Shown here in pieces: positions 1-64,000 of a stretch of DNA of 64,000 bases (within the stretch, counting starts at the first letter, position 1; every line of letters starts with the position of its first letter). The DNA lies in assembly GCA_024256265.1 (NCBI GenBank), contig JACGUK010000002.1, positions 90,018-154,017 on the forward strand. The letters are read 5' to 3'. The notes beneath the pieces were generated by a model. That model saw nothing but the letters and a program-made list of their open reading frames with translations, was not told the DNA's origin and searched no databases. This DNA comes from an archaeon (GTDB taxonomy: Archaea; Thermoproteota; Nitrososphaeria; Nitrososphaerales; JACAEJ01). The translations under genes were made by a program, and so were the position numbers.

Positions 1-69
1 TCAGAAGTTTTTGAAGGAGTTGTAGTGATCTCTGTAACAGGTACAGCTGTAATAATAGAGCCAGAATAG
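1..69 (+). CDS. C-terminal end of an unidentified protein (5' truncated)
   Basis: Reading frame 1 is open from the first base and stops at TAG 67-69, giving 22 residues that end in TAVIIEPE. The alternation of hydrophobic residues looks like a terminal beta-strand. It is too short to assign a family. It is called a gene end only because the frame is open to the edge and the next gene starts well downstream, so it could be chance. Confidence 0.35.
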   Translation, partial: SEVFEGVVVISVTGTAVIIEPE

Positions 70-259
70 ACTTATCATCAGAAATGTTAACTCTCTAGCT
101 AACTCAACTATCAAGTTCATCTTGTTGAATCTGAAGAAACCTGAAATTATAAGAAAATGCATTAATGATGAAGATGGAAATAGTACTCCTCACTATTTAA
201 TCGACAGAATCCTTTAAATTAGTATAAAATATATCTAGTATTTAAAATATATTCAAAAG

Positions 260-829
260 GTGTATATATATGGAAAATTTATTTATTTTGACTTGATTTC
301 CAATCTCGATATTCATGAAAACTACTTGGATGAAATGAAAGGTATGGCTTGTATTCTTCATTCAACATTCTATGGAACGTTTTGCTCAGCAATGAAAGAG
401 AAAGGAGTTTTTGATTGGGAAGGTGCCATTGGAGAGACAAAAAAGTTTCTAAGAAATTATCTTAAAACTTTAGATTCATTAGGCTACGATGATTTAGAGA
501 AAGTGATAAAGAAGCTTGAGGAGACAGGCTTATACCAGAATGTAGAGTTGATTCATAAAGGCAACAAGATCGTCTTCAAAATAGGAAAATGTCTACTTGC
601 TGGAGGGAAAAGAGGTGTTCATACTATGCTTGGCCCAACGAATGCTCCTTGCCCTATAGCCATATTCATTGCTGCATACATAGCAAGACAAAATCCCCAA
701 AAGAAAGTTTACGTATACTCAACTATCTACCATGAAGAAGGCACAACTACTGAAATAGAACTCCTTTGGCCGTCCAACTATAAGCGCAAAGTAGATACTG
801 AAAAATCTCTGATAAGGATTCGAGTGTAG
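260..829 (+). CDS. conserved-looking protein of unknown function
   Basis: I do not recognise this family. The protein is soluble, up to 189 residues, with no membrane span. Its middle holds an amphipathic stretch rich in Lys and Glu, followed by a Gly-rich turn (LLAGGKRGVHTMLG) and a Cys-Pro element (APCPIAIFIAAYIA) before a final beta-rich part. That CP-hydrophobic-helix pattern is faintly like V4R ligand-binding domains, but this is a guess. The start is uncertain: GTG 260, TTG 293 and ATG 335 are all in frame, and a TATATATA box at 262-269 would place a leaderless start near TTG 293. It lies 11 bases before the AbrB-PhoU gene and probably shares its transcript. Confidence 0.7.
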   Translation: MYIYGKFIYFDLISNLDIHENYLDEMKGMACILHSTFYGTFCSAMKEKGVFDWEGAIGETKKFLRNYLKTLDSLGYDDLEKVIKKLEETGLYQNVELIHKGNKIVFKIGKCLLAGGKRGVHTMLGPTNAPCPIAIFIAAYIARQNPQKKVYVYSTIYHEEGTTTEIELLWPSNYKRKVDTEKSLIRIRV

Positions 830-840
830 AGGTGTTAATT

Positions 841-1893
841 ATGGAGTATAGAAGGTTGCAAAAGGTTGGCTATTCAACACTTATCGTCTCTTTACCCAAT
901 GAGTGGTTAAGAGACGCTGGCTTAAGAAAAGGAGATCAAGTTGTAATGATGCCTGAGCCAGATGGTTCTCTAAAGTTAATGCCACGCTCTTTGGCTAAGC
1001 CAGAAATTGTCCCAAGTCCTTTTACCATAAATTCAGACTTATTTGATGAACTTGACCTTTTTGAGAGCTTTATCGTCTGGAATTATGTACTGGGCAGGGA
1101 TACGATAGAGATAACATCTGCAAAAGAAATTCGAAGAGATTATATTCAAAGAGTTAAAGAGTTGGTAGAGAGGTTTATAGGCTTAAACATAATGGAAGAA
1201 ACTTCTAATAAGATAGTATTAAAGTGCTTTATTGAGCCGAAGAACTTTCCTATAGATATACTCATAAGAAGGTTCTTTACCATTGTTTTGAGCATATATA
1301 AAGAAGCAATAGATGGAATAACAGAACTTGAACCTGACTTTTTAGATAGAATAGCCAATCTTAAAGATGAAGCTGAGAAGATATATTGGCTCATTATAAG
1401 GTTAATCTTGTTATCACAAAGCTCTAAAACTATAAGTGAAAAGATAGGAATAAAGGACTCATATGAAATTCTTGATTATAGGCTACTTGTGGAGAATCTT
1501 GAGGCAGTAGCCAGCCAATTTAAGGGTATAGCAGAAGATGTGATAAGGCTTAATAATGAAAAGGAAAGGATAGGAAAGCAAGTATTAGAAGCCATTTATA
1601 ACGCTGATAAGCTGGCTTACAGCATATTCAGTAAAGCTTTAGACTGCTTTTACACAGGGGATATGAAGCTTGCCAACGATGCGTTAAAGATCATGAAAGA
1701 TGTAGAGGTTCAAGAAGAGCTTACAGAGGAGTTGCTAATGTCTTTGAATGTAAAATCTTTAGCATATATCAAGAGGATCTTATGGGCTATAAGGCGCATG
1801 GCTGAGTACAGTGCAGACATAGCCAAAATATCTATGAGAAGAGCTCTAGTGAAGCTTGACAGTTATATGAATATTAAGCAAGTCATAAGCTAA
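841..1893 (+). CDS. AbrB-PhoU phosphate-uptake regulator
   Basis: The first ~50 residues form an AbrB/SpoVT swapped-hairpin DNA-binding domain (residues such as GYSTLIVSLPNEW and GLRKGDQV). Residues from about 110 to the end form the helical PhoU-type domain. This fusion is a common archaeal regulator expected to couple DNA binding to phosphate status; the target is not visible. The start at ATG 841 is preferred over GTG 832 because GAGGTG at 829-834 makes a ribosome binding site for it. It is far (34 kb) from the pst genes at 36-39 kb, so a role in their control is only inference. Confidence 0.85.
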   Translation: MEYRRLQKVGYSTLIVSLPNEWLRDAGLRKGDQVVMMPEPDGSLKLMPRSLAKPEIVPSPFTINSDLFDELDLFESFIVWNYVLGRDTIEITSAKEIRRDYIQRVKELVERFIGLNIMEETSNKIVLKCFIEPKNFPIDILIRRFFTIVLSIYKEAIDGITELEPDFLDRIANLKDEAEKIYWLIIRLILLSQSSKTISEKIGIKDSYEILDYRLLVENLEAVASQFKGIAEDVIRLNNEKERIGKQVLEAIYNADKLAYSIFSKALDCFYTGDMKLANDALKIMKDVEVQEELTEELLMSLNVKSLAYIKRILWAIRRMAEYSADIAKISMRRALVKLDSYMNIKQVIS

Positions 1894-1905
1894 AGCTAAA
1901 ATCTA

Positions 1906-2739
1906 TTAATTCTTTGTCCATAAATCTAATGGTGTGAAAGTCTCTGAAAGCTTAATCTTCATTCCATCTATGGCTGCTATAGTATCAACTCCTGTAATCT
2001 TTGCCATCCTCTCAGCCTCCTTTTCAGGAGGTGCTCTTATCATCCTAGAACCAAAATGTGTGATTAAAACCCTTCTTGGCGATATAAGCTCAACCATCTT
2101 TATTGCATCATCGATGCATAAATGACCAGGAAACTTTTGGTTGCCAGGTCTCAAAACACTTAGGATCAAGAGATCGGGATACTCTGCGCCCTTTATGATC
2201 TCCTCGCTGAACTCTGTATCTGGAAAATATGATATTGAGTGCTTGCCATCATCCAATCTAAAGCCTATGGCGTAAGGGTCGCTGTGAAGGGACTTTAAAG
2301 CTGTTATCTTGATATCATCATAAACTATATTGTCGCCAGGGATCATTGATGCTACTGATTCAGGTAGGCGTTTATGATAAATGGAAATAGCAGGATGCCC
2401 CATACCATCCACATGCTCCAAGACACTCTTCGCTCCGACTAATAACCCTCTCTTCACATTCGCTCCCTTTGTGGCTGCTTCTATGTAAATTTCAGCATCA
2501 CAGTAATGGTCTGGATGCCTATGTGAGATCAATATCCCTTTTACTGAGAAGGGATTGAGACCAAGTTGATTGAAGTAAGATATGGAGCCAGGACCAGGAT
2601 CGATTATGAATATTCCATCATCAATGATAAAGGCTAATCCCCCAGTCTTCCTCTCTTGCTTTATGGTAACTATCCTGCTTCCGCCGCTACCTAATACGAT
2701 TATCTCCTTTATCATTACAAAAGTATTATTCGAATCCAT
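1906..2739 (-). CDS. metallo-beta-lactamase-fold hydrolase
   Basis: This is a 277-residue MBL-fold protein. The zinc site is visible as SHRHPDHYCDAEI, an HxHxDH motif at about residues 93-98, with downstream His/Asp residues including SLHSD, FPDTEF and ITHFGS near the C-terminus. The family includes RNase Z-like and other phosphodiesterase-like hydrolases, but the substrate cannot be told from the sequence. AAAGG lies about 8 bases before ATG 2739; a second ATG at 2715 is possible. It converges on the AbrB-PhoU gene with 12 bases between the stop codons and is divergent from the tRNA-Cys gene. Confidence 0.85.
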   Translation of the reverse strand: MDSNNTFVMIKEIIVLGSGGSRIVTIKQERKTGGLAFIIDDGIFIIDPGPGSISYFNQLGLNPFSVKGILISHRHPDHYCDAEIYIEAATKGANVKRGLLVGAKSVLEHVDGMGHPAISIYHKRLPESVASMIPGDNIVYDDIKITALKSLHSDPYAIGFRLDDGKHSISYFPDTEFSEEIIKGAEYPDLLILSVLRPGNQKFPGHLCIDDAIKMVELISPRRVLITHFGSRMIRAPPEKEAERMAKITGVDTIAAIDGMKIKLSETFTPLDLWTKN

Positions 2740-2799
2740 TATTAGCCTTTTAGAAAATAGAAACTGTTATTTTTAGGGTGTGTAGAATAATATTTAGAT

Positions 2800-2890
2800 G
2801 CCGAGGTGACGGAATCTGGTTACGTATCCGCCTGCAGAGCGGAGTATAGGGGTTCAAAAGGCTAATGACCTGAAACTCCCCTCCTCGGCT
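2800..2890 (+). tRNA. tRNA-Cys(GCA) with an 18-nt intron in the T-loop
   Basis: The acceptor arm GCCGAGG (2800-2806) pairs with CCTCGGC (2883-2889), with discriminator T2890 and no encoded CCA. The anticodon arm is TCCGC-CTGCAGA-GCGGA, giving anticodon GCA. The T stem AGGGG/CCCCT encloses 25 nt instead of 7. These fold as a bulge-helix-bulge: TTCA pairs with TGAA between the 3-nt bulges AAA and ACT, with a GG/CC inner helix. Cutting between bulge positions 2 and 3 removes 2859-2876 and leaves the canonical loop TTCAAAT. The mature tRNA is 73 nt. The gene sits 400 bp before cysS. Confidence 0.95.
2859..2876 (+). other. tRNA-Cys intron at canonical position 59/60
   Basis: This 18-nt intervening sequence is defined by the bulge-helix-bulge described for the tRNA gene. 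It is one of the shorter archaeal tRNA introns. T-loop insertions are non-canonical positions, known mainly from Thermoproteales and a few other archaea, and usually need the heterotetrameric splicing endonuclease. The exact cut points follow the bulge rule and are inferred. Confidence 0.85.
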
Positions 2891-2938
2891 CTCTTTAGCA
2901 AAAGGGTTAAAAGAGAATATTATTGATAATATAATGAA

Positions 2939-3235
2939 ATGGTTGAGAAGATACCCTCATGGATAGAGAGAATACTCATACCCTCTTTAAATGAGATAAG
3001 AGGGGAGCTTAAAGCAGTAAATTCTAGGATAGATTCTTTAGATTCAAAGATAGACTCTTTAGAGAAGGTCGTGAGTGCAAGATTTGTGGCTATAGAAGAG
3101 AGGTTATTGTCATTAAGGAATGAGATGGATGCAAAGTTCAAGGCTTTAGAAGAAAGATTTAATGTGGTCTATGATATTGCTGTGCTTAAAGCAGAAGTTA
3201 AGGAATTAAGAGAAAAGATATCCGTAAAATCTTAG
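2939..3235 (+). CDS. small coiled-coil protein
   Basis: This 98-residue protein is almost entirely helical heptads (RIDSLDSKIDSLEKVV, RLLSLRNEMDAKFKALEERF), a clear coiled coil. Such short coiled-coil proteins are common in archaea, sometimes as antitoxins or partners of nucleases, but no toxin gene is adjacent here. It stands alone between tRNA-Cys and cysS on the same strand. ATG 2939 is chosen because the other nearby ATG (2934) opens a frame that closes after ten codons. The function is unknown. Confidence 0.75.
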   Translation: MVEKIPSWIERILIPSLNEIRGELKAVNSRIDSLDSKIDSLEKVVSARFVAIEERLLSLRNEMDAKFKALEERFNVVYDIAVLKAEVKELREKISVKS

Positions 3236-3297
3236 CAAAGCTCATTTACAGAAACTTCAAATTTACGATGGATTTATCCATTGATGATTTGTGATAA

Positions 3298-4707
3298 ATG
3301 ATGGCTATAAGGGTCTACAATACATATACAAGAAAGAAGGAAGATTTTAAGCCTATTAATGAGAGAAAGGTGAAGATGTTTGTATGTGGACCGACTGTTT
3401 ACGATCTATCACATTTGGGGCATGCAAGGACATACATTGCATATGATGTAATAGCAAGATGGCTTCGCTACAGAGGATACGATCTATTCTACTTGATGAA
3501 CATAACTGACATAGATGATAAAATCATAAAGAGAGCAAAGGAGAGAGGGGAAGACCCTTTAAAGTTAGCTAGAAAGTTTGAAGAATCTTTCTCTCAAGAT
3601 ATAGCCTCTTTGGGAATAGATACCATCAATCTTTATGCTCGTGCATCAGAGCATGTACCAGAAATCATAGATCAGATCGAAAGGCTGATGGAGAAGGGCT
3701 TTGCATACATCACTCATACAGGAGTTTATTTTGATGTTTCTAAATTTGATGATTATGGAAAGCTCTCTCACCAAGACCCTGAAGAGTTGAAGAGGCATAG
3801 AATAGAGCCTGATCCAAGTAAAAGAAATTCACAAGATTTTTCCCTTTGGAAGAAGAGGAAAGATAGGGAGCCATATTGGAATTCTCCTTGGGGAGAAGGT
3901 AGACCAGGATGGCATATAGAAGATACTGCTATAGCTGAGAAGTATCTTGGTCAGCAGTATGATATTCATGGCGGTGGTGTTGATCTTATATTCCCTCATC
4001 ATGAAGCAGAGATAGCCCAGATGGAATCTGTCTCAGGAAAAAAACCTATGGTTAGATATTGGCTTCATACAGGCTTTTTAAAGGTGAAGGGGAAGAAGAT
4101 GGCAAAATCCTTGGGAAACTTCATAACTATTCAGAATGCATTAAAAGACTATGATGCAGAAACCTTAAGGTTATTCTTCTCATCAACTCATTATCGAAGT
4201 CCTATTGATTTCGATGAAAAAGGACTAGATCAGGCTAAAAGAACTCTAGAATCACTCTACAAAACTCTTGGCAATATTAGAATGGCAAAAAAGAGCTTAA
4301 GATTCACAGAAGATGAGATGGCTTTAGAGAGAAAGATTGATGAGAATAAAAGAAAATTTGGAGAGGCTATAGATGATGACTTTAACACACCCTTGGCATT
4401 ATCCTATCTATGTGACTTGGCTAAAGAAATGAACAAATTTTTGGATGAGCAAAAGAGCATCAATAAAAAATTGGCAGATAAACTCATATTTACCTTTAAG
4501 GAATTGGGTGGGATATTTGGCATACTTCAAAGGGAAGAAATGGAAGAAAAAATACCAGAGAAGTTAAGACTGCTGATAGAGGAAAGAGAGAGGGCAAGAG
4601 AAAGAAAGGATTGGAAGACTGCTGATGAGATAAGAAAAAGATTAGAAGGATTTGGCATAATTCTAGAAGATACCCCACAAGGCGTGAAATGGAAAAAGAA
4701 GATATAA
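3298..4707 (+). CDS. cysS: cysteinyl-tRNA synthetase
   Basis: CysRS charges tRNA-Cys with cysteine in the cytoplasm. The 469 residues have normal length. The class I signatures are HLGH at 39-42 and KMAKS at 267-271, and the zinc-site Cys30 lies in FVCGPTVYD. The later zinc-site residues include the HH pair in FPHHEAEIA. The position that is Cys in E. coli (GWHIEC) is Asp here (GWHIEDTA), a substitution I believe is frequent outside proteobacteria. The C-terminal helical domain is present. Two ATG codons (3298, 3301) could start it. It lies 400 bp downstream of the tRNA-Cys gene. Confidence 0.97.
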   Translation: MMAIRVYNTYTRKKEDFKPINERKVKMFVCGPTVYDLSHLGHARTYIAYDVIARWLRYRGYDLFYLMNITDIDDKIIKRAKERGEDPLKLARKFEESFSQDIASLGIDTINLYARASEHVPEIIDQIERLMEKGFAYITHTGVYFDVSKFDDYGKLSHQDPEELKRHRIEPDPSKRNSQDFSLWKKRKDREPYWNSPWGEGRPGWHIEDTAIAEKYLGQQYDIHGGGVDLIFPHHEAEIAQMESVSGKKPMVRYWLHTGFLKVKGKKMAKSLGNFITIQNALKDYDAETLRLFFSSTHYRSPIDFDEKGLDQAKRTLESLYKTLGNIRMAKKSLRFTEDEMALERKIDENKRKFGEAIDDDFNTPLALSYLCDLAKEMNKFLDEQKSINKKLADKLIFTFKELGGIFGILQREEMEEKIPEKLRLLIEERERARERKDWKTADEIRKRLEGFGIILEDTPQGVKWKKKI

Positions 4708-4729
4708 TTGCAAGAAATCTTTACTGGTT

Positions 4730-5599
4730 TTAGCTTTTTCTTAGACCTCTCTCAGCCAAGATTATACCTATAAATGAAAAGATGACTGCAAACCCTATGA
4801 GAACTTCAAAATTTAGAGCTATTTTTGAAAGATCTAAACCAGTGGAATGGCTATGCAGTATAAAAGCTCTGAAAAGGTCTGAAGAGTATGAGATAGGGTT
4901 AAAACTTGCTATCGATTGTAGCCAATCTGGCATCTGGCTTATAGGGAATAGAGCACTGCTGGCGAACATAAGAGGCAAATTGAGTAGATTTACAACTGCC
5001 ATATGACCCTCCCAACTCTTTACTCTTATCGTCAAGGCTATGAAAAGGGATGAGAGTCCTAAGCTTAATAGAAAGAGCCCTATGAAGACTCCTATTAGGT
5101 CTAATATATTAAAGGCATCTCCAACCTTTAATCCAAAGGCAAATGCTATAGCGAATACTAGAGCAGATTGGAAAATGCCTCTAATGACGCTTGAAGTAAC
5201 CTTGGCCATGACTATGGAGCTACGGGCTATAGGGGCTACTAATAGCTTGTTTAGGAAGCCAAACCTTCTATCCCATACTATGGACATGCCACTGAACATT
5301 GAGGTGAAAAGTATTATGACAGAAAGCATCCCAGCAGCCATATATGTGAAATAGTCTACAGTTCCCCCGAAAATACTACCTATCATCTTGTTGAATATTT
5401 CAGCTATCTGAGTAGTGATGTTTGGGGGTAGTTGCTGTAATAATTGTGGTGGTATCGAGACCAAGCCTGTAATGTTGAAAGCTTTGCCAAATAAACCTAA
5501 CCATATCACTGGCTGAATTATCATCATGAAGACTAATATAGGCTCTCTTATCCACTTCTTGACTTCACGAATGGTGAGAACCCATGCCTCAGATATCAT
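4730..5599 (-). CDS. ABC-2 type transporter permease
   Basis: This 289-residue integral membrane protein has about six spans. The N-terminal cytoplasmic start (WVLTIREVKKWIREP) is typical of ABC-2 drug or polysaccharide exporters, and the region RRFGFLNKLLVAPIARSSI is the conserved coupling loop between spans 2 and 3. The extracytoplasmic loop after span 1 is long (about residues 40-80). Its start codon overlaps the ATPase stop by 4 bases, so the two are translated together and form one exporter in the plasma membrane. The substrate is unknown; DrrB-like drug efflux is the nearest guess. Confidence 0.93.
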   Translation of the reverse strand: MISEAWVLTIREVKKWIREPILVFMMIIQPVIWLGLFGKAFNITGLVSIPPQLLQQLPPNITTQIAEIFNKMIGSIFGGTVDYFTYMAAGMLSVIILFTSMFSGMSIVWDRRFGFLNKLLVAPIARSSIVMAKVTSSVIRGIFQSALVFAIAFAFGLKVGDAFNILDLIGVFIGLFLLSLGLSSLFIALTIRVKSWEGHMAVVNLLNLPLMFASSALFPISQMPDWLQSIASFNPISYSSDLFRAFILHSHSTGLDLSKIALNFEVLIGFAVIFSFIGIILAERGLRKS

Positions 5600-6591
5600 G
5601 TCCTTACCCTTCTTATGTTCCTCATCATCCTCATTACTTCCTCACGACTACCTTCAGTCTCCCTTAGTGATCTGCCAGTGTAATCCAAGTAGACCTGATC
5701 TAGTGTAGGCTTTATCAGAGAGACTTTGCTTACTTTCAAATCCATCTTTATAATATTCTCAATTATATTTGGTAGCGCCTCTTCTCCTTTAGCAACTTTT
5801 ATCCTATATATCTCACTCTTTTTCTTAACATCTATCACATAAGGCATTTTGGCAATAGCCTCAGTCACATCCTTTAAATCATTTGATAAAGCCAATTCTA
5901 TAACATCTCCTCCTAAGCTATCCTTAAGCTTCTTCGGATCATCTAGAGCCTTTATCTTCCCGTAATCTATTATGGCTATTCTATCACACAAGGCATCAGC
6001 CTCCTCCATATAATGGGTTGTCATGAAGATGGTCATCCCTTGCTCTTCTCTCAGCTTCTTAATATAATCCCAAATTACTGCTCTAGTCTGCACATCAAGC
6101 CCTAGAGTAGGCTCGTCAAGGAAGAGAATCTTTGGGTAATGAATCAATCCTTCAGCCAATTCCAGTCTTTTCCTCATCCCTCCTGAATAGGTCTCAGCTT
6201 TCCTATTTGCTGCATCTTTAAGCTCAACCAAGCTTAACACTTCTTCTATCCTCTTCTTTGCAACTTCTTTTGGAACATGATAGAGCCTTGCTTGTAGCCA
6301 CATATTCTCCATACCAGTCAAATCTTCATCTACAGTCAAATCTTGAGGGACTAGCCCGATCAAACTCCTCACTTTGTTTGCATCCTTTACTATGTCCATT
6401 CCAGCAACCTTTGCAGTGCCTTCAGTAGGGCTCATAAGGGTCGTGAGCATGTTTATGGTTGTAGTCTTTCCTGCACCATTCGGTCCGAGAAAGCCAAATA
6501 TCTCCCCTTCCTCTACAGTAAAGGATATGTGATCCACTGCGATTAACTTACCAAATACCTTCGTTAAATCTTTGGTCTCAATTATAGCCAT
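5596..6591 (-). CDS. ABC transporter ATP-binding protein (DrrA-like)
   Basis: This 331-residue ATPase drives the permease downstream. Visible motifs are Walker A GPNGAGKTT (about 35-43), the signature YSGGMRKRLE, Walker B ILFLDEPTLGLD and the H-loop TTHYMEEAD. The roughly 100 residues after the nucleotide-binding domain match the DrrA-type C-terminal extension. It lies 3 bases downstream of a PadR regulator gene, so the order padR-ATPase-permease forms a three-gene operon read right to left. Confidence 0.95.
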   Translation of the reverse strand: MAIIETKDLTKVFGKLIAVDHISFTVEEGEIFGFLGPNGAGKTTTINMLTTLMSPTEGTAKVAGMDIVKDANKVRSLIGLVPQDLTVDEDLTGMENMWLQARLYHVPKEVAKKRIEEVLSLVELKDAANRKAETYSGGMRKRLELAEGLIHYPKILFLDEPTLGLDVQTRAVIWDYIKKLREEQGMTIFMTTHYMEEADALCDRIAIIDYGKIKALDDPKKLKDSLGGDVIELALSNDLKDVTEAIAKMPYVIDVKKKSEIYRIKVAKGEEALPNIIENIIKMDLKVSKVSLIKPTLDQVYLDYTGRSLRETEGSREEVMRMMRNIRRVRT

Positions 6592-6594
6592 AAT

Positions 6595-7038
6595 TCAATC
6601 ACCTTCAAGGAGAATTTTTCCTATCTTCTCCCTAGCTTCCTTTATTATGCCCTCTATCTTCTCAGTTTCTTCAGGGGTAAGATCCCAATAGTTCATTATT
6701 ATTAATCTTGCAAGCCTTTTTATCTCCTTATTTAAACCCATCCTCTCATGCCCAAAACTCTCATGCCTCTTTATGATATCCTCTATAGCATCTTTTCTCT
6801 TTATGATGAAATCTCTTCCCTTATCAGTGATAGAGTATACTTTCTTTCCAGACTCCTCCTTTACACTGACGTATCCCAAATCCTCGAGCATTTGGAGAGT
6901 AGGATAAACCAAGCCAGCGCTAGGAGTATAAAACCCTGAAAATTTCTCACATATAGCCATCATTATCTCATAGCCATGCATAGGTCTATCCTTAAGAGTT
7001 TGGAGCACTAAGTACTTGAAGGCTCCTTTCTTCATCAA
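6595..7038 (-). CDS. PadR-family transcriptional regulator
   Basis: The 147-residue protein has the PadR winged helix at the N-terminus (FKYLVLQTLKDRPMHGYEI, then SAGLVYPTLQMLEDLGYV) and a helical dimerisation tail. PadR proteins often repress the exporter genes beside them and respond to the exported compound. Here it is the first gene of the exporter operon, so autoregulation is likely. An AT-rich dyad 40 bp upstream is a possible operator. Confidence 0.92.
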   Translation of the reverse strand: MMKKGAFKYLVLQTLKDRPMHGYEIMMAICEKFSGFYTPSAGLVYPTLQMLEDLGYVSVKEESGKKVYSITDKGRDFIIKRKDAIEDIIKRHESFGHERMGLNKEIKRLARLIIMNYWDLTPEETEKIEGIIKEAREKIGKILLEGD

Positions 7039-7353
7039 TCATCTTGCTCTAGGGAAGAAGTGGAACATATTAATAAGATATATCGAAATATATTTAAATA
7101 TTATTTGATGCTTTTTATTAGAAAATTTTAAGGGTTCTGAGGATATAAGATGATAAGATAAATTTGATATGCTTACAATGCTAAATAAAAAGAGCTTAAC
7201 AAGATTTACAGAGGATGAGAGATTTGGTCAAGATAGCAATATCTAAATAAAGGTTCATTCATAATAACTATTGTTATAAAAAGTTGAGAGAAATTAAAAA
7301 TAATTTGATAAAAAAGTAAATAAGAAATATGAGCATAGGCGATGTGTTGAGAT
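7039..7353. other. divergent intergenic region between padR and porG
   Basis: These 315 bases are AT-rich and hold no convincing gene. They contain the padR promoter on the minus strand. On the plus strand a GTTATAAAAA box at 7273-7282 could start the por transcript near 7305, leaving a leader of about 50 bases. I see no stable hairpin or riboswitch. Confidence 0.5.
7078..7100 (-). promoter_or_regulatory. candidate padR operon promoter with overlapping dyad
   Basis: On the minus strand a TTTAAATATA box lies about 55-60 bp before the padR start codon. It is followed by ATATATTTCGATATAT (7078-7093), two ATATAT half-sites around a 4-base centre. The overlap with the TATA region would suit an autorepressor. 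The inference rests on position and symmetry only, and the region is AT-rich. Confidence 0.35.
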
Positions 7354-7893
7354 ATGATTGAAATTAGATGGCATGGGCGTGGAGGACAAGGCGCAGTTAC
7401 TGCTACAGAATTATTGGCTAAGGCTGCTGTCAAGCAAGGATTAAAGGCTCAAGCCTTTGCTATGTTTGGACCTGAGAGGCGTGGCTCTCCAGTGGTAGCT
7501 TTTACTAGGATAGATAAAGAGCCTATAGAAGTTAGATCTCATATTTACGAGCCAGATATAGTTGTTACATTAGACCCAACCATCATAAATATTGTAGATG
7601 TCTCAGCTGGCTTAAAGCCTAAGGGTACTCTAGTTATCAATTCCAAATTCTCTCCAAAAGAGCTAAAGAAATCCTTTTCTAATTTTAGAATATCTGCCGT
7701 TGATGCCACATCGATAGCCCTACAAAGATTAGGTGTACCTATAACCAACACTGTTATGCTAGGCGCTCTTGTGAAGGCAACAAAGATCGTAGAACTTAGC
7801 AATGTAGAGAAGGTTGTGCTTGAGAGGTTCAATCAAATCAACGTTGAGGCTGTAAGAGAAGCTTTTGATAAGACTATCACATTGGAGGTATGA
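7354..7893 (+). CDS. porG: 2-oxoacid:ferredoxin oxidoreductase, gamma subunit
   Basis: The gamma subunit is part of the complex that decarboxylates pyruvate (or a related 2-oxoacid) to acyl-CoA and reduces ferredoxin. The start EIRWHGRGGQGAVTA is the family hallmark, as is AFAMFGPERRGSP. The length of 179 residues is usual. It is the first gene of a tight gamma-delta-alpha-beta operon, and its stop overlaps the delta start by 4 bases. Substrate choice (pyruvate, 2-ketoisovalerate) cannot be fixed by eye; pyruvate is most likely from the gene order. Confidence 0.95.
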   Translation: MIEIRWHGRGGQGAVTATELLAKAAVKQGLKAQAFAMFGPERRGSPVVAFTRIDKEPIEVRSHIYEPDIVVTLDPTIINIVDVSAGLKPKGTLVINSKFSPKELKKSFSNFRISAVDATSIALQRLGVPITNTVMLGALVKATKIVELSNVEKVVLERFNQINVEAVREAFDKTITLEV

Positions 7894-8180
7894 AGATGAA
7901 AAAGCTACCCAATTGGAATGAAATGGAGAAAGGCTTCATAACTAGGACTTTATCTGAATCTATTAACAAGACAGGTACTTGGCGCACTTTTAAGCCTGTT
8001 ATAGACTACTCAAGATGTACAAAGTGTGGTTGGTGTATAGTTTACTGTCCTGAGCCATGCATATATTCTGAAGCTACAAAAGACGGTAAAGTAGTCATAG
8101 ACTATGATTTCTGCAAGGGTTGTGGCATATGCGCTGAGGAATGCCCTATTAGGTGCATAGATATGGTTATGGAGGAATGA
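7890..8180 (+). CDS. porD: 2-oxoacid:ferredoxin oxidoreductase, delta (ferredoxin-like) subunit
   Basis: The 96-residue protein carries two complete [4Fe-4S] motifs: CTKCGWCIVYCPEPC and CKGCGICAEECPIRC. It moves electrons from the alpha/beta core to external ferredoxin. The N-terminus (LPNWNEMEKG) is typical of PorD. It overlaps porG by 4 bases and ends 3 bases before porA. Confidence 0.96.
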   Translation: MKMKKLPNWNEMEKGFITRTLSESINKTGTWRTFKPVIDYSRCTKCGWCIVYCPEPCIYSEATKDGKVVIDYDFCKGCGICAEECPIRCIDMVMEE

Positions 8181-8183
8181 AAG

Positions 8184-9368
8184 TTGCAAGCAGTTGAGCC
8201 ACTTCTATTATCAGGAAACCTTGCTATAGCTTATGCTGTAAAGCAACTCGATGTAGATGTGGTAGCAGCTTACCCTATTACACCACAAACCACTATTATC
8301 GAGAAGATTTCAGAATACGTTGCAAAAGGAGAGTTAAAAGCGAATTATATACTGGTTGAATCAGAGCATTCAGCCATATCAGCATGCCTATCTGCAGCTG
8401 CTAGTGGAGCAAGGGTCTTTACATCGAGTAGCTCACAAGGGCTACTTTTGATGCATGAAATACTCTTCATAACATCTGCGTTAAGGCTTCCAGTAATAAT
8501 GGCTGTAGCTAACAGATCAGTCTCAGCACCTATAAACATATGGAACGATCATGGAGACATAATGCCACAAAGAGATACAGGCTGGATTCAGTTATTCGTA
8601 GAGTCTGCTCAAGAGGCTTATGATAAAATTATTCAAGCATATAGGATAGCTGAAGATGATCGAGTGAGACTTCCTATTATGATTAACATCGATGGCATAG
8701 TCTTAAGCCATACCTATGAGCCTATATACCCCATTAGTGATTCAGAAGTTTCTTCATTCTCACCTTGGAATCTATACTCGACAAGATTAGACCCAGATAA
8801 CCCTCTAACCATGGGTGCTTTCTGCTACCCTGATTACTATTTTGAGACTAGGTACCAATCTGCAAAAGCATTGAGAGATTCTCTTCCAATAATATCTAAA
8901 GTGGATGAAGAGTTTGGCAAGTTATCAGGAAGAAGTTATGGTATAACATCTCCATTCAAGTGTGATGATGCAGATACAATTTTGATCTCTATGGGCTCCA
9001 TATCTACAACAGTTAGGGCTACTGTGAAGAAACTTAGAGAAAAGGGTGAAAAAGTAGGAATGATAAGCCTTAGACTCTTCAGACCTTTCCCCTTTGATGA
9101 AATAATCAAATCTATCAAGAATGCAAAGGCAATAGGTATTGTTGATAGAGCTCTTTCGCCAGGAGCTATAGCAGGACCAGTATTTACTGATGTAACTTCT
9201 GCCCTATACCTATCGAAGATGAGCATACCAGCTGCAAACTTCTTTGTAGGATTAGGAGGTAGGGATGTAAAGATGAACGATATTGAAATCATTTTCGATA
9301 AGCTCAAAGGGATAGCTAAAACTGGAATAGTTAAGGAGCATTCACACTACATTGGTTTGAGGGGATGA
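8184..9368 (+). CDS. porA: 2-oxoacid:ferredoxin oxidoreductase, alpha subunit
   Basis: The 394-residue alpha subunit contains AAYPITPQTTIIE and the ESEHSAISACLSAAASGARVF region that lines the thiamine pyrophosphate site, and FTSSSSQGLLLMHE. The start is TTG 8184, set by GGAGG at 8171-8175 eight bases upstream and by family alignment at LLLSGNLAIAYA. The C-terminal half is the transketolase-like domain with the later CoA-side residues. It overlaps porB by 4 bases. Confidence 0.95.
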   Translation: MQAVEPLLLSGNLAIAYAVKQLDVDVVAAYPITPQTTIIEKISEYVAKGELKANYILVESEHSAISACLSAAASGARVFTSSSSQGLLLMHEILFITSALRLPVIMAVANRSVSAPINIWNDHGDIMPQRDTGWIQLFVESAQEAYDKIIQAYRIAEDDRVRLPIMINIDGIVLSHTYEPIYPISDSEVSSFSPWNLYSTRLDPDNPLTMGAFCYPDYYFETRYQSAKALRDSLPIISKVDEEFGKLSGRSYGITSPFKCDDADTILISMGSISTTVRATVKKLREKGEKVGMISLRLFRPFPFDEIIKSIKNAKAIGIVDRALSPGAIAGPVFTDVTSALYLSKMSIPAANFFVGLGGRDVKMNDIEIIFDKLKGIAKTGIVKEHSHYIGLRG

Positions 9369-10279
9369 AAATGCCATTCAAGAGCATAAAGGATATCATA
9401 GTTAGACAAGATTTCTTCAGCCCTGGGCACGGTCTGTGCGCTGGCTGTGGTGCAGCACAAATAGCAAGAATAGTGACAAAGGTAGTTGGAAAAGACAGCA
9501 TTATAATAAATTCAACAGGCTGCCTTGAAGTTTCAACAACTACATACCCATGGACGGCATGGAAGTCTCCTTACATACACGTAGCCTTTGAAAATGCAGC
9601 AGCCGCTGCCTCTGGGATAAGGTCTTCTTATGATGCTTTGATCATGAAGAAGAAATTGGGCAAAGATGTAAATGTGGTTGTTCTTGCTGGCGATGGTGGT
9701 ACTGCTGATATAGGATTACAAGCTTTAAGTGGAGCATTTGAGAGAGGAGATCGTATTACCTATATCTGCTACGATAATGAAGCCTATATGAACACTGGGA
9801 TTCAAAGAAGTGGAGCAACACCTTATAGTGCATGGACTACAACTAGTCCTGCAGGGCAAAGGACCTTAAAGAAGGATCTGATGGGAATAGCCATAGCTCA
9901 TAGAGTGAAATATGCCGCTACAGCTTCAATAGCATACTTATTAGATGCAACGAATAAGGTCGAGAAAGCCATATCCATGAATGGCCCATCCTTCATACAC
10001 TGGCTTCAACCTTGCACTATAGGATGGAGGTATGATCCAAAGTTGACGGTCAAGCTAAGTAGATTGGCAGTTAAGACAGGTCTATGGCCTCTTTATGAGT
10101 ATTATGATGGAGTCACTAAACTTACAGTGCAAGTACCTAAAAGAGTTCCTGTATCTGAATACCTTAAGCCTCAGGGGAGGTTTAGGCATATAATGGACAA
10201 ACCAGATGAATTGGCAAAGATTCAATCTCATGCTGATGAGCTTGCTGCCAAGTTCGGATTAGGGCCTGTGGCTGAATAA
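9365..10279 (+). CDS. porB: 2-oxoacid:ferredoxin oxidoreductase, beta subunit
   Basis: The 304-residue beta subunit binds thiamine pyrophosphate. The GDGGTADIG motif and the following NEAYMNTG give the TPP/Mg site, and HGLCAGCGAAQIAR contributes Cys residues for an Fe-S cluster. It is the last gene of the por operon; 170 bases of gene-free DNA follow before dnaG. Complete gamma, delta, alpha and beta subunits suggest a functional enzyme in central carbon metabolism. Confidence 0.95.
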   Translation: MKMPFKSIKDIIVRQDFFSPGHGLCAGCGAAQIARIVTKVVGKDSIIINSTGCLEVSTTTYPWTAWKSPYIHVAFENAAAAASGIRSSYDALIMKKKLGKDVNVVVLAGDGGTADIGLQALSGAFERGDRITYICYDNEAYMNTGIQRSGATPYSAWTTTSPAGQRTLKKDLMGIAIAHRVKYAATASIAYLLDATNKVEKAISMNGPSFIHWLQPCTIGWRYDPKLTVKLSRLAVKTGLWPLYEYYDGVTKLTVQVPKRVPVSEYLKPQGRFRHIMDKPDELAKIQSHADELAAKFGLGPVAE

Positions 10280-10476
10280 ATTCACAAAAAAGTACTTAAT
10301 TGCTCGGCTTGAAGAGAGGATTCATAGATGCAAAGTTTTAGTCTTAGTAACCTTAATCGATTTTACATTAGATGCAGATGCCATCGTAACCTTCTAATAG
10401 AAGACTTATATGGTAGATTTGTTAGAGGTATAGTATTACTCTTAACGATTTAATGAATATTAAAGGGGATGATAGT

Positions 10477-11604
10477 TTGCATAGTTCTATCGTAAAGTAC
10501 CATGTAAGGCTCAAGTTCGATATAGAAGGTGTAGTAGAAAAAGCTGACTTGATAGGAGCCATATTCGGACAGACAGAGGGTCTATTCGGTCCTGAGATGA
10601 ACCTTAATGAGCTTCAAAAGTCTTGGAAAGTAGGTAGAATCGAAGTTTCTTTAGATTCAAAAGGAGATAGAACACATGGAGAAGTCTTGATCCCTATGTC
10701 TACTGACATATCTACTGCTGCCTTGATAGCCGCTGCTGTGGAGAATGTAGAAAAAGTGGGTCCCTGTCCTGCACGCTTCACACTCATAGGAATAGAAGAT
10801 GTAAGAGTATCTAAGAGAAGGATTATAGCTGAGAGAGCAAAGAGCATAATAAAAGAATGGGCTTCAAAATCTATAAGCGAAAGTGAAGAATTGCTAAAGG
10901 ATTTAATGGATGTTGCTAGGCGCTCAAAGCTCATCACTTATGGTAAGGAGGAATTACCTGCTGGTCCAGGAATTCATACTTCAGATACAATAATAGTTGT
11001 GGAAGGGAGAGCTGATGTGATAAACTTACTAAGGGCTGGGATAGAGAATGTCATTGCAGTTGAAGGCGTAAAGATCCCTGAGACAGTGATAAGACTGTCG
11101 AAGGATAAGAAGATCATAGCCTTCTTAGATGGAGATAGAGGTGGTGATTTGATATTAAAGGAACTCTCTCAAATGATGAAGGTTGATAAAGTCTTAAGGG
11201 CGCCTCAAGGAAAAGAAGTTGAAGATTTGACACCTTTAGAAATCCTTGAAATATTGAAAGGAGAGGCACAAATACAGCCTACTGAAGAAGTTCCTACTTA
11301 TTTAGAAGGATTATCAGCAAAAGTCAAAGAATCTTTCCCTAGCATCAATGGTACATTAGAAGCCATGATATTGGATGAGAAATTTGATCAAATAATGAGG
11401 GTTCCAGTCAACGAGCTTGTTCAACGTTTAGAGAGCATTGAAGGAGCCAAGTATCTAATTTTCGATGGCATAATAACTCAGCGCTTAATAGACTTAGCTT
11501 CAAAGATAGGAATAAGTGCAGTAGTTGGACATAGAATGGGTGATATAACAAGGAAGCAACCTGATATATTGTTGAAGACCTTCGATGAACTTGGGCTAGA
11601 GTGA
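10477..11604 (+). CDS. dnaG: archaeal DnaG-type primase (TOPRIM protein)
   Basis: Archaeal DnaG is linked to primer synthesis and, in many species, to the exosome. Counting from ATG 10453, the TOPRIM catalytic Glu lies in VVEGRADV (about residue 184) and the DGDRGGD motif at 226-232. The region GAIFGQTEGLFGPEMNL is diagnostic for the archaeal family. Two starts are possible: ATG 10453, or TTG 10477, which has GGGGATGAT just upstream and matches the family N-terminus (KYHVRLKF) better; I chose TTG. The next gene, pelA, starts 12 bases on, so both RNA-linked genes probably share an mRNA. Confidence 0.94.
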   Translation: MHSSIVKYHVRLKFDIEGVVEKADLIGAIFGQTEGLFGPEMNLNELQKSWKVGRIEVSLDSKGDRTHGEVLIPMSTDISTAALIAAAVENVEKVGPCPARFTLIGIEDVRVSKRRIIAERAKSIIKEWASKSISESEELLKDLMDVARRSKLITYGKEELPAGPGIHTSDTIIVVEGRADVINLLRAGIENVIAVEGVKIPETVIRLSKDKKIIAFLDGDRGGDLILKELSQMMKVDKVLRAPQGKEVEDLTPLEILEILKGEAQIQPTEEVPTYLEGLSAKVKESFPSINGTLEAMILDEKFDQIMRVPVNELVQRLESIEGAKYLIFDGIITQRLIDLASKIGISAVVGHRMGDITRKQPDILLKTFDELGLE

Positions 11605-11616
11605 GCCTTAAATCAA

Positions 11617-12681
11617 ATGATTATCCATAAGTTCATCAAAAACAAAGGCTTAGTGTCTCTCACTCTAGAGGATGTCGATGATCTTTGGTGTTTAAAGAGA
11701 ATTATAGAGACTGGTGATTTAGTTTCAGGCAAAACAACTAGAGTCATAAAACATGAGGGAATGTACTCTAGACCTGATAAAGGAGAGCGTGTAAAAGTTA
11801 GAGTTGTAATAAGAGTTGAGAGCGCAAAGCTTGATAGTAGCTTTGGAAGATTAAGGATATCTGGTAAGATTATAGAAATACCAGAAGATATAATCGCAAA
11901 AGGATCTTTTCATTCTATAGTTGCTACACCGAATTATAGCTTATCCCTTAAGAAAGATCACTGGAAAGATATAGATCTGCGCATATTGAAGGATAGTGTA
12001 AGAGCAGCAGAACGCTTTATAATAGTTGCTATAGATAGGAGAGAGGCTGGAATTGGAAAAATTAAAGGTACTCATCTTCAAATCCTTTCAACAATAGAAT
12101 CTGGGCTGGTAGGAAAACATTACGACATAAGAGGAAAGCCATCAAATCTCTACTATGATCAATTAGCGCAAATAATCCTATCAGCATATGAGCCATCGAC
12201 TAAGATATTTTTAGCAGGACCAGGTCATACAAAAAACTCCTTTGCTAGCTTTTTATTAAAACAAAGAATCGATTTAAAAGATAATTTAAAAGTGATAGAT
12301 GGAATAGACGTTACAGGTGAAGATGGGATTTACATGATCCTTCGCTCTCCTCAGCTCAGAAAACATATTGAAGAGAGCAAATTAGCTCAAGTATCTGTTC
12401 TATTAGAGCAAGCCATAAAAAGAATAAGTGATGGTGATAAAAGGGTAGCCTTTACCTTCAAAGAGGTTAAAGAAGCGAGCAATTTAGGTGCCGTAGATTC
12501 AGTTTTGATATCTGATAAGATTTTTGATTATGGCATAGATGAGGATGATCTTGTAGAGCTTCTCAATTCTGTAGAAAAATTTCGTGGGAAGAGTTACATG
12601 ATAGACTCAACTACAGAGGTTAGTTCTCAAGTTATGGCATTAGGAGGAATAGTCTCTCTCCTTAGGTTCTCTCCTAAGTAA
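11617..12681 (+). CDS. pelA: Pelota, mRNA surveillance and ribosome-rescue factor
   Basis: Pelota (Dom34) splits stalled ribosomes with aEF1A-like and ABCE1 partners. The 354 residues show the three expected parts: an Sm-like N-terminal domain (VDDLWCLKRIIETGDLV, VKVRVVIRVE), a central eRF1-like domain (FIIVAIDRREAGIG) that lacks the eRF1 GGQ loop, and a C-terminal domain ending with the Pelota-type GGIVSLLRF. The length is normal. It follows dnaG by 12 bases. Confidence 0.95.
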   Translation: MIIHKFIKNKGLVSLTLEDVDDLWCLKRIIETGDLVSGKTTRVIKHEGMYSRPDKGERVKVRVVIRVESAKLDSSFGRLRISGKIIEIPEDIIAKGSFHSIVATPNYSLSLKKDHWKDIDLRILKDSVRAAERFIIVAIDRREAGIGKIKGTHLQILSTIESGLVGKHYDIRGKPSNLYYDQLAQIILSAYEPSTKIFLAGPGHTKNSFASFLLKQRIDLKDNLKVIDGIDVTGEDGIYMILRSPQLRKHIEESKLAQVSVLLEQAIKRISDGDKRVAFTFKEVKEASNLGAVDSVLISDKIFDYGIDEDDLVELLNSVEKFRGKSYMIDSTTEVSSQVMALGGIVSLLRFSPK

Positions 12682-12701
12682 CATAACTACTTAAAGTGTA
12701 A

Positions 12702-13022
12702 TTAATTGCTTGCGTTCTCATTTAGCCATGATAGATAATCAGGATCAACGTACTCCGGGGCTATTTCTACTATCTCAGGAATCTCATAAGGATGGTTCTT
12801 TTTGATGAAATCCTTCAATTTATTCACACCCTTTTCTGTGGTCTTAAAGAGCACTAAAAATTCATCTGTATCCTCTATCTTTCCCTTCCATACATAAATC
12901 GATCTAACTTTTGTAATACTTACACATGCAACTAATCTGGCTTTTATTGAATCTTTAGCGATCTTCTCAGCAATCATCTGATCAGGGTATGTGGTAATTA
13001 TCATCTTCATCTTGATCATCAT
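12702..13022 (-). CDS. cutA: CutA1-like divalent-cation tolerance protein
   Basis: CutA forms very stable trimers; copper tolerance is the classical role but its real function is unsettled. Recognisable elements are ITTYPDQMIAEKIAKD, LVACVSITKVRSIYVWKGKIED, FKTTEKGVNKLKDFIKKNHPYEIPEI and the conserved Trp near the end (YLSWLNE). The usual start would be close to the third or fourth Met (near 13004); the longer form is given. It converges on pelA. Confidence 0.92.
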   Translation of the reverse strand: MMIKMKMIITTYPDQMIAEKIAKDSIKARLVACVSITKVRSIYVWKGKIEDTDEFLVLFKTTEKGVNKLKDFIKKNHPYEIPEIVEIAPEYVDPDYLSWLNENASN

Positions 13023-13029
13023 AGATAAG

Positions 13030-13368
13030 TCAAAGAGGTATATTATCTCTTATCTCTCTGACCTTCCATCTCCCAATCGATAACTTTCTTCAATAAAGGG
13101 GCTGGGCACATATTTTCTAGGTTGCATCCCATAGTTATGATTACATCTGCCTTTTCAGCTATCTTTAAATTCAAAAGCTTGGGCTTCTACTCGAAATATC
13201 TATTCCTTTCTCAGCCATGACTTTAACAACAGTTGGATTAATCTTCTTGGCTATATTTGTTCCAGCACTATAGACCTCGACCTTTCCCTTCCCATAATGT
13301 TTCGCAAACCCCTCAGCCATCTGACTTCTGGCTACATTTTCAACACAAACGAAAAGAATCTTCTTCAT
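13030..13368 (-). pseudogene. ArsC/low-molecular-weight phosphatase-like gene, frameshifted
   Basis: The intact N-terminal frame (13171-13368, 65 residues) has the P-loop CVENVARSQMAE of the LMW phosphatase/arsenate reductase family and KVEVYSAGT, then stops. Joining the other frames recovers the rest of the family: after SRSP the +1 frame reads KLLNLKIAEKADVIITMGC, with ENMCPAPLLKKVIDWEME, and a further frame reads KVREIRDNIPL before TGA at 13030-13032. So there is a 1-base loss near 13171 and a larger out-of-frame loss near 13065 where homologs have the DPKG segment. It is either decayed or a sequencing error at the first site. Confidence 0.8.
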
Positions 13369-13416
13369 TCTCTCACCTATGCTCTATACCCTTTAAAACC
13401 ATAGGTTAATTATGAA

Positions 13417-13425
13417 TTTATATAA
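13417..13425 (+). promoter_or_regulatory. TATA box of the RelE-type toxin-antitoxin operon
   Basis: TTTATATAAG centred near 13421 lies 35 bp before the antitoxin ATG at 13456. Archaeal initiation about 26 bp downstream would give a leader of under 10 bases. Confidence 0.55.
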
Positions 13426-13455
13426 GCTCACACAAAAAGGATATGGTGCTATAAA

Positions 13456-13668
13456 ATGGAAGTTTCTGAGGTCATAAGGAATATCGTGAAAGATGAGCTT
13501 AAAGAAATTAGGGAGGAACTTAAGATCATCAGATCGATGATCGAGAACTTTATGGGCTATGAAGAGCTTACTGAAAAAGAGCTAAAAGAGGTCAAGGGAG
13601 CTCAAAGGGAGATCGAGGAAGGGAAAAGCATTCTGCATGTAGATGTTAAGAAAGAGCTGGGGCTTTAA
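13456..13668 (+). CDS. small antitoxin-like coiled-coil protein
   Basis: A 70-residue, highly charged helical protein lies 6 bases before a RelE/ParE-like toxin gene. Heptad-like KDELKEIREELKIIRSMIENF is followed by a C-terminal segment that could wrap the toxin. It has no recognisable DNA-binding fold. The antitoxin role is inferred from size, position and partner. Confidence 0.75.
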   Translation: MEVSEVIRNIVKDELKEIREELKIIRSMIENFMGYEELTEKELKEVKGAQREIEEGKSILHVDVKKELGL

Positions 13669-13674
13669 AGCTCA

Positions 13675-13935
13675 ATGTTCACTATAATTTATTCAAGGAG
13701 GGCTTTAAGATCTCTTAAAGGGCTGGATAAGGATACATCTAAAAGGATTTTCCAAAAAATAGAAGAACTTTCCAGTAATCCCTTCTCCATAAGGTTCAAG
13801 AAGATAAGGGGGACGAACTGCTATGCAATAAGAATTGGAGGCTATCGCGTGATATACTCTGTCTATTTCGATAAAAAAGAGATTCATGTGCTCCTTATAG
13901 GGCCTAGAGAGACCGTCTATGAGGAATTGAGTTAA
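13675..13935 (+). CDS. RelE/ParE-family toxin
   Basis: The 86 residues follow the RelE fold: an N-terminal strand (FTIIYSRRALRSLKGLD), helices, then RFKKIRGTNCYAIRIGGYRVIYSVYF and a terminal strand. The GxYRVIY motif with Arg residues is the active-site strand of RelE mRNA interferases. It probably cuts mRNA in the ribosome unless bound by the upstream antitoxin. The start ATG follows the antitoxin stop by 6 bases. Confidence 0.9.
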   Translation: MFTIIYSRRALRSLKGLDKDTSKRIFQKIEELSSNPFSIRFKKIRGTNCYAIRIGGYRVIYSVYFDKKEIHVLLIGPRETVYEELS

Positions 13936-13944
13936 GTATTATAG

Positions 13945-14019
13945 TGGACCGGGTGGGATTCGAACCCACGACCTCCTCTATGCCAAAGAGGCATCACTAC
14001 CAGGCTAGACGACCGGCCC
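13945..14019 (-). tRNA. tRNA-Ala(GGC)
   Basis: On the minus strand the acceptor GGGCCGG pairs with CCGGTCC, including the G3-U70 wobble that identifies alanine tRNA. The anticodon arm is CCTCT-TTGGCAT-AGAGG, giving anticodon GGC. The T arm is GTGGG-TTCGAAT-CCCAC. The discriminator is A and CCA is not encoded. It is 75 nt with no intron. Confidence 0.95.
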
Positions 14020-14089
14020 AATTTTAAATTCGCTATACCTTCTCTCTAACCATTAAAAATTTTTCGACCTTTATATCTTATTTGCTTTA

Positions 14090-14986
14090 TCAAGTCAGAA
14101 CTATTACACCACTCTCTGTTGGGGTTAAAGTATGCTCGAACTGGGCAACAACTTTTTTCGAAGCCTCCACAAGAACTGGGTATGAGTGTAAAATCTTCAT
14201 TTGAACGAGTTTGTCCAAAATCTTTTTGATTTCATTTTTATCAAAAATGTCTATTAGCCATCTTGTAGTAAAGGGCAAAGTTCTAAAGCGCTTCCATATC
14301 TGCTCAACCAAAAAGTCTAAATTCTTATCGCCTGTCCTCTTCCTTCCAATCAATGCATAAATGTTTCTTCTTTTATCATCTACAACTAAACCTGCTCCAT
14401 CCAGAGTGGTTAAGAAGGGCTCTATGGCATAAACCTCATAGGCTTTTAATGAAGGAGTATTCGCTACCCATACATTAGGTATGGATACTCCTCCATGAAT
14501 TTTATATTGTTGCAAGAGATGACCGCTAAGGTTCGATATAGTTCGAAAACCTCTTTTACTTGCACCATTTTCAATTGCGCGCCCTATATCTCCTACTCTA
14601 ACTCCTCCCCTTACCATGCTAATTGCTTCCTTTAATACATCATTAGTAGCTTTTATTAACGAATCGTAATCAGGGTTGAAAGATATTGTAAAGGCTGTGT
14701 CTGCTATGTATCCATTAACATGAACTCCTAAGTCTATCTTAACAACATCTCCGTTTTTTATAATATTTTCATCGTCTATCTCAGCAGTATAATGGGCAGT
14801 GATGCTATTTATTCCAATATTGCAAGGGAAGGCTGGCTCTCCTCCTAAATTTTTTATCATGCTTTCAACTTTATTACATATATCAAAGACTTTATCTCCA
14901 GCAGAGATTTTTTTAGCCATTTCTTCACAGATTTTTGATGCTATCTTACCAGCCTTAAAGTATTCTTGAGGAATATTCAAAATCAT
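14090..14986 (-). CDS. map: methionine aminopeptidase, type II
   Basis: This enzyme removes the initiator methionine. The 298 residues have the two metal-ligand Asp in KIDLGVHVNGYIADTAF, His in the NLSGHLLQQYKIHGG region, Glu in AIEPFLTT and Glu in AQFEHT near the end. The helical insert typical of type II enzymes is at about residues 205-265. It is transcribed alone; tRNA-Ala lies downstream on the same strand. Confidence 0.95.
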   Translation of the reverse strand: MILNIPQEYFKAGKIASKICEEMAKKISAGDKVFDICNKVESMIKNLGGEPAFPCNIGINSITAHYTAEIDDENIIKNGDVVKIDLGVHVNGYIADTAFTISFNPDYDSLIKATNDVLKEAISMVRGGVRVGDIGRAIENGASKRGFRTISNLSGHLLQQYKIHGGVSIPNVWVANTPSLKAYEVYAIEPFLTTLDGAGLVVDDKRRNIYALIGRKRTGDKNLDFLVEQIWKRFRTLPFTTRWLIDIFDKNEIKKILDKLVQMKILHSYPVLVEASKKVVAQFEHTLTPTESGVIVLT

Positions 14987-15042
14987 TACCTAGGATTGAT
15001 TATATTTATTAAATTCTTTTTTAAATATGTTGATGGTGTAAA

Positions 15043-15522
15043 ATGAATTTTAAGTATAAGAGAGTTGCAGTAGGAGGAACCTTTGATCATTTCCATATTG
15101 GTCATAAAGCCTTGTTGAGAACTACTTTTGAATCTGGTGAATCTGTGATGATAGGAGTATCTTCAGATGGTTTTGCAAAAAAATTAGGTAAAGGCTTAGA
15201 TCAAAAATTTGATGTTAGGGTTGAGAGATTGAAGAATTTCTTGAATTCTAGCTTTCCTAATAGAAGATATGAGATAAATTCATTAGAAGATCACTTTGGA
15301 CCTGTTATCATTGATAGGGATATAGATGCAATAGTAGTTAGTGAAGAGACTTTGAGCAAAGCAAAGGAGGCTAATGAATTGAGAAAGGCTAAGAGACTTA
15401 AGCCATTGAAGATAATATTAATTGATACAGTTTTGGCAGATGATGGATTACCAGTATCATCGACTCGAATTAGGAATAAAGAGATAGATGAAGAAGGGCA
15501 TAAAATCAAACAGAAAGCTTGA
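15043..15522 (+). CDS. coaD: phosphopantetheine adenylyltransferase (archaeal type)
   Basis: PPAT makes dephospho-CoA from 4'-phosphopantetheine and ATP, the next-to-last step of CoA synthesis. The nucleotidyltransferase motif is GGTFDHFHIGHKALL (HxGH), and the second ATP motif is PVSSTRIRNKEI. The 159-residue length and sequence match the archaeal branch (COG1019-like), not bacterial CoaD. ATG 15043 follows AAATATGTTGATGG; no strong ribosome site is seen. It is a single-gene unit divergent from map. Confidence 0.93.
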   Translation: MNFKYKRVAVGGTFDHFHIGHKALLRTTFESGESVMIGVSSDGFAKKLGKGLDQKFDVRVERLKNFLNSSFPNRRYEINSLEDHFGPVIIDRDIDAIVVSEETLSKAKEANELRKAKRLKPLKIILIDTVLADDGLPVSSTRIRNKEIDEEGHKIKQKA

Positions 15523-15587
15523 ATTAAAATTATCAAAAAATAAGGGGGGAGTTTAGTTAAGTTCTGATCTTATTTCTATGCTGTTAT

Positions 15588-16130
15588 CTATTGCACAGTG
15601 TATGTGAAGTATGTTGCCCAATTGCTTCCAGAGAAGTCTAGCCCCGCAGCCCAAGCAGTTTCTTCGATCCATACTTGTGTTTCAACTCCATCAACTATCA
15701 CTGTTTCATAGTATCCCACTTCAGCATGAGCCGCGATGCTGAGTGGTGTATTAACGGGCCATGCAAGGGGCATCGGGGGGAGTTCATACACAGTGCCAGA
15801 CAGACCTTCGGCCTTATACTGGAATTTGCCCGGTATTGGATTACCGTTCTTTTGTGGAATTCCATCAGAAGAAGTTGCAACTGCAACGTGTGTCTCGGCC
15901 AAAGTCCATGGTTCCACATCGATTACGTATTTCACATATAGAAAACTTCCATCATTCCAGACTTGGACTTCTCCAATATCCGTACCAGTGTCTCCTCCAT
16001 CTATTATCAACTGTGCAACTAATGGATCAGACTCTGTGTGTGCCATGATAGGTACTGCGAATACAGCCATTGATATTAAGAAAATTCCACCAGCAAATAC
16101 TGAAAGTAGCTTTTTACTCATTATTTCCAT
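15588..16130 (-). CDS. secreted protein with signal peptide, function unknown
   Basis: The first ~30 residues are a Sec signal (KKLLSVFAGGIFLISMAVFAVPIMA, shown in part by KKLLSV...VPIMA) with cleavage likely after MAHA-like IMA. The mature ~150 residues are acidic and beta-rich (VQVWNDGSFLYVKYVIDV, ETHVAVATS, GLDFSGSNWATYFTYTVQ). They resemble extracellular beta-sandwich domains seen in archaeal surface or S-layer-associated proteins. The G+C content is visibly higher than its neighbours. Function is not recognisable. Confidence 0.8.
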   Translation of the reverse strand: MEIMSKKLLSVFAGGIFLISMAVFAVPIMAHTESDPLVAQLIIDGGDTGTDIGEVQVWNDGSFLYVKYVIDVEPWTLAETHVAVATSSDGIPQKNGNPIPGKFQYKAEGLSGTVYELPPMPLAWPVNTPLSIAAHAEVGYYETVIVDGVETQVWIEETAWAAGLDFSGSNWATYFTYTVQ

Positions 16131-16461
16131 TTTGCTTTCGAATAAAGATTATTTGATAATTATTTAAATTTGTTGTAAACATTCATAACAAATGCATAGT
16201 AACATGTATAAATAGCATCCCTCTTGCGTATATTATAGACAAATGAATAAAATGGTGAAAATTTTCTAGCATTGAACGTGCTCATAACGGATTATAGTCT
16301 AAAGCAATCAGTGACCCTAAAGGCAAACAGCTTCATAGTAGTAAACTTCACAATACCTTAGAGCATAACTGATGGCTCTAAGGCACCCTTTATTTTTTAA
16401 ATTTTTCAATCTAGAAAATTATTAAAAGGATATAGCTCCCAGTAATAATGCTCAGTCTGGA
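16131..16461. other. intergenic region before trpS
   Basis: The 331 bases hold an AT-rich promoter-like stretch for the secreted protein (TTTAAATAA on the minus strand near 16160). Otherwise I see no gene, tRNA, repeat or stable hairpin. The middle part (about 16290-16380) is less AT-rich than typical spacer and could hold a small RNA, but no sRNA boxes are visible. Confidence 0.4.
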
Positions 16462-17595
16462 ATGATAAATATGGCAAATGAGAGAGAGTTCATAGTAACT
16501 CCTTGGGAAGTTAGAGGAGAAGTAGACTATGAGAAGCTTATAAGAGAATTTGGTACTACGCCAATTACTGATGATCTTCTTGAAAGAATCAAGAAGCATA
16601 CAAATGAGTTACATCCTTTATTAAAAAGGAAGATATTCTTCTCTCATAGAGATCTTGATTGGGTTTTAGATAAATATGAAATAGATGAGAAATTCTTCTT
16701 ATACACTGGTAGAGGTCCATCTGGTCACACTCACTTAGGTCATCTCATACCATGGATATTTACAAAATACCTTCAAGACAAATTTGATGCTGAGCTATAC
16801 TTTCAGATGACAGATGATGAGAAGTTCCTTCATAATCCTGAACTAAATCTTGACGAAACTACTAACTATGCTTACGATAATGCTTTGGATGTTATAGCTT
16901 GTGGCTTTGATCCTAAGAAGACCTTTATCTTTATAGATACTGAATACATGAAGACCCTTTATAAAATAGCTACTCAATTTGCAAAGCATGTAACATTCTC
17001 AACAGTAAAGGCTGCCTTTGGCTTCGATGTAAGCACGAATATAGGATTGATATTCTTCCCCTCAATACAGGCTGCACCTTGCTTCTTCCCATCAGTCCTA
17101 AAAGGTAAGAACATTCCATGCTTGATACCTGCTGCTATAGATCAATCAGTTTATTGGAGAGTTGCAAGAGATGTTGCTCCAAAGCTAGGCTTTTATAAAC
17201 CAGCAGAGATTCACTCAAAGTTCTTCCCAAGCCTTATGAGAGGAGGAAAGATGAGTGCAAGTGAGCCAGAGACTGCAATATTCACAACAGATTCAAAAGA
17301 GTTGGCTGAGAGAAAGATAAAAAATGCCTTCACTGGAGGGCAAGCAACAATAAAGGAGCAGAAAGAGAAAGGTGGAAATCCGGACATATGCCCTGTATAC
17401 TTTTATGAGTATTTCTTGTTCGATTTGGACGATAAATCCCTTGCCGAGACTTATCAAAGTTGTAAAAATTGCTGTTTACTATGTGGAGAGCATAAGCAAA
17501 AATTGGCAAAGAAAGTCAAATCTTTCCTTGCTGAGCATCAAAGGAAAAGAGAGAAAGCGAAGAGCATAATAGAGAAATTCATATTAAGAGATTAG
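16462..17595 (+). CDS. trpS: tryptophanyl-tRNA synthetase
   Basis: TrpRS charges tRNA-Trp. The 377 residues are the archaeal/eukaryotic type: GRGPSGHTHLGHLIPW carries the class I HIGH-like motif (about 88-94) and MRGGKMSASEPETAIF the KMSKS-like loop. A Cys-rich part near the C-terminus (YQSCKNCCLLCGEHKQKL) may hold a zinc or Fe-S site. The start is ATG 16462 or ATG 16471. It is followed after 64 bases by pheS. Confidence 0.96.
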   Translation: MINMANEREFIVTPWEVRGEVDYEKLIREFGTTPITDDLLERIKKHTNELHPLLKRKIFFSHRDLDWVLDKYEIDEKFFLYTGRGPSGHTHLGHLIPWIFTKYLQDKFDAELYFQMTDDEKFLHNPELNLDETTNYAYDNALDVIACGFDPKKTFIFIDTEYMKTLYKIATQFAKHVTFSTVKAAFGFDVSTNIGLIFFPSIQAAPCFFPSVLKGKNIPCLIPAAIDQSVYWRVARDVAPKLGFYKPAEIHSKFFPSLMRGGKMSASEPETAIFTTDSKELAERKIKNAFTGGQATIKEQKEKGGNPDICPVYFYEYFLFDLDDKSLAETYQSCKNCCLLCGEHKQKLAKKVKSFLAEHQRKREKAKSIIEKFILRD

Positions 17596-17659
17596 CATCA
17601 ATGTTGTGATAAAGCATAAGCCATAATAACCCTTAAAAACTGTCTTAGCCAAATTTGAG

Positions 17660-19171
17660 TTGAAATTGAAGCCCTTACATGCATTGGAGAGAAGGCTCCT
17701 CTTATCACTAGCAAGAAATGGTGGAGGCTTAATTGAGGATGTAGCCTCTAGAGCAAATATGAGTATGGATCAGGCTAGAAGGGCTGTAGAATGGCTAAGA
17801 TCAAAAGAAATGATAAAAGTTGAAGAAAAAGTTCGTCATAAGATTGAGATTTTAGAGGAAGGCAAGAGGGCAATAGAGCAAGGTCTTCCAGAGAGGCGAT
17901 TGATAGAGATTTTGAAGAAGTTAAATGGAGAAGCTAAACTTGATGAAATTAGCAAAGCCTTCAACTCAACTCCTCAAGAATTCTCTGCTGCTCTTGGCTA
18001 TGCAAGATCAAAAGGCTGGATAAGTACAGTCAGCATCAAAGACAAGGTAATCGTAAAGCTCTCAGAATTTGATCAAAGATCATTGGAAGAATCTTTACTA
18101 AGAGAAATTAGTGAAAAAGAATTGCTCTTTGAAGAATTGTCAGAAGAAAAGAAAAAAGTTGTAAACATCTTGATGAGAAGACCTAACTATCTTATGAAGA
18201 AACCTTTTAAGATCATCAGTATTTCTCTCACAGAGCTTGGTAGGAAGACTGCTGAGACTATAAAGGAAGTAAAAGAAATAGATTACCTCACTCCTGATCT
18301 GATAATAAGTGGAAAATGGAGAGGCCATAAACTTCGCTCTCTCGATGTAGAGGCAGTGGCTCCAACTATTTACCCTGGCAAGAAGCACCCTGTACAACGC
18401 TTTATAGATGAAGTTAGAGAAGCATTTATTTCATTAGGTTTTGAGGAGATATTAGGTCCAATAATTCAACCAGCATTTTGGAACTTTGATGCTTTATTCG
18501 TACCACAAGACCATCCTGCTAGAGATATGCAAGATACCTTTTACCTATCTAAAATAAAAGAAACAAAAATAGCTAGCTCAGATCTGATAGAAAAAGTATC
18601 AAGAGTTCACATAGATGGTGGGGATACAGGCTCTAGGGGATGGAGATACAATTGGATTTTGGATGAGGCAAAGAGGCTTGTCCTAAGAACTCACACAACT
18701 GCTGTGACTGTGAAGTACCTTGCCGATAATAAAGTATCTGAAGCTAAGGTATTCTCTGTAGATAAGGTATTTAGAAATGAAAAGCTCGACCCAAAGCATC
18801 TTGCTGAGCTTCATCAGATAGAAGGGATAGTAGTTGGCAAGAAGGTTACTCTACGTGATCTTATGGGAATTCTAAGTGAGTTTTATAAAATACTTGGTTT
18901 GAAGAAGGTGAAGTTCTGGCCTACTTACTTCCCATATACTGAACCATCTTTACAATCCATAGTGTATGTGGAGGGCTTTGGTTGGATGGAGCTATGTGGT
19001 ATGGGCATATTCAGACCTGAGGTAACCCTACCATTAGGCATAAAGAACCCAGTATTGGCATGGGGAGGAGGCTTGGAGCGTGTAATAATGGCTAGGCTAG
19101 GAGTAGATGACATAAGAGAGCTTTATGAAAACAAATTAGGCTGGCTTAGGAAGGTGCCTCTATGCCCGTAA
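17660..19171 (+). CDS. pheS: phenylalanyl-tRNA synthetase, alpha subunit
   Basis: The catalytic subunit is 503 residues long. The N-terminal ~200 residues are winged-helix repeats that bind tRNA (VASRANMSMDQARRAVEWLR). The class II core has KKHPVQRFIDEVREAF, DHPARDMQDTFYL, RTHTTAVTVKYL, KVFRNEKLDPKHLAELHQIEG and the motif 3 segment WGGGLERVIMARLG. The start is TTG 17660, which fits the family start. It overlaps pheT by 10 bases, which suits production of equal amounts of the two subunits. Confidence 0.96.
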   Translation: MKLKPLHALERRLLLSLARNGGGLIEDVASRANMSMDQARRAVEWLRSKEMIKVEEKVRHKIEILEEGKRAIEQGLPERRLIEILKKLNGEAKLDEISKAFNSTPQEFSAALGYARSKGWISTVSIKDKVIVKLSEFDQRSLEESLLREISEKELLFEELSEEKKKVVNILMRRPNYLMKKPFKIISISLTELGRKTAETIKEVKEIDYLTPDLIISGKWRGHKLRSLDVEAVAPTIYPGKKHPVQRFIDEVREAFISLGFEEILGPIIQPAFWNFDALFVPQDHPARDMQDTFYLSKIKETKIASSDLIEKVSRVHIDGGDTGSRGWRYNWILDEAKRLVLRTHTTAVTVKYLADNKVSEAKVFSVDKVFRNEKLDPKHLAELHQIEGIVVGKKVTLRDLMGILSEFYKILGLKKVKFWPTYFPYTEPSLQSIVYVEGFGWMELCGMGIFRPEVTLPLGIKNPVLAWGGGLERVIMARLGVDDIRELYENKLGWLRKVPLCP

Positions 19172-20853
19172 TTACATTATATTATGATAGATTAAAGAGT
19201 TTGATAAAAGGAGAAATATCTACAAAAGATTTAGTAGATAAAATACCATACCTTGGCGTTACTCTTGAAGAGGCTACAGATGAGTATGTAAAGATAGAGT
19301 ATAACCCTAATAGACCTGACCTATCAACTAGCTATGGAATAGCCAGATCTTTAAATGGCATACTGGGCTTTGAGAGAGGTGCACCATCTTATGTAATGAA
19401 TAAGGGAGAAGTTGAGATAATTGTTGATGAATCAACACAGCTCATTAGACCATTCATTGTTGGCCTTGTTGGTAGAGGAATAACCCTAAGTGATGAATTG
19501 ATTGAAGAAATCATCTCAATGCAAGAAGACCTTCATGAAGGCATAGGAAGGCATAGGAGAAAGATGTCTATTGGCATCCATAACTTCGATGTATTAAAGC
19601 CTCCTATAAAATACACTACAGTCCCTCCAGAATTCAAGTTTATTCCTTTAGGGCAAAAAGAAGAGATGAGCATGAAGGAAATATTAGATGAGACAGATGT
19701 TGGTAGAGAATATGGGAGAATAGTATCTGGCTTTAATAATTACCCTTTGTTGATAGATGGTTTAGGCAACGTATTGTCATTCCCACCAATAATAAACGGA
19801 GAGCTGACTAGATTAACATCAGCAACAAGGAACCTGCTTATTGAGATAACAGCTACTGATTTAAAAGTTGCTGAAGACGCCCTAGCCATTATAGCTGCAA
19901 CTTTGAACGATATAGGCGCTCAAATTGAATCTGTAAAAGTTAGGCTTGGTAATTCAATTAGAATCACTCCTGATATGAGTCCCCAACAGATGGAAGTTGA
20001 TAGAAAAATGGCAAATGATCTTCTCGGGTTAAAGCTTAAAGATCAAGAAATTTCTGAATGCTTAGAGAGAAGCAGGATAAGTTTAACATCAAAAGATGGA
20101 TTGATAGCCTTAATACCAAGGTATCGTGTTGACATACTGCATCAAGTAGACTTGGTTGAGGAGATAGCTTATGGCTATGGATTTGAGAGATTCACTCCAA
20201 CTTTACCCATATTTAAAAAGGCAGGAAAACATGATGAGAATTTATTACTGATAGGCTTGGCTAGAAATGCAATGATAGGCTTAGGCTTTATAGAGGTCAT
20301 GAACTACAACTTAACAAGTCAAAAAGTCCTTTATGAATTTACCAAAAGAAAGCCTAAAACCATAGTCAAAGTCGAGAACCCTAAATCCATCGAGCATGAA
20401 ATTCTTAGAGATGATCTCTTTTCCTCATTACTTATGGTTTTATCAAAGAACTTACATGAAGAGTATCCACAAAGAATATTCGAAATATCAAAAGTATTCT
20501 CTAAGGATTTAAGAACTCCTACTGGCATTAGAGAAGTTTACCATCTTGCTACAGCAATCTCTCACTCTACAGCAAATTATACAGAGGCTAAATCTATACT
20601 TAGCTCACTCTTTTCACAAGCCTTCAATCTTAGCATAGATACAATCCCTACTAATCATCCATCCTTTACATCAGGCAGAGTTGCAAAGATAGTATCTGCA
20701 AAGAATGAGCTTGGGATAATAGGAGAGATAGATCCTTCAGTTTTAGAGAACTTTAGGCTAAGAAACCCTGTGTCTATCTTTGAAGTTAATTTAAGTAAAG
20801 TCATTAGCATAGTAAAACAAAAAGTTAAAGCACGATCACAAATAAAAAGATGA
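19162..20853 (+). CDS. pheT: phenylalanyl-tRNA synthetase, beta subunit
   Basis: The 563-residue beta subunit is the archaeal/eukaryotic form. Recognisable parts are the B1-like start with IEYNPNRPDLSTSYGIARSL, the B5 region (DMSPQQMEVDRKMANDLLGL) and IPRYRVDILHQVDLVEEIAYGYG. The C-terminal half is the inactive class II-like domain that packs against PheS. It starts inside the end of pheS. Confidence 0.96.
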   Translation: MPVITLYYDRLKSLIKGEISTKDLVDKIPYLGVTLEEATDEYVKIEYNPNRPDLSTSYGIARSLNGILGFERGAPSYVMNKGEVEIIVDESTQLIRPFIVGLVGRGITLSDELIEEIISMQEDLHEGIGRHRRKMSIGIHNFDVLKPPIKYTTVPPEFKFIPLGQKEEMSMKEILDETDVGREYGRIVSGFNNYPLLIDGLGNVLSFPPIINGELTRLTSATRNLLIEITATDLKVAEDALAIIAATLNDIGAQIESVKVRLGNSIRITPDMSPQQMEVDRKMANDLLGLKLKDQEISECLERSRISLTSKDGLIALIPRYRVDILHQVDLVEEIAYGYGFERFTPTLPIFKKAGKHDENLLLIGLARNAMIGLGFIEVMNYNLTSQKVLYEFTKRKPKTIVKVENPKSIEHEILRDDLFSSLLMVLSKNLHEEYPQRIFEISKVFSKDLRTPTGIREVYHLATAISHSTANYTEAKSILSSLFSQAFNLSIDTIPTNHPSFTSGRVAKIVSAKNELGIIGEIDPSVLENFRLRNPVSIFEVNLSKVISIVKQKVKARSQIKR

Positions 20854-20858
20854 GTAAG

Positions 20859-21221
20859 TTAGGTGGTTAACTGGCTTCTCAGCCATTCAGCAACAGTTTT
20901 CAAGATTGGATTGTTACCTACGTTTATTATAGGCACACGCACATTAGTTTCCTTAATCAAGACGTAATCATTGAACTTAGGCATGGGTGCGAATTCTACA
21001 GCAGACAAGTGTATCTTATGTTGTAACTGTTCCTTTATGACATCAGGTGTTGGAGGCATAGTACTATGAATGAAAGCAATACCTTCTGCCCATAACAAAT
21101 TACGACTTAGACCACCTGGAGGTGTGCCAAGACTTCGAATTTTTACCAAATCTTCTAGCGAGTATTGTATAAGCTCGTGGATTATGACTTCCTCCCATGG
21201 TGCATAGATAACCTTTACCAC
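20859..21221 (-). CDS. conserved-looking protein of unknown function
   Basis: This is a 120-residue soluble alpha/beta protein that I do not recognise. Features are APWEEVIIHELIQYSLEDL near the start, GTPPGGLSRNLLWAEG, and a C-terminal INVGNNPILKTVAEWLRSQ. It has no cysteine pairs or obvious catalytic motif. It converges on pheT with 5 bases between the stops and faces the structured RNA candidate across a 150-bp spacer. Coding is supported by length and composition only. Confidence 0.7.
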   Translation of the reverse strand: MVKVIYAPWEEVIIHELIQYSLEDLVKIRSLGTPPGGLSRNLLWAEGIAFIHSTMPPTPDVIKEQLQHKIHLSAVEFAPMPKFNDYVLIKETNVRVPIINVGNNPILKTVAEWLRSQLTT

Positions 21222-21369
21222 TCTTCCACCCTATCTTATATCATAAAATGGTCTTTTTATAATTAGTGACTAGTTCATGGATAAGTATGAAAGAGCCATA
21301 CTGGTAAAATTTCGCACTTAGGGGAGTTTAAACAAAAAGCTTAACCTATAGTATCTAATTAATATTTTA

Positions 21370-21456
21370 TGGCTCCTGTCACATAGCTCGCTGACGGCCC
21401 TAGCAGATAAAAGATGAAGTATGGGGTTTACCCAGGCGTGCGACAGACAGGAGCTA
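21370..21456 (+). ncRNA. structured RNA candidate, class unknown
   Basis: An 11-bp closing helix joins 21370-21380 (TGGCTCCTGTC) to 21446-21456 (GACAGGAGCTA). Inside it a second helix pairs TCGC (21388-21391) with GCGA (21440-21443), and continues ACG/CGT and CC/GG with small bulges. A hairpin TGGG-loop-CCCA lies at 21422-21434. A TTTAAA box at about 21326-21331 could start a transcript near 21352. The downstream TOPRIM gene starts at 21538, so the element may be a 5' leader structure or a separate small RNA. It matches no riboswitch class, C/D or H/ACA design that I can recognise. The strand is inferred from the promoter and the downstream gene. Confidence 0.55.
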
Positions 21457-21537
21457 ACCAAATTCATAATACTTATATTCATAATGAAACCTATTGTTCT
21501 TAAATTATTTTATTTACCCTTCCTAAAGGTAATTGTT

Positions 21538-21954
21538 ATGAAAGAGGCTAAGTTGAATCAAGATACCCTTCAAGCCTTGATCCTATTCGTACGTAAGTTG
21601 AACGATGAGTGTAAAAACGGAGCTCTAGTTGTGGTCGAGGGGCAACGTGATGCAAGAGCCCTTGAATCGATAGGATTTAAAGGTGATCTATTTTTGCTAT
21701 GCCATAATGAGAGCTTGGTAAAATTAGCCTCTGAGGCTGAAAGATATAAAAAGATAATACTTCTTCTCGATTTAGATAAAAAAGGAAGAGCGCTGACAAA
21801 AAAGGCTGCCATAATTCTTCAAGAGAAGAATAGCAAGATAGATCTATTCTTTAGAAGAGAACTGGCTAAAGCCAGTAAGGGAAGGGTAAGGCATATAGAG
21901 GAACTGAATCGATTTGGCGATTATCTTCAGAATTTAACCTATTTCGATTCTTGA
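21538..21954 (+). CDS. small archaeal TOPRIM-domain protein (UPF0292-like)
   Basis: From ATG 21538 the protein has 138 residues. The start is set by AAAGG about 8 bases upstream and by the TOPRIM fold beginning soon after; the longer frame to 21421 runs through the structured RNA region. Motifs are the Glu in VVVEGQRDARALE and the DxD in LLLDLDKKGRAL. This is the compact TOPRIM architecture of RNase M5/OLD-like proteins and archaeal UPF0292. A nuclease or RNA-processing role is inferred. Confidence 0.85.
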   Translation: MKEAKLNQDTLQALILFVRKLNDECKNGALVVVEGQRDARALESIGFKGDLFLLCHNESLVKLASEAERYKKIILLLDLDKKGRALTKKAAIILQEKNSKIDLFFRRELAKASKGRVRHIEELNRFGDYLQNLTYFDS

Positions 21955-22030
21955 TTTTATTAAAATGTCGAGAAATTCAAAATGAGACTTAAATATTACA
22001 TCAGCTAATCCTATAACGGTAAGAGTAAAA

Positions 22031-22165
22031 ATGACAGAAGAAGAGATAAGATGCCCTTGGTGTAGCTCAAAGTTTCTTGACATTTGGGCTTTAAGCAAGC
22101 ATATAGATGATGTGCACTTAGGGAGGGGACTTTTGGAAGGAGATAGGAGAAAGTGGGTAGAGTAA
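22031..22165 (+). CDS. 44-residue C2H2 zinc-finger protein
   Basis: A short gene encodes one C2H2-type finger: CPWC, then 12 residues, then HIDDVH. ATG 22031 follows a TTAAATAT box at about 21989-21996, so transcription would start just before it. Single-finger mini-proteins are frequent in archaea and may bind nucleic acid. Supporting features are the perfect metal-ligand spacing and the charged C-terminal tail (GDRRKWVE). Confidence 0.75.
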   Translation: MTEEEIRCPWCSSKFLDIWALSKHIDDVHLGRGLLEGDRRKWVE

Positions 22166-22315
22166 AAAATTGAAACTTTGCCCTTCTCTTATTCCTGAAC
22201 TAGCCTATCTTCTAAGCACTTGACTAATTTTTGATTCTTTCAACTCTCTATTTAAGATAAAAGCAAATCTTTTATTTCAAAAATTGGATAGATGATCCAT
22301 TGTATGTGATTAGGG

Positions 22316-23764
22316 ATGAAGTTTTCATTTATTAACCCTGGATCGAGTGAAGCTTGGACACATGTTATTACTGCTCCTGCATCTTGGCCTCCTTTAGGAT
22401 TATTATACATAGCTACTATGTTGAAGCAAAATGATTTCGATGTTTCAGTTCTTGATGTTACAAATCAAATCTCTCTTCAAGATTCTCTCTCATGGGTTAA
22501 GAGAGAGGACCCAGACTTCCTAGGTTTTTCAACATTATCTAGCTCAGGCAGATCAGCTGCAATCATCGCTGAAAAGGTCAAAGAGATGAATCCTAACATT
22601 AAGATCGCCTTAGGAAATTATCATGCTACCTTTAACGCTGAAAGAATCTTAAAGAAATATCCCTTCATAGATTTGATAGTTAGAGATGAAGGAGAGTTTA
22701 CATGCCTAGAAATAGCAAATTGCTTAGAAAATGGAAAAGATGTTAAAGATGTTAGAGGGATAGCTTTCAGGGAAGGAGATAAAATAATCTTCACCCCAGA
22801 TAGGCAACTAATCAAAGATCTGGATAAGCTTCCATTTCCTGATAGAAATTTACTAAAAAACGAATATAGATCAACCTTGGCTGGATTAAATGTTGCCACG
22901 AAAAGGTTTACTTCCATGATTTCTTCTCGTGGTTGCCCTTTTAATTGCACGTATTGTGCTTGCTCTCTATTCGCTCGCCGTAGATGGAGACCTAGATCTC
23001 CAGAAAATATCTTAGAAGAGTTAGAAATGCTTTATAGCCAAGGATTTAGACAAATTATATTCGTTGATGACAACTTTGCCTTGAATCAAAATAGAGTAAT
23101 AAAGCTATGCCATTTGATGAGGAAAAATAGAATAGAGATGGACTGGGTCTGTGATGCTAGGGTTGACTGCATATCTATAGATGCTTTAAGGGCTATGGCT
23201 AAGACTGGATGTAGAATCATTTACTATGGCATGGAAAGCGCAAATCAGAGAATCCTAGATTTCTATAATAAGGGAATCGTGCCCTCACAATCTATAGCAG
23301 CCACTAAAGCTACTAGAAAGGCAGGTATAGATATAATCGTTGGTTCGTTCATAGTTGGAGCACCAGATGAGACTCGAGAGGAGATTGAAAATACGCTTAA
23401 ATTTGCCCAGCAATTAGATATCGATATACCGATCTTTCATCCTTTAGAGATTCATCCTGGGACTCCATTATGGACAGATTTGTCTTCACAAGGACTTTTA
23501 AACGAGGATGAGTACTGGGAGAAAGGAGTCTATGCTTCGGAGATCTCTCCTAAAGCTGTTCCTTTGAGAGAGATTTACAATATGATCTACTATGCTTCCA
23601 AGAAGTTCTTGCTTCGGTCAAAATACATCGCCTTAAGCTTTATGAGGTTACTGAAAAGTCGCTATAAACTTGGAATTGTATCGAACAATATAAGTAAGTT
23701 TCTGAATCGCAAATTCAGCCTTTCAGAAGCAATTGAAATCCCAGAATGCTATAGGAAAAAATGA
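22316..23764 (+). CDS. cobalamin-binding-type radical SAM protein
   Basis: The 482-residue protein has a B12-binding-like N-terminal domain (PPLGLLYIATMLKQNDFDVSVLD; the DxHxxG His is not obvious) and a radical SAM core with SSRGCPFNCTYCAC (CxxxCxxC) at about 203-211. FVDDNFALNQNRV and MESANQRILDFYNKG follow. This is the broad BchE/P-methylase-like class. It probably acts on a lipid, cofactor or RNA, but the substrate cannot be told. It stands alone; the second such gene is at 62.3-63.8 kb. Confidence 0.9.
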   Translation: MKFSFINPGSSEAWTHVITAPASWPPLGLLYIATMLKQNDFDVSVLDVTNQISLQDSLSWVKREDPDFLGFSTLSSSGRSAAIIAEKVKEMNPNIKIALGNYHATFNAERILKKYPFIDLIVRDEGEFTCLEIANCLENGKDVKDVRGIAFREGDKIIFTPDRQLIKDLDKLPFPDRNLLKNEYRSTLAGLNVATKRFTSMISSRGCPFNCTYCACSLFARRRWRPRSPENILEELEMLYSQGFRQIIFVDDNFALNQNRVIKLCHLMRKNRIEMDWVCDARVDCISIDALRAMAKTGCRIIYYGMESANQRILDFYNKGIVPSQSIAATKATRKAGIDIIVGSFIVGAPDETREEIENTLKFAQQLDIDIPIFHPLEIHPGTPLWTDLSSQGLLNEDEYWEKGVYASEISPKAVPLREIYNMIYYASKKFLLRSKYIALSFMRLLKSRYKLGIVSNNISKFLNRKFSLSEAIEIPECYRKK

Positions 23765-23905
23765 CTAAACACTAAAATATCAAGAGAGATAGCATTAAAG
23801 CATATTATGAACAAATAGAAAGCAGATAAAGGTCATAAATGATGCAACTTTATCTTTGATATAATTGTATAATAATTTAGATTGTTAAAAGTGTAACTTT
23901 GACTT

Positions 23906-24502
23906 TTATCTTGATGCCATGGCTATTCTCTCTTGCTCATTCTTCTTCTTAACAGCATAACTGCTTACATCTCTATTTGCAGCCATTATAATCTCATCTG
24001 CTAATGTTTCTTCGATGCTCTTTGGGCTTGAAAAGGTGGCTTCACGGGCTCCTTCTGAGATGAACCTTAAAGCTAAATCTACTCTTCTTAAGGGAGATAT
24101 ATCTACTGAGAGATGGTAGATAACACCACCATAGCTTATTCTCGTTGTATCCTCGTTAGGAGAAGCATTCTCAATGGCATGAACAAGGTACTCTACAGGG
24201 TTTCCACCAGTCCTTAAATGAATTATATCAAAGGCTGTCTTCACTATGTTTATGGCTCTATGCTTCTTTCCTCCCATCCTGCCTGTATTCTTAGCATACT
24301 TTTTACCGAAGTGCATGAGATTGTTAACAAGGCGCTCTACTATGTTCACTTCAGCCTTTGCAAATTTATGATGTTCATGCCTTCCCATAGATACTGGTGT
24401 AATAATGGGCTTAAGAGAAAGTATTTTCTCCAAGCCCTTATCCTTAACTTTAACTTCATTCATATCCCATTTTCTAAATAGTAAGAGCTTCTCTGTAGCC
24501 AT
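23906..24502 (-). CDS. rps7: 30S ribosomal protein S7
   Basis: From ATG 24502 the protein has 198 residues. The ribosome site AAGGTGAT lies just upstream, inside the spacer after S12, and excludes the longer 211-residue frame. S7 landmarks are NLMHFGKKYAKNTGRMGGKKHRAINIVKTAFDII, seen in its parts, ENASPNEDTTRISYGG and the C-terminal YAVKKKNEQERIA. It initiates assembly of the 30S head. It is co-transcribed with S12, 4 bases apart. Confidence 0.96.
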   Translation of the reverse strand: MATEKLLLFRKWDMNEVKVKDKGLEKILSLKPIITPVSMGRHEHHKFAKAEVNIVERLVNNLMHFGKKYAKNTGRMGGKKHRAINIVKTAFDIIHLRTGGNPVEYLVHAIENASPNEDTTRISYGGVIYHLSVDISPLRRVDLALRFISEGAREATFSSPKSIEETLADEIIMAANRDVSSYAVKKKNEQERIAMASR

Positions 24503-24506
24503 AGAA

Positions 24507-24950
24507 TCACCTTCTAGGCTTCTCCTTTTTGCCCAATACAAGCATATTTAATGAGACTCCGTTGACCATGAATACTTTCCATCTAACTCCAGGTATATCT
24601 CCCATAGACCTTCCCATAGATCCTCCTATTCCTTCAATTACAACTTCATCATGCTCATCTACATAGTTCAATGCACCATCGCCAGGTAGAAAAGATGTTA
24701 TCTGCTTGCCATTCTTTACCAATTGAACACGAACACACTTTCTTATGGCAGAGTTAGGTTGCTTAGATTCAACTCCAACCTTCTCTAAGACTATGGCTCT
24801 AGCTTGAGGAGCACCTTCAAGAGGGTCTGCTTTCTTATCGAGCATCAATAGCCTACGCTTATAGTACTTATCAGACCATCTTAGCTTCTGCTTCTTCCTC
24901 TTTTGCTTTCTGCCAGCGAATTCCCCTTTAGGAGACTTTGATTTTGTCAA
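24507..24950 (-). CDS. rps12: 30S ribosomal protein S12
   Basis: The 147 residues are archaeal S12. They include [30 protein letters not shown] and the decoding-site loop [19 protein letters not shown], then [17 protein letters not shown]. The start is TTG 24950. S12-S7 is the usual archaeal pair, but the genes that often precede it (RNA polymerase A'', L30e, NusA) are absent here. Confidence 0.96.
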
Positions 24951-24986
24951 TCTTGTAACCAGACTTATTATCTTATATAAAAGATT

Positions 24987-25667
24987 TTAAACATTCTTTT
25001 CAATCTGTAAAAGGAAATCTATTATTTCTTTCGATCTCTCTTTAGCAGTTTCTTCAAGATCAGAATGAATGCTAGGCTTTTTACTGATGAATTCTTCAAG
25101 CACCTTTATGATCTCTTCTGCTCTTCTTTTTGCATCATTCCTATCAAGGGGTTTGAAACCTTGAAGCTTCTTAGGTCCTTCATTCCCTCCCTCAGCGATA
25201 TACCAGTCCTTGAATCCAGCCCAACAACCAGCATGAAAAAGAAGGTAGCCTATTGGTGTTACTATTGGTGGAAATCCTAAATCCAAAGCTAAAGACGTAT
25301 TTTTATGCACCTCGCTCTCTCCCCAGAACATTCCATAGGCTACCATCAAGCTACCTCCAGAAGGGATCAAACTGCCTATTGCTTTAAAGAGCTTAAAATC
25401 TAAACCAAATTCTGAAAGGTTTAGAGTTTCTTTATCAGAAGAAACCTTCTCGTAGTAATCTCCATCTATCCATCCCTTTATCCCTAAGGATTTGCGACCA
25501 GAACTATAGATGCCTGTGAATACTGGTGAATGGAATCTATGCTCATCTTCATCCAAGAATAGCTCAAAGTATCTCTGCTCTATATAGCGCCTTTGCCTTA
25601 TATCTATATGGAGCTTATATTTCTTGTCTAAGCTTTGTCCCTCGAGAGTATGGAGAGAATTTTGCAA
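24987..25667 (-). CDS. DUF1122-like archaeal protein
   Basis: The 226-residue soluble protein resembles the archaeal DUF1122 family from memory: FHSPVFTGIYSSGRKSLGIKGWIDGDYY, SLIPSGGSLMVAYGMFWGESEVHKNT, and GFPPIVTPIGYLLFHAGCWAGFKDWYIAEGG, shown here as separate motifs. The fold is thought to be acetyltransferase- or nuclease-like in related proteins, but no activity is known. A Lys/Glu-rich helical tail follows. It sits 36 bases upstream of rps12 on the same strand and may be read with it. Confidence 0.75.
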   Translation of the reverse strand: MQNSLHTLEGQSLDKKYKLHIDIRQRRYIEQRYFELFLDEDEHRFHSPVFTGIYSSGRKSLGIKGWIDGDYYEKVSSDKETLNLSEFGLDFKLFKAIGSLIPSGGSLMVAYGMFWGESEVHKNTSLALDLGFPPIVTPIGYLLFHAGCWAGFKDWYIAEGGNEGPKKLQGFKPLDRNDAKRRAEEIIKVLEEFISKKPSIHSDLEETAKERSKEIIDFLLQIEKNV

Positions 25668-25870
25668 TTCTTCTTGCTTATTTCATTTATGCTGAAGTAT
25701 TTAATGCTTTTCAAAAAAATTATGTTAAAATGCTCAGGTTATAGCCAATATGTTACAATTTAATTGGTAAAAAATAAGAGTGGTTTTGTAAAATTAGATA
25801 AAAACTACAGAAATATATACTCAGCAAACACAAAGATTTATCAAGATTGGATTGGGGGTATTAAACTATA

Positions 25871-26347
25871 ATGAGACACCCACTAAAAACGGGATTTAGT
25901 TTTGGTTTAACCTCTGGGATAATCACAACACTCGGACTAATTGTAGGTTTACATTCTGGTACTCATTCAGAACTTGCGGTTATTGGAGGTGTATTAACAA
26001 TAGCAATAGCAGATGCATTTTCAGATGCATTAGGTATTCATATTTCTGAAGAATCAGAGTGTAAGCACACTAAAAAGGAGATATGGGAATCAACAGCCTC
26101 TACTTTTTTATCTAAATTTGTTTTTGCAATGACATTTATTATTCCTATCCTGTTGCTTCCACTCACAACAGCTATTATCGTGAGTATTGTTTGGGGGTTA
26201 TCTCTTTTGGGAATATTTAGTTTCTACATTGCAAAAGAGCAAAAAGTAAAATCTTGGGAAGTAATCATGGAACATTTGGTTATTGCTCTGGCAGTTATAG
26301 TTATAACACATTATGTTGGCGATTTGATCGGGTCGATATTTGGTTAA
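25871..26347 (+). CDS. VIT1/CCC1-like small membrane transporter
   Basis: The 158-residue membrane protein has four or five spans. The N-terminal part (GFSFGLTSGIITTLGLIVGLHSGT, split by a turn, then GGVLTIAIADAFSDALGIHISEESE) is the hallmark of VIT-family iron/manganese transporters, but the cytoplasmic metal-binding helix region is short. Iron or manganese export is inferred. A TATATACTC box near 25813-25820 lies about 50 bp before the start. It is a single-gene unit. Confidence 0.82.
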   Translation: MRHPLKTGFSFGLTSGIITTLGLIVGLHSGTHSELAVIGGVLTIAIADAFSDALGIHISEESECKHTKKEIWESTASTFLSKFVFAMTFIIPILLLPLTTAIIVSIVWGLSLLGIFSFYIAKEQKVKSWEVIMEHLVIALAVIVITHYVGDLIGSIFG

Positions 26348-26391
26348 GCGCTTGGATAATGAAAAAATTCTAAGATGAGATGATAGTCATT

Positions 26392-26601
26392 TTATATTGA
26401 CAATTTTCTCTCATTTATTATAGTGAGTATCCTTGCTACTGCTCTCTTTATGGCTCGAATCTTTCCAGTCTCCTTCCTCAAAGTGCCTCTTGCTGATGCA
26501 CTCTTTAGCTTGACCAACTCAGCCCTTAATTCGAATAGCTTGTCTTGAAGCTCCTCATCGTTTAATTTTCTTAATTCATCACTCTTGAGTTTCGGCACCA
26601 A
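26392..26601 (-). CDS. rpl29: 50S ribosomal protein L29
   Basis: The 69-residue helical protein contains LRKLNDEELQDKLFELRAELVKL and KETGKIRAIKRAVARILTI, standard for L29. The start is TTG 26601 or, more likely by spacing to GGAGG, GTG 26598. The gene overlaps the end of S3 by about 20 bases. The S10-operon genes that normally follow (SUI1, S17, L14) are missing here. Confidence 0.93.
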   Translation of the reverse strand: MVPKLKSDELRKLNDEELQDKLFELRAELVKLKSASARGTLRKETGKIRAIKRAVARILTIINERKLSI

Positions 26602-27226
26602 CCTCTTCCTCCTTTTGAATACTCTCTTCAGGCTTCTTTTCTATTATTTCAACTTCAGGAGGTATAATTTCCTTTAAAGCTATCCTTACCTTTATCCCAT
26701 AGAGCCCCATCTTGAGCAGTAGGTGACTGGTAGCCTCTCTTACAGCCTTTAATGCAACCTCTCCGCTCTTAGGGACAATCCCTGCTCTATACTTCTCATG
26801 GTGTGACCTTTCACTTCTTAGCTTTCCAGAAATTATTATCTCTGTACCCATGGCGCCAGCGTTCATTATAGAATTTAAAGCCCAAAGAGCTGCTCTTCTG
26901 AAGGCTCCGCCTCTTATAACGCTCTGGGCTATTCTGTTGGACATGACCGTAGGGTTGAGCTCTGGGATTTCCACTTCTAAAACTGAGATTTGAGGGTTCG
27001 GTAGACCAAACTTCTTTTCTATAATGGAGGTAAGGTCCTTAATGCCCATGCCACGCCTTCCTATAACTAAGCCAGGCCTTGTAACGAAGATGGTTATTCT
27101 TGTTCCTATGGGTGTCTTAAGAATGTCTACTCCTCCATATCCTGCATTAGCCAACTCTTTTTGCAGAAATTCATCAAGCTCAGCATTCTTGGCGTAATTC
27201 TTCATAATATTCTTAATTGCTGACAT
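26579..27226 (-). CDS. rps3: 30S ribosomal protein S3
   Basis: The 215 residues include the KH domain (TRITIFVTRPGLVIGRRGMGIKDL) and the S3 C-terminal domain (GTEIIISGKLRSERSHHEKYRAG). The acidic tail EEKKPEESIQKEEEVGAE-like stretch is a species feature. It overlaps the L22 stop by one base and L29 by about 20 bases, so the three genes form a tight operon. Confidence 0.96.
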   Translation of the reverse strand: MSAIKNIMKNYAKNAELDEFLQKELANAGYGGVDILKTPIGTRITIFVTRPGLVIGRRGMGIKDLTSIIEKKFGLPNPQISVLEVEIPELNPTVMSNRIAQSVIRGGAFRRAALWALNSIMNAGAMGTEIIISGKLRSERSHHEKYRAGIVPKSGEVALKAVREATSHLLLKMGLYGIKVRIALKEIIPPEVEIIEKKPEESIQKEEEVGAETQE

Positions 27227-27690
27227 TATAAGACCTCCTTTCCTACTATCTCTATATGCACCAAAGTATCAAAGCTTGGCGAAGAACGACCAAAAGCTCT
27301 AGGCACATATCTTTTAACCTTCATCCCCTTCATGGATGCAGCATGAATTATGATCATCTTCTCGGTATCTAATCCCTTAAACTCTGCATTGGCCTCAAGA
27401 TTCTTGATGACCTTAAGTATTTCTTTTATAGCCTTTACAGGGTAGCCCCCTGCATAAAATTTGAATTGAGAACTTTTATGTGACACTTCTTTCTTATACC
27501 TTTTAAAAGGTACTGCTTGTTTCTTATCCATCACATCCTCCAAAAACTTTTTAGCCTTAGCTATACTCATGCCCTTTATGACTGCACAAATTTCTCTAGC
27601 TGCCTTTGGAGAGATATCTACCTCTCTCCCACTCGCTCTCACCTGTGTGAGTGGGTCATAACCCACAAAGCTATACTTGGATTCAGGCAA
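27226..27690 (-). CDS. rpl22: 50S ribosomal protein L22
   Basis: The 154 residues show YDPLTQVRASGREVDISPKAAREI at the start, the exit-tunnel region, and AASMKGMKVKRYVPRAFGRSSP. It is the first gene of the L22-S3-L29 block. In most archaea S19 precedes it. Here a membrane-bound regulator gene diverges immediately, so the S10 operon has been split. Confidence 0.95.
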   Translation of the reverse strand: MPESKYSFVGYDPLTQVRASGREVDISPKAAREICAVIKGMSIAKAKKFLEDVMDKKQAVPFKRYKKEVSHKSSQFKFYAGGYPVKAIKEILKVIKNLEANAEFKGLDTEKMIIIHAASMKGMKVKRYVPRAFGRSSPSFDTLVHIEIVGKEVL

Positions 27691-27773
27691 GGATTTTTAA
27701 CCTATTTAGGTTGAGCCGTATATCATATAAGATAAATACTTTTGCCTTAAAACCTCTCTAAAGAAAGAGCACA

Positions 27774-28532
27774 TTGAAGAATAGCGAGCTCTCCGATATT
27801 ACAGCCAGCCCCGCAAGGGTTAGAATCCTTGAGATAATAGGGGGGAAGGGGAGCGTAAGCTTCACAGAGATAAAACGTGAGACAGGATTAAGCACAGGCT
27901 CCATCTACTACCATCTTAGCTATCTAAAGGATTATGTGGCAAGAGATGCCAATAGGAGATATATCTTAACTGAGAAAGGTAGGCGCTTATCGGAGAAGCT
28001 GGGTATGAAGCCTTTGATAAAGGAGAAAAGTAGTCTTGCTCTAAAATCTCTCTCGATCATCACCTTTTCACCCATCTTCAAGCGTGCAACATACTCAAAG
28101 TGGAGTTGTATAATCGTAACTATATTAGCCCTGACTTTTGGCTCAATTGCAAACCTATATTCAAGTTCAAATCAGTTTCTACTCTCAGTACCAAGCAATG
28201 GAATCATGAACCCATTGATATCTACAATTATGACTGGATGGCTATTGACTTTCATCCTTGCTGAATTATGCTCATTAATCACAACAAGAATGAAGACTGG
28301 AGGTGAATTGGAGCTTGTTACTACTATAGCTTTAAGCTTTATTCCTCTCCACATTTATTCATACATCTCATATCTTCAATTTTCAAATATCATTCTCATT
28401 CCTATGCAGATATGGAGTGCTATACTTCTTGCAGGAGGATTGAACATATCTAAAGGAGTTAAGTTAACCTATTCATTTATCTTCAGCCTTATAGTACTTT
28501 ATCTATCAATTTACATATGGTTGAGCATATGA
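27774..28532 (+). CDS. membrane-anchored winged-helix regulator
   Basis: The first ~75 residues are an ArsR/MarR-like winged helix (SPARVRILEIIGGKGSVSFTEIKRETGLSTGSIYYHLSYL). The remaining ~175 form about five membrane spans (IIVTILALTFGSIANLY, IMTGWLLTFILAELCSLI, FIPLHIYSYISYL, FIFSLIVLYLSIYIWLS). Archaeal one-component membrane regulators of this shape are known but their signals are not. The start is TTG 27774, 84 bases from the divergent L22 gene. The target genes are unknown. Confidence 0.8.
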   Translation: MKNSELSDITASPARVRILEIIGGKGSVSFTEIKRETGLSTGSIYYHLSYLKDYVARDANRRYILTEKGRRLSEKLGMKPLIKEKSSLALKSLSIITFSPIFKRATYSKWSCIIVTILALTFGSIANLYSSSNQFLLSVPSNGIMNPLISTIMTGWLLTFILAELCSLITTRMKTGGELELVTTIALSFIPLHIYSYISYLQFSNIILIPMQIWSAILLAGGLNISKGVKLTYSFIFSLIVLYLSIYIWLSI

Positions 28533-28689
28533 TAGATACAAGGTTTTAATTTTTGGTTACTGTTACATTAAAATCAAGCCTTTCGGACTAAAGGTTAAAG
28601 CCATTGAATTCTTGCCCATGCTGGTCCAAAAAAGCAACTAGTTACATTTAATAATACACATAATCATCTAATAAATTACCTTGCAGACC

Positions 28690-28887
28690 ATGAAGTATCA
28701 TGTAATTTTAAAGAAGCAAAGAGGAGGATACGTTGTCAAGTGCTTAGAATTACAAGGATGCATGAGTGAAGGCAAGACGAAGGAAGAAGCTTTGAAGAAT
28801 ATCAAAGAGGCTATAGAAGGCTATTTAGAAGCGTTCCCAGAAGAGAAGTTAAAGGTAAAGAGAGAAGTGATCGAAGTTTCCATTTAA
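28690..28887 (+). CDS. hicB: HicB-family antitoxin (UPF0150-like)
   Basis: The 65 residues from ATG 28690 (or 68 from TTG 28681) follow the HicB partial RNase H fold: KYHVILKKQRGGYVVKCLELQGCMSEGKTKEEALKNIKEAIEGYLE, recognised by its GYV...LQGC...G.T.EEA pattern. It lacks a C-terminal DNA-binding domain. It should bind and block the HicA-like protein encoded directly after it. Translation of the two genes is tightly linked: the HicA frame begins at or around the HicB stop. Confidence 0.9.
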   Translation: MKYHVILKKQRGGYVVKCLELQGCMSEGKTKEEALKNIKEAIEGYLEAFPEEKLKVKREVIEVSI

Positions 28888-29113
28888 GAAGCTTCCATCA
28901 CTATCTTGGCGTGAAGTTATCAAAGCATTGGGCAAGGCAGGTTTCAGAGTTGTGCATCAGAAAGGAAGCCATATCTACTTAGCAGATCAAAATAAGAAGC
29001 ATAAGGTAACAGTTCCAAGGCACGATCCTATTGGTAAAGGATTGCTCATGGAGATAATAGCTGAAGCTGGCTTGACTAGAGAGGAGTTCCTTAATTTGTT
29101 AGAAAGGGTCTAG
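28886..29113 (+). CDS. hicA: HicA-family mRNA interferase, no canonical start codon
   Basis: The frame encodes KLPSLSWREVIKALGKAGF, HQKGSHIYLADQN and VTVPRHDPIGKGLL, the full HicA double-stranded RNA-binding fold with the catalytic His in GSH. The conserved N-terminus begins at AAG 28886 or 28889, but no ATG, GTG or TTG precedes it back to TGA 28868-28870. The only canonical start in frame is TTG 28928, which would drop the first helix. An ancestral TAATG overlap with hicB that lost one base, or ATG changed to AAG, would explain this. The protein may be inactive or made by an unusual start. Confidence 0.8.
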   Translation, partial: KKLPSLSWREVIKALGKAGFRVVHQKGSHIYLADQNKKHKVTVPRHDPIGKGLLMEIIAEAGLTREEFLNLLERV

Positions 29114-29145
29114 TCTAGGAATATATCTGCTCAGAAATAGCGAAT

Positions 29146-29982
29146 TTACTCGTCTATATTACTTGTAAAAATTCTCTTTATAGGCTTATAAACCTCCTCC
29201 AAAGGCCACTTCAAGTCTAAGCCTGCATAATTGAGGCGAGCTAATGCTGTATTATAAGGATCTATGATTTCTTCTTCTAATTCAAATAATAGTTTAGGAT
29301 TTATCTCTAATAGCTTTAGCATTAATTCTTTCCTTTCACTTTGGCTCATTATCCTTGGGTCAGCACTCATAGCAGCAACATGAAAGCTTACTCCAAAATC
29401 CAAAAGGTTCTTTATGGCATTAAAAGGAATTTCAAAGCTCTCCTTTAATGCTCCTGTCTTCTTTTCGAAGGCTTCTGGGTTGCCAGCTTTTAAAGAAACT
29501 CTTACATGAACCTTTTTAAATTTTGATATATCTCTAACGTAGCTCTTATCAATGCCAAAAAGTATGCCATTAGTTTCTAAGATGAAAAGTTTAAAATCTG
29601 AATCTTCAACGTATTCTAGTAACTTTATAAGGTGCTCTCTTCCTAAAGTGGGTTCAGAGTTGGAAATCCTTATTTTGTTAACCTTTGCTTTATGAGCAAC
29701 ATCTCTTAGCCTATTAAATACATCTTCAGAAGAGTAAAAATTTCCAAACCTTTCAGGGAAGTCTCTGCTCCAATCAACCCAGCAGAAAACACATCTTAAG
29801 CAACAACCACAAGCATAGCCTGTTGCTATACCTCCATAAACTCCAGTTACATAGAAGCTTGTGTACTTGCGCTCCTCACCCATTGGACCTTTTCTACATA
29901 CTATCATTTCAGTCTTCTTCGCTAGTTCAACAGGATCAAAGGGTTTGAAGTCTTTGGTAACGTATCTTGGATAGCTTTCCAT
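29146..29982 (-). CDS. radical SAM protein, function unknown
   Basis: The 278-residue protein has a CGCCLRCVFCW motif holding the CxxxCxxC cluster site at about residue 60. FYSSEDVFNRLRDVA, RISNSEPTLGREHLIKLL and FILETNGILFG follow, typical of the pyruvate-formate-lyase-activating-enzyme-like group. The role is unknown; the family in archaea includes proteins that activate glycyl radical enzymes or make modified cofactors. No partner enzyme is next to it. The start ATG 29982 precedes ESYPRYVT. Confidence 0.88.
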   Translation of the reverse strand: MESYPRYVTKDFKPFDPVELAKKTEMIVCRKGPMGEERKYTSFYVTGVYGGIATGYACGCCLRCVFCWVDWSRDFPERFGNFYSSEDVFNRLRDVAHKAKVNKIRISNSEPTLGREHLIKLLEYVEDSDFKLFILETNGILFGIDKSYVRDISKFKKVHVRVSLKAGNPEAFEKKTGALKESFEIPFNAIKNLLDFGVSFHVAAMSADPRIMSQSERKELMLKLLEINPKLLFELEEEIIDPYNTALARLNYAGLDLKWPLEEVYKPIKRIFTSNIDE

Positions 29983-30082
29983 TATAATGATGGTATAAAA
30001 AGTTCCTCATATCTTTTCTCCATCTTTATAGTGAAAAAGTATTTCTTGTTTGGAAAATACTATAATAAAGGAGGTAAGATGA

Positions 30083-30493
30083 TTGAAGGTCTTTTTTGAT
30101 GAAATAAATGTTTCAACAAAGAGCAGAAAAGAGTTGATAGAAATAAGCAACTATATTGAAGATCATGTAAGAAAAAGTAACATAAAGAATGGCTTCTGCT
30201 TAGCCTATGCCTTACATTCAACTGTAGCCATAATAATAAATGAGCATGAGATAGGTTTGATGCAAGATATAATAAACAAAATCGAGAAGGATTTTCCTAA
30301 AGGCATAGGATGGCTCCATGATAGAGTTGATGATAACGCTGATGCTCATTTAGCCTCAACATTTATTGGACCATCAAGAATATTCCCAATTAAGGATGGA
30401 AGATTAGTTAGAGGGACTTGGCAGAACATTTTCCTATTAGAGCTCGATGGACCAAGAAATAGAAGGATCGTATTAGAAGCATTAGGTGAATGA
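30083..30493 (+). CDS. YjbQ-family protein (UPF0047, thiamine phosphate synthase-like)
   Basis: The 136-residue protein shows the family pattern: CLAYALHSTVAIIINEHE, DDNADAHLASTFIGPS and GTWQNIFLLELDGPRNRR. The family has weak thiamine-phosphate synthase activity, and its main role is unresolved. The start is TTG 30083 with GGAGGT at 30070-30075, seven bases upstream, which decides it. Confidence 0.93.
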   Translation: MKVFFDEINVSTKSRKELIEISNYIEDHVRKSNIKNGFCLAYALHSTVAIIINEHEIGLMQDIINKIEKDFPKGIGWLHDRVDDNADAHLASTFIGPSRIFPIKDGRLVRGTWQNIFLLELDGPRNRRIVLEALGE

Positions 30494-30556
30494 AGCATAT
30501 GAGATACTCTATTGAGACTATGACTCATTAGTGTTATTTCCGTAAAGATGGTTGGT

Positions 30557-30925
30557 TCAGCAACTTCCCTTCTTGAACTTCTTCTCCTTCAGTATATGAA
30601 GAGCATCCTTGCAGGCGGCAATGGCAGGGGCTCCTCCTCCAACTGCTACAACCCTTATAGCCTCCAATATTTCAGCTTCTGTTGCACCCTTATTGTAAGC
30701 ACCCCTCATTGCTGAGATGACACACTCCTCACAGTGCCTCTGTGCACCCATAGCCATTATCATGAGCATCTTTATCTTTGATGGCAACGCACCATCTTCC
30801 TGTATTGTGAAGTCACAGAATTTGTAGAATTCTGCCATCTTTGGATCTAGCTCTGATATAACACTCATGATCTCTGGAGTGAAACCCATTTTCTTCTTAA
30901 ATCTACTCAGTATCTCCTTAGACAT
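30557..30925 (-). CDS. carboxymuconolactone decarboxylase/AhpD-like protein
   Basis: The 122 residues contain GAQRHCEECVISAMRGAYNKGATEAEILEAI, of which the CEEC pair and the following His/Ala helix are the AhpD-type redox signature. AhpD-like proteins reduce peroxiredoxins or act in thiol stress. The C-terminus (LKEKKFKKGSC) ends in Cys. It converges on the YjbQ gene and stands alone. Confidence 0.92.
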   Translation of the reverse strand: MSKEILSRFKKKMGFTPEIMSVISELDPKMAEFYKFCDFTIQEDGALPSKIKMLMIMAMGAQRHCEECVISAMRGAYNKGATEAEILEAIRVVAVGGGAPAIAACKDALHILKEKKFKKGSC

Positions 30926-31009
30926 TGATCATCGTACACATAATGTTTAAGAAATTCTATAAGCCTATCGGTTTTTAACATCGCTTTTCACTCGTTTCCC
31001 TTTTCAAGA

Positions 31010-31366
31010 TTAAAGCAGGTATCCTCCTTCTGGTCCCACAACCTCCAGCTTTCCAGTAACAGGATTTGGTTTTAGACCTAGGGTTTCAAGAGCATAAGTT
31101 CCCATTATGGGCGTAGGTACGTCTAACTCAGCCACAAAGGCAGGCCCCTTCCTGCCTTTAGCCTCGACTTCAGCCAAATAAAGCCTCGCCTTAACCTTTC
31201 TCTTATCTGCAAGTGTCAACTCTACTTCAAAAGGCGTTTCATGAAGACCAGCCTCAGAAATGGTCTTCGAATCCATGACTACATAGGCTGAACCAGTGTC
31301 CACTAATGCTCTTATCTTCCTCGAAACCTGACCTCTAATTACCAGATCAACGTATGTGTAGCCCAG
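31010..31366 (-). CDS. retropepsin-like aspartic protease (clan AA), start codon CTG
   Basis: The ~119-residue protein has the catalytic DTGSA motif (LVDTGSAYVVMDS), a hydrophobic-hydrophobic-Gly element near the end (IMGTYALETLGL) and the small-archaeal-protease pattern GPAFVAELDV. Family members begin GYTYVDLVIRG; here that reads from CTG 31366, with no ATG, GTG or TTG before the stop upstream in frame. The first standard start (GTG 31303) would begin right at the active site. Either CTG is used or the gene is damaged. Its role is unknown. Confidence 0.78.
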   Translation of the reverse strand: MGYTYVDLVIRGQVSRKIRALVDTGSAYVVMDSKTISEAGLHETPFEVELTLADKRKVKARLYLAEVEAKGRKGPAFVAELDVPTPIMGTYALETLGLKPNPVTGKLEVVGPEGGYLL

Positions 31367-31446
31367 CTTAACTCAACTCTAAACAAAATCAAGGCTCTTA
31401 ACTTATATCCTTAGCGTTTATGTGAGTGTATCCAATAAAAAATTTG

Positions 31447-31503
31447 GACGCTGCGGGTGGGACTTGAACTCACAATCCCCGAAGGGGAACGGCTTAGCAA
31501 GCC
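31447..31503 (-). repeat. 3' fragment of tRNA-Ser(GCT), direct repeat of the tRNA at 32586-32669
   Basis: 57 bases match 32584-32640 with three differences and stop abruptly inside the anticodon stem. They cover the tRNA from the anticodon stem-loop to the discriminator. A partial copy, in the same orientation and on the 3' side of the intact gene, is the expected second attachment site of an element integrated into a tRNA gene. Confidence 0.85.
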
Positions 31504-31672
31504 AAGATGAGATGTTGAAGGATGCTCATCGATCATAGGCAGAATTGTTGTAGCTAGCATTTTGACTTTTTCCTTATTATGCTCTCTATTTTGTACCTAT
31601 GAGCTTGGTGATACGCTTATTAGCTTGTGTACAAGTTATATAATTGGTGAACAGAATTTGCCTGAGAAAACT
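31504..31672 (+). promoter_or_regulatory. promoter region of the toxin-antitoxin pair
   Basis: TTATATAA at 31636-31643 lies about 33 bp before ATG 31673, so the transcript starts a few bases upstream of the start codon. The frame also stays open upstream to 31562, but that part has no coding look and crosses the promoter. Confidence 0.55.
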
Positions 31673-31972
31673 ATGTCTGCAAGGTTTGACGATGAACTCT
31701 ATGAGAAGATTTTGGAGTATGCAAAAGAGAAAGGCATGCCTAAAACGAGGGCGCTGAGGGAGTTGACGAAGGAAGGGGTAAGGAAGTGGAGATTGACAAA
31801 GGCTCTAGCCCTTTATAGAGAAGGAAAAGTAACGTTGTGGAAGGCATCACGTATGGCAGGGGTTCCCCTTTCAAGAATGGTTGAGATCGCTTCATCCAAG
31901 AAAATCCCTGTACACTTCTCAACGGAGGATTTGGAAAGGGACTTCAAGAGCGTATTCAGTGAAACTTTTTGA
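31673..31972 (+). CDS. UPF0175-type antitoxin with ribbon-helix-helix-like N-terminus
   Basis: From ATG 31673 the protein has 99 residues. The N-terminal MSARFDDELYEKILEYAKEKGMPKT resembles a ribbon-helix-helix DNA-binding strand and helix, seen in parts. The C-terminal KVTLWKASRMAGVPLSRMVEIAS is the UPF0175 helix-turn-helix-like element. It overlaps the toxin gene by 4 bases. It should repress its own promoter and neutralise the PIN-like toxin. Its neighbours inside the miniature element support this role. Confidence 0.88.
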   Translation: MSARFDDELYEKILEYAKEKGMPKTRALRELTKEGVRKWRLTKALALYREGKVTLWKASRMAGVPLSRMVEIASSKKIPVHFSTEDLERDFKSVFSETF

Positions 31973-32478
31973 ATGTAGTTCTTAATGCCGGCCCCCTTAT
32001 TTATCTTGGAAAGAAGAGAAGAATTAATCTTCTGAAGGTGATGTTCGAAAAGATCATTATTCCTCCAGAGGTAGAGGAGGAGATAATGAAACTCAATGAG
32101 AGCCCTGAGGCTATACAGTTGAGGGATGCTATTCAAGAAGGATGGATGGCAGTGGAGCAACCTTCCGAAAACAAGGTGAGGCAAATCGCAAAGTTGTTCC
32201 CTGAGATAGACGAAGGAGAAGCAGCTGTAATAGCGTTAGCACTTGAACGACAAGAGAAAAACGTCATGATCGACGATGCTGAAGCAAGAATAGCCGCTGA
32301 ATACTTTAAACTAAAGGTTCATGGCACTTTATACGTAATACTGGAAGCGTATAAGCGCAACATTTTAAAATCTAAGACAGAGGTGAAGAGCATCGTGAAC
32401 AACATGCTAAGAAGAGGCTTTTACCTCTCCACCGAAGTCTATGCAAGGTTCCTTTTTCTATTAGACAAACTCGAATAA
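31969..32478 (+). CDS. DUF3368 PIN-like toxin
   Basis: The 169-residue protein starts with the family pattern VVLNAGPLIYLGK and has FPEIDEGEAAVIALALERQ and MIDDAEARIAAEYFKLKVHGT, the acidic pocket of PIN-like nucleases. DUF3368 proteins pair with UPF0175 antitoxins in archaea and cyanobacteria. The start TTG 31969 overlaps the antitoxin stop. It probably cleaves RNA when free. Confidence 0.9.
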   Translation: MNVVLNAGPLIYLGKKRRINLLKVMFEKIIIPPEVEEEIMKLNESPEAIQLRDAIQEGWMAVEQPSENKVRQIAKLFPEIDEGEAAVIALALERQEKNVMIDDAEARIAAEYFKLKVHGTLYVILEAYKRNILKSKTEVKSIVNNMLRRGFYLSTEVYARFLFLLDKLE

Positions 32479-32539
32479 ATCGTTGTGTTCAAATTATCAA
32501 CTAATTTACACGAATAAGGGATAGTGAGAACGGAGAAAG

Positions 32540-32557
32540 CTCCACGCTTTAGCGGAG
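32540..32557. repeat. short hairpin like an IS200/IS605 end
   Basis: CTCC pairs with GGAG around AC-GC-TTTA-GC (32540-32557), followed by AATGTCAA. The form recalls the right-end hairpins of IS200/IS605-type elements, but no transposase or TnpB is nearby. Low confidence. Confidence 0.25.
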
Positions 32558-32585
32558 AATGTCAATATTAGCAGTAAGATTTAGA

Positions 32586-32669
32586 CGCTGCGGGTGGGAC
32601 TTGAACCCACGATCCCCAAAGGGGAACGGCTTAGCAAGCCGTCGCCTTACCTAGCTTGGCTACCGCAGC
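32586..32669 (-). tRNA. tRNA-Ser(GCT)
   Basis: On the minus strand GCTGCGG pairs with CCGCAGC, with discriminator G (typical of Ser). The anticodon arm is ACGGC-TTGCTAA-GCCGT, anticodon GCT. A long variable arm (CCCC/GGGG) marks a class II tRNA, and the T arm is GTGGG-TTCAAGT-CCCAC. It is 84 nt with no intron. It lies 47 bases downstream of the SRP RNA and is the target of the miniature element. Confidence 0.96.
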
Positions 32670-32716
32670 ACTATAAAATTTATTATGGGATTATTTAATA
32701 TTTTTATCTTAATCAT

Positions 32717-33035
32717 GCGGCGATAGTTCCGATCAGATTTCACACACTGATCAAGCCCCATCTCCAGTCTGCTGAGTCCATCACGTAGACGTGGCAGCGT
32801 AGCCACCCTGCCTTAGGGTTGCTCCCTCCCGGACCTCGCCCAGTTCAACAGTTGAAGGTCAATCTCCTTCCTTCGAAGGAGTTGCCTCTTGTAACCACCC
32901 ACCACGGCGTGATTTCATTCCTGCGTAACTGGCAGGTATCTCAATCAGCATGCTTTACCTATCGGTTACTGGCCCCTGCGTATAGCCGTTTTCAGGATGG
33001 GAGACGGCTATCCTCCCAGCCCTACCTATCGCCGC
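32717..33035 (-). ncRNA. ffs: signal recognition particle (7S) RNA
   Basis: The RNA of SRP is recognised on the minus strand. The ends GCGGCGATAG and CTATCGCCGC form a 10-bp terminal helix (archaeal helix 1). The S-domain shows GGTCCGGGAGGGAGCA, the conserved helix 8 segment with a GGAG loop, and its ACCC/GGGT partner strands. Length is about 319 nt, right for archaea. A TATA box is centred 26 bp before the 5' end. tRNA-Ser follows 47 bases downstream on the same strand, a linkage also known in Methanothermus as I recall. Confidence 0.93.
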
Positions 33036-33042
33036 AAATTTA

Positions 33043-33984
33043 CTATTGATGATTTTCATATATAATGTTTCTTTTTATCATCTCTAAAATCTTACATACA
33101 GAGCATAAATCGCTAGAAGAAGGAAAATTACATGATTTACATATCTTTAGCTCTCTCTCATCTATAATTAATTTTTGTGAAATATTTATGGCAGAATTTA
33201 AAGTGCTATATTTTATTCCAGGATGCTCCTCTTCTAAAGCATTCATCATAGACCTTATCTCTGATCTAATCCCTTCACTCATGTATGGGCAAGTTACAGT
33301 CTGAAACGGAGTATCATTAAGAAAAGCGTACATAGCTATCTCCTTTTCATAAATCTCCATTAAAGGTTTTATCCTTCTTACAAAGAACTCACTCCTTGGC
33401 TTTATTATTGGATCAAGCCATCTTATCCTATCTATATCGCCATTTAGCAAGTTTATTATAAAGGTTTGAAGAATATCATCAAGGTTATGAGCAGTGGCTA
33501 TGACATTTACCTTTAACTCTTTAGCAGCAATGTCTAAGGCTCTTCTCCTCAAAATTCCACAGATAGAGCAGGCTGATACCTTACTTTTTCTAAGCTTAAT
33601 GGCATTATCTAAGCTGAATCCATAAAGCTCTTTAAATGAAAATACATGATGAGGTATATCAAGCTCTTCAGTCAAATTTTTACATATCTCAATAGCCTCT
33701 TCACGATAACCAGAAATTCCCTCATCTATAGTTATGGCAAAAATCTTTGATGCATGAGGCTTACACAATTTATTGAGTATTCTTAGCAATGTTAGGCTAT
33801 CCTTTCCACCTGAAACTGCTACACCTATGGCATCGCCATGCTTTAAGAGATCATATTTAGATATAGTTCTCTTCACCTTCTCTACAATAGATGAGCAGAA
33901 GCACAAGCTACAAAGTTTCTCACCAGAATAGGCTCTATGGTATATGGCACTATTTCCACACTTAATGCATTTCATATATGGCAA
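33043..33984 (-). CDS. TtuA/Ncs6-like tRNA 2-thiolation enzyme
   Basis: The 313-residue N-type ATP pyrophosphatase has the PP-loop VSGGKDS at about 57-63. It has zinc pairs CIKCG/CSLC at the N-terminus and CKSC/CSVC at the C-terminus. Central cysteines (SACSICGILRRR and TVTCPYM) can hold the Fe-S cluster that activates sulfur. Members thiolate U34 or U54 of tRNA. It cannot be told by eye which of the two this is. Its end overlaps the SRP RNA promoter. Confidence 0.9.
   Translation of the reverse strand: MPYMKCIKCGNSAIYHRAYSGEKLCSLCFCSSIVEKVKRTISKYDLLKHGDAIGVAVSGGKDSLTLLRILNKLCKPHASKIFAITIDEGISGYREEAIEICKNLTEELDIPHHVFSFKELYGFSLDNAIKLRKSKVSACSICGILRRRALDIAAKELKVNVIATAHNLDDILQTFIINLLNGDIDRIRWLDPIIKPRSEFFVRRIKPLMEIYEKEIAMYAFLNDTPFQTVTCPYMSEGIRSEIRSMMNALEEEHPGIKYSTLNSAINISQKLIIDERELKICKSCNFPSSSDLCSVCKILEMIKRNIIYENHQ
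33057..33066 (-). promoter_or_regulatory. SRP RNA promoter TATA box, inside the end of the ncs6-like gene
   Basis: On the minus strand ATTATATATG is centred near 33061, exactly 26 bp before the inferred SRP RNA 5' end at 33035. It lies within the last codons of the upstream thiolase gene, which stops at 33043. The spacing fits archaeal promoters well. Confidence 0.7.
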
Positions 33985-34194
33985 AGTTAGATTTTTCTCC
34001 TATGATAATTAGCATTAAACTAAACTTACTTATGGGATTTTCCAAGTTAAATTAATTATCCTTAGTTGCGACGGTAAGTAATGCTTTTTGATTTATAAGC
34101 CCTCGTTCTTGAGGGCTGTAATTATATACATTTCCACTTCTTGTTCTACGATAGCGTCATTTGTTCTATCTTGTTTGGTGTGAAAGATACCTTA
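33985..34194. other. spacer with a 7-bp hairpin
   Basis: No gene is visible. AGCCCTC (34098-34104) pairs with GAGGGCT (34111-34117) around GTTCTT, followed by TGTAATTATATAC. It might be a terminator, an IS200/IS605-type end or chance. Confidence 0.35.
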
Positions 34195-34476
34195 CTACCT
34201 CTTAAACAAATCAATAAAATCTTCGAGAGTGTCAGGGGCAAAGACTATTAAGATAAGAATAACACCTGCACCTATCTTCAGTATTCCCGTGCCTATTAGA
34301 CCGAAAATGCTTTCTATGGTTCTCACGAACAGAACTACTGAAGCTAAATCAGAGAAACCTGAGAGAATTAAGAATAAACCTAATATTACAACTATGGACT
34401 TGATTATTACTGCGCCTTCTAAATCTATATCGATACGCAAAATACCACTTTCCACTATACGGGACAGACCAATCAC
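34195..34476 (-). CDS. small membrane protein of unknown function
   Basis: The 93 residues contain three hydrophobic segments (IIKSIVVILGLFLILSGF, LASVVLFVRTIESIFGLIGTGILKI and ILILIVFAP) and a short acidic C-terminus. No family is recognised. The start is GTG 34476. It is flanked by a spacer on one side and faces the site-2 protease gene divergently. Confidence 0.6.
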   Translation of the reverse strand: MIGLSRIVESGILRIDIDLEGAVIIKSIVVILGLFLILSGFSDLASVVLFVRTIESIFGLIGTGILKIGAGVILILIVFAPDTLEDFIDLFKR

Positions 34477-34573
34477 TGCCTACCATATTAATTTAACTAG
34501 TAAAATGATTTAATAAACTAAACTTAAATTTATTCGATAAAGGTAAAAGAAGGAAATTAAAATATTTTATAAC

Positions 34574-35833
34574 ATGCTTTTTCATAGCTATAGTTTGGTG
34601 TCAATACAATTGGCAAATAGCTCTAAAGATGATCAAGGAGAAGTAAAAACAGTAGAGATAAGCTTCCCATTCATCTTAGTAAGAACTAAGAAAGGACTTT
34701 CGATAATAGAAAGGTTAAGTCGATTAAAATTCATCAAAAAACTAGGATGGATTTTATTATACATGCTTCCTATAGCTGCAGCCATAGGCTTTTACCTCGT
34801 ATTAAGGGCAGTCATAGCCTTCATCTCAAGTGATCCTTTAAGAGGCTTTGCAAGACAGATAACGCCCTTGGCAAACCTATTGCTACCAGGCATCAACCCA
34901 TATCTCCCAATAATTTATGGATGGATAGCCTTGATAATAGCCATGTTAGTTCATGAGGGAATGCATGGAGTACTTGCCAGATCTTTAGGACTACCAGTTA
35001 AATCGAGTGGGTTGATATTATTCTTAATACTACCTATAGGAGCTTTTGTAGATGTAGATGAAAAGGAGCTCAAGAAAGCCAAGGCAAAAGATTCAGGAAG
35101 AGTATTGGCAGCAGGACCAGGGGGCAATATAATAACAGCTTTCATAGCTCTCCTTGGACTATTACTTATATTAAGCACCATGATACCTCTTGCAACAGGC
35201 GTAGGCATAGTTGGGGTTTATCAAGGCTATCCTGCCCACGAAGCAGGAATAGTATCTGGTGATATAATAACAGCTATAAATGGAGTGCATATAGAATCGA
35301 TCTCTAAGATGGATGAAATTCTTAGACCTCTAACACCAGGTACGACAATAAATTTAACTGTTTTTCACAACCAAGTTTTTAAGGATTTTACTATAAAACT
35401 TGCGCAAGACCCTAAAAACTCCTCAAGGGGAATAATTGGCGTTAACCTAGTGAACATAGTCCAGCCTTTGAACATATACACGAACTTTAGTTCAACATCA
35501 CCCCTGATCTACTTTCTATTGCCAACATTGGCACCAAATAATGTACCGTTCTCTGATGTTATGTACAGATTCTACACATCAAGCATAGGAGATGCATTCT
35601 ATCCATTGGCTAATCTATTATTCTGGATATGGTTCATCAACATCAACTTAGCTATATTCAACGCTCTTCCCATATATCCATTGGATGGTGGGCAAGCCTT
35701 TAAAGTATTGTTACAAGCAGTAGGGAAGAATAGAATAAGTGAGAAAAGCATAAAAAGGATAACTAATGGTGTAACGATAACAATAGTATCATTAGTGATA
35801 TTGATGATAATTGTCCCATACTTGATGATTTAA
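34574..35833 (+). CDS. site-2-type membrane metalloprotease with PDZ domain (M50)
   Basis: The 419-residue protein has the zinc motif HEGMH at 127-131 in a membrane span, a PDZ domain at about 210-270 (GVYQGYPAHEAGIVSGDIITAINGV) and the second conserved motif NALPIYPLDGGQAF near 365-378. About six spans are visible. Such proteases cut regulators or signal peptides within the membrane. The substrate is unknown. ATG 34574 follows a TTTTATAAC stretch, so leader length is short. Confidence 0.93.
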   Translation: MLFHSYSLVSIQLANSSKDDQGEVKTVEISFPFILVRTKKGLSIIERLSRLKFIKKLGWILLYMLPIAAAIGFYLVLRAVIAFISSDPLRGFARQITPLANLLLPGINPYLPIIYGWIALIIAMLVHEGMHGVLARSLGLPVKSSGLILFLILPIGAFVDVDEKELKKAKAKDSGRVLAAGPGGNIITAFIALLGLLLILSTMIPLATGVGIVGVYQGYPAHEAGIVSGDIITAINGVHIESISKMDEILRPLTPGTTINLTVFHNQVFKDFTIKLAQDPKNSSRGIIGVNLVNIVQPLNIYTNFSSTSPLIYFLLPTLAPNNVPFSDVMYRFYTSSIGDAFYPLANLLFWIWFININLAIFNALPIYPLDGGQAFKVLLQAVGKNRISEKSIKRITNGVTITIVSLVILMIIVPYLMI

Positions 35834-35987
35834 TACAATCTCAAGAGATGTTGAGATAGAGATAAAGGTAAAGGAACTCTTGGAGAGTTTATGATATTAA
35901 GGAGTGTTTGTAATCCCTTGCTAGTTTCTACATAGTAAATTAGAGTACTGAAATTATATTGGTAAATTATATATTCAATTATTGCTT

Positions 35988-37103
35988 ATGCTGAAAGTGA
36001 AGGATTTGCAAAGTAAAAGTGGAATTAGTAAGATTGCAGCAATAATAATATTGTATATGATTGCGGTAGTCTTAGTAGGAGTATCTTACTTATCAAACCC
36101 TCAAACTACAATAACTTTGAACGGTGCAGGGGCTACCTTCCCTGAACCATTGATAAAGAAGTGGGCATTCGAATATAATAAACAGAATCCTTCTGTGGTG
36201 ATAAACTATCAAGGGGTAGGCAGTGGGGGAGGAATACAACAGATCAAGGAGAGGGTGGTAGACTTTGCTGGTACCGATGCCCCAGTATCGGATGAAGAAA
36301 TGAAAGATTTCCTAGGACCCTTGGTCCATATTCCAGAGACCATAGGTGCTGTAGTAGTTGCATATAATATACCTGGATTGACGGGAACTCTGAAACTTGA
36401 TGGAGAGGCTATAGCGAAAATATACTTGGGAAATATAACGAAATGGAATGATTCAAAAATAGCTGACTTAAATCCAGAATTAAGCCTGCCAGATGAAAAT
36501 ATCTTCGTGGCTCATAGATCAGATGGTAGTGGTACTACATACATATTTACAGATTATCTATCAAAAGTAAGTGAAGAGTGGGCTAATGAAGTTGGAAAGG
36601 GGAAATCCGTCGCTTGGCCTGTTGGAATTGGAGCACAGGGCAACCCAGGAGTCGCAGGTTTAATTAGCCAGAACTCTTACTCGATAGGCTATATAGAAAT
36701 CGCCTATGCAAAAATTACCAACATAACTTATGCATGGATAAAGAATAAATCAGGAAATTTCATAGAGCCAACTCTTGAATCTGTATCGAAGGCAGCAGAA
36801 GGTTTCTTAGAAGAGATGAAAGAAGATGTTAGAATATCTATAGTGAACTCTCCAGACCCAGATGCTTACCCAATAGCATCCTTCACATACATACTTCTCT
36901 ATAAAGAACAGAATGTCTATGGAGAAAAGGCAAACTTTGAAAAATCCAAAGCATTATTGAACTTCATATGGTGGGCAGTGCATGAAGGGCAGAACTACTC
37001 TGAAGCTTTGCTTTATGCTAAGTTGCCTCCAGAAGTGGTAGTGATCTGTGAAGAATTGCTTCGTTCAATAACCTACAATGGGGAAACTATAATTAAAAGC
37101 TAA
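35988..37103 (+). CDS. pstS: phosphate ABC transporter substrate-binding protein
   Basis: PstS captures phosphate outside the cell. A membrane anchor/signal (IAAIIILYMIAVVLVGVSYLS) precedes ITLNGAGATFPEPLIKKW, GSGGGIQQI, DFAGTDAPVSDEEM and AHRSDGSGTTYIF, the phosphate-binding loops. It likely remains anchored in the membrane. ATG 35988 is preferred over TTG 35982. TATA-like AATTATATT at 35952-35960 lies 26-36 bp upstream. First gene of the pstSCA operon. Confidence 0.96.
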   Translation: MLKVKDLQSKSGISKIAAIIILYMIAVVLVGVSYLSNPQTTITLNGAGATFPEPLIKKWAFEYNKQNPSVVINYQGVGSGGGIQQIKERVVDFAGTDAPVSDEEMKDFLGPLVHIPETIGAVVVAYNIPGLTGTLKLDGEAIAKIYLGNITKWNDSKIADLNPELSLPDENIFVAHRSDGSGTTYIFTDYLSKVSEEWANEVGKGKSVAWPVGIGAQGNPGVAGLISQNSYSIGYIEIAYAKITNITYAWIKNKSGNFIEPTLESVSKAAEGFLEEMKEDVRISIVNSPDPDAYPIASFTYILLYKEQNVYGEKANFEKSKALLNFIWWAVHEGQNYSEALLYAKLPPEVVVICEELLRSITYNGETIIKS

Positions 37104-37118
37104 ATAGAACGAATAATC

Positions 37119-38093
37119 ATGTCTCCTCGTCCATTTCTTTTTGGTAAAAAGGAATCAAAGAAAGTGAAAAAATTTTTCACAGGCGACTCTATTTTCAAGC
37201 ATCTAACATTAATATTCGCTCTTTTGGTATTGGCACTAGCCCTCATTATATTCTACGAGCTCTATTCAAGATCACAACCAGCAATAAATGAATTCGGTCT
37301 TAATTTTCTTACTGAATTAAAGTGGGACCCTGTGCATCAGATCTTTGGAGCTCTACCTTTCATATATGGGACAGTCACTTCATCGATTATTGCCCTCATA
37401 ATAGCCGTCCCGATAAGTCTAGGTGTTGCCATATATCTTTCTGAATTGGCTCCTAAACGCCTTAGATCCCCACTTTCCTTTATGGTAGAGCTTCTTGCTA
37501 CTGTGCCTAGTGTAGTCTATGGCCTTTGGGGTCTCTTCGTCATGGTGCCATGGATAAGGGATTTTTTGGAGCCTTTTCTAGAATCAACTCTAGGTTTCCT
37601 ACCCTTCTTTCAGGGTCCTAAATTCGGCATAGGGATGCTTGCAGGAGGAATAATTCTTGCCATAATGATCATACCTACAATATCCGCAATATCAAGAGAG
37701 GTCATGCTGGCTGTTCCTGACACTCAAAGAGAGGCTGCTTTCGCTCTTGGCGCTACAAGATGGGAAGTCATAAAAATTGCTGTATTAAAATATGCAAGAA
37801 CAGGTATCTTTGGTGCCATACTGCTTGGCTTAGGAAGGGCTTTAGGCGAAACCATGGCTGTAATCATGGTAATAGGCAATAGACCTCAAATATCTCTATC
37901 ATTCTTCGAGCCAGCATATACCATGTCGGGGGTTATAGCTTCAGAGTACATTGAAGCGACCCAAGAAATTTACCTTTCAGCTCTCATTGAGATAGGTCTT
38001 CTTCTCTTCATAGTTACTTTGATGATGAATATTTTAGCAAGGCTTCTTGTTTGGCGCATGATGAGAATTTTTAGGGGTGCTGCTAAGGAATGA
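37119..38093 (+). CDS. pstC: phosphate ABC transporter permease PstC
   Basis: The 324-residue permease has six spans and the MetI-type coupling loop EAAFALGATRWEVIKIAVLKYARTGI with a glycine at its centre. LATVPSVVYGLWGLFV is characteristic of PstC. It starts 15 bases after pstS and overlaps pstA by 4 bases. Confidence 0.96.
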   Translation: MSPRPFLFGKKESKKVKKFFTGDSIFKHLTLIFALLVLALALIIFYELYSRSQPAINEFGLNFLTELKWDPVHQIFGALPFIYGTVTSSIIALIIAVPISLGVAIYLSELAPKRLRSPLSFMVELLATVPSVVYGLWGLFVMVPWIRDFLEPFLESTLGFLPFFQGPKFGIGMLAGGIILAIMIIPTISAISREVMLAVPDTQREAAFALGATRWEVIKIAVLKYARTGIFGAILLGLGRALGETMAVIMVIGNRPQISLSFFEPAYTMSGVIASEYIEATQEIYLSALIEIGLLLFIVTLMMNILARLLVWRMMRIFRGAAKE

Positions 38094-38935
38094 TTGCCAA
38101 GCGCATTACTAGGAGGAAGATAGTTGATAAATTTGTTGCTTCTCTTGCACTGCTTTCCATTATCATAGCAATAATACCTCTTGCTGGTGTATTAGTTTTT
38201 GTCACTTCAAAAGGGCTCTCTGCCATAAACCTAGAATTCTTTATCTCATTACCAAAGCCTCCAGATGAAATTGGAGGAGGAATAGGCAATGCTATACAAG
38301 GAACCTTGATCCTTATAGGATTGGCATCAATGGTAGGTCTGCCTATAGGAATCTTCTCAGGAATCTACTTGGCTGAATATGGGAATAATAGATTCGGATC
38401 ATTAGTACGTTTTATTGCTGATGTATTATCTGGAGTACCATCTATTATAATGGGGCTCTTTGTATATGTTGTAGTAGTTCTTACTACTCATAGCTTTTCA
38501 GCCCTTTCAGGCGGTATAGCATTAGGCATTATGATGATACCTGTGATAACTAGAACTACTGAAGAATCAGTTAAGCTTGTTCCTAATTCGATAAGAGAGG
38601 CTTCTATGGCATTAGGGATAAGAAGATGGAAGACGATAATATTCATTGTATTAAGCACTGCCAAAAGTGGTATCATAACAGGCATAATGCTATCTATAGC
38701 TAGAATTGCAGGTGAGACTGCTCCACTTCTTTTCACTGCTTTTGGTAGCGACTTATGGGCTACAGGCTTGAACCAGCCCATCTCTGCCTTACCTCTAGTC
38801 ATCTATAAGTACGCAATTTCTCCATATGCCAGTTGGCAAGCACAAGCATGGGGGGCAGCATTTATTCTTGTCAGCATGGTCCTTATATTGAATATAGGTG
38901 TAAGATTTATAGCAAGAGGAAGATATAGAAAGTAA
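38090..38935 (+). CDS. pstA: phosphate ABC transporter permease PstA
   Basis: The 281-residue permease carries FIADVLSGVPSIIMGLFVYVVVV, typical of PstA, and the coupling loop EASMALGIRRWKTIIFIVLSTAKSGIITG. It pairs with PstC as the channel. The pstB ATPase gene that usually follows is missing: no ATPase lies within the next several kilobases, so the ATPase must be encoded elsewhere. Confidence 0.96.
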   Translation: MIAKRITRRKIVDKFVASLALLSIIIAIIPLAGVLVFVTSKGLSAINLEFFISLPKPPDEIGGGIGNAIQGTLILIGLASMVGLPIGIFSGIYLAEYGNNRFGSLVRFIADVLSGVPSIIMGLFVYVVVVLTTHSFSALSGGIALGIMMIPVITRTTEESVKLVPNSIREASMALGIRRWKTIIFIVLSTAKSGIITGIMLSIARIAGETAPLLFTAFGSDLWATGLNQPISALPLVIYKYAISPYASWQAQAWGAAFILVSMVLILNIGVRFIARGRYRK

Positions 38936-39260
38936 TGATGCTGAGTTTTATGCCATCCTAAAAATATGGTGGGATCAGGGGATAATCTACCAGAAGTAGG
39001 TAAATGTCATGAAAAAGAGAATAAAAGATAGACTAAATTAAACATAACATTAGAAACGTTACTTTATCCCATGCACCAATCCGATCATCAAAAAGCTCAA
39101 GGCCTTTGGTGTCAAAATACCCCTAACATTGAGTTTAATATTTATCCATCATTTTATAAATTGGCTTAGGAGCCATTGGGTGCCAAGACTATTGTAATAA
39201 ACAAAAAAGGGGGGAACCTTGCAGCGCTCTTTGAGGTTAGGTCATATTGATTCTAATTTT
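38936..39260. other. intergenic region after pstA
   Basis: The 325 bases hold no convincing gene. A GGGGGGAA ribosome-site-like run (39210-39220) precedes a TTG-started frame of only 15 codons. TTTATAAAT near 39152-39160 could be a promoter on the plus strand. The middle is mixed in composition. No pstB or phoU fragment is seen. Confidence 0.4.
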
Positions 39261-39461
39261 TTATAGTTTGAGCTTTTTTATTACTTCGTCAGCAGTTTTA
39301 TAGGTTCCTTCAGGTAGATTCTTTTGGAACCATTCTCTGTCAGCCTTTGGTACATCAGCCATTTTATTGCAGGCCTCTACCAGTTGCTTTTTGGTTGCAG
39401 GATACTTTAGGTGATTTTTAATGTGCTCTATCATCTCTTTCTTCTGAGGAGCTTTGCTCAT
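39261..39461 (-). CDS. DUF2795-like small protein
   Basis: The 66 residues match the DUF2795 pattern: HLKYPATKKQLVEAC, WFQKNLPEGTYKTADEVIKKL (L-PA-LVE-A...LP...Y.s..eV). The family is a small helical domain found in bacteria and archaea, with unknown role. The gene is transcribed alone towards the pst operon. Confidence 0.8.
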   Translation of the reverse strand: MSKAPQKKEMIEHIKNHLKYPATKKQLVEACNKMADVPKADREWFQKNLPEGTYKTADEVIKKLKL

Positions 39462-39555
39462 GAGAATATTTTCATGTATTTTTATTTAAAGTTTTTGATA
39501 CATAAATTATTTTGATAAACATGGCAAAGTTAGAAAATATTTTAATCTTTTTGCT

Positions 39556-39684
39556 TTATTTACAGTATTTTGCATTTACAAATCCTTTAACTGCTTTCTC
39601 CAACTCCTTGGCTAGATCCAAAAGGAGCCTTCTCTGCCTCTTCGTCAGGTTCGTCGAGTCCTCACAACAACTTTTGGACGCCAA
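39556..39684 (-). CDS. short open frame, possible 42-residue protein
   Basis: On the minus strand TTG 39684 opens a frame to TAA 39556. The core NLTKRQRRLLLDLAKELEKAVKGF is helical and basic. A TTTAAATAG box about 40 bases upstream supports transcription. Codon use looks coding-like but the length is small and the TTG start has no clear ribosome site. The remaining spacer to 39923 shows no gene; CTATATATAATA near 39899 is a likely promoter for the next gene. Confidence 0.35.
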   Translation of the reverse strand: MASKSCCEDSTNLTKRQRRLLLDLAKELEKAVKGFVNAKYCK

Positions 39685-39923
39685 AGGCCTACAGAATAGT
39701 AACGTATGAGTAAGCTTATCTATTTAAATGACGAAAATAAATCTTGGGCAAGCTTCTAAAATAAAATCTAATCTGAGGGTATAGTATGAAGGTTCCAGAA
39801 GGAGATGAGGAATTTAAAAAGAGTTACTGAATATTTGACGCTATGTCTGATAAGTGTTTTGAATGAGAAGCATGGTGAGAATTGCCGAAAAGTTTATAAA
39901 CTATATATAATAAATAGAATAGA

Positions 39924-40580
39924 ATGAATAGAGGAATGAACGCTGAGTTATTTGAGTGTGATAACCCAGAGCTAGTCATTGAGCATCTCGTGGAAAAGAA
40001 GAGAACAATAGACTTAAGCGTAGCATTGCTCAAGTTTCGAGTTCTACCTTTGAAACCTTTAGAAGTACTCTTGGAGGAAGAGGGAGAGAAGCAGGCGATT
40101 CTTATAGCTCCAAGGGGCAAGATTCTCACTTTACCTAATGGCCACAAGGTCTTTGATCCAAACGCTTTAATGGAGATCAAGGATTATGTTAGTAAAGGTC
40201 TGAGAAACGTAAGGCGCATTCAGAGCGATGGATTATGGGCAGCTATAGTTGGGCTATCAGGCGTGGTCGGCCTGATGTCTGCATCAATCGCATCTAATCT
40301 ATCGCTAAAGAAGGATAAAGCATGTGTTAAAAGGTGGATCGATGAGAGAGGGAACGAGGTGTACCTTGCCAAAGATCAAGATGGAATGATGGCCCATCTT
40401 TTAGCAGTAAGTTTTGATAGACGTTACTACATGCTTTATGAACCTTTGGTGAACGCCCTTCATAAAACTGGGCACTACATATTACGCTTCATATATCCAT
40501 CTACTATAAATTCATGGCATGAAGCTTTAGGGCAAGAAATGGATCCTCGAATCGAAGTGCTAGTAGACCCTACCGTCTAA
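39924..40580 (+). CDS. protein of unknown function with one hydrophobic segment
   Basis: The 218-residue protein is not recognised. Residues ~1-100 are an acidic/basic mix (VEHLVEKKRTIDLSVALLKFRVL). A hydrophobic segment at about 104-126 (LWAAIVGLSGVVGLMSASIASNL) could span the membrane. The C-terminal half is beta-rich and includes YYMLYEPLVNALHKTGHYILRF. TATATAATA about 20-25 bp upstream of ATG 39924 implies leaderless expression. Confidence 0.72.
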   Translation: MNRGMNAELFECDNPELVIEHLVEKKRTIDLSVALLKFRVLPLKPLEVLLEEEGEKQAILIAPRGKILTLPNGHKVFDPNALMEIKDYVSKGLRNVRRIQSDGLWAAIVGLSGVVGLMSASIASNLSLKKDKACVKRWIDERGNEVYLAKDQDGMMAHLLAVSFDRRYYMLYEPLVNALHKTGHYILRFIYPSTINSWHEALGQEMDPRIEVLVDPTV

Positions 40581-40755
40581 ATCAATATAATTGGTCTAAT
40601 AATTTTTTATTTTTGTAATTCGAATTTTAACTTTCTTACCGTAAGGAATAATCTTTAACGTAAAAATTCTAACTATCCGTTTATCTATGACAACTTTTTA
40701 ATGGAATATACTCTTATACTAATAAATATAATAATATATAGTAAATAAGAGAAGT

Positions 40756-40763
40756 TTATATAG
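40756..40763 (+). promoter_or_regulatory. TATA box for the small membrane/coiled-coil pair
   Basis: TTTATATAG is centred near 40760, 30 bp before ATG 40790. GGAGG also lies just before the start codon, so a very short leader with a Shine-Dalgarno site is possible. The preceding 200 bases are AT-rich and hold no gene. Confidence 0.5.
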
Positions 40764-40789
40764 AAATAGAGTCTTGCTTATGGAGGGAG

Positions 40790-41002
40790 ATGGCTCAAAA
40801 ATCGATTTTGGGTAGAGCTCTGGATTTTCTATTAAGATCCACTCTATTAGCTTTGGTGATGACAGGAGTTCCTGTCAGTGCTCTTTTGGTCATTTGGGAG
40901 TTAAATCTAGCCAAGCCTACATTCATGATAATTTGGTTGATGTTTGCTTTATTCTGGATGTTTTACTCTCTCCTTAGACTTGCTGATAAGATTACAAAGT
41001 AA
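40790..41002 (+). CDS. 70-residue membrane protein with two spans
   Basis: Two hydrophobic helices (LLRSTLLALVMTGVPVSALLVIW and TFMIIWLMFALFWMFYSLLRL) are joined by a short polar loop. Both ends are basic. It is not a recognised family. ATG 40790 has GGAGGGAG just upstream. The next gene begins 9 bases after the stop, so they form a two-gene operon. Confidence 0.72.
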   Translation: MAQKSILGRALDFLLRSTLLALVMTGVPVSALLVIWELNLAKPTFMIIWLMFALFWMFYSLLRLADKITK

Positions 41003-41011
41003 GGTGATTTT

Positions 41012-41374
41012 TTGGCGCTTGACCGCTTAGGCATAGAGAGGATGAAAAAGAAGCACAGAGAGCAGGTGAGGGAGTTGAAGGCAATGCTTAAAGAATATAC
41101 TGCAATTCATAAGAATATTTCAGAGAAGCTTAAGAAAGATCTAGAAAAGGATAGAGGAAGGACTGAGGATATAATGAATGATTTAAGAGGTAAGTTAAGC
41201 AAGTATAGAATGATTCATAAGAATATTTCAGAGAATCTTAAGAAGAATTTAGAAAAGGATAGAGAGGGCATGAAAGAGAGGCTAAGTGATTATAAAATTG
41301 TTCATAAACCTTACTCGAAAAGATTTCAGAGAATCTTAAAGGGAATTAAAAGGAAAGAGGAAGAAGGCAGTTAA
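41012..41374 (+). CDS. repeat-containing coiled-coil protein
   Basis: The 120-residue protein is highly charged and helical. A ~50-residue unit is repeated: YTAIHKNISEKLKKDLEKDR then YRMIHKNISENLKKNLEKDR, and a third, divergent one YKIVHKPYSKRFQRIL. The repeated HKNISEKLKK segment is unusual. The start is TTG 41012 with AAGGTGAT 3 bases upstream. It probably works with the upstream membrane protein. Function unknown. Confidence 0.72.
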   Translation: MALDRLGIERMKKKHREQVRELKAMLKEYTAIHKNISEKLKKDLEKDRGRTEDIMNDLRGKLSKYRMIHKNISENLKKNLEKDREGMKERLSDYKIVHKPYSKRFQRILKGIKRKEEEGS

Positions 41375-41534
41375 ATTATTAGGTTCTTGTGGAAGTCTAG
41401 AGTGGATTAAAGGATAGCTGTTTACCTAAATGCTTAATTTTTATCTATTATGAATTTAGAATTAATATTTCTATGAACTTTCTTAAAACCAAATATTTAG
41501 ATAAACTTATAAGGTCTAATAGAAATATCGTGCC

Positions 41535-43664
41535 ATGCTTATTAAGCATAAAGCCAGATCAGCTTTCTTAACCACTTTTATAATATTAACAATAATAATG
41601 CCAATGGCTACTCAAGCTTCATCGATCTCATCAGAAGAGTCGTTTAAACCTTTTTCAGGGTTCATTGAACAATACTTTAAAGCTAGAAACCTAGATCCAA
41701 GTCTAAGCACATTAACTTTAGACATAAGAGTTTGGAAATCAACAGACGGTGGTCTAACATTCAGCCCATCAGTGGTTGTAGCCAATGGCTCAAGAAGTGT
41801 TTTAAATGATAAACCATGGATAGCTGTAGACCCGTCTGACCCAGACAATGTTTATGTAAGCTGGACAAGATTCACTTTTAGAGCAGATAAAGTGTATGCT
41901 CGGATAGTTCTTTCAAGGTCTACTGATGGAGGGCAGACATGGTCAGAACCTATCTCAATCAGTCCAGAGTTCGATATCTCTATTCGTGTTGTGCAAGGAT
42001 CGATGCCAGCTATAGGACCTGATGGAACCGTTTATGTTGCATATTATGACAGTCTAGACGATGGTTGGTTATCCGGATACTTCTCTCCAATGATAGCAAA
42101 GTCCACGGATGGAGGATCAACCTTTTCTTCTCCTGTAGCTATAGCTACTATGCTAGAGATAGATTATGATCTGCCACCTACAGTCTTCAGGGCTTGGTCT
42201 TCTATGCTTCCAATAATAGCTGTAGACCCAATCGACTCGGACTATGTCTATGCTGTCTTCACTACATATGATCCTATATTTGCAGAGGATATCTACTTTA
42301 GCCGGTCTGATGATGGTGGAGAGACATGGGATTTGCCTATATGGGTGAATGATGATACTACTCCTAACTCACAGTTCTTCCCAAGCGTAACTGTAACCCC
42401 AGATAGAAAGATTCACATAATTTGGGGCGATAGAAGAGATGATCCGGACAATTATCTCTACAATATATATTATGACAGCGTGCCCTTTACAGGTCCCTTT
42501 GATCCAGGGCTTGGTACTGATGAAAAGATTTCGACCATGCCATCTGACCCAACGATTCAGAATCCTTACTATATAGGCGATTATTTCGATGTGGCTCCTA
42601 CTTCAACAAATCAAATCTTTGCTGTTTGGACAGATATGAGAAATGATGGCGATCAAGACATCTATATAGCTGAGAGTCCTGATTTCGATAATATACGTGT
42701 CAACCAAGACCCCATAACAAGATTAGGCTTTTCGATGCAGAACGATCCAACAATAGCTGTGAATCCAGAAGACCCAGACAATATTGTTGTAGGTGCACAC
42801 GATTCTCGTGATCGCCCTTATGAAGCTTGGTACTACACTAGCATCGATGGTGGTGAGACATGGATTGAAGGATCGCTACCAAGCATAAACAGCATATACC
42901 TTCTCTCTGACCCATCCTTGGCCTTTGGACTCGATGATACTGTTTACTATGCCACCATAGCTACAGAGCCTGTAGATCTGAATATAACACCAGACTCAGG
43001 TCCAATAGGCACTAATATAGAAATTGAGGCTACAGGCTTCGATCCTTTCTCAACTGTTCTGATAATGTTTGATGACGAGAATTTAGGTTTCAAGATTACA
43101 AATGCTGTAGGATCAGTTGAAGCCACTATTCAAGCGCCTTCTTCACAGCCTGGTACTCATGTTATCAAGGTTATATATGTATATGTAGATGGTTATGTTT
43201 GGGCTGAAGAATCTTTCAATTTGATCGATACAACACCTATAATAATTGATGTAGAGGCAGGCTCGAACCTCTTTAGAGGCGAAACAGCCAAACTCTATGC
43301 AAGAACAACATTAAATGGTCAACCAGTTAATGTAACGAGCATAAATTCTAATCTCTATCTGCCTGATGGTACTATTACAGCTTTAACAGTTCAACATATT
43401 AGTACTGGCTTATATGTAGCAAGTTACACCATACCAAGTAATGCACCCTTTGGCACATATTTGATGGTATTCGATGCCCAAATTACTGATTCAACTGTTC
43501 AGACGACAGGTTCCTCCACATCCAGTTTCATTATTAGTGAGTGGATGGATAATTTGAAGTTTTTAGTCATTTTTCAGTATTTGGTCATCATCATAGCAAC
43601 AATAGCAGTGATAGCAAGCTTAGTCATCGTTTACCATGCTCTTAAACACGCTAAACAAGATTAA
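41535..43664 (+). CDS. cell-surface Asp-box (sialidase-like) beta-propeller protein
   Basis: The 709-residue protein has a signal peptide (about 1-28), Asp-box repeats (STDGGLTF 69-76, STDGGQTW 129-136, STDGGSTF 190-197, SDDGGETW 258-265, SIDGGETW 436-443), an IPT-like domain (480-560), a second beta domain (570-650) and a C-terminal membrane helix (675-700) with a basic cytoplasmic tail. It is anchored outside the cell. Asp-box propellers include sialidases and adhesins, but no catalytic triad of sialidases is evident, so binding is more likely than cleavage. Confidence 0.85.
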   Translation: MLIKHKARSAFLTTFIILTIIMPMATQASSISSEESFKPFSGFIEQYFKARNLDPSLSTLTLDIRVWKSTDGGLTFSPSVVVANGSRSVLNDKPWIAVDPSDPDNVYVSWTRFTFRADKVYARIVLSRSTDGGQTWSEPISISPEFDISIRVVQGSMPAIGPDGTVYVAYYDSLDDGWLSGYFSPMIAKSTDGGSTFSSPVAIATMLEIDYDLPPTVFRAWSSMLPIIAVDPIDSDYVYAVFTTYDPIFAEDIYFSRSDDGGETWDLPIWVNDDTTPNSQFFPSVTVTPDRKIHIIWGDRRDDPDNYLYNIYYDSVPFTGPFDPGLGTDEKISTMPSDPTIQNPYYIGDYFDVAPTSTNQIFAVWTDMRNDGDQDIYIAESPDFDNIRVNQDPITRLGFSMQNDPTIAVNPEDPDNIVVGAHDSRDRPYEAWYYTSIDGGETWIEGSLPSINSIYLLSDPSLAFGLDDTVYYATIATEPVDLNITPDSGPIGTNIEIEATGFDPFSTVLIMFDDENLGFKITNAVGSVEATIQAPSSQPGTHVIKVIYVYVDGYVWAEESFNLIDTTPIIIDVEAGSNLFRGETAKLYARTTLNGQPVNVTSINSNLYLPDGTITALTVQHISTGLYVASYTIPSNAPFGTYLMVFDAQITDSTVQTTGSSTSSFIISEWMDNLKFLVIFQYLVIIIATIAVIASLVIVYHALKHAKQD

Positions 43665-43707
43665 CTAGTGAAAGGCCTAACAATTCTTTGAGTTAAATCC
43701 TTATTTC

Positions 43708-45126
43708 TTAAAGAACTTTAGGGGCTATAAGCTTAATTGCTCGAAGACCTTTTTGATCATAGATAAGATGGTCTGAGAACTGTCCTTCAATAAAGGATGT
43801 AATAGTAGTTTTGTGGGCTTGTGGTTTCAAAAGAAACAAAGAGACAGTTTTGCTCCCTTCCATTAACTCAGCCACAAATCGAATAAAACTATATGTCTCT
43901 TGGAAACCAATGGATAGGATCATGTTTGTAAGATTATCATAGATCAAGCAGATTTTTTCAAACCTTACCATGTTTTTTAGTGTTTCTGTTATCATCCATA
44001 TATCATGACCAAATATTAAGAGTTCATCCTTTCGAGTATGCTTAGGTGTGATGAAGCCTTCGACTAAAAGAATTAGATGCACATGATGCTTACCAGCAAG
44101 CCTCTGATGTATATTGCTCCCCTTCTGAGTGAAGACTATAACAGACTCACCATATGATAATGCCTCATTTACTAAATCTTCAACAGCATCTTCATATTTG
44201 GATTTTGGATCGAACTCTAAGAGGAGACGCTTGCCTAAGAGCTCTTCATGAGTCAGCTTTAAGCTCTTGGAGAAGGCATCATTCATGATCATCTCAGGAA
44301 CAAACTTAGTGAGATTCTTTGAAAAATATGTTTTTAATGTTATACTGCAATCACCAGCCTTGTAAACACCATAAGCGAATAGGACATAGCCGAAGGTGAA
44401 GAGCATATCGACTGGATGCCCCTCAAAATAGGTTTCATTCGCTTCTAAAAAGCTAAAGGATAAATCGGCGAAGAAGTCTATAAGAGAAGATGCTGCAAGA
44501 GGTAGCCAGACTAAACTGAGCCATGCTTTACGTATGAATATGATGAGGGTTAGAGCAAGAATAAAGAGAAAAATGTCTCCTAAGGGATAGACAAGGTTGA
44601 AGAAAAGAACAGCTACTCCTTCTTCAATAGAAAGAAAGGGTGTTATCAGAGTATAGGCTAGAGCTAAGAAGATCACTCCTGATGCTATGAACCAGATGAG
44701 CTTTTTGCGAGAAGAGAGACTGATAGGAGAGAGCTTTAAAAGAATAAAGTAAGCATAGGCTTGAGGAAAGTATCCTGATATCCAAGCTACATCAGCAAGA
44801 GAAGGGTAAGGCACATCTACAGAGAATAGCCAAGAGTAAGCATCCCAAGTCGCCTCTCCTATAAAATAAAGCAATATAGCTAATGTAAGGGCTATGAAGA
44901 CTCTCCAAATTGGGCTAGAATAAGTCTTCTTAGTAGTTCTTATCGTTATGATGAGAGAGAATGCTGCTATTACTGTGACTCCCATGGGTCCTATGATTCT
45001 AATGAGAGCTGGTATGAATTGAGCTAAAAAATAAATCAGTGATATTAAAGCAATTGAAGCTATGAACATGACTTCGGCTTTATAATTTATTATTCGAGAA
45101 TTTTTTACTTCTTGAATTTCAGTCAT
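43708..45126 (-). CDS. membrane sensor with DUF835 domain
   Basis: The 472-residue protein has about seven N-terminal membrane spans (residues 18-260), including the ATWDAYSWLFSVDVPYPSLADVAW motif common to archaeal membrane signalling proteins. A cytoplasmic C-terminal half follows: LLLEFDPKSKYEDAVEDLV, VIVFTQKGSNIHQRLA and YDNLTNMILSIGFQETYSFI, the DUF835/KaiC-like fold. The KaiC-type Walker A is not obvious, so ATP binding is uncertain. It probably relays an outside signal. No partner gene is adjacent. Confidence 0.75.
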   Translation of the reverse strand: MTEIQEVKNSRIINYKAEVMFIASIALISLIYFLAQFIPALIRIIGPMGVTVIAAFSLIITIRTTKKTYSSPIWRVFIALTLAILLYFIGEATWDAYSWLFSVDVPYPSLADVAWISGYFPQAYAYFILLKLSPISLSSRKKLIWFIASGVIFLALAYTLITPFLSIEEGVAVLFFNLVYPLGDIFLFILALTLIIFIRKAWLSLVWLPLAASSLIDFFADLSFSFLEANETYFEGHPVDMLFTFGYVLFAYGVYKAGDCSITLKTYFSKNLTKFVPEMIMNDAFSKSLKLTHEELLGKRLLLEFDPKSKYEDAVEDLVNEALSYGESVIVFTQKGSNIHQRLAGKHHVHLILLVEGFITPKHTRKDELLIFGHDIWMITETLKNMVRFEKICLIYDNLTNMILSIGFQETYSFIRFVAELMEGSKTVSLFLLKPQAHKTTITSFIEGQFSDHLIYDQKGLRAIKLIAPKVL

Positions 45127-45355
45127 TGTTTAATCTAGCCTCTCAGTCGAAGCCTTCATAAGCTCAACAATCACATCATCACTTTTATTGTTCTTTTTGC
45201 AGAAATTTTCACATTTATGAAATTTATATGTTGTTAAGGATTTTGATCGAATTTTCTACTGATAGGCTTAAATCGCCCTTTAAAGATATTAATCTAAAGT
45301 AATGCTTATGAAGAGACCTATAGCTGTGATGGATGAGGCTATTTTTAATCAATAA
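45127..45355. other. intergenic region between the sensor and DNA ligase
   Basis: The 229 bases are AT-rich. A minus-strand TATA-like stretch (ATATAAATTT near 45215-45225) may serve the sensor gene. No gene is visible. Confidence 0.4.
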
Positions 45356-47026
45356 TTACTTTTTCATTCGATAAATCTCCTTCACTTTATCTAGAGTATC
45401 TATGTCCATAGGTCCTTTATCATAACGAATCCTTTTGATCCTAGGAAAGCGTAAAGCATAGCCACTATCATGGCGATCACTCTTTTGAATACTATCAAAG
45501 GCTACTTCTAAAACTATCTCTGGCTTCACTATGAGCATAGAGCCATGATCCTCTAATGCTAAATTCTTCAGCCTATCTGTCATTTCAAGAATCTCATCAT
45601 CTGTCAAGCCTGAGTAAGCTTTGCCAATTATTCTTAGCTTTTCATTATCTTTTACAGCAAAGGTGTAATCAGAGTAGAGACCAGCCCTCTTTCCATGACC
45701 ATACTCAGTTGCTACAATTACTACGTCTAAGGTATCCAATTCCTTCTTCAGCTTCACCCACCTCTTACCTCTTTTACCAGGAGTGTAAGGAGACGATGGG
45801 TCTTTTATAACAAGCCCTTCATGACCCATTTTCTTGCTCAGATCGAATAAATTCTCTATTTCATCAGCATTCCTTACTTGCTTTATATATGATGTTTTTA
45901 TCAAACCATTGAATCTTAAAGATTCAAGAATTCTTCTTCTCTCATAAAGAGGCTCATCCAAAAGAATTCTTTCATCAAGATAAAGTAAGTCGTAAACGAA
46001 TAGAGCTACAGGCACTTCGATCATTATTTTAGTGCTAATTTCTTTTCTCCTAAGCCTTCTCTGAAGCTCATGAAAGGGTAAAGGTTCATCATCTTTGAAG
46101 GGAACTATCTCTCCATCTAAGATGAATTCATGAGGAATCTTTTTAAGTTCTTCTAAAACTTCAGGAAAATTCTCAGTTATCTCTTCAAGCTTTCTTGAGT
46201 ATATGGCTATTCTATCACCATGCTTATGAGCTTGAACTCTGATCCCATCATACTTGAACTCTGCATAAAGCTCCTTTTTGTAATACTGCTCTATCTCAAT
46301 AGCACTAGACATAGTATCAGCAAGCATGTAACTTAAAGGCTGCATTGGCTTCAGCTTTGCTTCATGAATTCTTCTTTCAAAGGCTAGAAGGGCTGTAGTG
46401 CCTACATCACCAATGACCAATTGGGCTTTTTTGATCTCTTCTATCTCATAATTGAAGGCTTTGGCTATAGCTTCCTCTAAAAGCCCTTCAGTAAGCCCAA
46501 TACGTAATTCTCCTGTCAATATCTTTATCAAATACTTTGCTTCAATAGGGCTTGCATCAAGAAGAAGTCCTCTTAGAATATTCTTTCTTCCCTCCACTGC
46601 TTTTTTACCCATTATAGATGCCATCTTCTCGAATTCTTGATAAACATCATTCAATTTCAGCTCTCTTTTAATAACGGGGAGAAGGGCTTTTTGATTGAAG
46701 AGCTCTTCTGCTGTTAAACCAAGGTCGCCATACTTCAAATATGTAGCCTCAAACTTTCTTTGATCAATACCTGAAATTTCCAATATTAAATCTATTAATG
46801 TAGAGTATCCAACGTAAACTTCCTTATCGCTTCCCTTTGGGAATATTGTGCCTGAGAGGAACCTAGAGACTATTGGCAATGTATTCTTATCAAGATTTTG
46901 AAGATAGCTTGATAGAATTCTAACTTTCTCCAACTTTTTACTTGTAGCCTTTATTCTCTCACACACATCAGCAAAATTTCTAAAAAGAAAAGAACCATCA
47001 AACCTATCTAATTGATACAAGCCCAT
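45356..47026 (-). CDS. lig: ATP-dependent DNA ligase
   Basis: The 556-residue archaeal ligase seals nicks in replication and repair. The adenylation Lys is K258 in EFKYDGIR. Later motifs include FILDGEIVPF, GHEGLVIKDPSSPYTPGKRGKRWVKLK and the C-terminal LRFPRIKRIRYDK. The N-terminal DNA-binding domain fills about residues 1-225. It is a single-gene unit, with nikR 50 bases further upstream. Confidence 0.96.
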   Translation of the reverse strand: MGLYQLDRFDGSFLFRNFADVCERIKATSKKLEKVRILSSYLQNLDKNTLPIVSRFLSGTIFPKGSDKEVYVGYSTLIDLILEISGIDQRKFEATYLKYGDLGLTAEELFNQKALLPVIKRELKLNDVYQEFEKMASIMGKKAVEGRKNILRGLLLDASPIEAKYLIKILTGELRIGLTEGLLEEAIAKAFNYEIEEIKKAQLVIGDVGTTALLAFERRIHEAKLKPMQPLSYMLADTMSSAIEIEQYYKKELYAEFKYDGIRVQAHKHGDRIAIYSRKLEEITENFPEVLEELKKIPHEFILDGEIVPFKDDEPLPFHELQRRLRRKEISTKIMIEVPVALFVYDLLYLDERILLDEPLYERRRILESLRFNGLIKTSYIKQVRNADEIENLFDLSKKMGHEGLVIKDPSSPYTPGKRGKRWVKLKKELDTLDVVIVATEYGHGKRAGLYSDYTFAVKDNEKLRIIGKAYSGLTDDEILEMTDRLKNLALEDHGSMLIVKPEIVLEVAFDSIQKSDRHDSGYALRFPRIKRIRYDKGPMDIDTLDKVKEIYRMKK

Positions 47027-47078
47027 ATCATCTGAGGCGTTTAATAACTTAAAAAACCATCTTTTTAGTGTATTGATT

Positions 47079-47489
47079 TTATGGTGTAACTATTGCTAAT
47101 CTTATCTGCTTTACTCCTCTTTTACTCATCAATTCTTGAGTAAGATCACGAATGGATTCAACCTTTCCTTTAACAGCAATTATCTCAAGGCAGTTTCTCT
47201 CATCTAAATGAATATGCATAGATGAGCTAATTATATCGCTATAAAGATGCTGAGCATCTGTCAAAGATTCTTCTAAACCTTTAACTTCATGGTCATAGAT
47301 CATAGCAAGGGCGCCCATAACTATGCCTTTTTCCTCATGCATCCATTTATTCTCTGTCAAGAAGTTTCTAATAGAGATTTGAATAGCCTTAGACCTATCG
47401 TAACCCATCTGCTTGATTATCTTATCGAATTCATCAAGTAGATCAGGGGGTAATGAAATGCTGATTCTTGAGACTCCTTTTTTAGCCAT
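47079..47489 (-). CDS. nikR: nickel-responsive regulator NikR
   Basis: The 136-residue protein has a ribbon-helix-helix N-terminus (SRISISLPPDLLDEFDKII) and an ACT-like metal domain. The four nickel ligands are in place: H81, H92, H94 and C100 (SMHIHLDERNC), with the E. coli spacing 11-2-6. It should repress nickel-related genes when nickel is bound. It is divergent from the small membrane gene, and the operator lies between them. Confidence 0.94.
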   Translation of the reverse strand: MAKKGVSRISISLPPDLLDEFDKIIKQMGYDRSKAIQISIRNFLTENKWMHEEKGIVMGALAMIYDHEVKGLEESLTDAQHLYSDIISSSMHIHLDERNCLEIIAVKGKVESIRDLTQELMSKRGVKQIRLAIVTP

Positions 47490-47535
47490 AATTCATCTTT
47501 ATTTAATTATTACTTATCATTAGAAAAACTTTTAT

Positions 47536-47565
47536 AGTATTACTGATTTTAAGATTAGTAATACT
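47536..47565. promoter_or_regulatory. NikR-type operator
   Basis: Perfect inverted repeat: AGTATTACT, 12 bases, AGTAATACT. Its cores GTATTA and TAATAC are 16 bases apart, the same geometry as the E. coli NikR site (GTATGA-N16-TCATAC). It lies 12 bp before ATG 47578 and 47 bp before the nikR start. A TTTTATAG box overlaps the left arm on the plus strand. Bound NikR would block the plus-strand gene and perhaps nikR itself. Confidence 0.8.
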
Positions 47566-47577
47566 GAGGTGAGAAAA

Positions 47578-47883
47578 ATGGTGTGTTATATTATACCTCT
47601 GGCAACGGCTGTGGTGCTATCCATTCTTTGGGGTTTTTCAAAGAAAGGTGCTTCAGGCTTCTGGCTCAACCTGCTACTTTATGGAGGTGCGGTGTTCGGA
47701 GTAGTGGATCACCTTTGGCATGGGGAGTTATTCCTTATTTCGCCAAATTGGATTGCCGACATAGCCTTAGGGGCTACAATCACTGGTGCAATATTCGGCG
47801 CATGGGGATTAACACTGGGTCTAGTTAAAATAAAACCCAGCCTAGCTTATCGTAGTGGGATTCTTCGAGAAGATAAAAAATAG
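47578..47883 (+). CDS. small membrane protein, predicted NikR target
   Basis: The 101-residue protein has three hydrophobic spans (CYIIPLATAVVLSILWGF, FWLNLLLYGGAVFGVV, IADIALGATITGAIFGAW). The loop DHLWHGELF, with two His and acidic residues, could touch metal. ATG 47578 with GAGGTGA five bases upstream is chosen over GTG 47569. It is not a recognised nickel transporter family. The perfect operator in front is the main clue to its role in nickel handling. Confidence 0.72.
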   Translation: MVCYIIPLATAVVLSILWGFSKKGASGFWLNLLLYGGAVFGVVDHLWHGELFLISPNWIADIALGATITGAIFGAWGLTLGLVKIKPSLAYRSGILREDKK

Positions 47884-48086
47884 GCAAAAAATCAAGCGTT
47901 ATATATGGATGGATGATCATAGCAGGGCTCAGTGGCTTTAATCCCTTCAATTTCCTTATAGCCCAATAGAAAACCATAGTATAAGATGGCAGATTTAGCT
48001 ATAACTGTTAAGGACTTAAAGAGAGTAAGCCTTCTCAATCGCCAGTTTGACTACAATTTTTGTGGTAGAAAATAATTTATTGGTAA

Positions 48087-48098
48087 TCCTTAAATATA
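48087..48098 (+). promoter_or_regulatory. TATA box of the riboflavin operon
   Basis: CTTAAATATAGA is centred about 26 bp before ATG 48119, which implies a leaderless transcript beginning at the ribB start codon. No FMN riboswitch-like structure is visible in the 160-bp spacer. Confidence 0.6.
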
Positions 48099-48118
48099 GA
48101 GATTTCAGCAAGATTCGT

Positions 48119-49311
<1,193 letters not shown>

Positions 49312-49324
49312 GAGGTGAATAAAT

Positions 49325-49777
49325 ATGGTACAATTGGCTTTAATCGTTTCTGAGTTCAACTTTGATATATCCTACCTTATGCTTGAGAGAGCTAAGGAGC
49401 ATGCAGCATTTTTAGGAGCTCAGATTACATACATTTGTAAAGCTCCTGGATCCTTTGATATGCCCTTATTGATCCAATCTTTATTAGAGAAGAAGGATGT
49501 AGATGCTGTTGTGACTCTTGGAGCAATAGTTGAAGGAGATACAAAGCATGATGAGATCATAGCTCAGCATGTAGCAAGAAAGATAGCTGACTTATCAGTC
49601 CAGTATAGAAAGCCAGTATCTTTAGGTGTATCAGGACCAGGGATGACTAGGCTTCAAGGTATAGAGCGCATAGATGAATATGCAAAAAGAGCTATTGAAT
49701 CTGCTGTAAAGATGGTGAAGAGGGCAAAGATTCTAGGAGAGATCAAAGTAACTCAATACCCAGCCATGGTGGAATAA
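49325..49777 (+). CDS. ribH: 6,7-dimethyl-8-ribityllumazine synthase
   Basis: RibH joins 5-amino-6-ribitylaminouracil with the RibB product. The 150 residues include IVSEFNFDISYLMLERAKE, APGSFDMPLLIQSL, TLGAIVEGDTKHDEIIAQHVA (catalytic His region) and GVSGPGMTRLQGIERID. GGAGGTGA immediately upstream of ATG 49325 fixes the start. The next gene begins one base after its stop. Confidence 0.96.
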   Translation: MVQLALIVSEFNFDISYLMLERAKEHAAFLGAQITYICKAPGSFDMPLLIQSLLEKKDVDAVVTLGAIVEGDTKHDEIIAQHVARKIADLSVQYRKPVSLGVSGPGMTRLQGIERIDEYAKRAIESAVKMVKRAKILGEIKVTQYPAMVE

Positions 49778-50542
49778 ATGAGTGGCAAATTAAAGATAAC
49801 ATTGATCAGAATAGATAATTATGGTCCATGGACTCTTGAGCTTGGTAATGATAGAGAGTACCAATTGCAGATAATTCAAGCTCAGCTTTATGCCCATTTA
49901 CAAAGATTGTTTGCAGAGAAAAATGGTGCCTTATTTTACAATCGCTTTGATGAGATGGTAGCCATAAGTAACGGAATTTCCTTAGAAGATCATCTAAAAA
50001 TCCAAGACGAAGTATGTAAGAATTATCCATTCACCATAAGCATGGGCATTGGTCTCGCTGAGAAACCTTACGATGCTTTAGAGATAGCCACAAAAGCCTT
50101 ACAGAGATATGGAAGTAGCTCGAGAGATGTAAAGAAAGTAGTAGTAGGCGAATTTGACGAATCTTATGAGAAAAGTGTAAAGATAGCCCATATAGATGTA
50201 AACAATGTAACAGGTAGGCTCATTGATAGATTATCAGCCTATGAAACTGCTTTGATGATAAACAGATTGAATGTAAAGTTGGGAGAGCTCTTTTTGAATC
50301 ATAAAGCGCTTACATTCTTTTGTGGTGGGGATAACTTTATGGTAGTAGCTAATGGCGTTTCAGAGATGGAGGTTAAGAAGATCCTTAAAAAAGCAGGCAA
50401 TGATTTTAACCTTACTTTGAAGGCAGGAATAGGAATAGCAAAAACTGCTCGTAAAGCTATAGAGCTAGCTACCAAAGGATTGGATTTTATTAGAAACGAT
50501 AAAGCAAATCGTCCTATTCATGAACTTTCTGATTTGTCATGA
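49778..50542 (+). CDS. arfA: GTP cyclohydrolase III
   Basis: ArfA opens the GTP ring to give the formamido pyrimidine (FAPy) intermediate, the first step of the archaeal riboflavin and F420 route. The 254 residues have two copies of a GGDEF-like fold: NRFDEMVAISNG and FFCGGDNFMVVANG mark the two halves, with LIRIDNYGPWTLELGNDRE at the start. It overlaps the amidohydrolase gene by 4 bases. Confidence 0.95.
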   Translation: MSGKLKITLIRIDNYGPWTLELGNDREYQLQIIQAQLYAHLQRLFAEKNGALFYNRFDEMVAISNGISLEDHLKIQDEVCKNYPFTISMGIGLAEKPYDALEIATKALQRYGSSSRDVKKVVVGEFDESYEKSVKIAHIDVNNVTGRLIDRLSAYETALMINRLNVKLGELFLNHKALTFFCGGDNFMVVANGVSEMEVKKILKKAGNDFNLTLKAGIGIAKTARKAIELATKGLDFIRNDKANRPIHELSDLS

Positions 50543-51780
50543 TGAGAAAGGCAGTAATAGAAGAAGTAAATGCAATAGCAAAGGATAGCCTTGATTTAAT
50601 AGAGAGAGCCTTTATAAGAATAGACGATGGCTATTTCACAGAATTTAGAGAGAGCCCTTCAAATCCATCAGGATATGTGAGGTATAAGGCAAAAGGCATG
50701 CTCATGATACCAGGATTGATAAATGCTCATACACATATAGGAGACTCTTTTTTCAAGGATTTTGGAGTGGGCAGATCTCTTATTGAGCTTTTTCGACCAA
50801 TAACTGGTTTAAAGCATAGGCTATTGGAATCAGCATCTGAAGACTTGATCATAAAATCTATGAGGAATTCAGCCTTTGACATGCTAAGATGTGGGATTAC
50901 AACCTTTGCTGACTTTCGTGAGGGAGGAAAGAGAGGGGTTATGCTTCTTAAGAAAGCTATTGAAGGATTGAAGATAAGAACCGTAATTTTAGGAAGACCT
51001 GATTACTATTTTAATGAAGATGAAGTTGTAGAGAATCATGCCATGCCAGAAGATAAGATTCGAGAGGTAGATGAGATATTAGAGCTATGTGATGGGATAG
51101 GATTAAGTGGTCCAAACGAGTATACAGATAGAGCTATGAATGAATTATCAAGATTGATCAAAATTAAGAAGAAGATTTGTGCCATACATGCGAGTGAAGA
51201 TAGATACTCTACGAATTTCTCTCTAAAGAATTTCCATCAAAGTGAAGTTGAGAGGGCTTTAAAAAATCTTGATTTAGATTTTATCATCCATCTGACTCAG
51301 GCAACAGAAGAAGATATAGAATCAGTTTCAAAGAAAAATATACCAGTTGTGTGCTGTCCAAGAGCCAACTCGATTTTAGGCTTAGGATTCCCACCAATAA
51401 TTAATATGATGAGAAAAAGAATAACAGTTGCCCTTGGAACAGATAACGTTATGCTCAACTCAGCAGACCTATTTCGTGAAATGGACTATACATCAAGAAT
51501 TTTAAGAGCATTAGAGAGAGATCCATCAGCAGTATCATCAAAGGATATCATGAAGATGACAACTATTAATTCTGCAAAAGCTCTGAAGCTAGATAAAGAG
51601 ATAGGCTCAATAGAAGAAGGAAAGAGGGCTGATGCTGTTTTCATAAATATGAGTGCAAAAAACCTTGAATCAATAAAAGACCCTATCAATGCAGTAGTGC
51701 ATAGAGTTAGACCTGATGATATTCAAGCAGTTATGGTAAATGGTGAGATAGCCTATGGTTCTTTACCAACGTACAAATGA
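50539..51780 (+). CDS. amidohydrolase-superfamily deaminase, candidate riboflavin-pathway deaminase
   Basis: The 413-residue protein has all metal and deaminase residues: HxH at 64-66 (NAHTHIGD), HxxE at 217-220 (IHASED; the Glu is the proton shuttle of deaminases), H251 and D302 (GTDN). The family contains guanine, cytosine and adenosylhomocysteine deaminases. It sits between arfA and arfC, overlapping both (4 and 26 bases), so it is translated with them. The archaeal pathway needs a deaminase acting on the ribitylamino-pyrimidine phosphate made by ArfC, and I know of no archaeal gene assigned to that step. This gene is the best candidate in this cluster. This is inference. Confidence 0.9.
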   Translation: MMRKAVIEEVNAIAKDSLDLIERAFIRIDDGYFTEFRESPSNPSGYVRYKAKGMLMIPGLINAHTHIGDSFFKDFGVGRSLIELFRPITGLKHRLLESASEDLIIKSMRNSAFDMLRCGITTFADFREGGKRGVMLLKKAIEGLKIRTVILGRPDYYFNEDEVVENHAMPEDKIREVDEILELCDGIGLSGPNEYTDRAMNELSRLIKIKKKICAIHASEDRYSTNFSLKNFHQSEVERALKNLDLDFIIHLTQATEEDIESVSKKNIPVVCCPRANSILGLGFPPIINMMRKRITVALGTDNVMLNSADLFREMDYTSRILRALERDPSAVSSKDIMKMTTINSAKALKLDKEIGSIEEGKRADAVFINMSAKNLESIKDPINAVVHRVRPDDIQAVMVNGEIAYGSLPTYK

Positions 51781-52429
51781 TCGACCTTACGTGATATTGA
51801 ATGCAGCTATGTCGATAGATGGAAAGATAGCAACAAAGAAAGGGGATTCTAAGATATCGAGCAAGGACGATCTTGTTCGAGTCCATAAGTTAAGAGCATC
51901 TGTAGATGCCATAATGGTAGGGATAAACACAGTTCTTATCGACGATCCTTCTTTGAAGGTCAAATATTGTGAGGGAAAGAACCCTATAAGAATAGTTGTG
52001 GATAGTAAAGCTAGGACTCCTATCAGATCAAGGATAATCTCAGATAAAGATGCTCCAACTTTGATCGCTGTCACTAATAAAGCACCAGTTGATAGAGTTA
52101 ATAAGCTCAAAGAGGCTGGAGCAAAGATAATAATATGTGGAGAAGGAGAAAAGGTCGATCTGGCTATCTTGCTCAAGACCCTTAAAGATATGGGAATAAA
52201 GAAGGTTCTTGTAGAAGGTGGTGGTAATATAAATTGGAGCATTATAAGCCAAGGCTTTTTTGACGAGTTACAGGTTACTATAGGACCTTTTATTGTTGGG
52301 GGGAGAGATGCCATAACTTTGGTTGAAGGCAATGGTGTAGAAAAAATAGATGAAAGCATTAAAGTGAATCTTCATAAAGTTGAGCACTATGGGGATGAGG
52401 TAGTCTTAATTTACAAAGTATCAAGGTGA
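51755..52429 (+). CDS. arfC: 2,5-diamino-6-(ribosylamino)pyrimidinone 5'-phosphate reductase
   Basis: ArfC (yeast Rib7-like) reduces the ribosyl side chain to ribityl with NAD(P)H. The 224 residues resemble the reductase half of RibD: PYVILNAAMSIDGKIATKKGDS, LRASVDAIMVGINTVLIDDPSL, KVLVEGGGNINWSII and VTIGPFIVGGRDA. No deaminase domain is present, unlike bacterial RibD, so deamination must be done by another enzyme. It overlaps the amidohydrolase gene by 26 bases. Confidence 0.95.
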   Translation: MVLYQRTNDRPYVILNAAMSIDGKIATKKGDSKISSKDDLVRVHKLRASVDAIMVGINTVLIDDPSLKVKYCEGKNPIRIVVDSKARTPIRSRIISDKDAPTLIAVTNKAPVDRVNKLKEAGAKIIICGEGEKVDLAILLKTLKDMGIKKVLVEGGGNINWSIISQGFFDELQVTIGPFIVGGRDAITLVEGNGVEKIDESIKVNLHKVEHYGDEVVLIYKVSR

Positions 52430-52433
52430 GATT

Positions 52434-53174
52434 TTGAAGAATTATCTTCCAGACCTAACTTGGCAAGAAGTAGATGAACTTAAGAGAAGGACTGATAAGG
52501 TTCTTATTCCCATAGGAAGCTTAGAGCAGCATGGTCCACATTTGCCTCTATCCACAGATACTATAATAGCCTTTGAAGTAGCAAAAAGAGTAGCAGAGAA
52601 ATTGGATATTGCTTTAGCCCCTCCAATAAGCTTGGGTTTTTCCATTGAGCATATGGACTTCTCAGGAACAGTATCTTTAGACCCTTTAACTTTGACAGCT
52701 CTTTTAAAGAATGTATGCTCAAGCTTAGCAAAGCACGGCTTCAAGAAGGTATTCATAATAAATGGTCATGGTGGAAATAGAGCTACTATAGAGAGTGCTA
52801 TTCAGCTTATAAAGAGTGAATTGAACATATCATTGTATTCCTTCACATTGTTGGGCATTGTTCAGAAGATTTTCAATAAGATAAGAGATTCTCCAGAAGG
52901 TGAATTAGGGCATGCTGATGAAATCGAGACATCTTTGATGCTAGCCATCTGCCCAGAAAAGGTGAAGATGAATAAATGCATAGATGAACCTCCTAAACTA
53001 CAAACTCATCTAACATTTGAAGCATCAAAGAAAGAAGTTGCATTCACATGGAGAACAAAGGAGATAAGTGAGTCAGGAGTGATTGGCGCTCCTAGCAAGG
53101 CATCAGAAGAGAAAGGAAGGCTAATGCTAGATTATCTGATAGATAAAATTACCACTATTGTTAAAGACCTATAG
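52434..53174 (+). CDS. arfB: FAPy deformylase (creatininase family)
   Basis: ArfB removes the formyl group from the ArfA product. The 246 residues contain the creatininase metal motifs: PIGSLEQHGPHLPLSTD, FIINGHGGNRATIE and LGHADEIETSLMLAI. The start is TTG 52434 after GGTGA. It is the last gene of the operon and converges on cofH with 5 bases between the stops. Confidence 0.95.
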   Translation: MKNYLPDLTWQEVDELKRRTDKVLIPIGSLEQHGPHLPLSTDTIIAFEVAKRVAEKLDIALAPPISLGFSIEHMDFSGTVSLDPLTLTALLKNVCSSLAKHGFKKVFIINGHGGNRATIESAIQLIKSELNISLYSFTLLGIVQKIFNKIRDSPEGELGHADEIETSLMLAICPEKVKMNKCIDEPPKLQTHLTFEASKKEVAFTWRTKEISESGVIGAPSKASEEKGRLMLDYLIDKITTIVKDL

Positions 53175-53179
53175 CTTCA

Positions 53180-54430
53180 TTAGATTTTTATAGATGAAAG
53201 CTTGCTTTCATCTAATTGGAATTTATCTAGCATATCTTCACTCTTCTCATCATTAAAGATTCTCAATATATCATATGTAGTCGATCTCTGAGCAGGAATT
53301 CTACCTATATCTCTAATGAGCCTTCTAAAATCTTTTGGACGTAAAAGTTGTCCATGGATTGCTCCAGCGGACCTCGATATACTCTCATCTATCAGAGTAC
53401 CACCGAGATCGTTGGCACCAGCATTCAAGCAGAATTGTGAAAGCTTTGTTCCTTCTTTGACCCAAGACACTTGTATGTTCTTCATGTAATTGTTCAGCAT
53501 AATCCTAGATACTGCATGCATCTTAACAACCTCTGCCCCTGTTGCCCCAGGTCTAACTCCTCTCACTAAACCTTTTTTATACATAGGAGCCTCAGAGTGG
53601 ACAAAGCTCAATGGCACAAACTCTGTTATACCATTGGTTTCTTTCTGTATGTCTCTTATTATTGCTATATGCCTAGCTTTATGTAATGAATTCTCTATAT
53701 GCCCATACATTATAGTTGAAGTGGTAGGTATGCCAAGCTTATGGGCTGTCTTGATCACATTTATCCAATCCTTGGTTCTTATCCTGCCAGGAGATATTAT
53801 CCTTCTTATTTCGTCATCAAGTATTTCTGCCGATGTACCAGGAAGGCTACCTATGCCAGCTTCCTTTAGCATCTTCAAATAATCCTCTACAGTTGTTTCT
53901 AATCTTAAAGCACCATATGCTATCTCTTCAGGAGAAAAAGCATGAATATGAATGTCAGGCAACTCTTTCTTTATGGCTTTGCAGACATTTATGTAAAGAT
54001 AACCATCCATACGTGGTGGGAGTCCGGCTTGAATGCAAACCTCTGTTGCACCTAGTTCCCATGCTTCTTTCGTTCTATGAACTACTTCTTTTATTGGTAA
54101 GAAATATCCTTCCTCATCTCTATAACCTCTGCTGAAGGCACAGAATCCACACCTCTTTATGCAAATATTCGTGAAGTTGATGTTACGATTTATAATATAA
54201 GTGACTATATTACCAACTTTCTGGCGCCTTAGTTCATCAGCAACAAGCATCAAAGTGTTCATCTCAATACCCTTAGCTTCAAAGAGCTCAACACCTTCCT
54301 CTACAGAAATTTCTTTACCATCTATCGCTTTATCAAGGATAGATGCTATTACAGGGTCTATTACATGAAGTAAGCTTTCAAATAGAGAATGAAGTTTAGT
54401 GAGATTAGAATCAGGTAAATTTAAACTCAA
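53180..54430 (-). CDS. cofH: FO synthase subunit CofH
   Basis: CofH is the radical SAM enzyme that couples tyrosine-derived radical to 5-amino-6-ribitylaminouracil for F420. The cluster motif is CIKRCGFCAF (CxxxCxxC). Later TEVCIQAGLPPR, HIHAFSPEEIAYG, GIGSLPGTSAEILDDEIRR and LNAGANDLGGT are typical. The 416-residue length is normal. Its start directly follows the cofG stop, so cofG-cofH is one operon. Confidence 0.96.
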   Translation of the reverse strand: MSLNLPDSNLTKLHSLFESLLHVIDPVIASILDKAIDGKEISVEEGVELFEAKGIEMNTLMLVADELRRQKVGNIVTYIINRNINFTNICIKRCGFCAFSRGYRDEEGYFLPIKEVVHRTKEAWELGATEVCIQAGLPPRMDGYLYINVCKAIKKELPDIHIHAFSPEEIAYGALRLETTVEDYLKMLKEAGIGSLPGTSAEILDDEIRRIISPGRIRTKDWINVIKTAHKLGIPTTSTIMYGHIENSLHKARHIAIIRDIQKETNGITEFVPLSFVHSEAPMYKKGLVRGVRPGATGAEVVKMHAVSRIMLNNYMKNIQVSWVKEGTKLSQFCLNAGANDLGGTLIDESISRSAGAIHGQLLRPKDFRRLIRDIGRIPAQRSTTYDILRIFNDEKSEDMLDKFQLDESKLSSIKI

Positions 54431-55651
54431 TCAGAAGCCTCCTTTAACAAAGCCTTCATCATCAACTAGAGAAATTATATAACTTTTAAGAGATTTTGGT
54501 AAGAGACCAGCCTTATTCAATATGAACTCAGGATATATAGGTAGCCTAGCCTTTAACTCAAAGCCCTTTTGCTCTGTTATTCTCTTAAGAGCCTTTATTT
54601 CAGGCCATGGTGCTTCAGGGTTTACAAAGTCTTTTGTAACAGGGGAGATTCCACCCCAATCGTTTATCCCTGCTGATAGATAAGCACTATACTCTTTGCT
54701 AAGGTTCGGTGGTGCCTGTATGTTCATCTTACCAAGAAAGATAAGTCTTGCTAAAGCTATGGTTTTAGCTATATCTTTTACATTTGGCTCTGGATAAGAT
54801 TCCATAGGAGTTTTTGGCTTTGCTTTAAAATTTTGAATTATTATCTCTTGAATATGACCATACTTTTCGTTAATTTCCTTTATAGCGTAGAGAGAATCTA
54901 TTATCTCTTCAGGAAACTCTCCTATTCCTATCAATAAACCAGTGGTGAAGGGTATCTTTAGCTGACCAGCATCTTCAATTGTAGTCAATCTCAGCTTAGG
55001 TCTTTTACCTGGAGAGAACTCATGAGGTCCGCCTTTATCACATAATCTATCACTAACATTCTCAAGCATCAACCCCATACTTGCATTCACCTCCTTTAGA
55101 TCAGCCAATTCACTCTTTGTCATCACTCCTGGATTAGAATGAGGAAGAAGACCTGTCTTATTTATGACCATCTCACACATATCTCTCAAGTATTCCAGTG
55201 TGCTATTGTACCCTAATCTCTTCAGCTCTTCATTAACTTCTGGATATTTTTGCTCAGGCTTCTCACCCAGAGTGAAGAGGGCTTCTGTGCAATGGGCTTT
55301 ATTACCAGCTTTTGCAAAAGATAGAACTTTGCTGGGCTTCATAATTTCTGCATCATTATCATCAGGCTCCTTTCTAAAGCTACAGTATCCACATCTATTT
55401 CTGCAAATATTTGTCAAGGGTATGAATATCTTTCTCGAGTATGTTATACACTTTCCTTTACTATCATCTCGAATCATGCTGGCTACAGACATTAGTGCTT
55501 GTAGATTATTACTCCTTATCAGACGATAAGCATCTTCTCTTTTAATCTCTCTCCCATCAAGGCTTTTATATAATGCTTCTCTAATTTCTGAATCAGTTTC
55601 ATTATCTTCAATAAGATCAACGATGCCCTGCTTTGAGCTTATGATGCTCAT
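54431..55651 (-). CDS. cofG: FO synthase subunit CofG
   Basis: CofG completes formation of the deazaflavin FO. The radical SAM motif is CRNRCGYCSF, followed by EALFTLGEKPEQKYP, NPGVMTKSELADLKEVNASMGLMLE and GIGEFPEEIIDSL. The 406 residues are complete. With CofH it makes FO, the F420 core. The pair is placed opposite the genes that make its ribitylaminouracil substrate. Confidence 0.96.
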   Translation of the reverse strand: MSIISSKQGIVDLIEDNETDSEIREALYKSLDGREIKREDAYRLIRSNNLQALMSVASMIRDDSKGKCITYSRKIFIPLTNICRNRCGYCSFRKEPDDNDAEIMKPSKVLSFAKAGNKAHCTEALFTLGEKPEQKYPEVNEELKRLGYNSTLEYLRDMCEMVINKTGLLPHSNPGVMTKSELADLKEVNASMGLMLENVSDRLCDKGGPHEFSPGKRPKLRLTTIEDAGQLKIPFTTGLLIGIGEFPEEIIDSLYAIKEINEKYGHIQEIIIQNFKAKPKTPMESYPEPNVKDIAKTIALARLIFLGKMNIQAPPNLSKEYSAYLSAGINDWGGISPVTKDFVNPEAPWPEIKALKRITEQKGFELKARLPIYPEFILNKAGLLPKSLKSYIISLVDDEGFVKGGF

Positions 55652-55752
55652 CTAATTAGCCTCTTTAACGAATCGCTAAAATACATCCTATTTATTTTAA
55701 TTTTTATTTATCAAATTTATTTATCAGACCCTTTAATGAGGGTTGGGAGAGA

Positions 55753-57285
55753 ATGGTGATAGTTAGCGTAACGATGGACTTAGCATTAGAGGAGGGGCAC
55801 ACTTACGCTGGAGGCTTAGGCATCTTAGAAGGAGATAAGTTCTACACAGCAGGTAGAATGGGAATAGATTACGCTGTTCTAACCCTTCTTTATAGGGGCG
55901 GTTATGTAGACTACGTACAACATAATAATGAACTTATTCCTATAGCACAAAGGCAACCTATAGAGTTTTTAGATAAGCTTAAGCCTTTAGAGGTTTTTAC
56001 CATTAATTTGAAGGGAGAAGAGGTTTCTGTTAGGCCTTGGGAATACACATATAAATCATCTAGGGCCTTTTTCTTTGAGGCTATAAGCCCAAACTGGGTT
56101 AAGGCTTTAACAGATAGGCTCTACATCGAGGGTAGCTCAGATGAAAAGTTCTACAAATGTATCTTTTTAACTAGAGCAGTAGCTAAGTTCATTGTGAATA
56201 AAATAGGGGTAGAAAATATAGATTATGTAGACCTTCAAGAGGCATATGCTACCTTCCTTCCCCTTATACTTCCTATGAACGATAAGTATAGGCTTGTAAT
56301 TCACACACCAGGTTTTTGGGGCCATCCTATGTTCTCTCGAGAACTTATTGAGAAGGAGTTCGGCTATAAGTTCGTATCTCCCCATGTTGTTCTAACTGAA
56401 TTGGGCTTGAGCCTAGCTCAGAGTGCTTTTGTAGTGTCTGCTAAACAAATTGACATAGTTAAGAAGATATTCCCTCACTATATAACCAAGATCAGGCAAA
56501 TAACTAATGGCATTGATCTTGAGAGGTGGATGTCCCCAGAGCTTAGAAAGTCATATTTTGATGGAGACTTAGACATTCAAGCCTTCAAGAGGATCCATGG
56601 AGGACTTAAGGGGAGGCTCATAAATTACTTAAAGCATTTAAAGAATGTTAAAGATGAAGAGAGCATAGTAATATCTTGCGCTAGAAGGGTTGTTAAGTAT
56701 AAGCGCCCTGAGTTTATAACACGCTTTGTTGAAGAGAACAGTGATCTACCTGTCATTTACGTGCTAGACGGGAAGGCTCATCCTCAAGACCCTGATGGGC
56801 TCGAGAGGATGAGGCGAATGCATGAGCTATCGAAAAATTACAATAATGTCTTCTTCCTTCCAACCTATGATGTAAAGCTAGCCAAGCTAACCCTACAAGG
56901 CTCAGACTTGAACATCTTCACACCCTTTTCAGGCTGGGAGGCTTGTGGAACAAGCTATATGAAAGCTGGCGTCAATGGTGTACCTTCACTATCTTCACGT
57001 GATGGCGGAGCCATAGAGCTGATAGAAGATGGTCTCAACGGCTGGTTCTTTGGGAAGGATTTAAGAGAATTGATAGACATTTACATAGATCCAAAGGCTG
57101 AGGAGATCAATAAAGAGGATTATATTGAGTTCAAATCAAAGCTCCTAAGCATAATAAAAATTTATCAGGAAGATAGGGATAAGTTCTATGAAGTTGGGCT
57201 AAAAGCCATAAAAACCTTCACGCCCAAGGTTGATATAACCAATACCCTCAAAGAATACTATAAGGATGTGGTTAAAACTACTTAA
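55753..57285 (+). CDS. short alpha-glucan phosphorylase/glycogen synthase-like enzyme
   Basis: The 510-residue glycosyltransferase mixes features. The N-terminus (TYAGGLGILEGDKFYTAGRMG, LLYRGGYVDY) and the C-terminal region (CARRVVKYKRPEF, DGKAHPQDPDG, LQGSDLNIFTPFSGWEACGTSYMKAGVNG) follow glycogen phosphorylases, with the Lys in SYMKAG at the PLP site. ITNGIDLERW resembles glycogen synthase. It is much shorter than the ~800-residue phosphorylases. It acts on alpha-glucan storage; direction (making or breaking) is not decided by eye. Single gene. Confidence 0.85.
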   Translation: MVIVSVTMDLALEEGHTYAGGLGILEGDKFYTAGRMGIDYAVLTLLYRGGYVDYVQHNNELIPIAQRQPIEFLDKLKPLEVFTINLKGEEVSVRPWEYTYKSSRAFFFEAISPNWVKALTDRLYIEGSSDEKFYKCIFLTRAVAKFIVNKIGVENIDYVDLQEAYATFLPLILPMNDKYRLVIHTPGFWGHPMFSRELIEKEFGYKFVSPHVVLTELGLSLAQSAFVVSAKQIDIVKKIFPHYITKIRQITNGIDLERWMSPELRKSYFDGDLDIQAFKRIHGGLKGRLINYLKHLKNVKDEESIVISCARRVVKYKRPEFITRFVEENSDLPVIYVLDGKAHPQDPDGLERMRRMHELSKNYNNVFFLPTYDVKLAKLTLQGSDLNIFTPFSGWEACGTSYMKAGVNGVPSLSSRDGGAIELIEDGLNGWFFGKDLRELIDIYIDPKAEEINKEDYIEFKSKLLSIIKIYQEDRDKFYEVGLKAIKTFTPKVDITNTLKEYYKDVVKTT

Positions 57286-57406
57286 TCTGAGTTTTGTTTC
57301 TATTAATATTACTTTTAAAATAATGACTTTTAGATGGTTATCACTAAAAAGATATTGTTGATCTTACTTGGACTTTGGTTAGACAATTCTAATCATAATG
57401 GATTAT

Positions 57407-57964
57407 TTATTTGCCAGACCATCTCTTGAATAAATCATGCTCTATGTTAAGGCTATCGAGAATCTTCCCTACAATGAAGTCTATTAGTTCATTTATGCTT
57501 TTTGGATTATGGTAAAAGGCAGGCATGGCTGGAAGAATTATGACCCCTATTCTTGCTAATTTTAACATATTCTCAAGATGAATGGCACTAAGAGGAGTCT
57601 CCCTTGGGACGAGGATCAACTTTCTTCCCTGCTTAATAGCTACTTCTGCAGCTCTTAGGATCAGATTATCTGAGTAGCCATGGGCTATTCCAGCCAATGT
57701 CTTAGCGCTACATGGAACTATTGCCATACCATCTGTAATGAATGAACCACTTGACAAAGGTGATGAAAAATCATCCATTTGATAGACATGAGTTGCTAAT
57801 TTCTCTATATCATCCTTTTTTGATGATAGCTCACTAGAAATTATCTCTTCAGCCCCTTTACTTATTATCAAATGAGTCTCGATATTCTTATCTAAGAGAA
57901 CCTCAAGAAGGCGCTTGCCATATACTACACCGCTCGCTCCAGTTATAGCAACAACTATCTTCAT
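57407..57964 (-). CDS. ubiX: flavin prenyltransferase
   Basis: UbiX adds dimethylallyl to FMN to make the cofactor of UbiD decarboxylases. The 185 residues start with VVAITGASGVVYGKRLLEVL and contain MAIVPCSAKTLAGIAHGYSDNLILRAA and LILVPRETPLSAIHLENMLKLA. No ubiD is in the window. Single gene. Confidence 0.94.
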   Translation of the reverse strand: MKIVVAITGASGVVYGKRLLEVLLDKNIETHLIISKGAEEIISSELSSKKDDIEKLATHVYQMDDFSSPLSSGSFITDGMAIVPCSAKTLAGIAHGYSDNLILRAAEVAIKQGRKLILVPRETPLSAIHLENMLKLARIGVIILPAMPAFYHNPKSINELIDFIVGKILDSLNIEHDLFKRWSGK

Positions 57965-58089
57965 GATCTCAACTCATCCATAACTTGAGTAGATTAATAT
58001 TACTTAATCCTTCTTTTTTATGGCATTAATAAATTAGAAAATCTTTGCTTACCATGCTTTTTGCTGAATTATCTTAGCTCTTAAGATAA

Positions 58090-58953
58090 CTAGCCGACTA
58101 ACCCTCTCCTAGCCACAATATACCCTCCAAATACTATCAAGGCTCCCCCTACCAATGTAGCAGCAGTAGGCTCCTGCCCCAGAAGTATGGCTCCATAGAT
58201 TACTGCGCTGGCTGGCTCAAGGTAACTGAGTATGGCTGCATCCTGAGCCCTAATCCTACTAAGCCCAGAAAAGTATAGGGTGGTGGCGAACCCTGTGTTG
58301 AAGAAGCCTAATAGGGCGAGCATAAGCCAATCATTTAACTTAACATTCACAAACACAAGTTGGTTAAGTGCTACTGGCACCATGGCTACTGCACATATAA
58401 GGTAAGAGTATGAAGCTACAGCCAAGCTTGAGACACCCCTAAGAGTTTTCTTCGACAGTATGACTACTAAAGCGTAGGATAGGCCGCTTGCTGCAGCTAT
58501 AGCTACACCGAAAAGCCTGAACTCCTCGACTGAAAGCCCATGTTGAAGGGAGATTAGGAGCATACCAATTACAGATATCGAAAGAGAAGCCAAAGTGTAT
58601 CTATCTAGCTTCTCCTTTAGGGTTAGAGGCGCCAAGGCTGCAACAAATATGGGCGCTGTGTAGTTTAGTAGGACGGCTTCACTCATAGGAAGAATCCTCA
58701 TAGCCTGAAATAGTGTAGTCCAACCGAAGGCGAGTATAAGCCCTATGGCAACCAAATTCCTCCATGCAGAGCCTACTCTAAGCTGCCAACCCCTACCCGA
58801 AGCCAAGGTGACACCGAGAATCAGAGAGCCGCCCAGTAGTACCCTATAGAAGACTATCATAGTCGGGGGCAAGCTGAGCCAATTCACCAGCACACCGTTC
58901 GACCCCCAGACTAGCGCACTGAAGGCTACAAGCAGATACCCGCCACGTTCCGT
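58090..58953 (-). CDS. EamA-family (DMT) transporter, start codon ACG or damaged
   Basis: Two EamA repeats and about ten spans are visible. The N-terminus that fits the family, ERGGYLLVAFSALVWGSNG, begins at ACG 58953, and there is no ATG, GTG or TTG in frame between TGA near 58997 and GTG 58893, which would cut into the first span. A TATAAAT box at about 58985-58993 supports a leaderless start close to ACG. The G+C content looks higher than its neighbours, suggesting transfer. The substrate is unknown. Confidence 0.82.
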   Translation of the reverse strand, partial: TERGGYLLVAFSALVWGSNGVLVNWLSLPPTMIVFYRVLLGGSLILGVTLASGRGWQLRVGSAWRNLVAIGLILAFGWTTLFQAMRILPMSEAVLLNYTAPIFVAALAPLTLKEKLDRYTLASLSISVIGMLLISLQHGLSVEEFRLFGVAIAAASGLSYALVVILSKKTLRGVSSLAVASYSYLICAVAMVPVALNQLVFVNVKLNDWLMLALLGFFNTGFATTLYFSGLSRIRAQDAAILSYLEPASAVIYGAILLGQEPTAATLVGGALIVFGGYIVARRGLVG

Positions 58954-59034
58954 ACTAACACGCCTCCGTCTCCTACCACTGGTGGATTTATATGAATATC
59001 ATGAAAAGCAGGGCTGGGTTTATTGCGAGCAAAA

Positions 59035-59388
59035 TTAGAACCAAATAGTCCAGACTGCTATTCCAATGACGGTTAATATTGCAATTATTGCTACGAAGAT
59101 GATTACTGCTAGTATGCTGATTGCTAGTGCTTTCAGCCATCCACAGTCGAAGAAGTACTTCACTAAAGCGAGCCACATTATCAGTAGGATTATAGTGGCT
59201 ATGATGCCCGTGAAGAAAGCTCCAAAGAATGTGCCAATTACGGTTCCAAGGATGACTATCCAAATTGCGTCGGTGAACTTTGCTTTTTCTTTTCCAACAA
59301 GTACTCTTCCAGATAGCCAAAGAACTGGTGAAACTATGATCGTGTTGACGATTATGCCTATGACCAGCAAGTCCAGATTGATTGCCAA
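59035..59388 (-). CDS. 117-residue membrane protein, four spans
   Basis: Four hydrophobic segments (LLVIGIIVNTIIVSPVLWL, AIWIVILGTVIGTFFGAF, GIIATIILLIMWLALV and AIIAILTVIGIAVWTIWF) with one Lys/Glu-rich loop are visible. The frame ends at the terminal FWF-like residue and is not a recognised family. The longer overlapping frame on the same strand, 58988-59395, is a shadow. A promoter-like TTTAAAAATATAATCC stretch lies just upstream of it near 59425. Confidence 0.7.
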   Translation of the reverse strand: MAINLDLLVIGIIVNTIIVSPVLWLSGRVLVGKEKAKFTDAIWIVILGTVIGTFFGAFFTGIIATIILLIMWLALVKYFFDCGWLKALAISILAVIIFVAIIAILTVIGIAVWTIWF

Positions 59389-59565
59389 TTTTCATTTTAC
59401 CTCCAACATTTTAGTACAAAATTTTAGGATTATATTTTTAAATCTTGTGGAATTCATTGTGCCCTATGAGAGCAAGGGATTATTATTTAAAAGAGCTTTT
59501 TCAAACTCTTATGGGGCTTAGGGGGACTTGGACTTTATTAATGCTCTAATTTCGTGAGATTAATG

Positions 59566-60258
59566 TCACTTAGGAGTTATCTTCTTTACAGTGCCATCTT
59601 TACAACCCTTATAGACTATGTTAATTCTTTCTGTGAAGATTCCTGCCTCAACGACTCCAGGTATTTCCTTTATTTTACTCAATAGAAAAGGAGGGTCTTT
59701 TATAAGCCCAAAGTCTGTATCAAGAATTATATTCCCATTCTCAGTAAATAATGGGTAGCCTTTCTTCAACACTCTTAGCTCAGGCTTCCCTCCAATCTTC
59801 TCCAACTCTTTTGAAACAAAATTTCGAGCAAAGGGAAGAACTTCTATGGGCACTTTTCTGTTCAGAATTTCTACGAACTTATCTTCATTAGCCAATATTA
59901 CAACTTTCTTTGATGCTCTCATCAATACTTTTTCTCTTAGAAGAGCGCCTCCACCCCCTTTTATCATATTAAAGCTCTTATCTATCTGATCCAGTCCATC
60001 AACGACTAAATCGATGAGAGGTATTAGATTTGGTTGAGCTATTTCTAATCCAGCTCTCTCTGCAAAGATCTGTATCTGTAATGATGAAGGTATTACCAAG
60101 ACCTTGATTTTATTCTTCTTTATGTATCTGCTTAAAGCATCAACGAACCTTGATACTGCAAAGCCACTCCCTAAGCCAATTATCATATTGTCCTCTACAT
60201 TCTCAAGGGCTTCCTCAGCCATCTTATCTAAAATTTCTTCGGATTTTACTTCTACCAC
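59566..60258 (-). CDS. rpiA: ribose-5-phosphate isomerase A
   Basis: RpiA interconverts ribose 5-phosphate and ribulose 5-phosphate, the precursor that RibB uses. The 230 residues include MIIGLGSGFAVSRFVDAL, LVIPSSLQIQIFAERAGLE, LVVDGLDQIDKSFNMIKGGGGALLREK and the C-terminal PGVVEAGIFTERINIVYKG. Complete and single. Confidence 0.94.
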   Translation of the reverse strand: MVEVKSEEILDKMAEEALENVEDNMIIGLGSGFAVSRFVDALSRYIKKNKIKVLVIPSSLQIQIFAERAGLEIAQPNLIPLIDLVVDGLDQIDKSFNMIKGGGGALLREKVLMRASKKVVILANEDKFVEILNRKVPIEVLPFARNFVSKELEKIGGKPELRVLKKGYPLFTENGNIILDTDFGLIKDPPFLLSKIKEIPGVVEAGIFTERINIVYKGCKDGTVKKITPK

Positions 60259-60292
60259 CCTTTTTATGCTTTAATTATCCATAATTTATAGC

Positions 60293-60814
60293 CTACCAAT
60301 GCTCAAAATGTAAAATTTCTTCAAGAGGCTTTCTATCATTAACTTCTCCCTTTACCTCGTCTGGATAGCCCAATGGCGTCATGGCAACTACACGTATATC
60401 TGATGGTATCCCTAAAATTTCTTTTGTGGCTTTTTCATTAAAATTTATTACCCAACATGTCCCTAAACCTTCCTCTTTTGCGCAAAGAACCATGTTTTGC
60501 AAGGCAATGGCTACATCGACCTTCCAGTACTCTTCTCCATCTGCTCTCACCTGGGCCTTACTGGGATCTGCACAGGCAACTATGATTACTGGGGCGCTAA
60601 CAAACCAATCTTTAGGATAGGATTCTCTTAGTCTCTCTTTTATTTCAGGATTCTTTATCACAATGAAATGCCATGGTTGTCTATTAGCGACTGAAGGCGC
60701 AAGACGCCCAGCCTCAAGTATGTGCATAAGCTTCTCCTTCTCAACTTCCTTCGGCTTATATCTCCTTATGCTTCTCCTAAATCTTATAGCTTCAAATACA
60801 TCCAATAATACCAC
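60293..60814 (-). CDS. nitroreductase-family protein
   Basis: The 173-residue FMN-type oxidoreductase has the family start IRFRRSIRRYKPKEVEKEKLMHILEAGRLAPSVANRQPWHF, recognised by RRSIRR and APSxxNxQPWHF, then GLGTCWVINFNEKATKEILGIP and MTPLGYPDE. Substrate is unknown: homologs reduce nitro compounds, quinones or FMN. Single gene, not next to F420 genes. Confidence 0.92.
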   Translation of the reverse strand: MVLLDVFEAIRFRRSIRRYKPKEVEKEKLMHILEAGRLAPSVANRQPWHFIVIKNPEIKERLRESYPKDWFVSAPVIIVACADPSKAQVRADGEEYWKVDVAIALQNMVLCAKEEGLGTCWVINFNEKATKEILGIPSDIRVVAMTPLGYPDEVKGEVNDRKPLEEILHFEHW

Positions 60815-60871
60815 CTAATTCAGCTATTCTAAAGAAATAATAAAGAATTAATAATTTATGCTTAAGTATAT

Positions 60872-61507
60872 TTATCCCTCAATGTCTATCTCTTCCAGCC
60901 TATCTAGGGCTTGTAAAACTTCTTCCCTCAAAGCCTTAACCCTATCCTCAACTCTTGCTTCTTCTGCTTTTATCTTCGGCTTTTCCTCTTTTGGTTCTAA
61001 CTTTGCTGGCGTAGGAGGCTTTGGGATAATTCCTCTAACCTCTTCAAGTCTGACTTTGGCTCTATTCAACCTGCTCTCTATCTGCCCTATCTTTCTCTCG
61101 AATAAGCTCATGAGTTCATTTCTAAGGTTCTCTAGCTCTCCAACCTCTATCAATAGCTCTGCATTGCTTAGCTTCTCTTCTACAGCCTTTAATTGTTCAC
61201 GATATTTATTGGAGAGTTGCTCCCTCTCTTCCTTTGTTATTTTATTTTGAACCTCAGCTTCATATACACGTGTAAGGGCGCTGGATAGCAAATCCTTCTC
61301 AAGTAATAGAGCATTCAACTCTTTACGAGCTTTCTCAAGCTCAGGCATCTGAATGAGCTTTTCCTGAGTAGTTGGAGGGGGTTTGATGCTAGGCGTCTCA
61401 GCTTTTTCCTTGGGTTGCTTTTTCGAAAACTTTGATGAAATATAAAATATAAAAGACCCTATAATGAAGCCAATTCCCAATCCAATCACTACATCAAATA
61501 GCTCCAT
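60872..61507 (-). CDS. membrane-anchored coiled-coil protein
   Basis: The 211-residue protein has an N-terminal span (VVIGLGIGFIIGSFIFYISS), a Pro-rich linker, a long helical coiled coil (about 55-145: EKARKELNALLLEKDLLSSAL, REQLKAVEEKLSNAELL), a second Pro/Lys-rich linker and a C-terminal helix. The shape suggests a cytoplasmic scaffold tied to the membrane, of a kind seen in many archaea. Function unknown. Confidence 0.78.
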   Translation of the reverse strand: MELFDVVIGLGIGFIIGSFIFYISSKFSKKQPKEKAETPSIKPPPTTQEKLIQMPELEKARKELNALLLEKDLLSSALTRVYEAEVQNKITKEEREQLSNKYREQLKAVEEKLSNAELLIEVGELENLRNELMSLFERKIGQIESRLNRAKVRLEEVRGIIPKPPTPAKLEPKEEKPKIKAEEARVEDRVKALREEVLQALDRLEEIDIEG

Positions 61508-61573
61508 CTAGTTCAAATAATAAATTACAAAGCAATATTTAAAGCGATCAGTCAAAGATTTCTAGAGCATAAT

Positions 61574-62326
61574 TCATACTATTTTATCAAATCCACACTT
61601 TTTTCCACATTCATGACAGATTCTTTGATGATTCCATTGTGAGAGGGATATCCTAGTGAAGAGCCAAAAGATGCTAAATGAAATCAATAAAAGATCGATA
61701 AATACACTTTGAACAATGGTATCTATTCCAATTAAAATTAGAAATATTCCAAAGATGAAGAAGGCATTTAGAGAAAGGCGAAGAATTGTTCTTTGAAGAT
61801 TAATTAAGGGAAGAAGCAAGCCAAGAGCAACCCCTAAAAGACCAATACTGATAAAAAAAGGTGAGATGTATAAATTGTTAGAAAAATAGATAAAAGTTCC
61901 AAAGAGACTTATTAACGCTCCAAGGAGCAAACCTGTGCATCCTGCACAAAAGGTCTTGTCCTTTATTCGAAATTCATGAGAAGAAAATTTTTCACAACCA
62001 GGATGGTGCCCATGCATGATCTTCAAACCAAGAATGAGAGAAGTATTATTAGAAAACCAATTTTCTTGAGAAATATATTTTTTGTCTAAACTACTCCTTT
62101 CTTTTCTGTAATAAAATATCTTTGAACATTCTTTTGGTGAAAGAACAGCCACTATTCCCAAGATACAGATCAGCCCAAATACTGAACCAACAATTGTTTT
62201 TCGAAACAAAAAATATTCATAATTTACAGGTGGAGAAAACACAAGAATTACAAATATAAAGAGTCCTAAGAATGAAAGAACTATTAGGGGCAAAAGATCA
62301 AAATAGAGATATATCTTCCTAGACAT
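61574..62326 (-). CDS. DUF2085-type membrane protein
   Basis: The 250-residue protein has about six spans. Its centre MHGHHPGCEKFSSHEFRIKDKTFCAGCTGLLLGA, known for HxxPGC and CAGCTG, matches DUF2085 membrane proteins. The cysteines may bind metal or act as redox pairs, and the tail RICHECGKKCG adds another Cys set. Function unknown. It ends 5 bases before the upstream radical SAM gene's stop on the same strand, so both may be co-transcribed. Confidence 0.78.
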   Translation of the reverse strand: MSRKIYLYFDLLPLIVLSFLGLFIFVILVFSPPVNYEYFLFRKTIVGSVFGLICILGIVAVLSPKECSKIFYYRKERSSLDKKYISQENWFSNNTSLILGLKIMHGHHPGCEKFSSHEFRIKDKTFCAGCTGLLLGALISLFGTFIYFSNNLYISPFFISIGLLGVALGLLLPLINLQRTILRLSLNAFFIFGIFLILIGIDTIVQSVFIDLLLISFSIFWLFTRISLSQWNHQRICHECGKKCGFDKIV

Positions 62327-62331
62327 AAAAA

Positions 62332-63762
62332 TTACCTTAAAAATAGACTTTTTAACTGTCTCATAATACTTTGACTGGCCATATATCTATATGTTCTTCT
62401 CTTCAATTTATTCTTAGAGAATATCCCCTTTAATCTTCTATTAAAGGATCCATAGAAACTTCGATAGCATTCGTAAAGTTCTTCTTGAACTTCTTCTCTT
62501 GATAGATGTTCAGTGGGCATTATAGCGTGAACCATATCATAGTTAGCCCAATTATTATCCTCAATCCAACCATTTAATCGAGCTTTCTCATAGACCTCTG
62601 TCCCTGGAAAAGGTGTAAGTATCATAAAGATCGCTATATCAGGATCTATATCGTCTGCAAACTCCCTCATTCTTGCTATAGATCCAGCTGAATCTCCCCT
62701 TTCTCCTATGATAAAGGTTGCTTGGGCAAATATATCGTTCTCTTTTAGCAATTTTACTGCTATTTTTGAGTCTTCAGGATCGATCTTTTTGTTAAAGGCT
62801 TTAAGTGTTGATTCACTATTGCTTTCTGCCCCAAAAAGTATCCAACGGTTTCCTGCCTTTCTCATCTTAGGTAGAATTTCCTTTTGTCTAACAATATCAT
62901 CACACCTGGCTTGAAAGAACCACATAATGTCATCAGAAAACCCTCTTCGAATTATTTCGTCACATAAATCCATCATATGCTTACCCATGCCAAAATTGTC
63001 ATCTGTCAGCCAAAAGAACCTGCCTCCATAATTTCGATAGCAGAATTCAATCTCGTCTGTGATTCTTTTAGCAGATTTGGCTCTATACTTACCATTCCAA
63101 TGTTTCCATTGAGTGCAAAAGGTACAGCGATGTGGGCATCCTCTCGATCCCTCTATCAAAGCATACCTAGTTTTAGGACCAGCCATCATTGTAAAGTGGT
63201 ATCTATGAACTAAATCCTCGACAAAGTGATAACCAGGAAAAGGTAGATCATCTAAGTTTTCAATCAAAGGCCTCTCAGGATTATGTATGATTGCTTCATC
63301 ATGCCTGAATGAAATACCTTTTATCTGTGAAAGAGATTCATTTTTGATTAGTGCATTGACTAGCTCTAAAAGGGTCTGTTCCCCTTCTCCATGGATGATT
63401 ACATCGATCTCAGGGTAAGCTTTCAAGCTCTCCTGAGCTGTAACTGTAAAATGTTGACCTCCAACTACATTTATAGCATCTGGCTTGACCTTCTTGACTA
63501 TACTGCAAGTTTGAGCAACAGTGTAAGTGTTACAAGTTGCAAGCCCGCTAGAAGCTACAATATCTGGATCAAAGGATTCGATGCGCCTCTCCAATCCTTT
63601 CCAATCCAATCGCTCAGCTTGGCAGTCAAGTACCTTTATCTCCACTTCTTTGTTCTTGCTTTCAAGAAATGCTGCAAGTTGGAGGATTCCATATGGAGGT
63701 GGGAGATACTCTCCCATGATGAACCAAAAGTCCTTGGGTGGCTCTATAAAGAGAACTCTCAT
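62332..63762 (-). CDS. cobalamin-binding-type radical SAM protein
   Basis: The 476-residue protein has a B12-type N-terminal domain (LIEPPKDFWFIMGEYLPPPYGILQLAAF, then NVVGGQHFTVTAQESL) and a radical SAM core with GSRGCPHRCTFCTQW (CxxxCxxC). FWLTDDNFGMGKHM and FGAESNSESTLKAFNKK follow. It is a paralog-like match to the gene at 22.3 kb. Likely roles are lipid or cofactor methylation or ring formation. It lies just upstream of the DUF2085 gene in one transcript. Confidence 0.9.
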   Translation of the reverse strand: MRVLFIEPPKDFWFIMGEYLPPPYGILQLAAFLESKNKEVEIKVLDCQAERLDWKGLERRIESFDPDIVASSGLATCNTYTVAQTCSIVKKVKPDAINVVGGQHFTVTAQESLKAYPEIDVIIHGEGEQTLLELVNALIKNESLSQIKGISFRHDEAIIHNPERPLIENLDDLPFPGYHFVEDLVHRYHFTMMAGPKTRYALIEGSRGCPHRCTFCTQWKHWNGKYRAKSAKRITDEIEFCYRNYGGRFFWLTDDNFGMGKHMMDLCDEIIRRGFSDDIMWFFQARCDDIVRQKEILPKMRKAGNRWILFGAESNSESTLKAFNKKIDPEDSKIAVKLLKENDIFAQATFIIGERGDSAGSIARMREFADDIDPDIAIFMILTPFPGTEVYEKARLNGWIEDNNWANYDMVHAIMPTEHLSREEVQEELYECYRSFYGSFNRRLKGIFSKNKLKRRTYRYMASQSIMRQLKSLFLR

Positions 63763-63807
63763 CGCTAATCTGCTTGGGAGCCATTAAACCCTATACTTAT
63801 ATCTACG

Positions 63808-64000
63808 TTATGCTGATGAAGTGGGTCTTCTTATCCTTCGTCTTCCACGAGTATATGAGAGGATTCCACCTATGATGATCATGATCCCTATCAAGAAGAG
63901 GATTCCAGGCCACCAACTTATGACATGTATGCTATCTAAATAGAATAAGACTGCGAGACCTAACAAAAACACTCCGCCCGCTATGGCTCCCCAAAACTCT
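63808..64000 (-). CDS. membrane protein, 5' end cut by the window
   Basis: On the minus strand the frame runs from the window edge to TAA 63808-63810, 63 residues. Two hydrophobic spans (AIAGGVFLLGLAVLFYLDSI and WPGILFLIGIMIIIGGILSY) and a basic tail RGRRRIRRP are visible. It resembles small archaeal membrane proteins of unknown role. Confidence 0.6.
   Translation of the reverse strand, partial: EFWGAIAGGVFLLGLAVLFYLDSIHVISWWPGILFLIGIMIIIGGILSYTRGRRRIRRPTSSA

What the first reader, a model, noticed from the sequence alone, without database searches (positions are those of the whole stretch)
50539..51780. Candidate missing deaminase of archaeal riboflavin and F420 synthesis
The operon holds every known archaeal enzyme of the pathway: RibB, RibC, RibH, GTP cyclohydrolase III, FAPy deformylase and the ArfC reductase. 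ArfC has no deaminase domain, and the archaeal deaminase for 2,5-diamino-6-(ribitylamino)pyrimidinone phosphate has been unassigned in the descriptions I know. Between arfA and arfC, overlapping both, lies an amidohydrolase with a complete metal site (HxH 64-66, H217, H251, D302) and the deaminase-type HxxE Glu220. Gene order and chemistry agree.
Basis: partly seen in the sequence, partly recalled or inferred. Interest (0 to 1): 0.85.

Follow-up and report, generated by a model that had tools for sequence, protein, structure and literature searches.

The report
Archaeal vitamin B2 and F420 deaminase
This gene very probably makes the enzyme that removes an amino group in the archaeal route to vitamin B2 and coenzyme F420, a step with no proven enzyme in the papers I could read, although a candidate from what is probably the same family was proposed in print in 2017.

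Summary
Window 50539-51780 encodes a 413-aa amidohydrolase (AH) with a full metal site and HxxE glutamate. It overlaps arfA by ATGA and arfC by 26 nt, in a ribB-ribC-ribH-arfA-AH-arfC-creatininase operon.

A family profile separates cleanly from other amidohydrolases: 53 of 121 genomes of one archaeal phylum have it, including 50 of the 51 with both ribB and arfA (the 51st has a divergent copy). AH lies within 100 bp of arfA or arfC in 34 of 53. Full-length bacterial RibD: 0 of 121. Six residues are near-exclusive to the family.

Sharpest evidence: in seven genomes without a ribB match, AH sits beside cofG/cofH, in six as AH-arfC-cofG-cofH. That places AH in the stretch shared by riboflavin and F420. 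Deformylation there has its own candidate gene, so deamination fits best.

Novelty is limited: a 2021 paper reports that a 2017 paper, which I could not open, predicted HVO_2483/MJ0699 at this position; I infer, without proof, the same family. No activity was measured. Confidence 0.87.

The parts
48047..48841 (+). [quoted passage not shown]
   Evidence: TIGR00506 238 bits over cut-off 177; PF00926
48838..49311 (+). ribC, archaeal riboflavin synthase
   Evidence: TIGR01506 220 bits over cut-off 100.6
49325..49777 (+). ribH, lumazine synthase
   Evidence: TIGR00114 140.7 bits over cut-off 84.6
49778..50542 (+). arfA, GTP cyclohydrolase III
   Evidence: PF05165 263 bits; NF002587 263 bits, below its cut-off 306
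50539..51780 (+). AH: amidohydrolase-superfamily deaminase, proposed 2,5-diamino-6-(5-phosphoribitylamino)pyrimidin-4-one deaminase
   Evidence: NF005552 360.6 bits over cut-off 294; PF01979; AF2 model pLDDT 93.9, pTM 0.94; co-occurrence and gene-neighbour evidence
50728..50736 (+). H64-x-H66 metal ligands of AH
   Evidence: codons 64-66; invariant in 72 of 72 aligned
50743..50745 (+). D69 of AH, family-specific
   Evidence: 49 of 49 family rows, 0 of 23 paralogues
50812..50814 (+). K92 of AH, family-specific
   Evidence: 49 of 49 vs 1 of 23
50920..50922 (+). E128 of AH, family-specific
   Evidence: 49 of 49 vs 1 of 23
51187..51198 (+). H217-x-x-E220, metal ligand and catalytic Glu of AH
   Evidence: codons 217-220; invariant in 72 of 72
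51289..51291 (+). H251 of AH
   Evidence: codon 251; invariant in 72 of 72
51361..51363 (+). R275 of AH, family-specific
   Evidence: R in 48 of 49 family rows, 0 of 23 paralogues; A in G067, K in L124
51442..51447 (+). D302-N303: metal/catalytic Asp and family-specific Asn of AH
   Evidence: N303 49 of 49 vs 0 of 23 paralogues
51703..51705 (+). R389 of AH, family-specific
   Evidence: 47 of 49 vs 0 of 23; I in G067
51755..52429 (+). arfC, 2,5-diamino-6-ribosylaminopyrimidinone 5'-phosphate reductase
   Evidence: TIGR01508 239.9 bits over cut-off 186; PF01872 only
52434..53174 (+). creatininase-family protein, probable FAPy deformylase (ArfB/BrbF role)
   Evidence: PF02633 246 bits; NF033501 only 43.9 vs cut-off 180; the creatininase-annotated SMc02977 was shown to deformylate the ArfA product (PMC9478397, passages)
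53180..54430 (-). cofH, FO synthase subunit
   Evidence: TIGR03551 497 bits over cut-off 374
54431..55651 (-). cofG, FO synthase subunit
   Evidence: TIGR03550 469 bits over cut-off 213

Best explanation
AH is the archaeal deaminase between ArfC and the common precursor of riboflavin and F420. ArfA opens GTP, the creatininase-family protein removes the formyl group, and ArfC reduces the ribosyl to a ribityl side chain. AH then hydrolyses the 2-amino group of 2,5-diamino-6-(5-phospho-D-ribitylamino)pyrimidin-4(3H)-one to give 5-amino-6-(5-phospho-D-ribitylamino)uracil and ammonia. A phosphatase, not identified here, then makes the substrate of RibH (riboflavin) and CofG/CofH (FO). Mechanism (inferred from general knowledge of the superfamily): one divalent metal held by H64, H66, H217 and D302 activates a water, with H251 and D302 as acid-base partners; E220 protonates the ring nitrogen next to the leaving amino group. 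D69, K92, E128, R275, N303 and R389 probably recognise the 5-amino group and the ribityl phosphate (inferred, not shown). Shown here: sequence, operon, motif, fold prediction, co-occurrence, co-location, family separation. Inferred: substrate, residue roles.
Against: No activity was measured. In 15 of 53 genomes AH is not within 12 kb of arfA or RibD_C. G149 has AH without the rib, arf or cof genes I searched for beside it. Fisher p-values (3.7e-29 for arfA) ignore shared descent. Part of the residue evidence is circular, because rows not next to arf genes were put in the family by length and tree; the 7 later genomes are an independent check (D69, K92, E128, N303 in 7 of 7; R275 6 of 7; R389 7 of 7). 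One profile-positive genome (G077) has no RibD_C match. A stand-alone cytidine-deaminase-fold enzyme (fungal Rib2 type) was not searched with its own model; four AH genomes have weak matches to the deaminase half of RibD. The creatininase family is broad: 38 of 68 genomes without AH have it too. The rooted split of the tree is weak (SH-aLRT 9) because of one long-branch row, although 22 of 23 paralogues hold together at 99.
Confidence: 0.87

Rival explanations
1. AH is the FAPy deformylase (the ArfB step), and the creatininase-family neighbour does something else.
For: Amidohydrolases hydrolyse amides too; AH lies within 100 bp of arfA in 28 of 53 genomes (19 both sides + 9 arfA only); the window's creatininase protein is far below the ArfB model's cut-off.
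Against: 52 of 53 AH genomes also have a PF02633 protein (the family is broad, also in 38 of 68 others), and a creatininase-annotated protein has been shown to catalyse deformylation (PMC9478397 passages). M. acetivorans has AH and RibD_C but no ArfA and no PF02633 match. In G019, G093 and G099 AH is beside arfC with no arfA match in the genome. The HxxE motif is the deaminase type (general knowledge).
Confidence: 0.05
2. AH is an ordinary purine/SAH/5'-deoxyadenosine or guanine deaminase that happens to sit in the operon.
For: The best solved-structure relatives include MTA/SAH deaminases; database names are chlorohydrolase or cytosine/adenosine deaminase-related.
Against: Scores far below those equivalogs: DadD NF005557 122 vs 522, MTA/SAH NF012037 60.5 vs 779, guanine deaminase TIGR02967 73 vs 375. 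Other amidohydrolases of the longer type occur in some of the same genomes and are not near arf genes (0 of 65). Chance does not explain repeated arf/cof neighbours.
Confidence: 0.04
3. AH acts on a closely related pathway compound, for example the ribosyl (pre-ArfC) or the dephosphorylated intermediate, so the step is deamination but at another point.
For: Comparative genomics cannot separate these; AH is beside arfA (28 of 53) about as often as beside arfC (25 of 53).
Against: The archaeal order is reduction then deamination by earlier biochemistry (Graupner et al. 2002, known here only through passages of PMC13028884, PMC3403918 and PMC8256712).
Confidence: 0.04

Closest known systems
NCBIfam NF005552 / PRK07213 'chlorohydrolase' (equivalog model)
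   Same: AH is over its cut-off (360.6 vs 294 bits); 22 of 121 genomes of the phylum are too, all 22 within 1 kb of arfA or RibD_C.
   Different: The name implies dehalogenation, for which nothing here speaks; the cut-off misses many arf-linked relatives (12 genomes at 140-294 bits, all 12 arf-linked).
HVO_2483 / MJ0699, candidates attributed to Rodionova et al. 2017
   Same: Same pathway position, inferred: Table 6 of PMC8305020 lists them after arfC as 'prediction' and leaves EC 3.1.3.104 as a gap (passages). M. jannaschii and H. volcanii both have an NF005552 match at E<=1e-60.
   Different: I could not open the 2017 paper or fetch either sequence, so that they are this family is inferred, not shown.
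MTA/SAH deaminases and TM0936 (COG0402 type; PDB 4f0s, 4gbd, 1p1m)
   Different: 20-22% identity; the 23 paralogues aligned lack D69, R275 and N303 (0 of 23).
Isocytosine deaminase Vcz (7ww2, 8is4) and guanine deaminase (2i9u, 2uz9)
   Different: 17-18% identity, free bases rather than a ribityl phosphate.
Bacterial RibD / fungal Rib2 deaminases
   Same: Same step of the pathway (Rib2: same proposed substrate; PMC8256712 passages).
   Different: Cytidine-deaminase superfamily (same passages), a different fold: non-homologous replacement.

Membership tests
NF005552 / PRK07213 | Score over the curated cut-off (294 bits) | tested here: met
   360.6 bits
Amidohydrolase superfamily, mononuclear HxxE deaminases (COG0402 type) | HxH, His with HxxE, further His, and Asp | tested here: met
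   H64, H66, H217, E220, H251, D302
Amidohydrolase superfamily, mononuclear HxxE deaminases (COG0402 type) | Barrel fold of the superfamily | tested here: met
5'-deoxyadenosine / MTA / SAH deaminase equivalogs | Score over the curated cut-offs of NF005557 and NF012037 | tested here: not met
   122.3 vs 522; 60.5 vs 779
Guanine deaminase (TIGR02967) | Score over cut-off 375.4 | tested here: not met
   73.3 bits
RibD/Rib2 deaminase (cytidine-deaminase fold) | Cytidine-deaminase domain | tested here: not met
   AH hits only PF01979/PF07969 in Pfam; window ArfC only PF01872
Archaeal riboflavin/F420 pathway deaminase (functional class) | Present wherever the archaeal pathway is present and bacterial RibD is not | tested here: met
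   50 of 51 arfA+ribB genomes, 51st divergent; full-length RibD 0 of 121; one phylum only
Archaeal riboflavin/F420 pathway deaminase (functional class) | Genes co-located with arf/rib/cof genes | tested here: met
   34 of 53 within 100 bp; cof-linked in 7 of 9 genomes without a ribB match
Archaeal riboflavin/F420 pathway deaminase (functional class) | Catalyses deamination of 2,5-diamino-6-(5-phosphoribitylamino)pyrimidin-4-one | not testable with these tools
   needs an enzyme assay
Same family as HVO_2483/MJ0699 | Sequence homology to those two proteins | tested here: inconclusive
   control genomes M. jannaschii and H. volcanii hold an NF005552 match at E<=1e-60, but the matching locus tag is not given

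The most novel reading that the evidence does not exclude
AH defines a dedicated, non-RibD deaminase family for the shared riboflavin/F420 precursor. Some archaea without a ribB match keep a compact AH-arfC-cofG-cofH operon that makes the precursor for F420 alone. In at least two of them (G019, G099) neither GTP cyclohydrolase III nor II is found, so an unknown first enzyme would also exist.
Probability: 0.45. Interest if true: 0.7.

Novelty: new member of a known kind. Interest (0 to 1): 0.55.

Why it matters
It would fill one of the unproven steps of riboflavin and F420 synthesis in archaea. It would replace misleading names ('chlorohydrolase', 'cytosine deaminase'), give a residue signature that finds the enzyme even outside operons, and show an unrelated protein fold doing the job of bacterial RibD and fungal Rib2. 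The operons with cofG/cofH but no ribB place it independently of the riboflavin genes.

Tried and rejected
Rejected: (a) AH as deformylase and (b) AH as purine/SAH deaminase, for reasons under rivals. (c) Using the NF005552 cut-off alone as the family boundary: it covers 22 of 121 genomes and misses 12 arf-linked ones at 140-294 bits, so I built profile A1. (d) RibD_C (PF01872) as the marker of the pathway: 14 RibD_C genomes lack AH, but none of these 14 except G067 has ribB, so RibD_C alone does not mark riboflavin makers.

Led nowhere: plasmid searches for arf-linked haloarchaeal copies (the four looked at are beside carbonic anhydrase, potassium transport and other genes; three scored 246-270 bits on NF005552); looking for the missing phosphatase among a few neighbours (no phosphatase among the Pfam hits); literature searches for an experimental proof. 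In ten searches no listed title or abstract start reports an assay of this step; the library lacks most subscription papers. Papers opened by passage search only: PMC8305020, PMC13028884, PMC3403918, PMC12855090, PMC3087415, PMC8498797, PMC8256712, PMC7848895, PMC9478397; PMC12855090, PMC3087415 and PMC8498797 said nothing on this step in the passages seen.

Rows dropped: one search matched 87 genomes; I entered the best match of 83, leaving out four with weak best matches that I did not copy (G066, G076, G078, G114). The tree and residue count left out three near-identical rows (L018, L019, L021) and duplicates L003, L004; G067 was not among the 49 rows and was examined separately. One search entered 65 matches below 169 bits, without G067. 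The AF2 alignment used 49 of the 120 proteins listed. A1 includes rows from genomes it then scored, which raises their scores.

Full report
OBSERVATION. It is the fifth gene of a seven-gene run on the + strand: ribB, ribC, ribH, arfA, AH, arfC and a creatininase-family gene. The arfA stop and AH start share ATGA and AH overlaps the listed arfC start by 26 nt. cofH and cofG run towards it on the other strand, 5 bp away. ArfC has only the reductase domain. The last gene is a general creatininase-family protein rather than a close match to the ArfB model (43.9 vs 180 bits). A creatininase-annotated protein has been shown to deformylate the ArfA product (PMC9478397, passages only), so its role as deformylase is likely.

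FAMILY. AH is over the cut-off of NF005552/PRK07213, an NCBIfam equivalog named 'chlorohydrolase' without pathway, and far below the cut-offs for SAH/MTA, 5'-deoxyadenosine and guanine deaminases. I sampled the phylum of G002 (a genome whose contig title says Nitrososphaerales; the phylum is Thermoproteota by recall) seven times with n=120 and a completeness filter of 90. Each call searched 121 genomes and the handles shown all lie in G002-G122, so I take them as one draw. With NF005552, 22 of 121 are over cut-off. All 22 of these and all 12 at 140-294 bits have AH within 1 kb of arfA or RibD_C; none of the 49 weaker best matches entered has. A profile from 29 relatives (A1) then gave a clean gap: 53 genomes at 331-456 bits, one at 169 (G067), the other matches listed at 168 or below.

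CO-OCCURRENCE. Profile hits and arfA: 50 both, 3 AH only, 1 arfA only, 67 neither; Fisher p 3.7e-29, which ignores shared descent. ribB is found in exactly the same 51 genomes as arfA, so nearly every genome with the archaeal pathway in this sample has AH. The one miss, G067, has a divergent copy that keeps the metal site, E220, D69, K92, E128 and N303 but not R275 or R389. RibD_C and AH: 52 both, 1 AH only (G077), 14 RibD_C only, 54 neither; none of the 14 except G067 has ribB. Full-length bacterial RibD over cut-off: 0 of 121. Four AH genomes (G069, G093, G111, G117) have weak matches to its deaminase half, E 1e-5 to 6e-4, in 155-167 aa frames that are probably other small deaminases. I did not search with a model for stand-alone cytidine-deaminase-fold enzymes.

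CO-LOCATION. Of 53 AH genes, 34 lie within 100 bp of arfA or RibD_C (19 both, 9 arfA only, 6 RibD_C only; distances are between profile matches), 36 within 3 kb and 38 within 12 kb; 15 are elsewhere. Of 65 other amidohydrolase matches, 0 lie within 12 kb of arfA or RibD_C, although 23 are in genomes that have those genes. L040 and L041 repeat the window's order ribB-ribC-ribH-arfA-AH; L045 has arfC-arfA-ribB-ribC-ribH-AH followed by an arfB-like gene on the other strand; L043 has AH divergent from ribB-ribC-ribH-arfA. In the two relatives found in the genome contigs (76% and 81% identity) arfA-AH stays together while arfC is 1.6 kb further on in L002 and, read by eye from the ORF list, not beside AH in L001.

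RESIDUES. Across 49 family rows and 23 paralogues the metal residues and E220 are in 72 of 72. Near-exclusive to the family: D69 (49/49 vs 0/23), K92 (49/49 vs 1/23), E128 (49/49 vs 1/23), N303 (49/49 vs 0/23), R275 (48/49 vs 0/23), R389 (47/49 vs 0/23). In the AF2 model (pLDDT 93.9, pTM 0.94) D69, E128, R275 and N303 lie just after strands 60-65, 120-127, 270-272 and 297-299, that is, at the strand ends where the active site of this superfamily lies (general knowledge). I had no coordinates, so distances to the metal were not measured. Seven further genomes not used to define the signature keep D69, K92, E128 and N303 in 7 of 7, R275 in 6 and R389 in 7.

WHICH STEP. The riboflavin and F420 pathways share everything up to 5-amino-6-ribitylaminouracil (PMC8498797 and PMC3403918, passages), so genomes with cofG/cofH but no ribB are informative. 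G019 and G099 have no ribB and no arfA match; their operons read AH-arfC-cofG-cofH. G093 also lacks both and has AH beside arfC at a contig end. In the class of G019, 8 of 121 genomes have the family at E<=1e-60. Of the 7 new ones, 5 read AH-arfC-cofG-cofH (in G151 with arfA in front; in G125 cofH runs off the contig), one reads AH-cofG-cofH on a 6.7-kb contig (G172), and one (G149) has none of these neighbours. Of these 10 genomes 9 have no ribB match; G137 has one (the eleventh genome in that call, G001, has ribB). So 7 of the 9 genomes without ribB link AH to cofG/cofH, which puts AH in the shared stretch. Within that stretch deformylation, deamination and dephosphorylation are the steps whose enzyme is open here. 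A deaminase-type metal hydrolase fits deamination. The creatininase family is present in 52 of 53 AH genomes, though also in 38 of 68 others. M. acetivorans has AH and RibD_C without an ArfA or PF02633 match. Incomplete genomes could hide single genes.

TREE. 22 of 23 paralogues group at SH-aLRT 99 apart from the 49 family rows; the split including the long-branch row L077 has support 9 (quick method).

NOVELTY. PMC8305020 (passages) says three riboflavin gaps remain in Haloferax, with candidates predicted for two in a paper it cites as Rodionova et al. 2017. Its Table 6 lists HVO_2483, 34% identical to MJ0699, after arfC as a prediction and leaves EC 3.1.3.104 (the phosphatase, by general knowledge) as the gap. 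By elimination HVO_2483/MJ0699 is the deaminase candidate. I could not open the 2017 paper. M. jannaschii, H. volcanii and M. acetivorans each have an NF005552 match at E<=1e-60, two of them over the cut-off, so it is likely but not shown that the published candidates are this family. In ten searches of the held library no listed title or abstract start reports an assay of this step. Papers seen in passages treat the archaeal step as filled by RibD or Rib2 (PMC9478397; PMC8256712) or describe it without an archaeal gene in the passages seen (PMC13028884). What I believe is new here, as far as these searches go, is the wide co-occurrence test, the residue signature and the cofG/cofH-linked operons without ribB.

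VERDICT. Observation confirmed; interpretation supported at about 0.87; not a new kind of system; a very testable answer to an open pathway gap.

Noticed in passing
L108 8744-13028, L109 9056-13269, L119 7930-12284, L120 4589-8881, L121 4482-9425, L122 1-3328, L123 893-5181: Compact AH-arfC-cofG-cofH operons (with arfA in front in L121), six of these seven in genomes without a ribB match: apparent F420-only precursor synthesis. No match to GTP cyclohydrolase II or III in G019, G093, G099, so their first enzyme is unknown.
   Followed up: partly
L040 3267-4022, L041 3320-4093, L042 12828-13580, L049 4143-4907, L051 9882-10658: A DUF2208 predicted membrane protein lies divergent from the AH gene (L042, L049, L051) or about 0.6 kb upstream of the ribB-ribC-ribH-arfA-AH run (L040, L041); five of five tested. 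A possible flavin-related membrane protein.
   Followed up: partly
L109 8405-9046: A DUF447 protein (with weak flavin-reductase similarity) directly upstream of AH in an AH-arfC-cofG-cofH operon.
   Followed up: no
window 52434-53174: The creatininase-family gene resembles general creatininases more than the ArfB model. Together with AH this suggests that some 'creatininase' and 'cytosine deaminase (COG0402)' calls used to infer creatinine degradation in Thaumarchaeota (PMC7848895, passage seen) may be riboflavin-pathway enzymes.
   Followed up: partly
L034 4881-5933, L035 4881-5897, L036 4878-5897, L037 4881-5897: Haloarchaeal relatives of AH (three of four scored: 246-270 bits on NF005552) sit on plasmids, including pNRC200 of Halobacterium salinarum NRC-1; if they are the deaminase, a vitamin gene lives on a plasmid there.
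   Followed up: partly
control genome Methanosarcina acetivorans: No match to GTP cyclohydrolase III, cyclohydrolase II or the creatininase family, but RibD_C, RibB and AH are present: the first steps of its pathway have no gene by these models.
   Followed up: no
G062 C9 5396-6860: A second arfA and a second ribB on another contig of the same genome: duplication or contamination.
   Followed up: no
window 47079-47883: A NikR-type regulator (PF08753) and a small protein without Pfam match precede the rib operon; in L001 three genes that look like a CbiM-CbiQ-CbiO cobalt/nickel transporter (named by eye, not searched) sit at this place.
   Followed up: no
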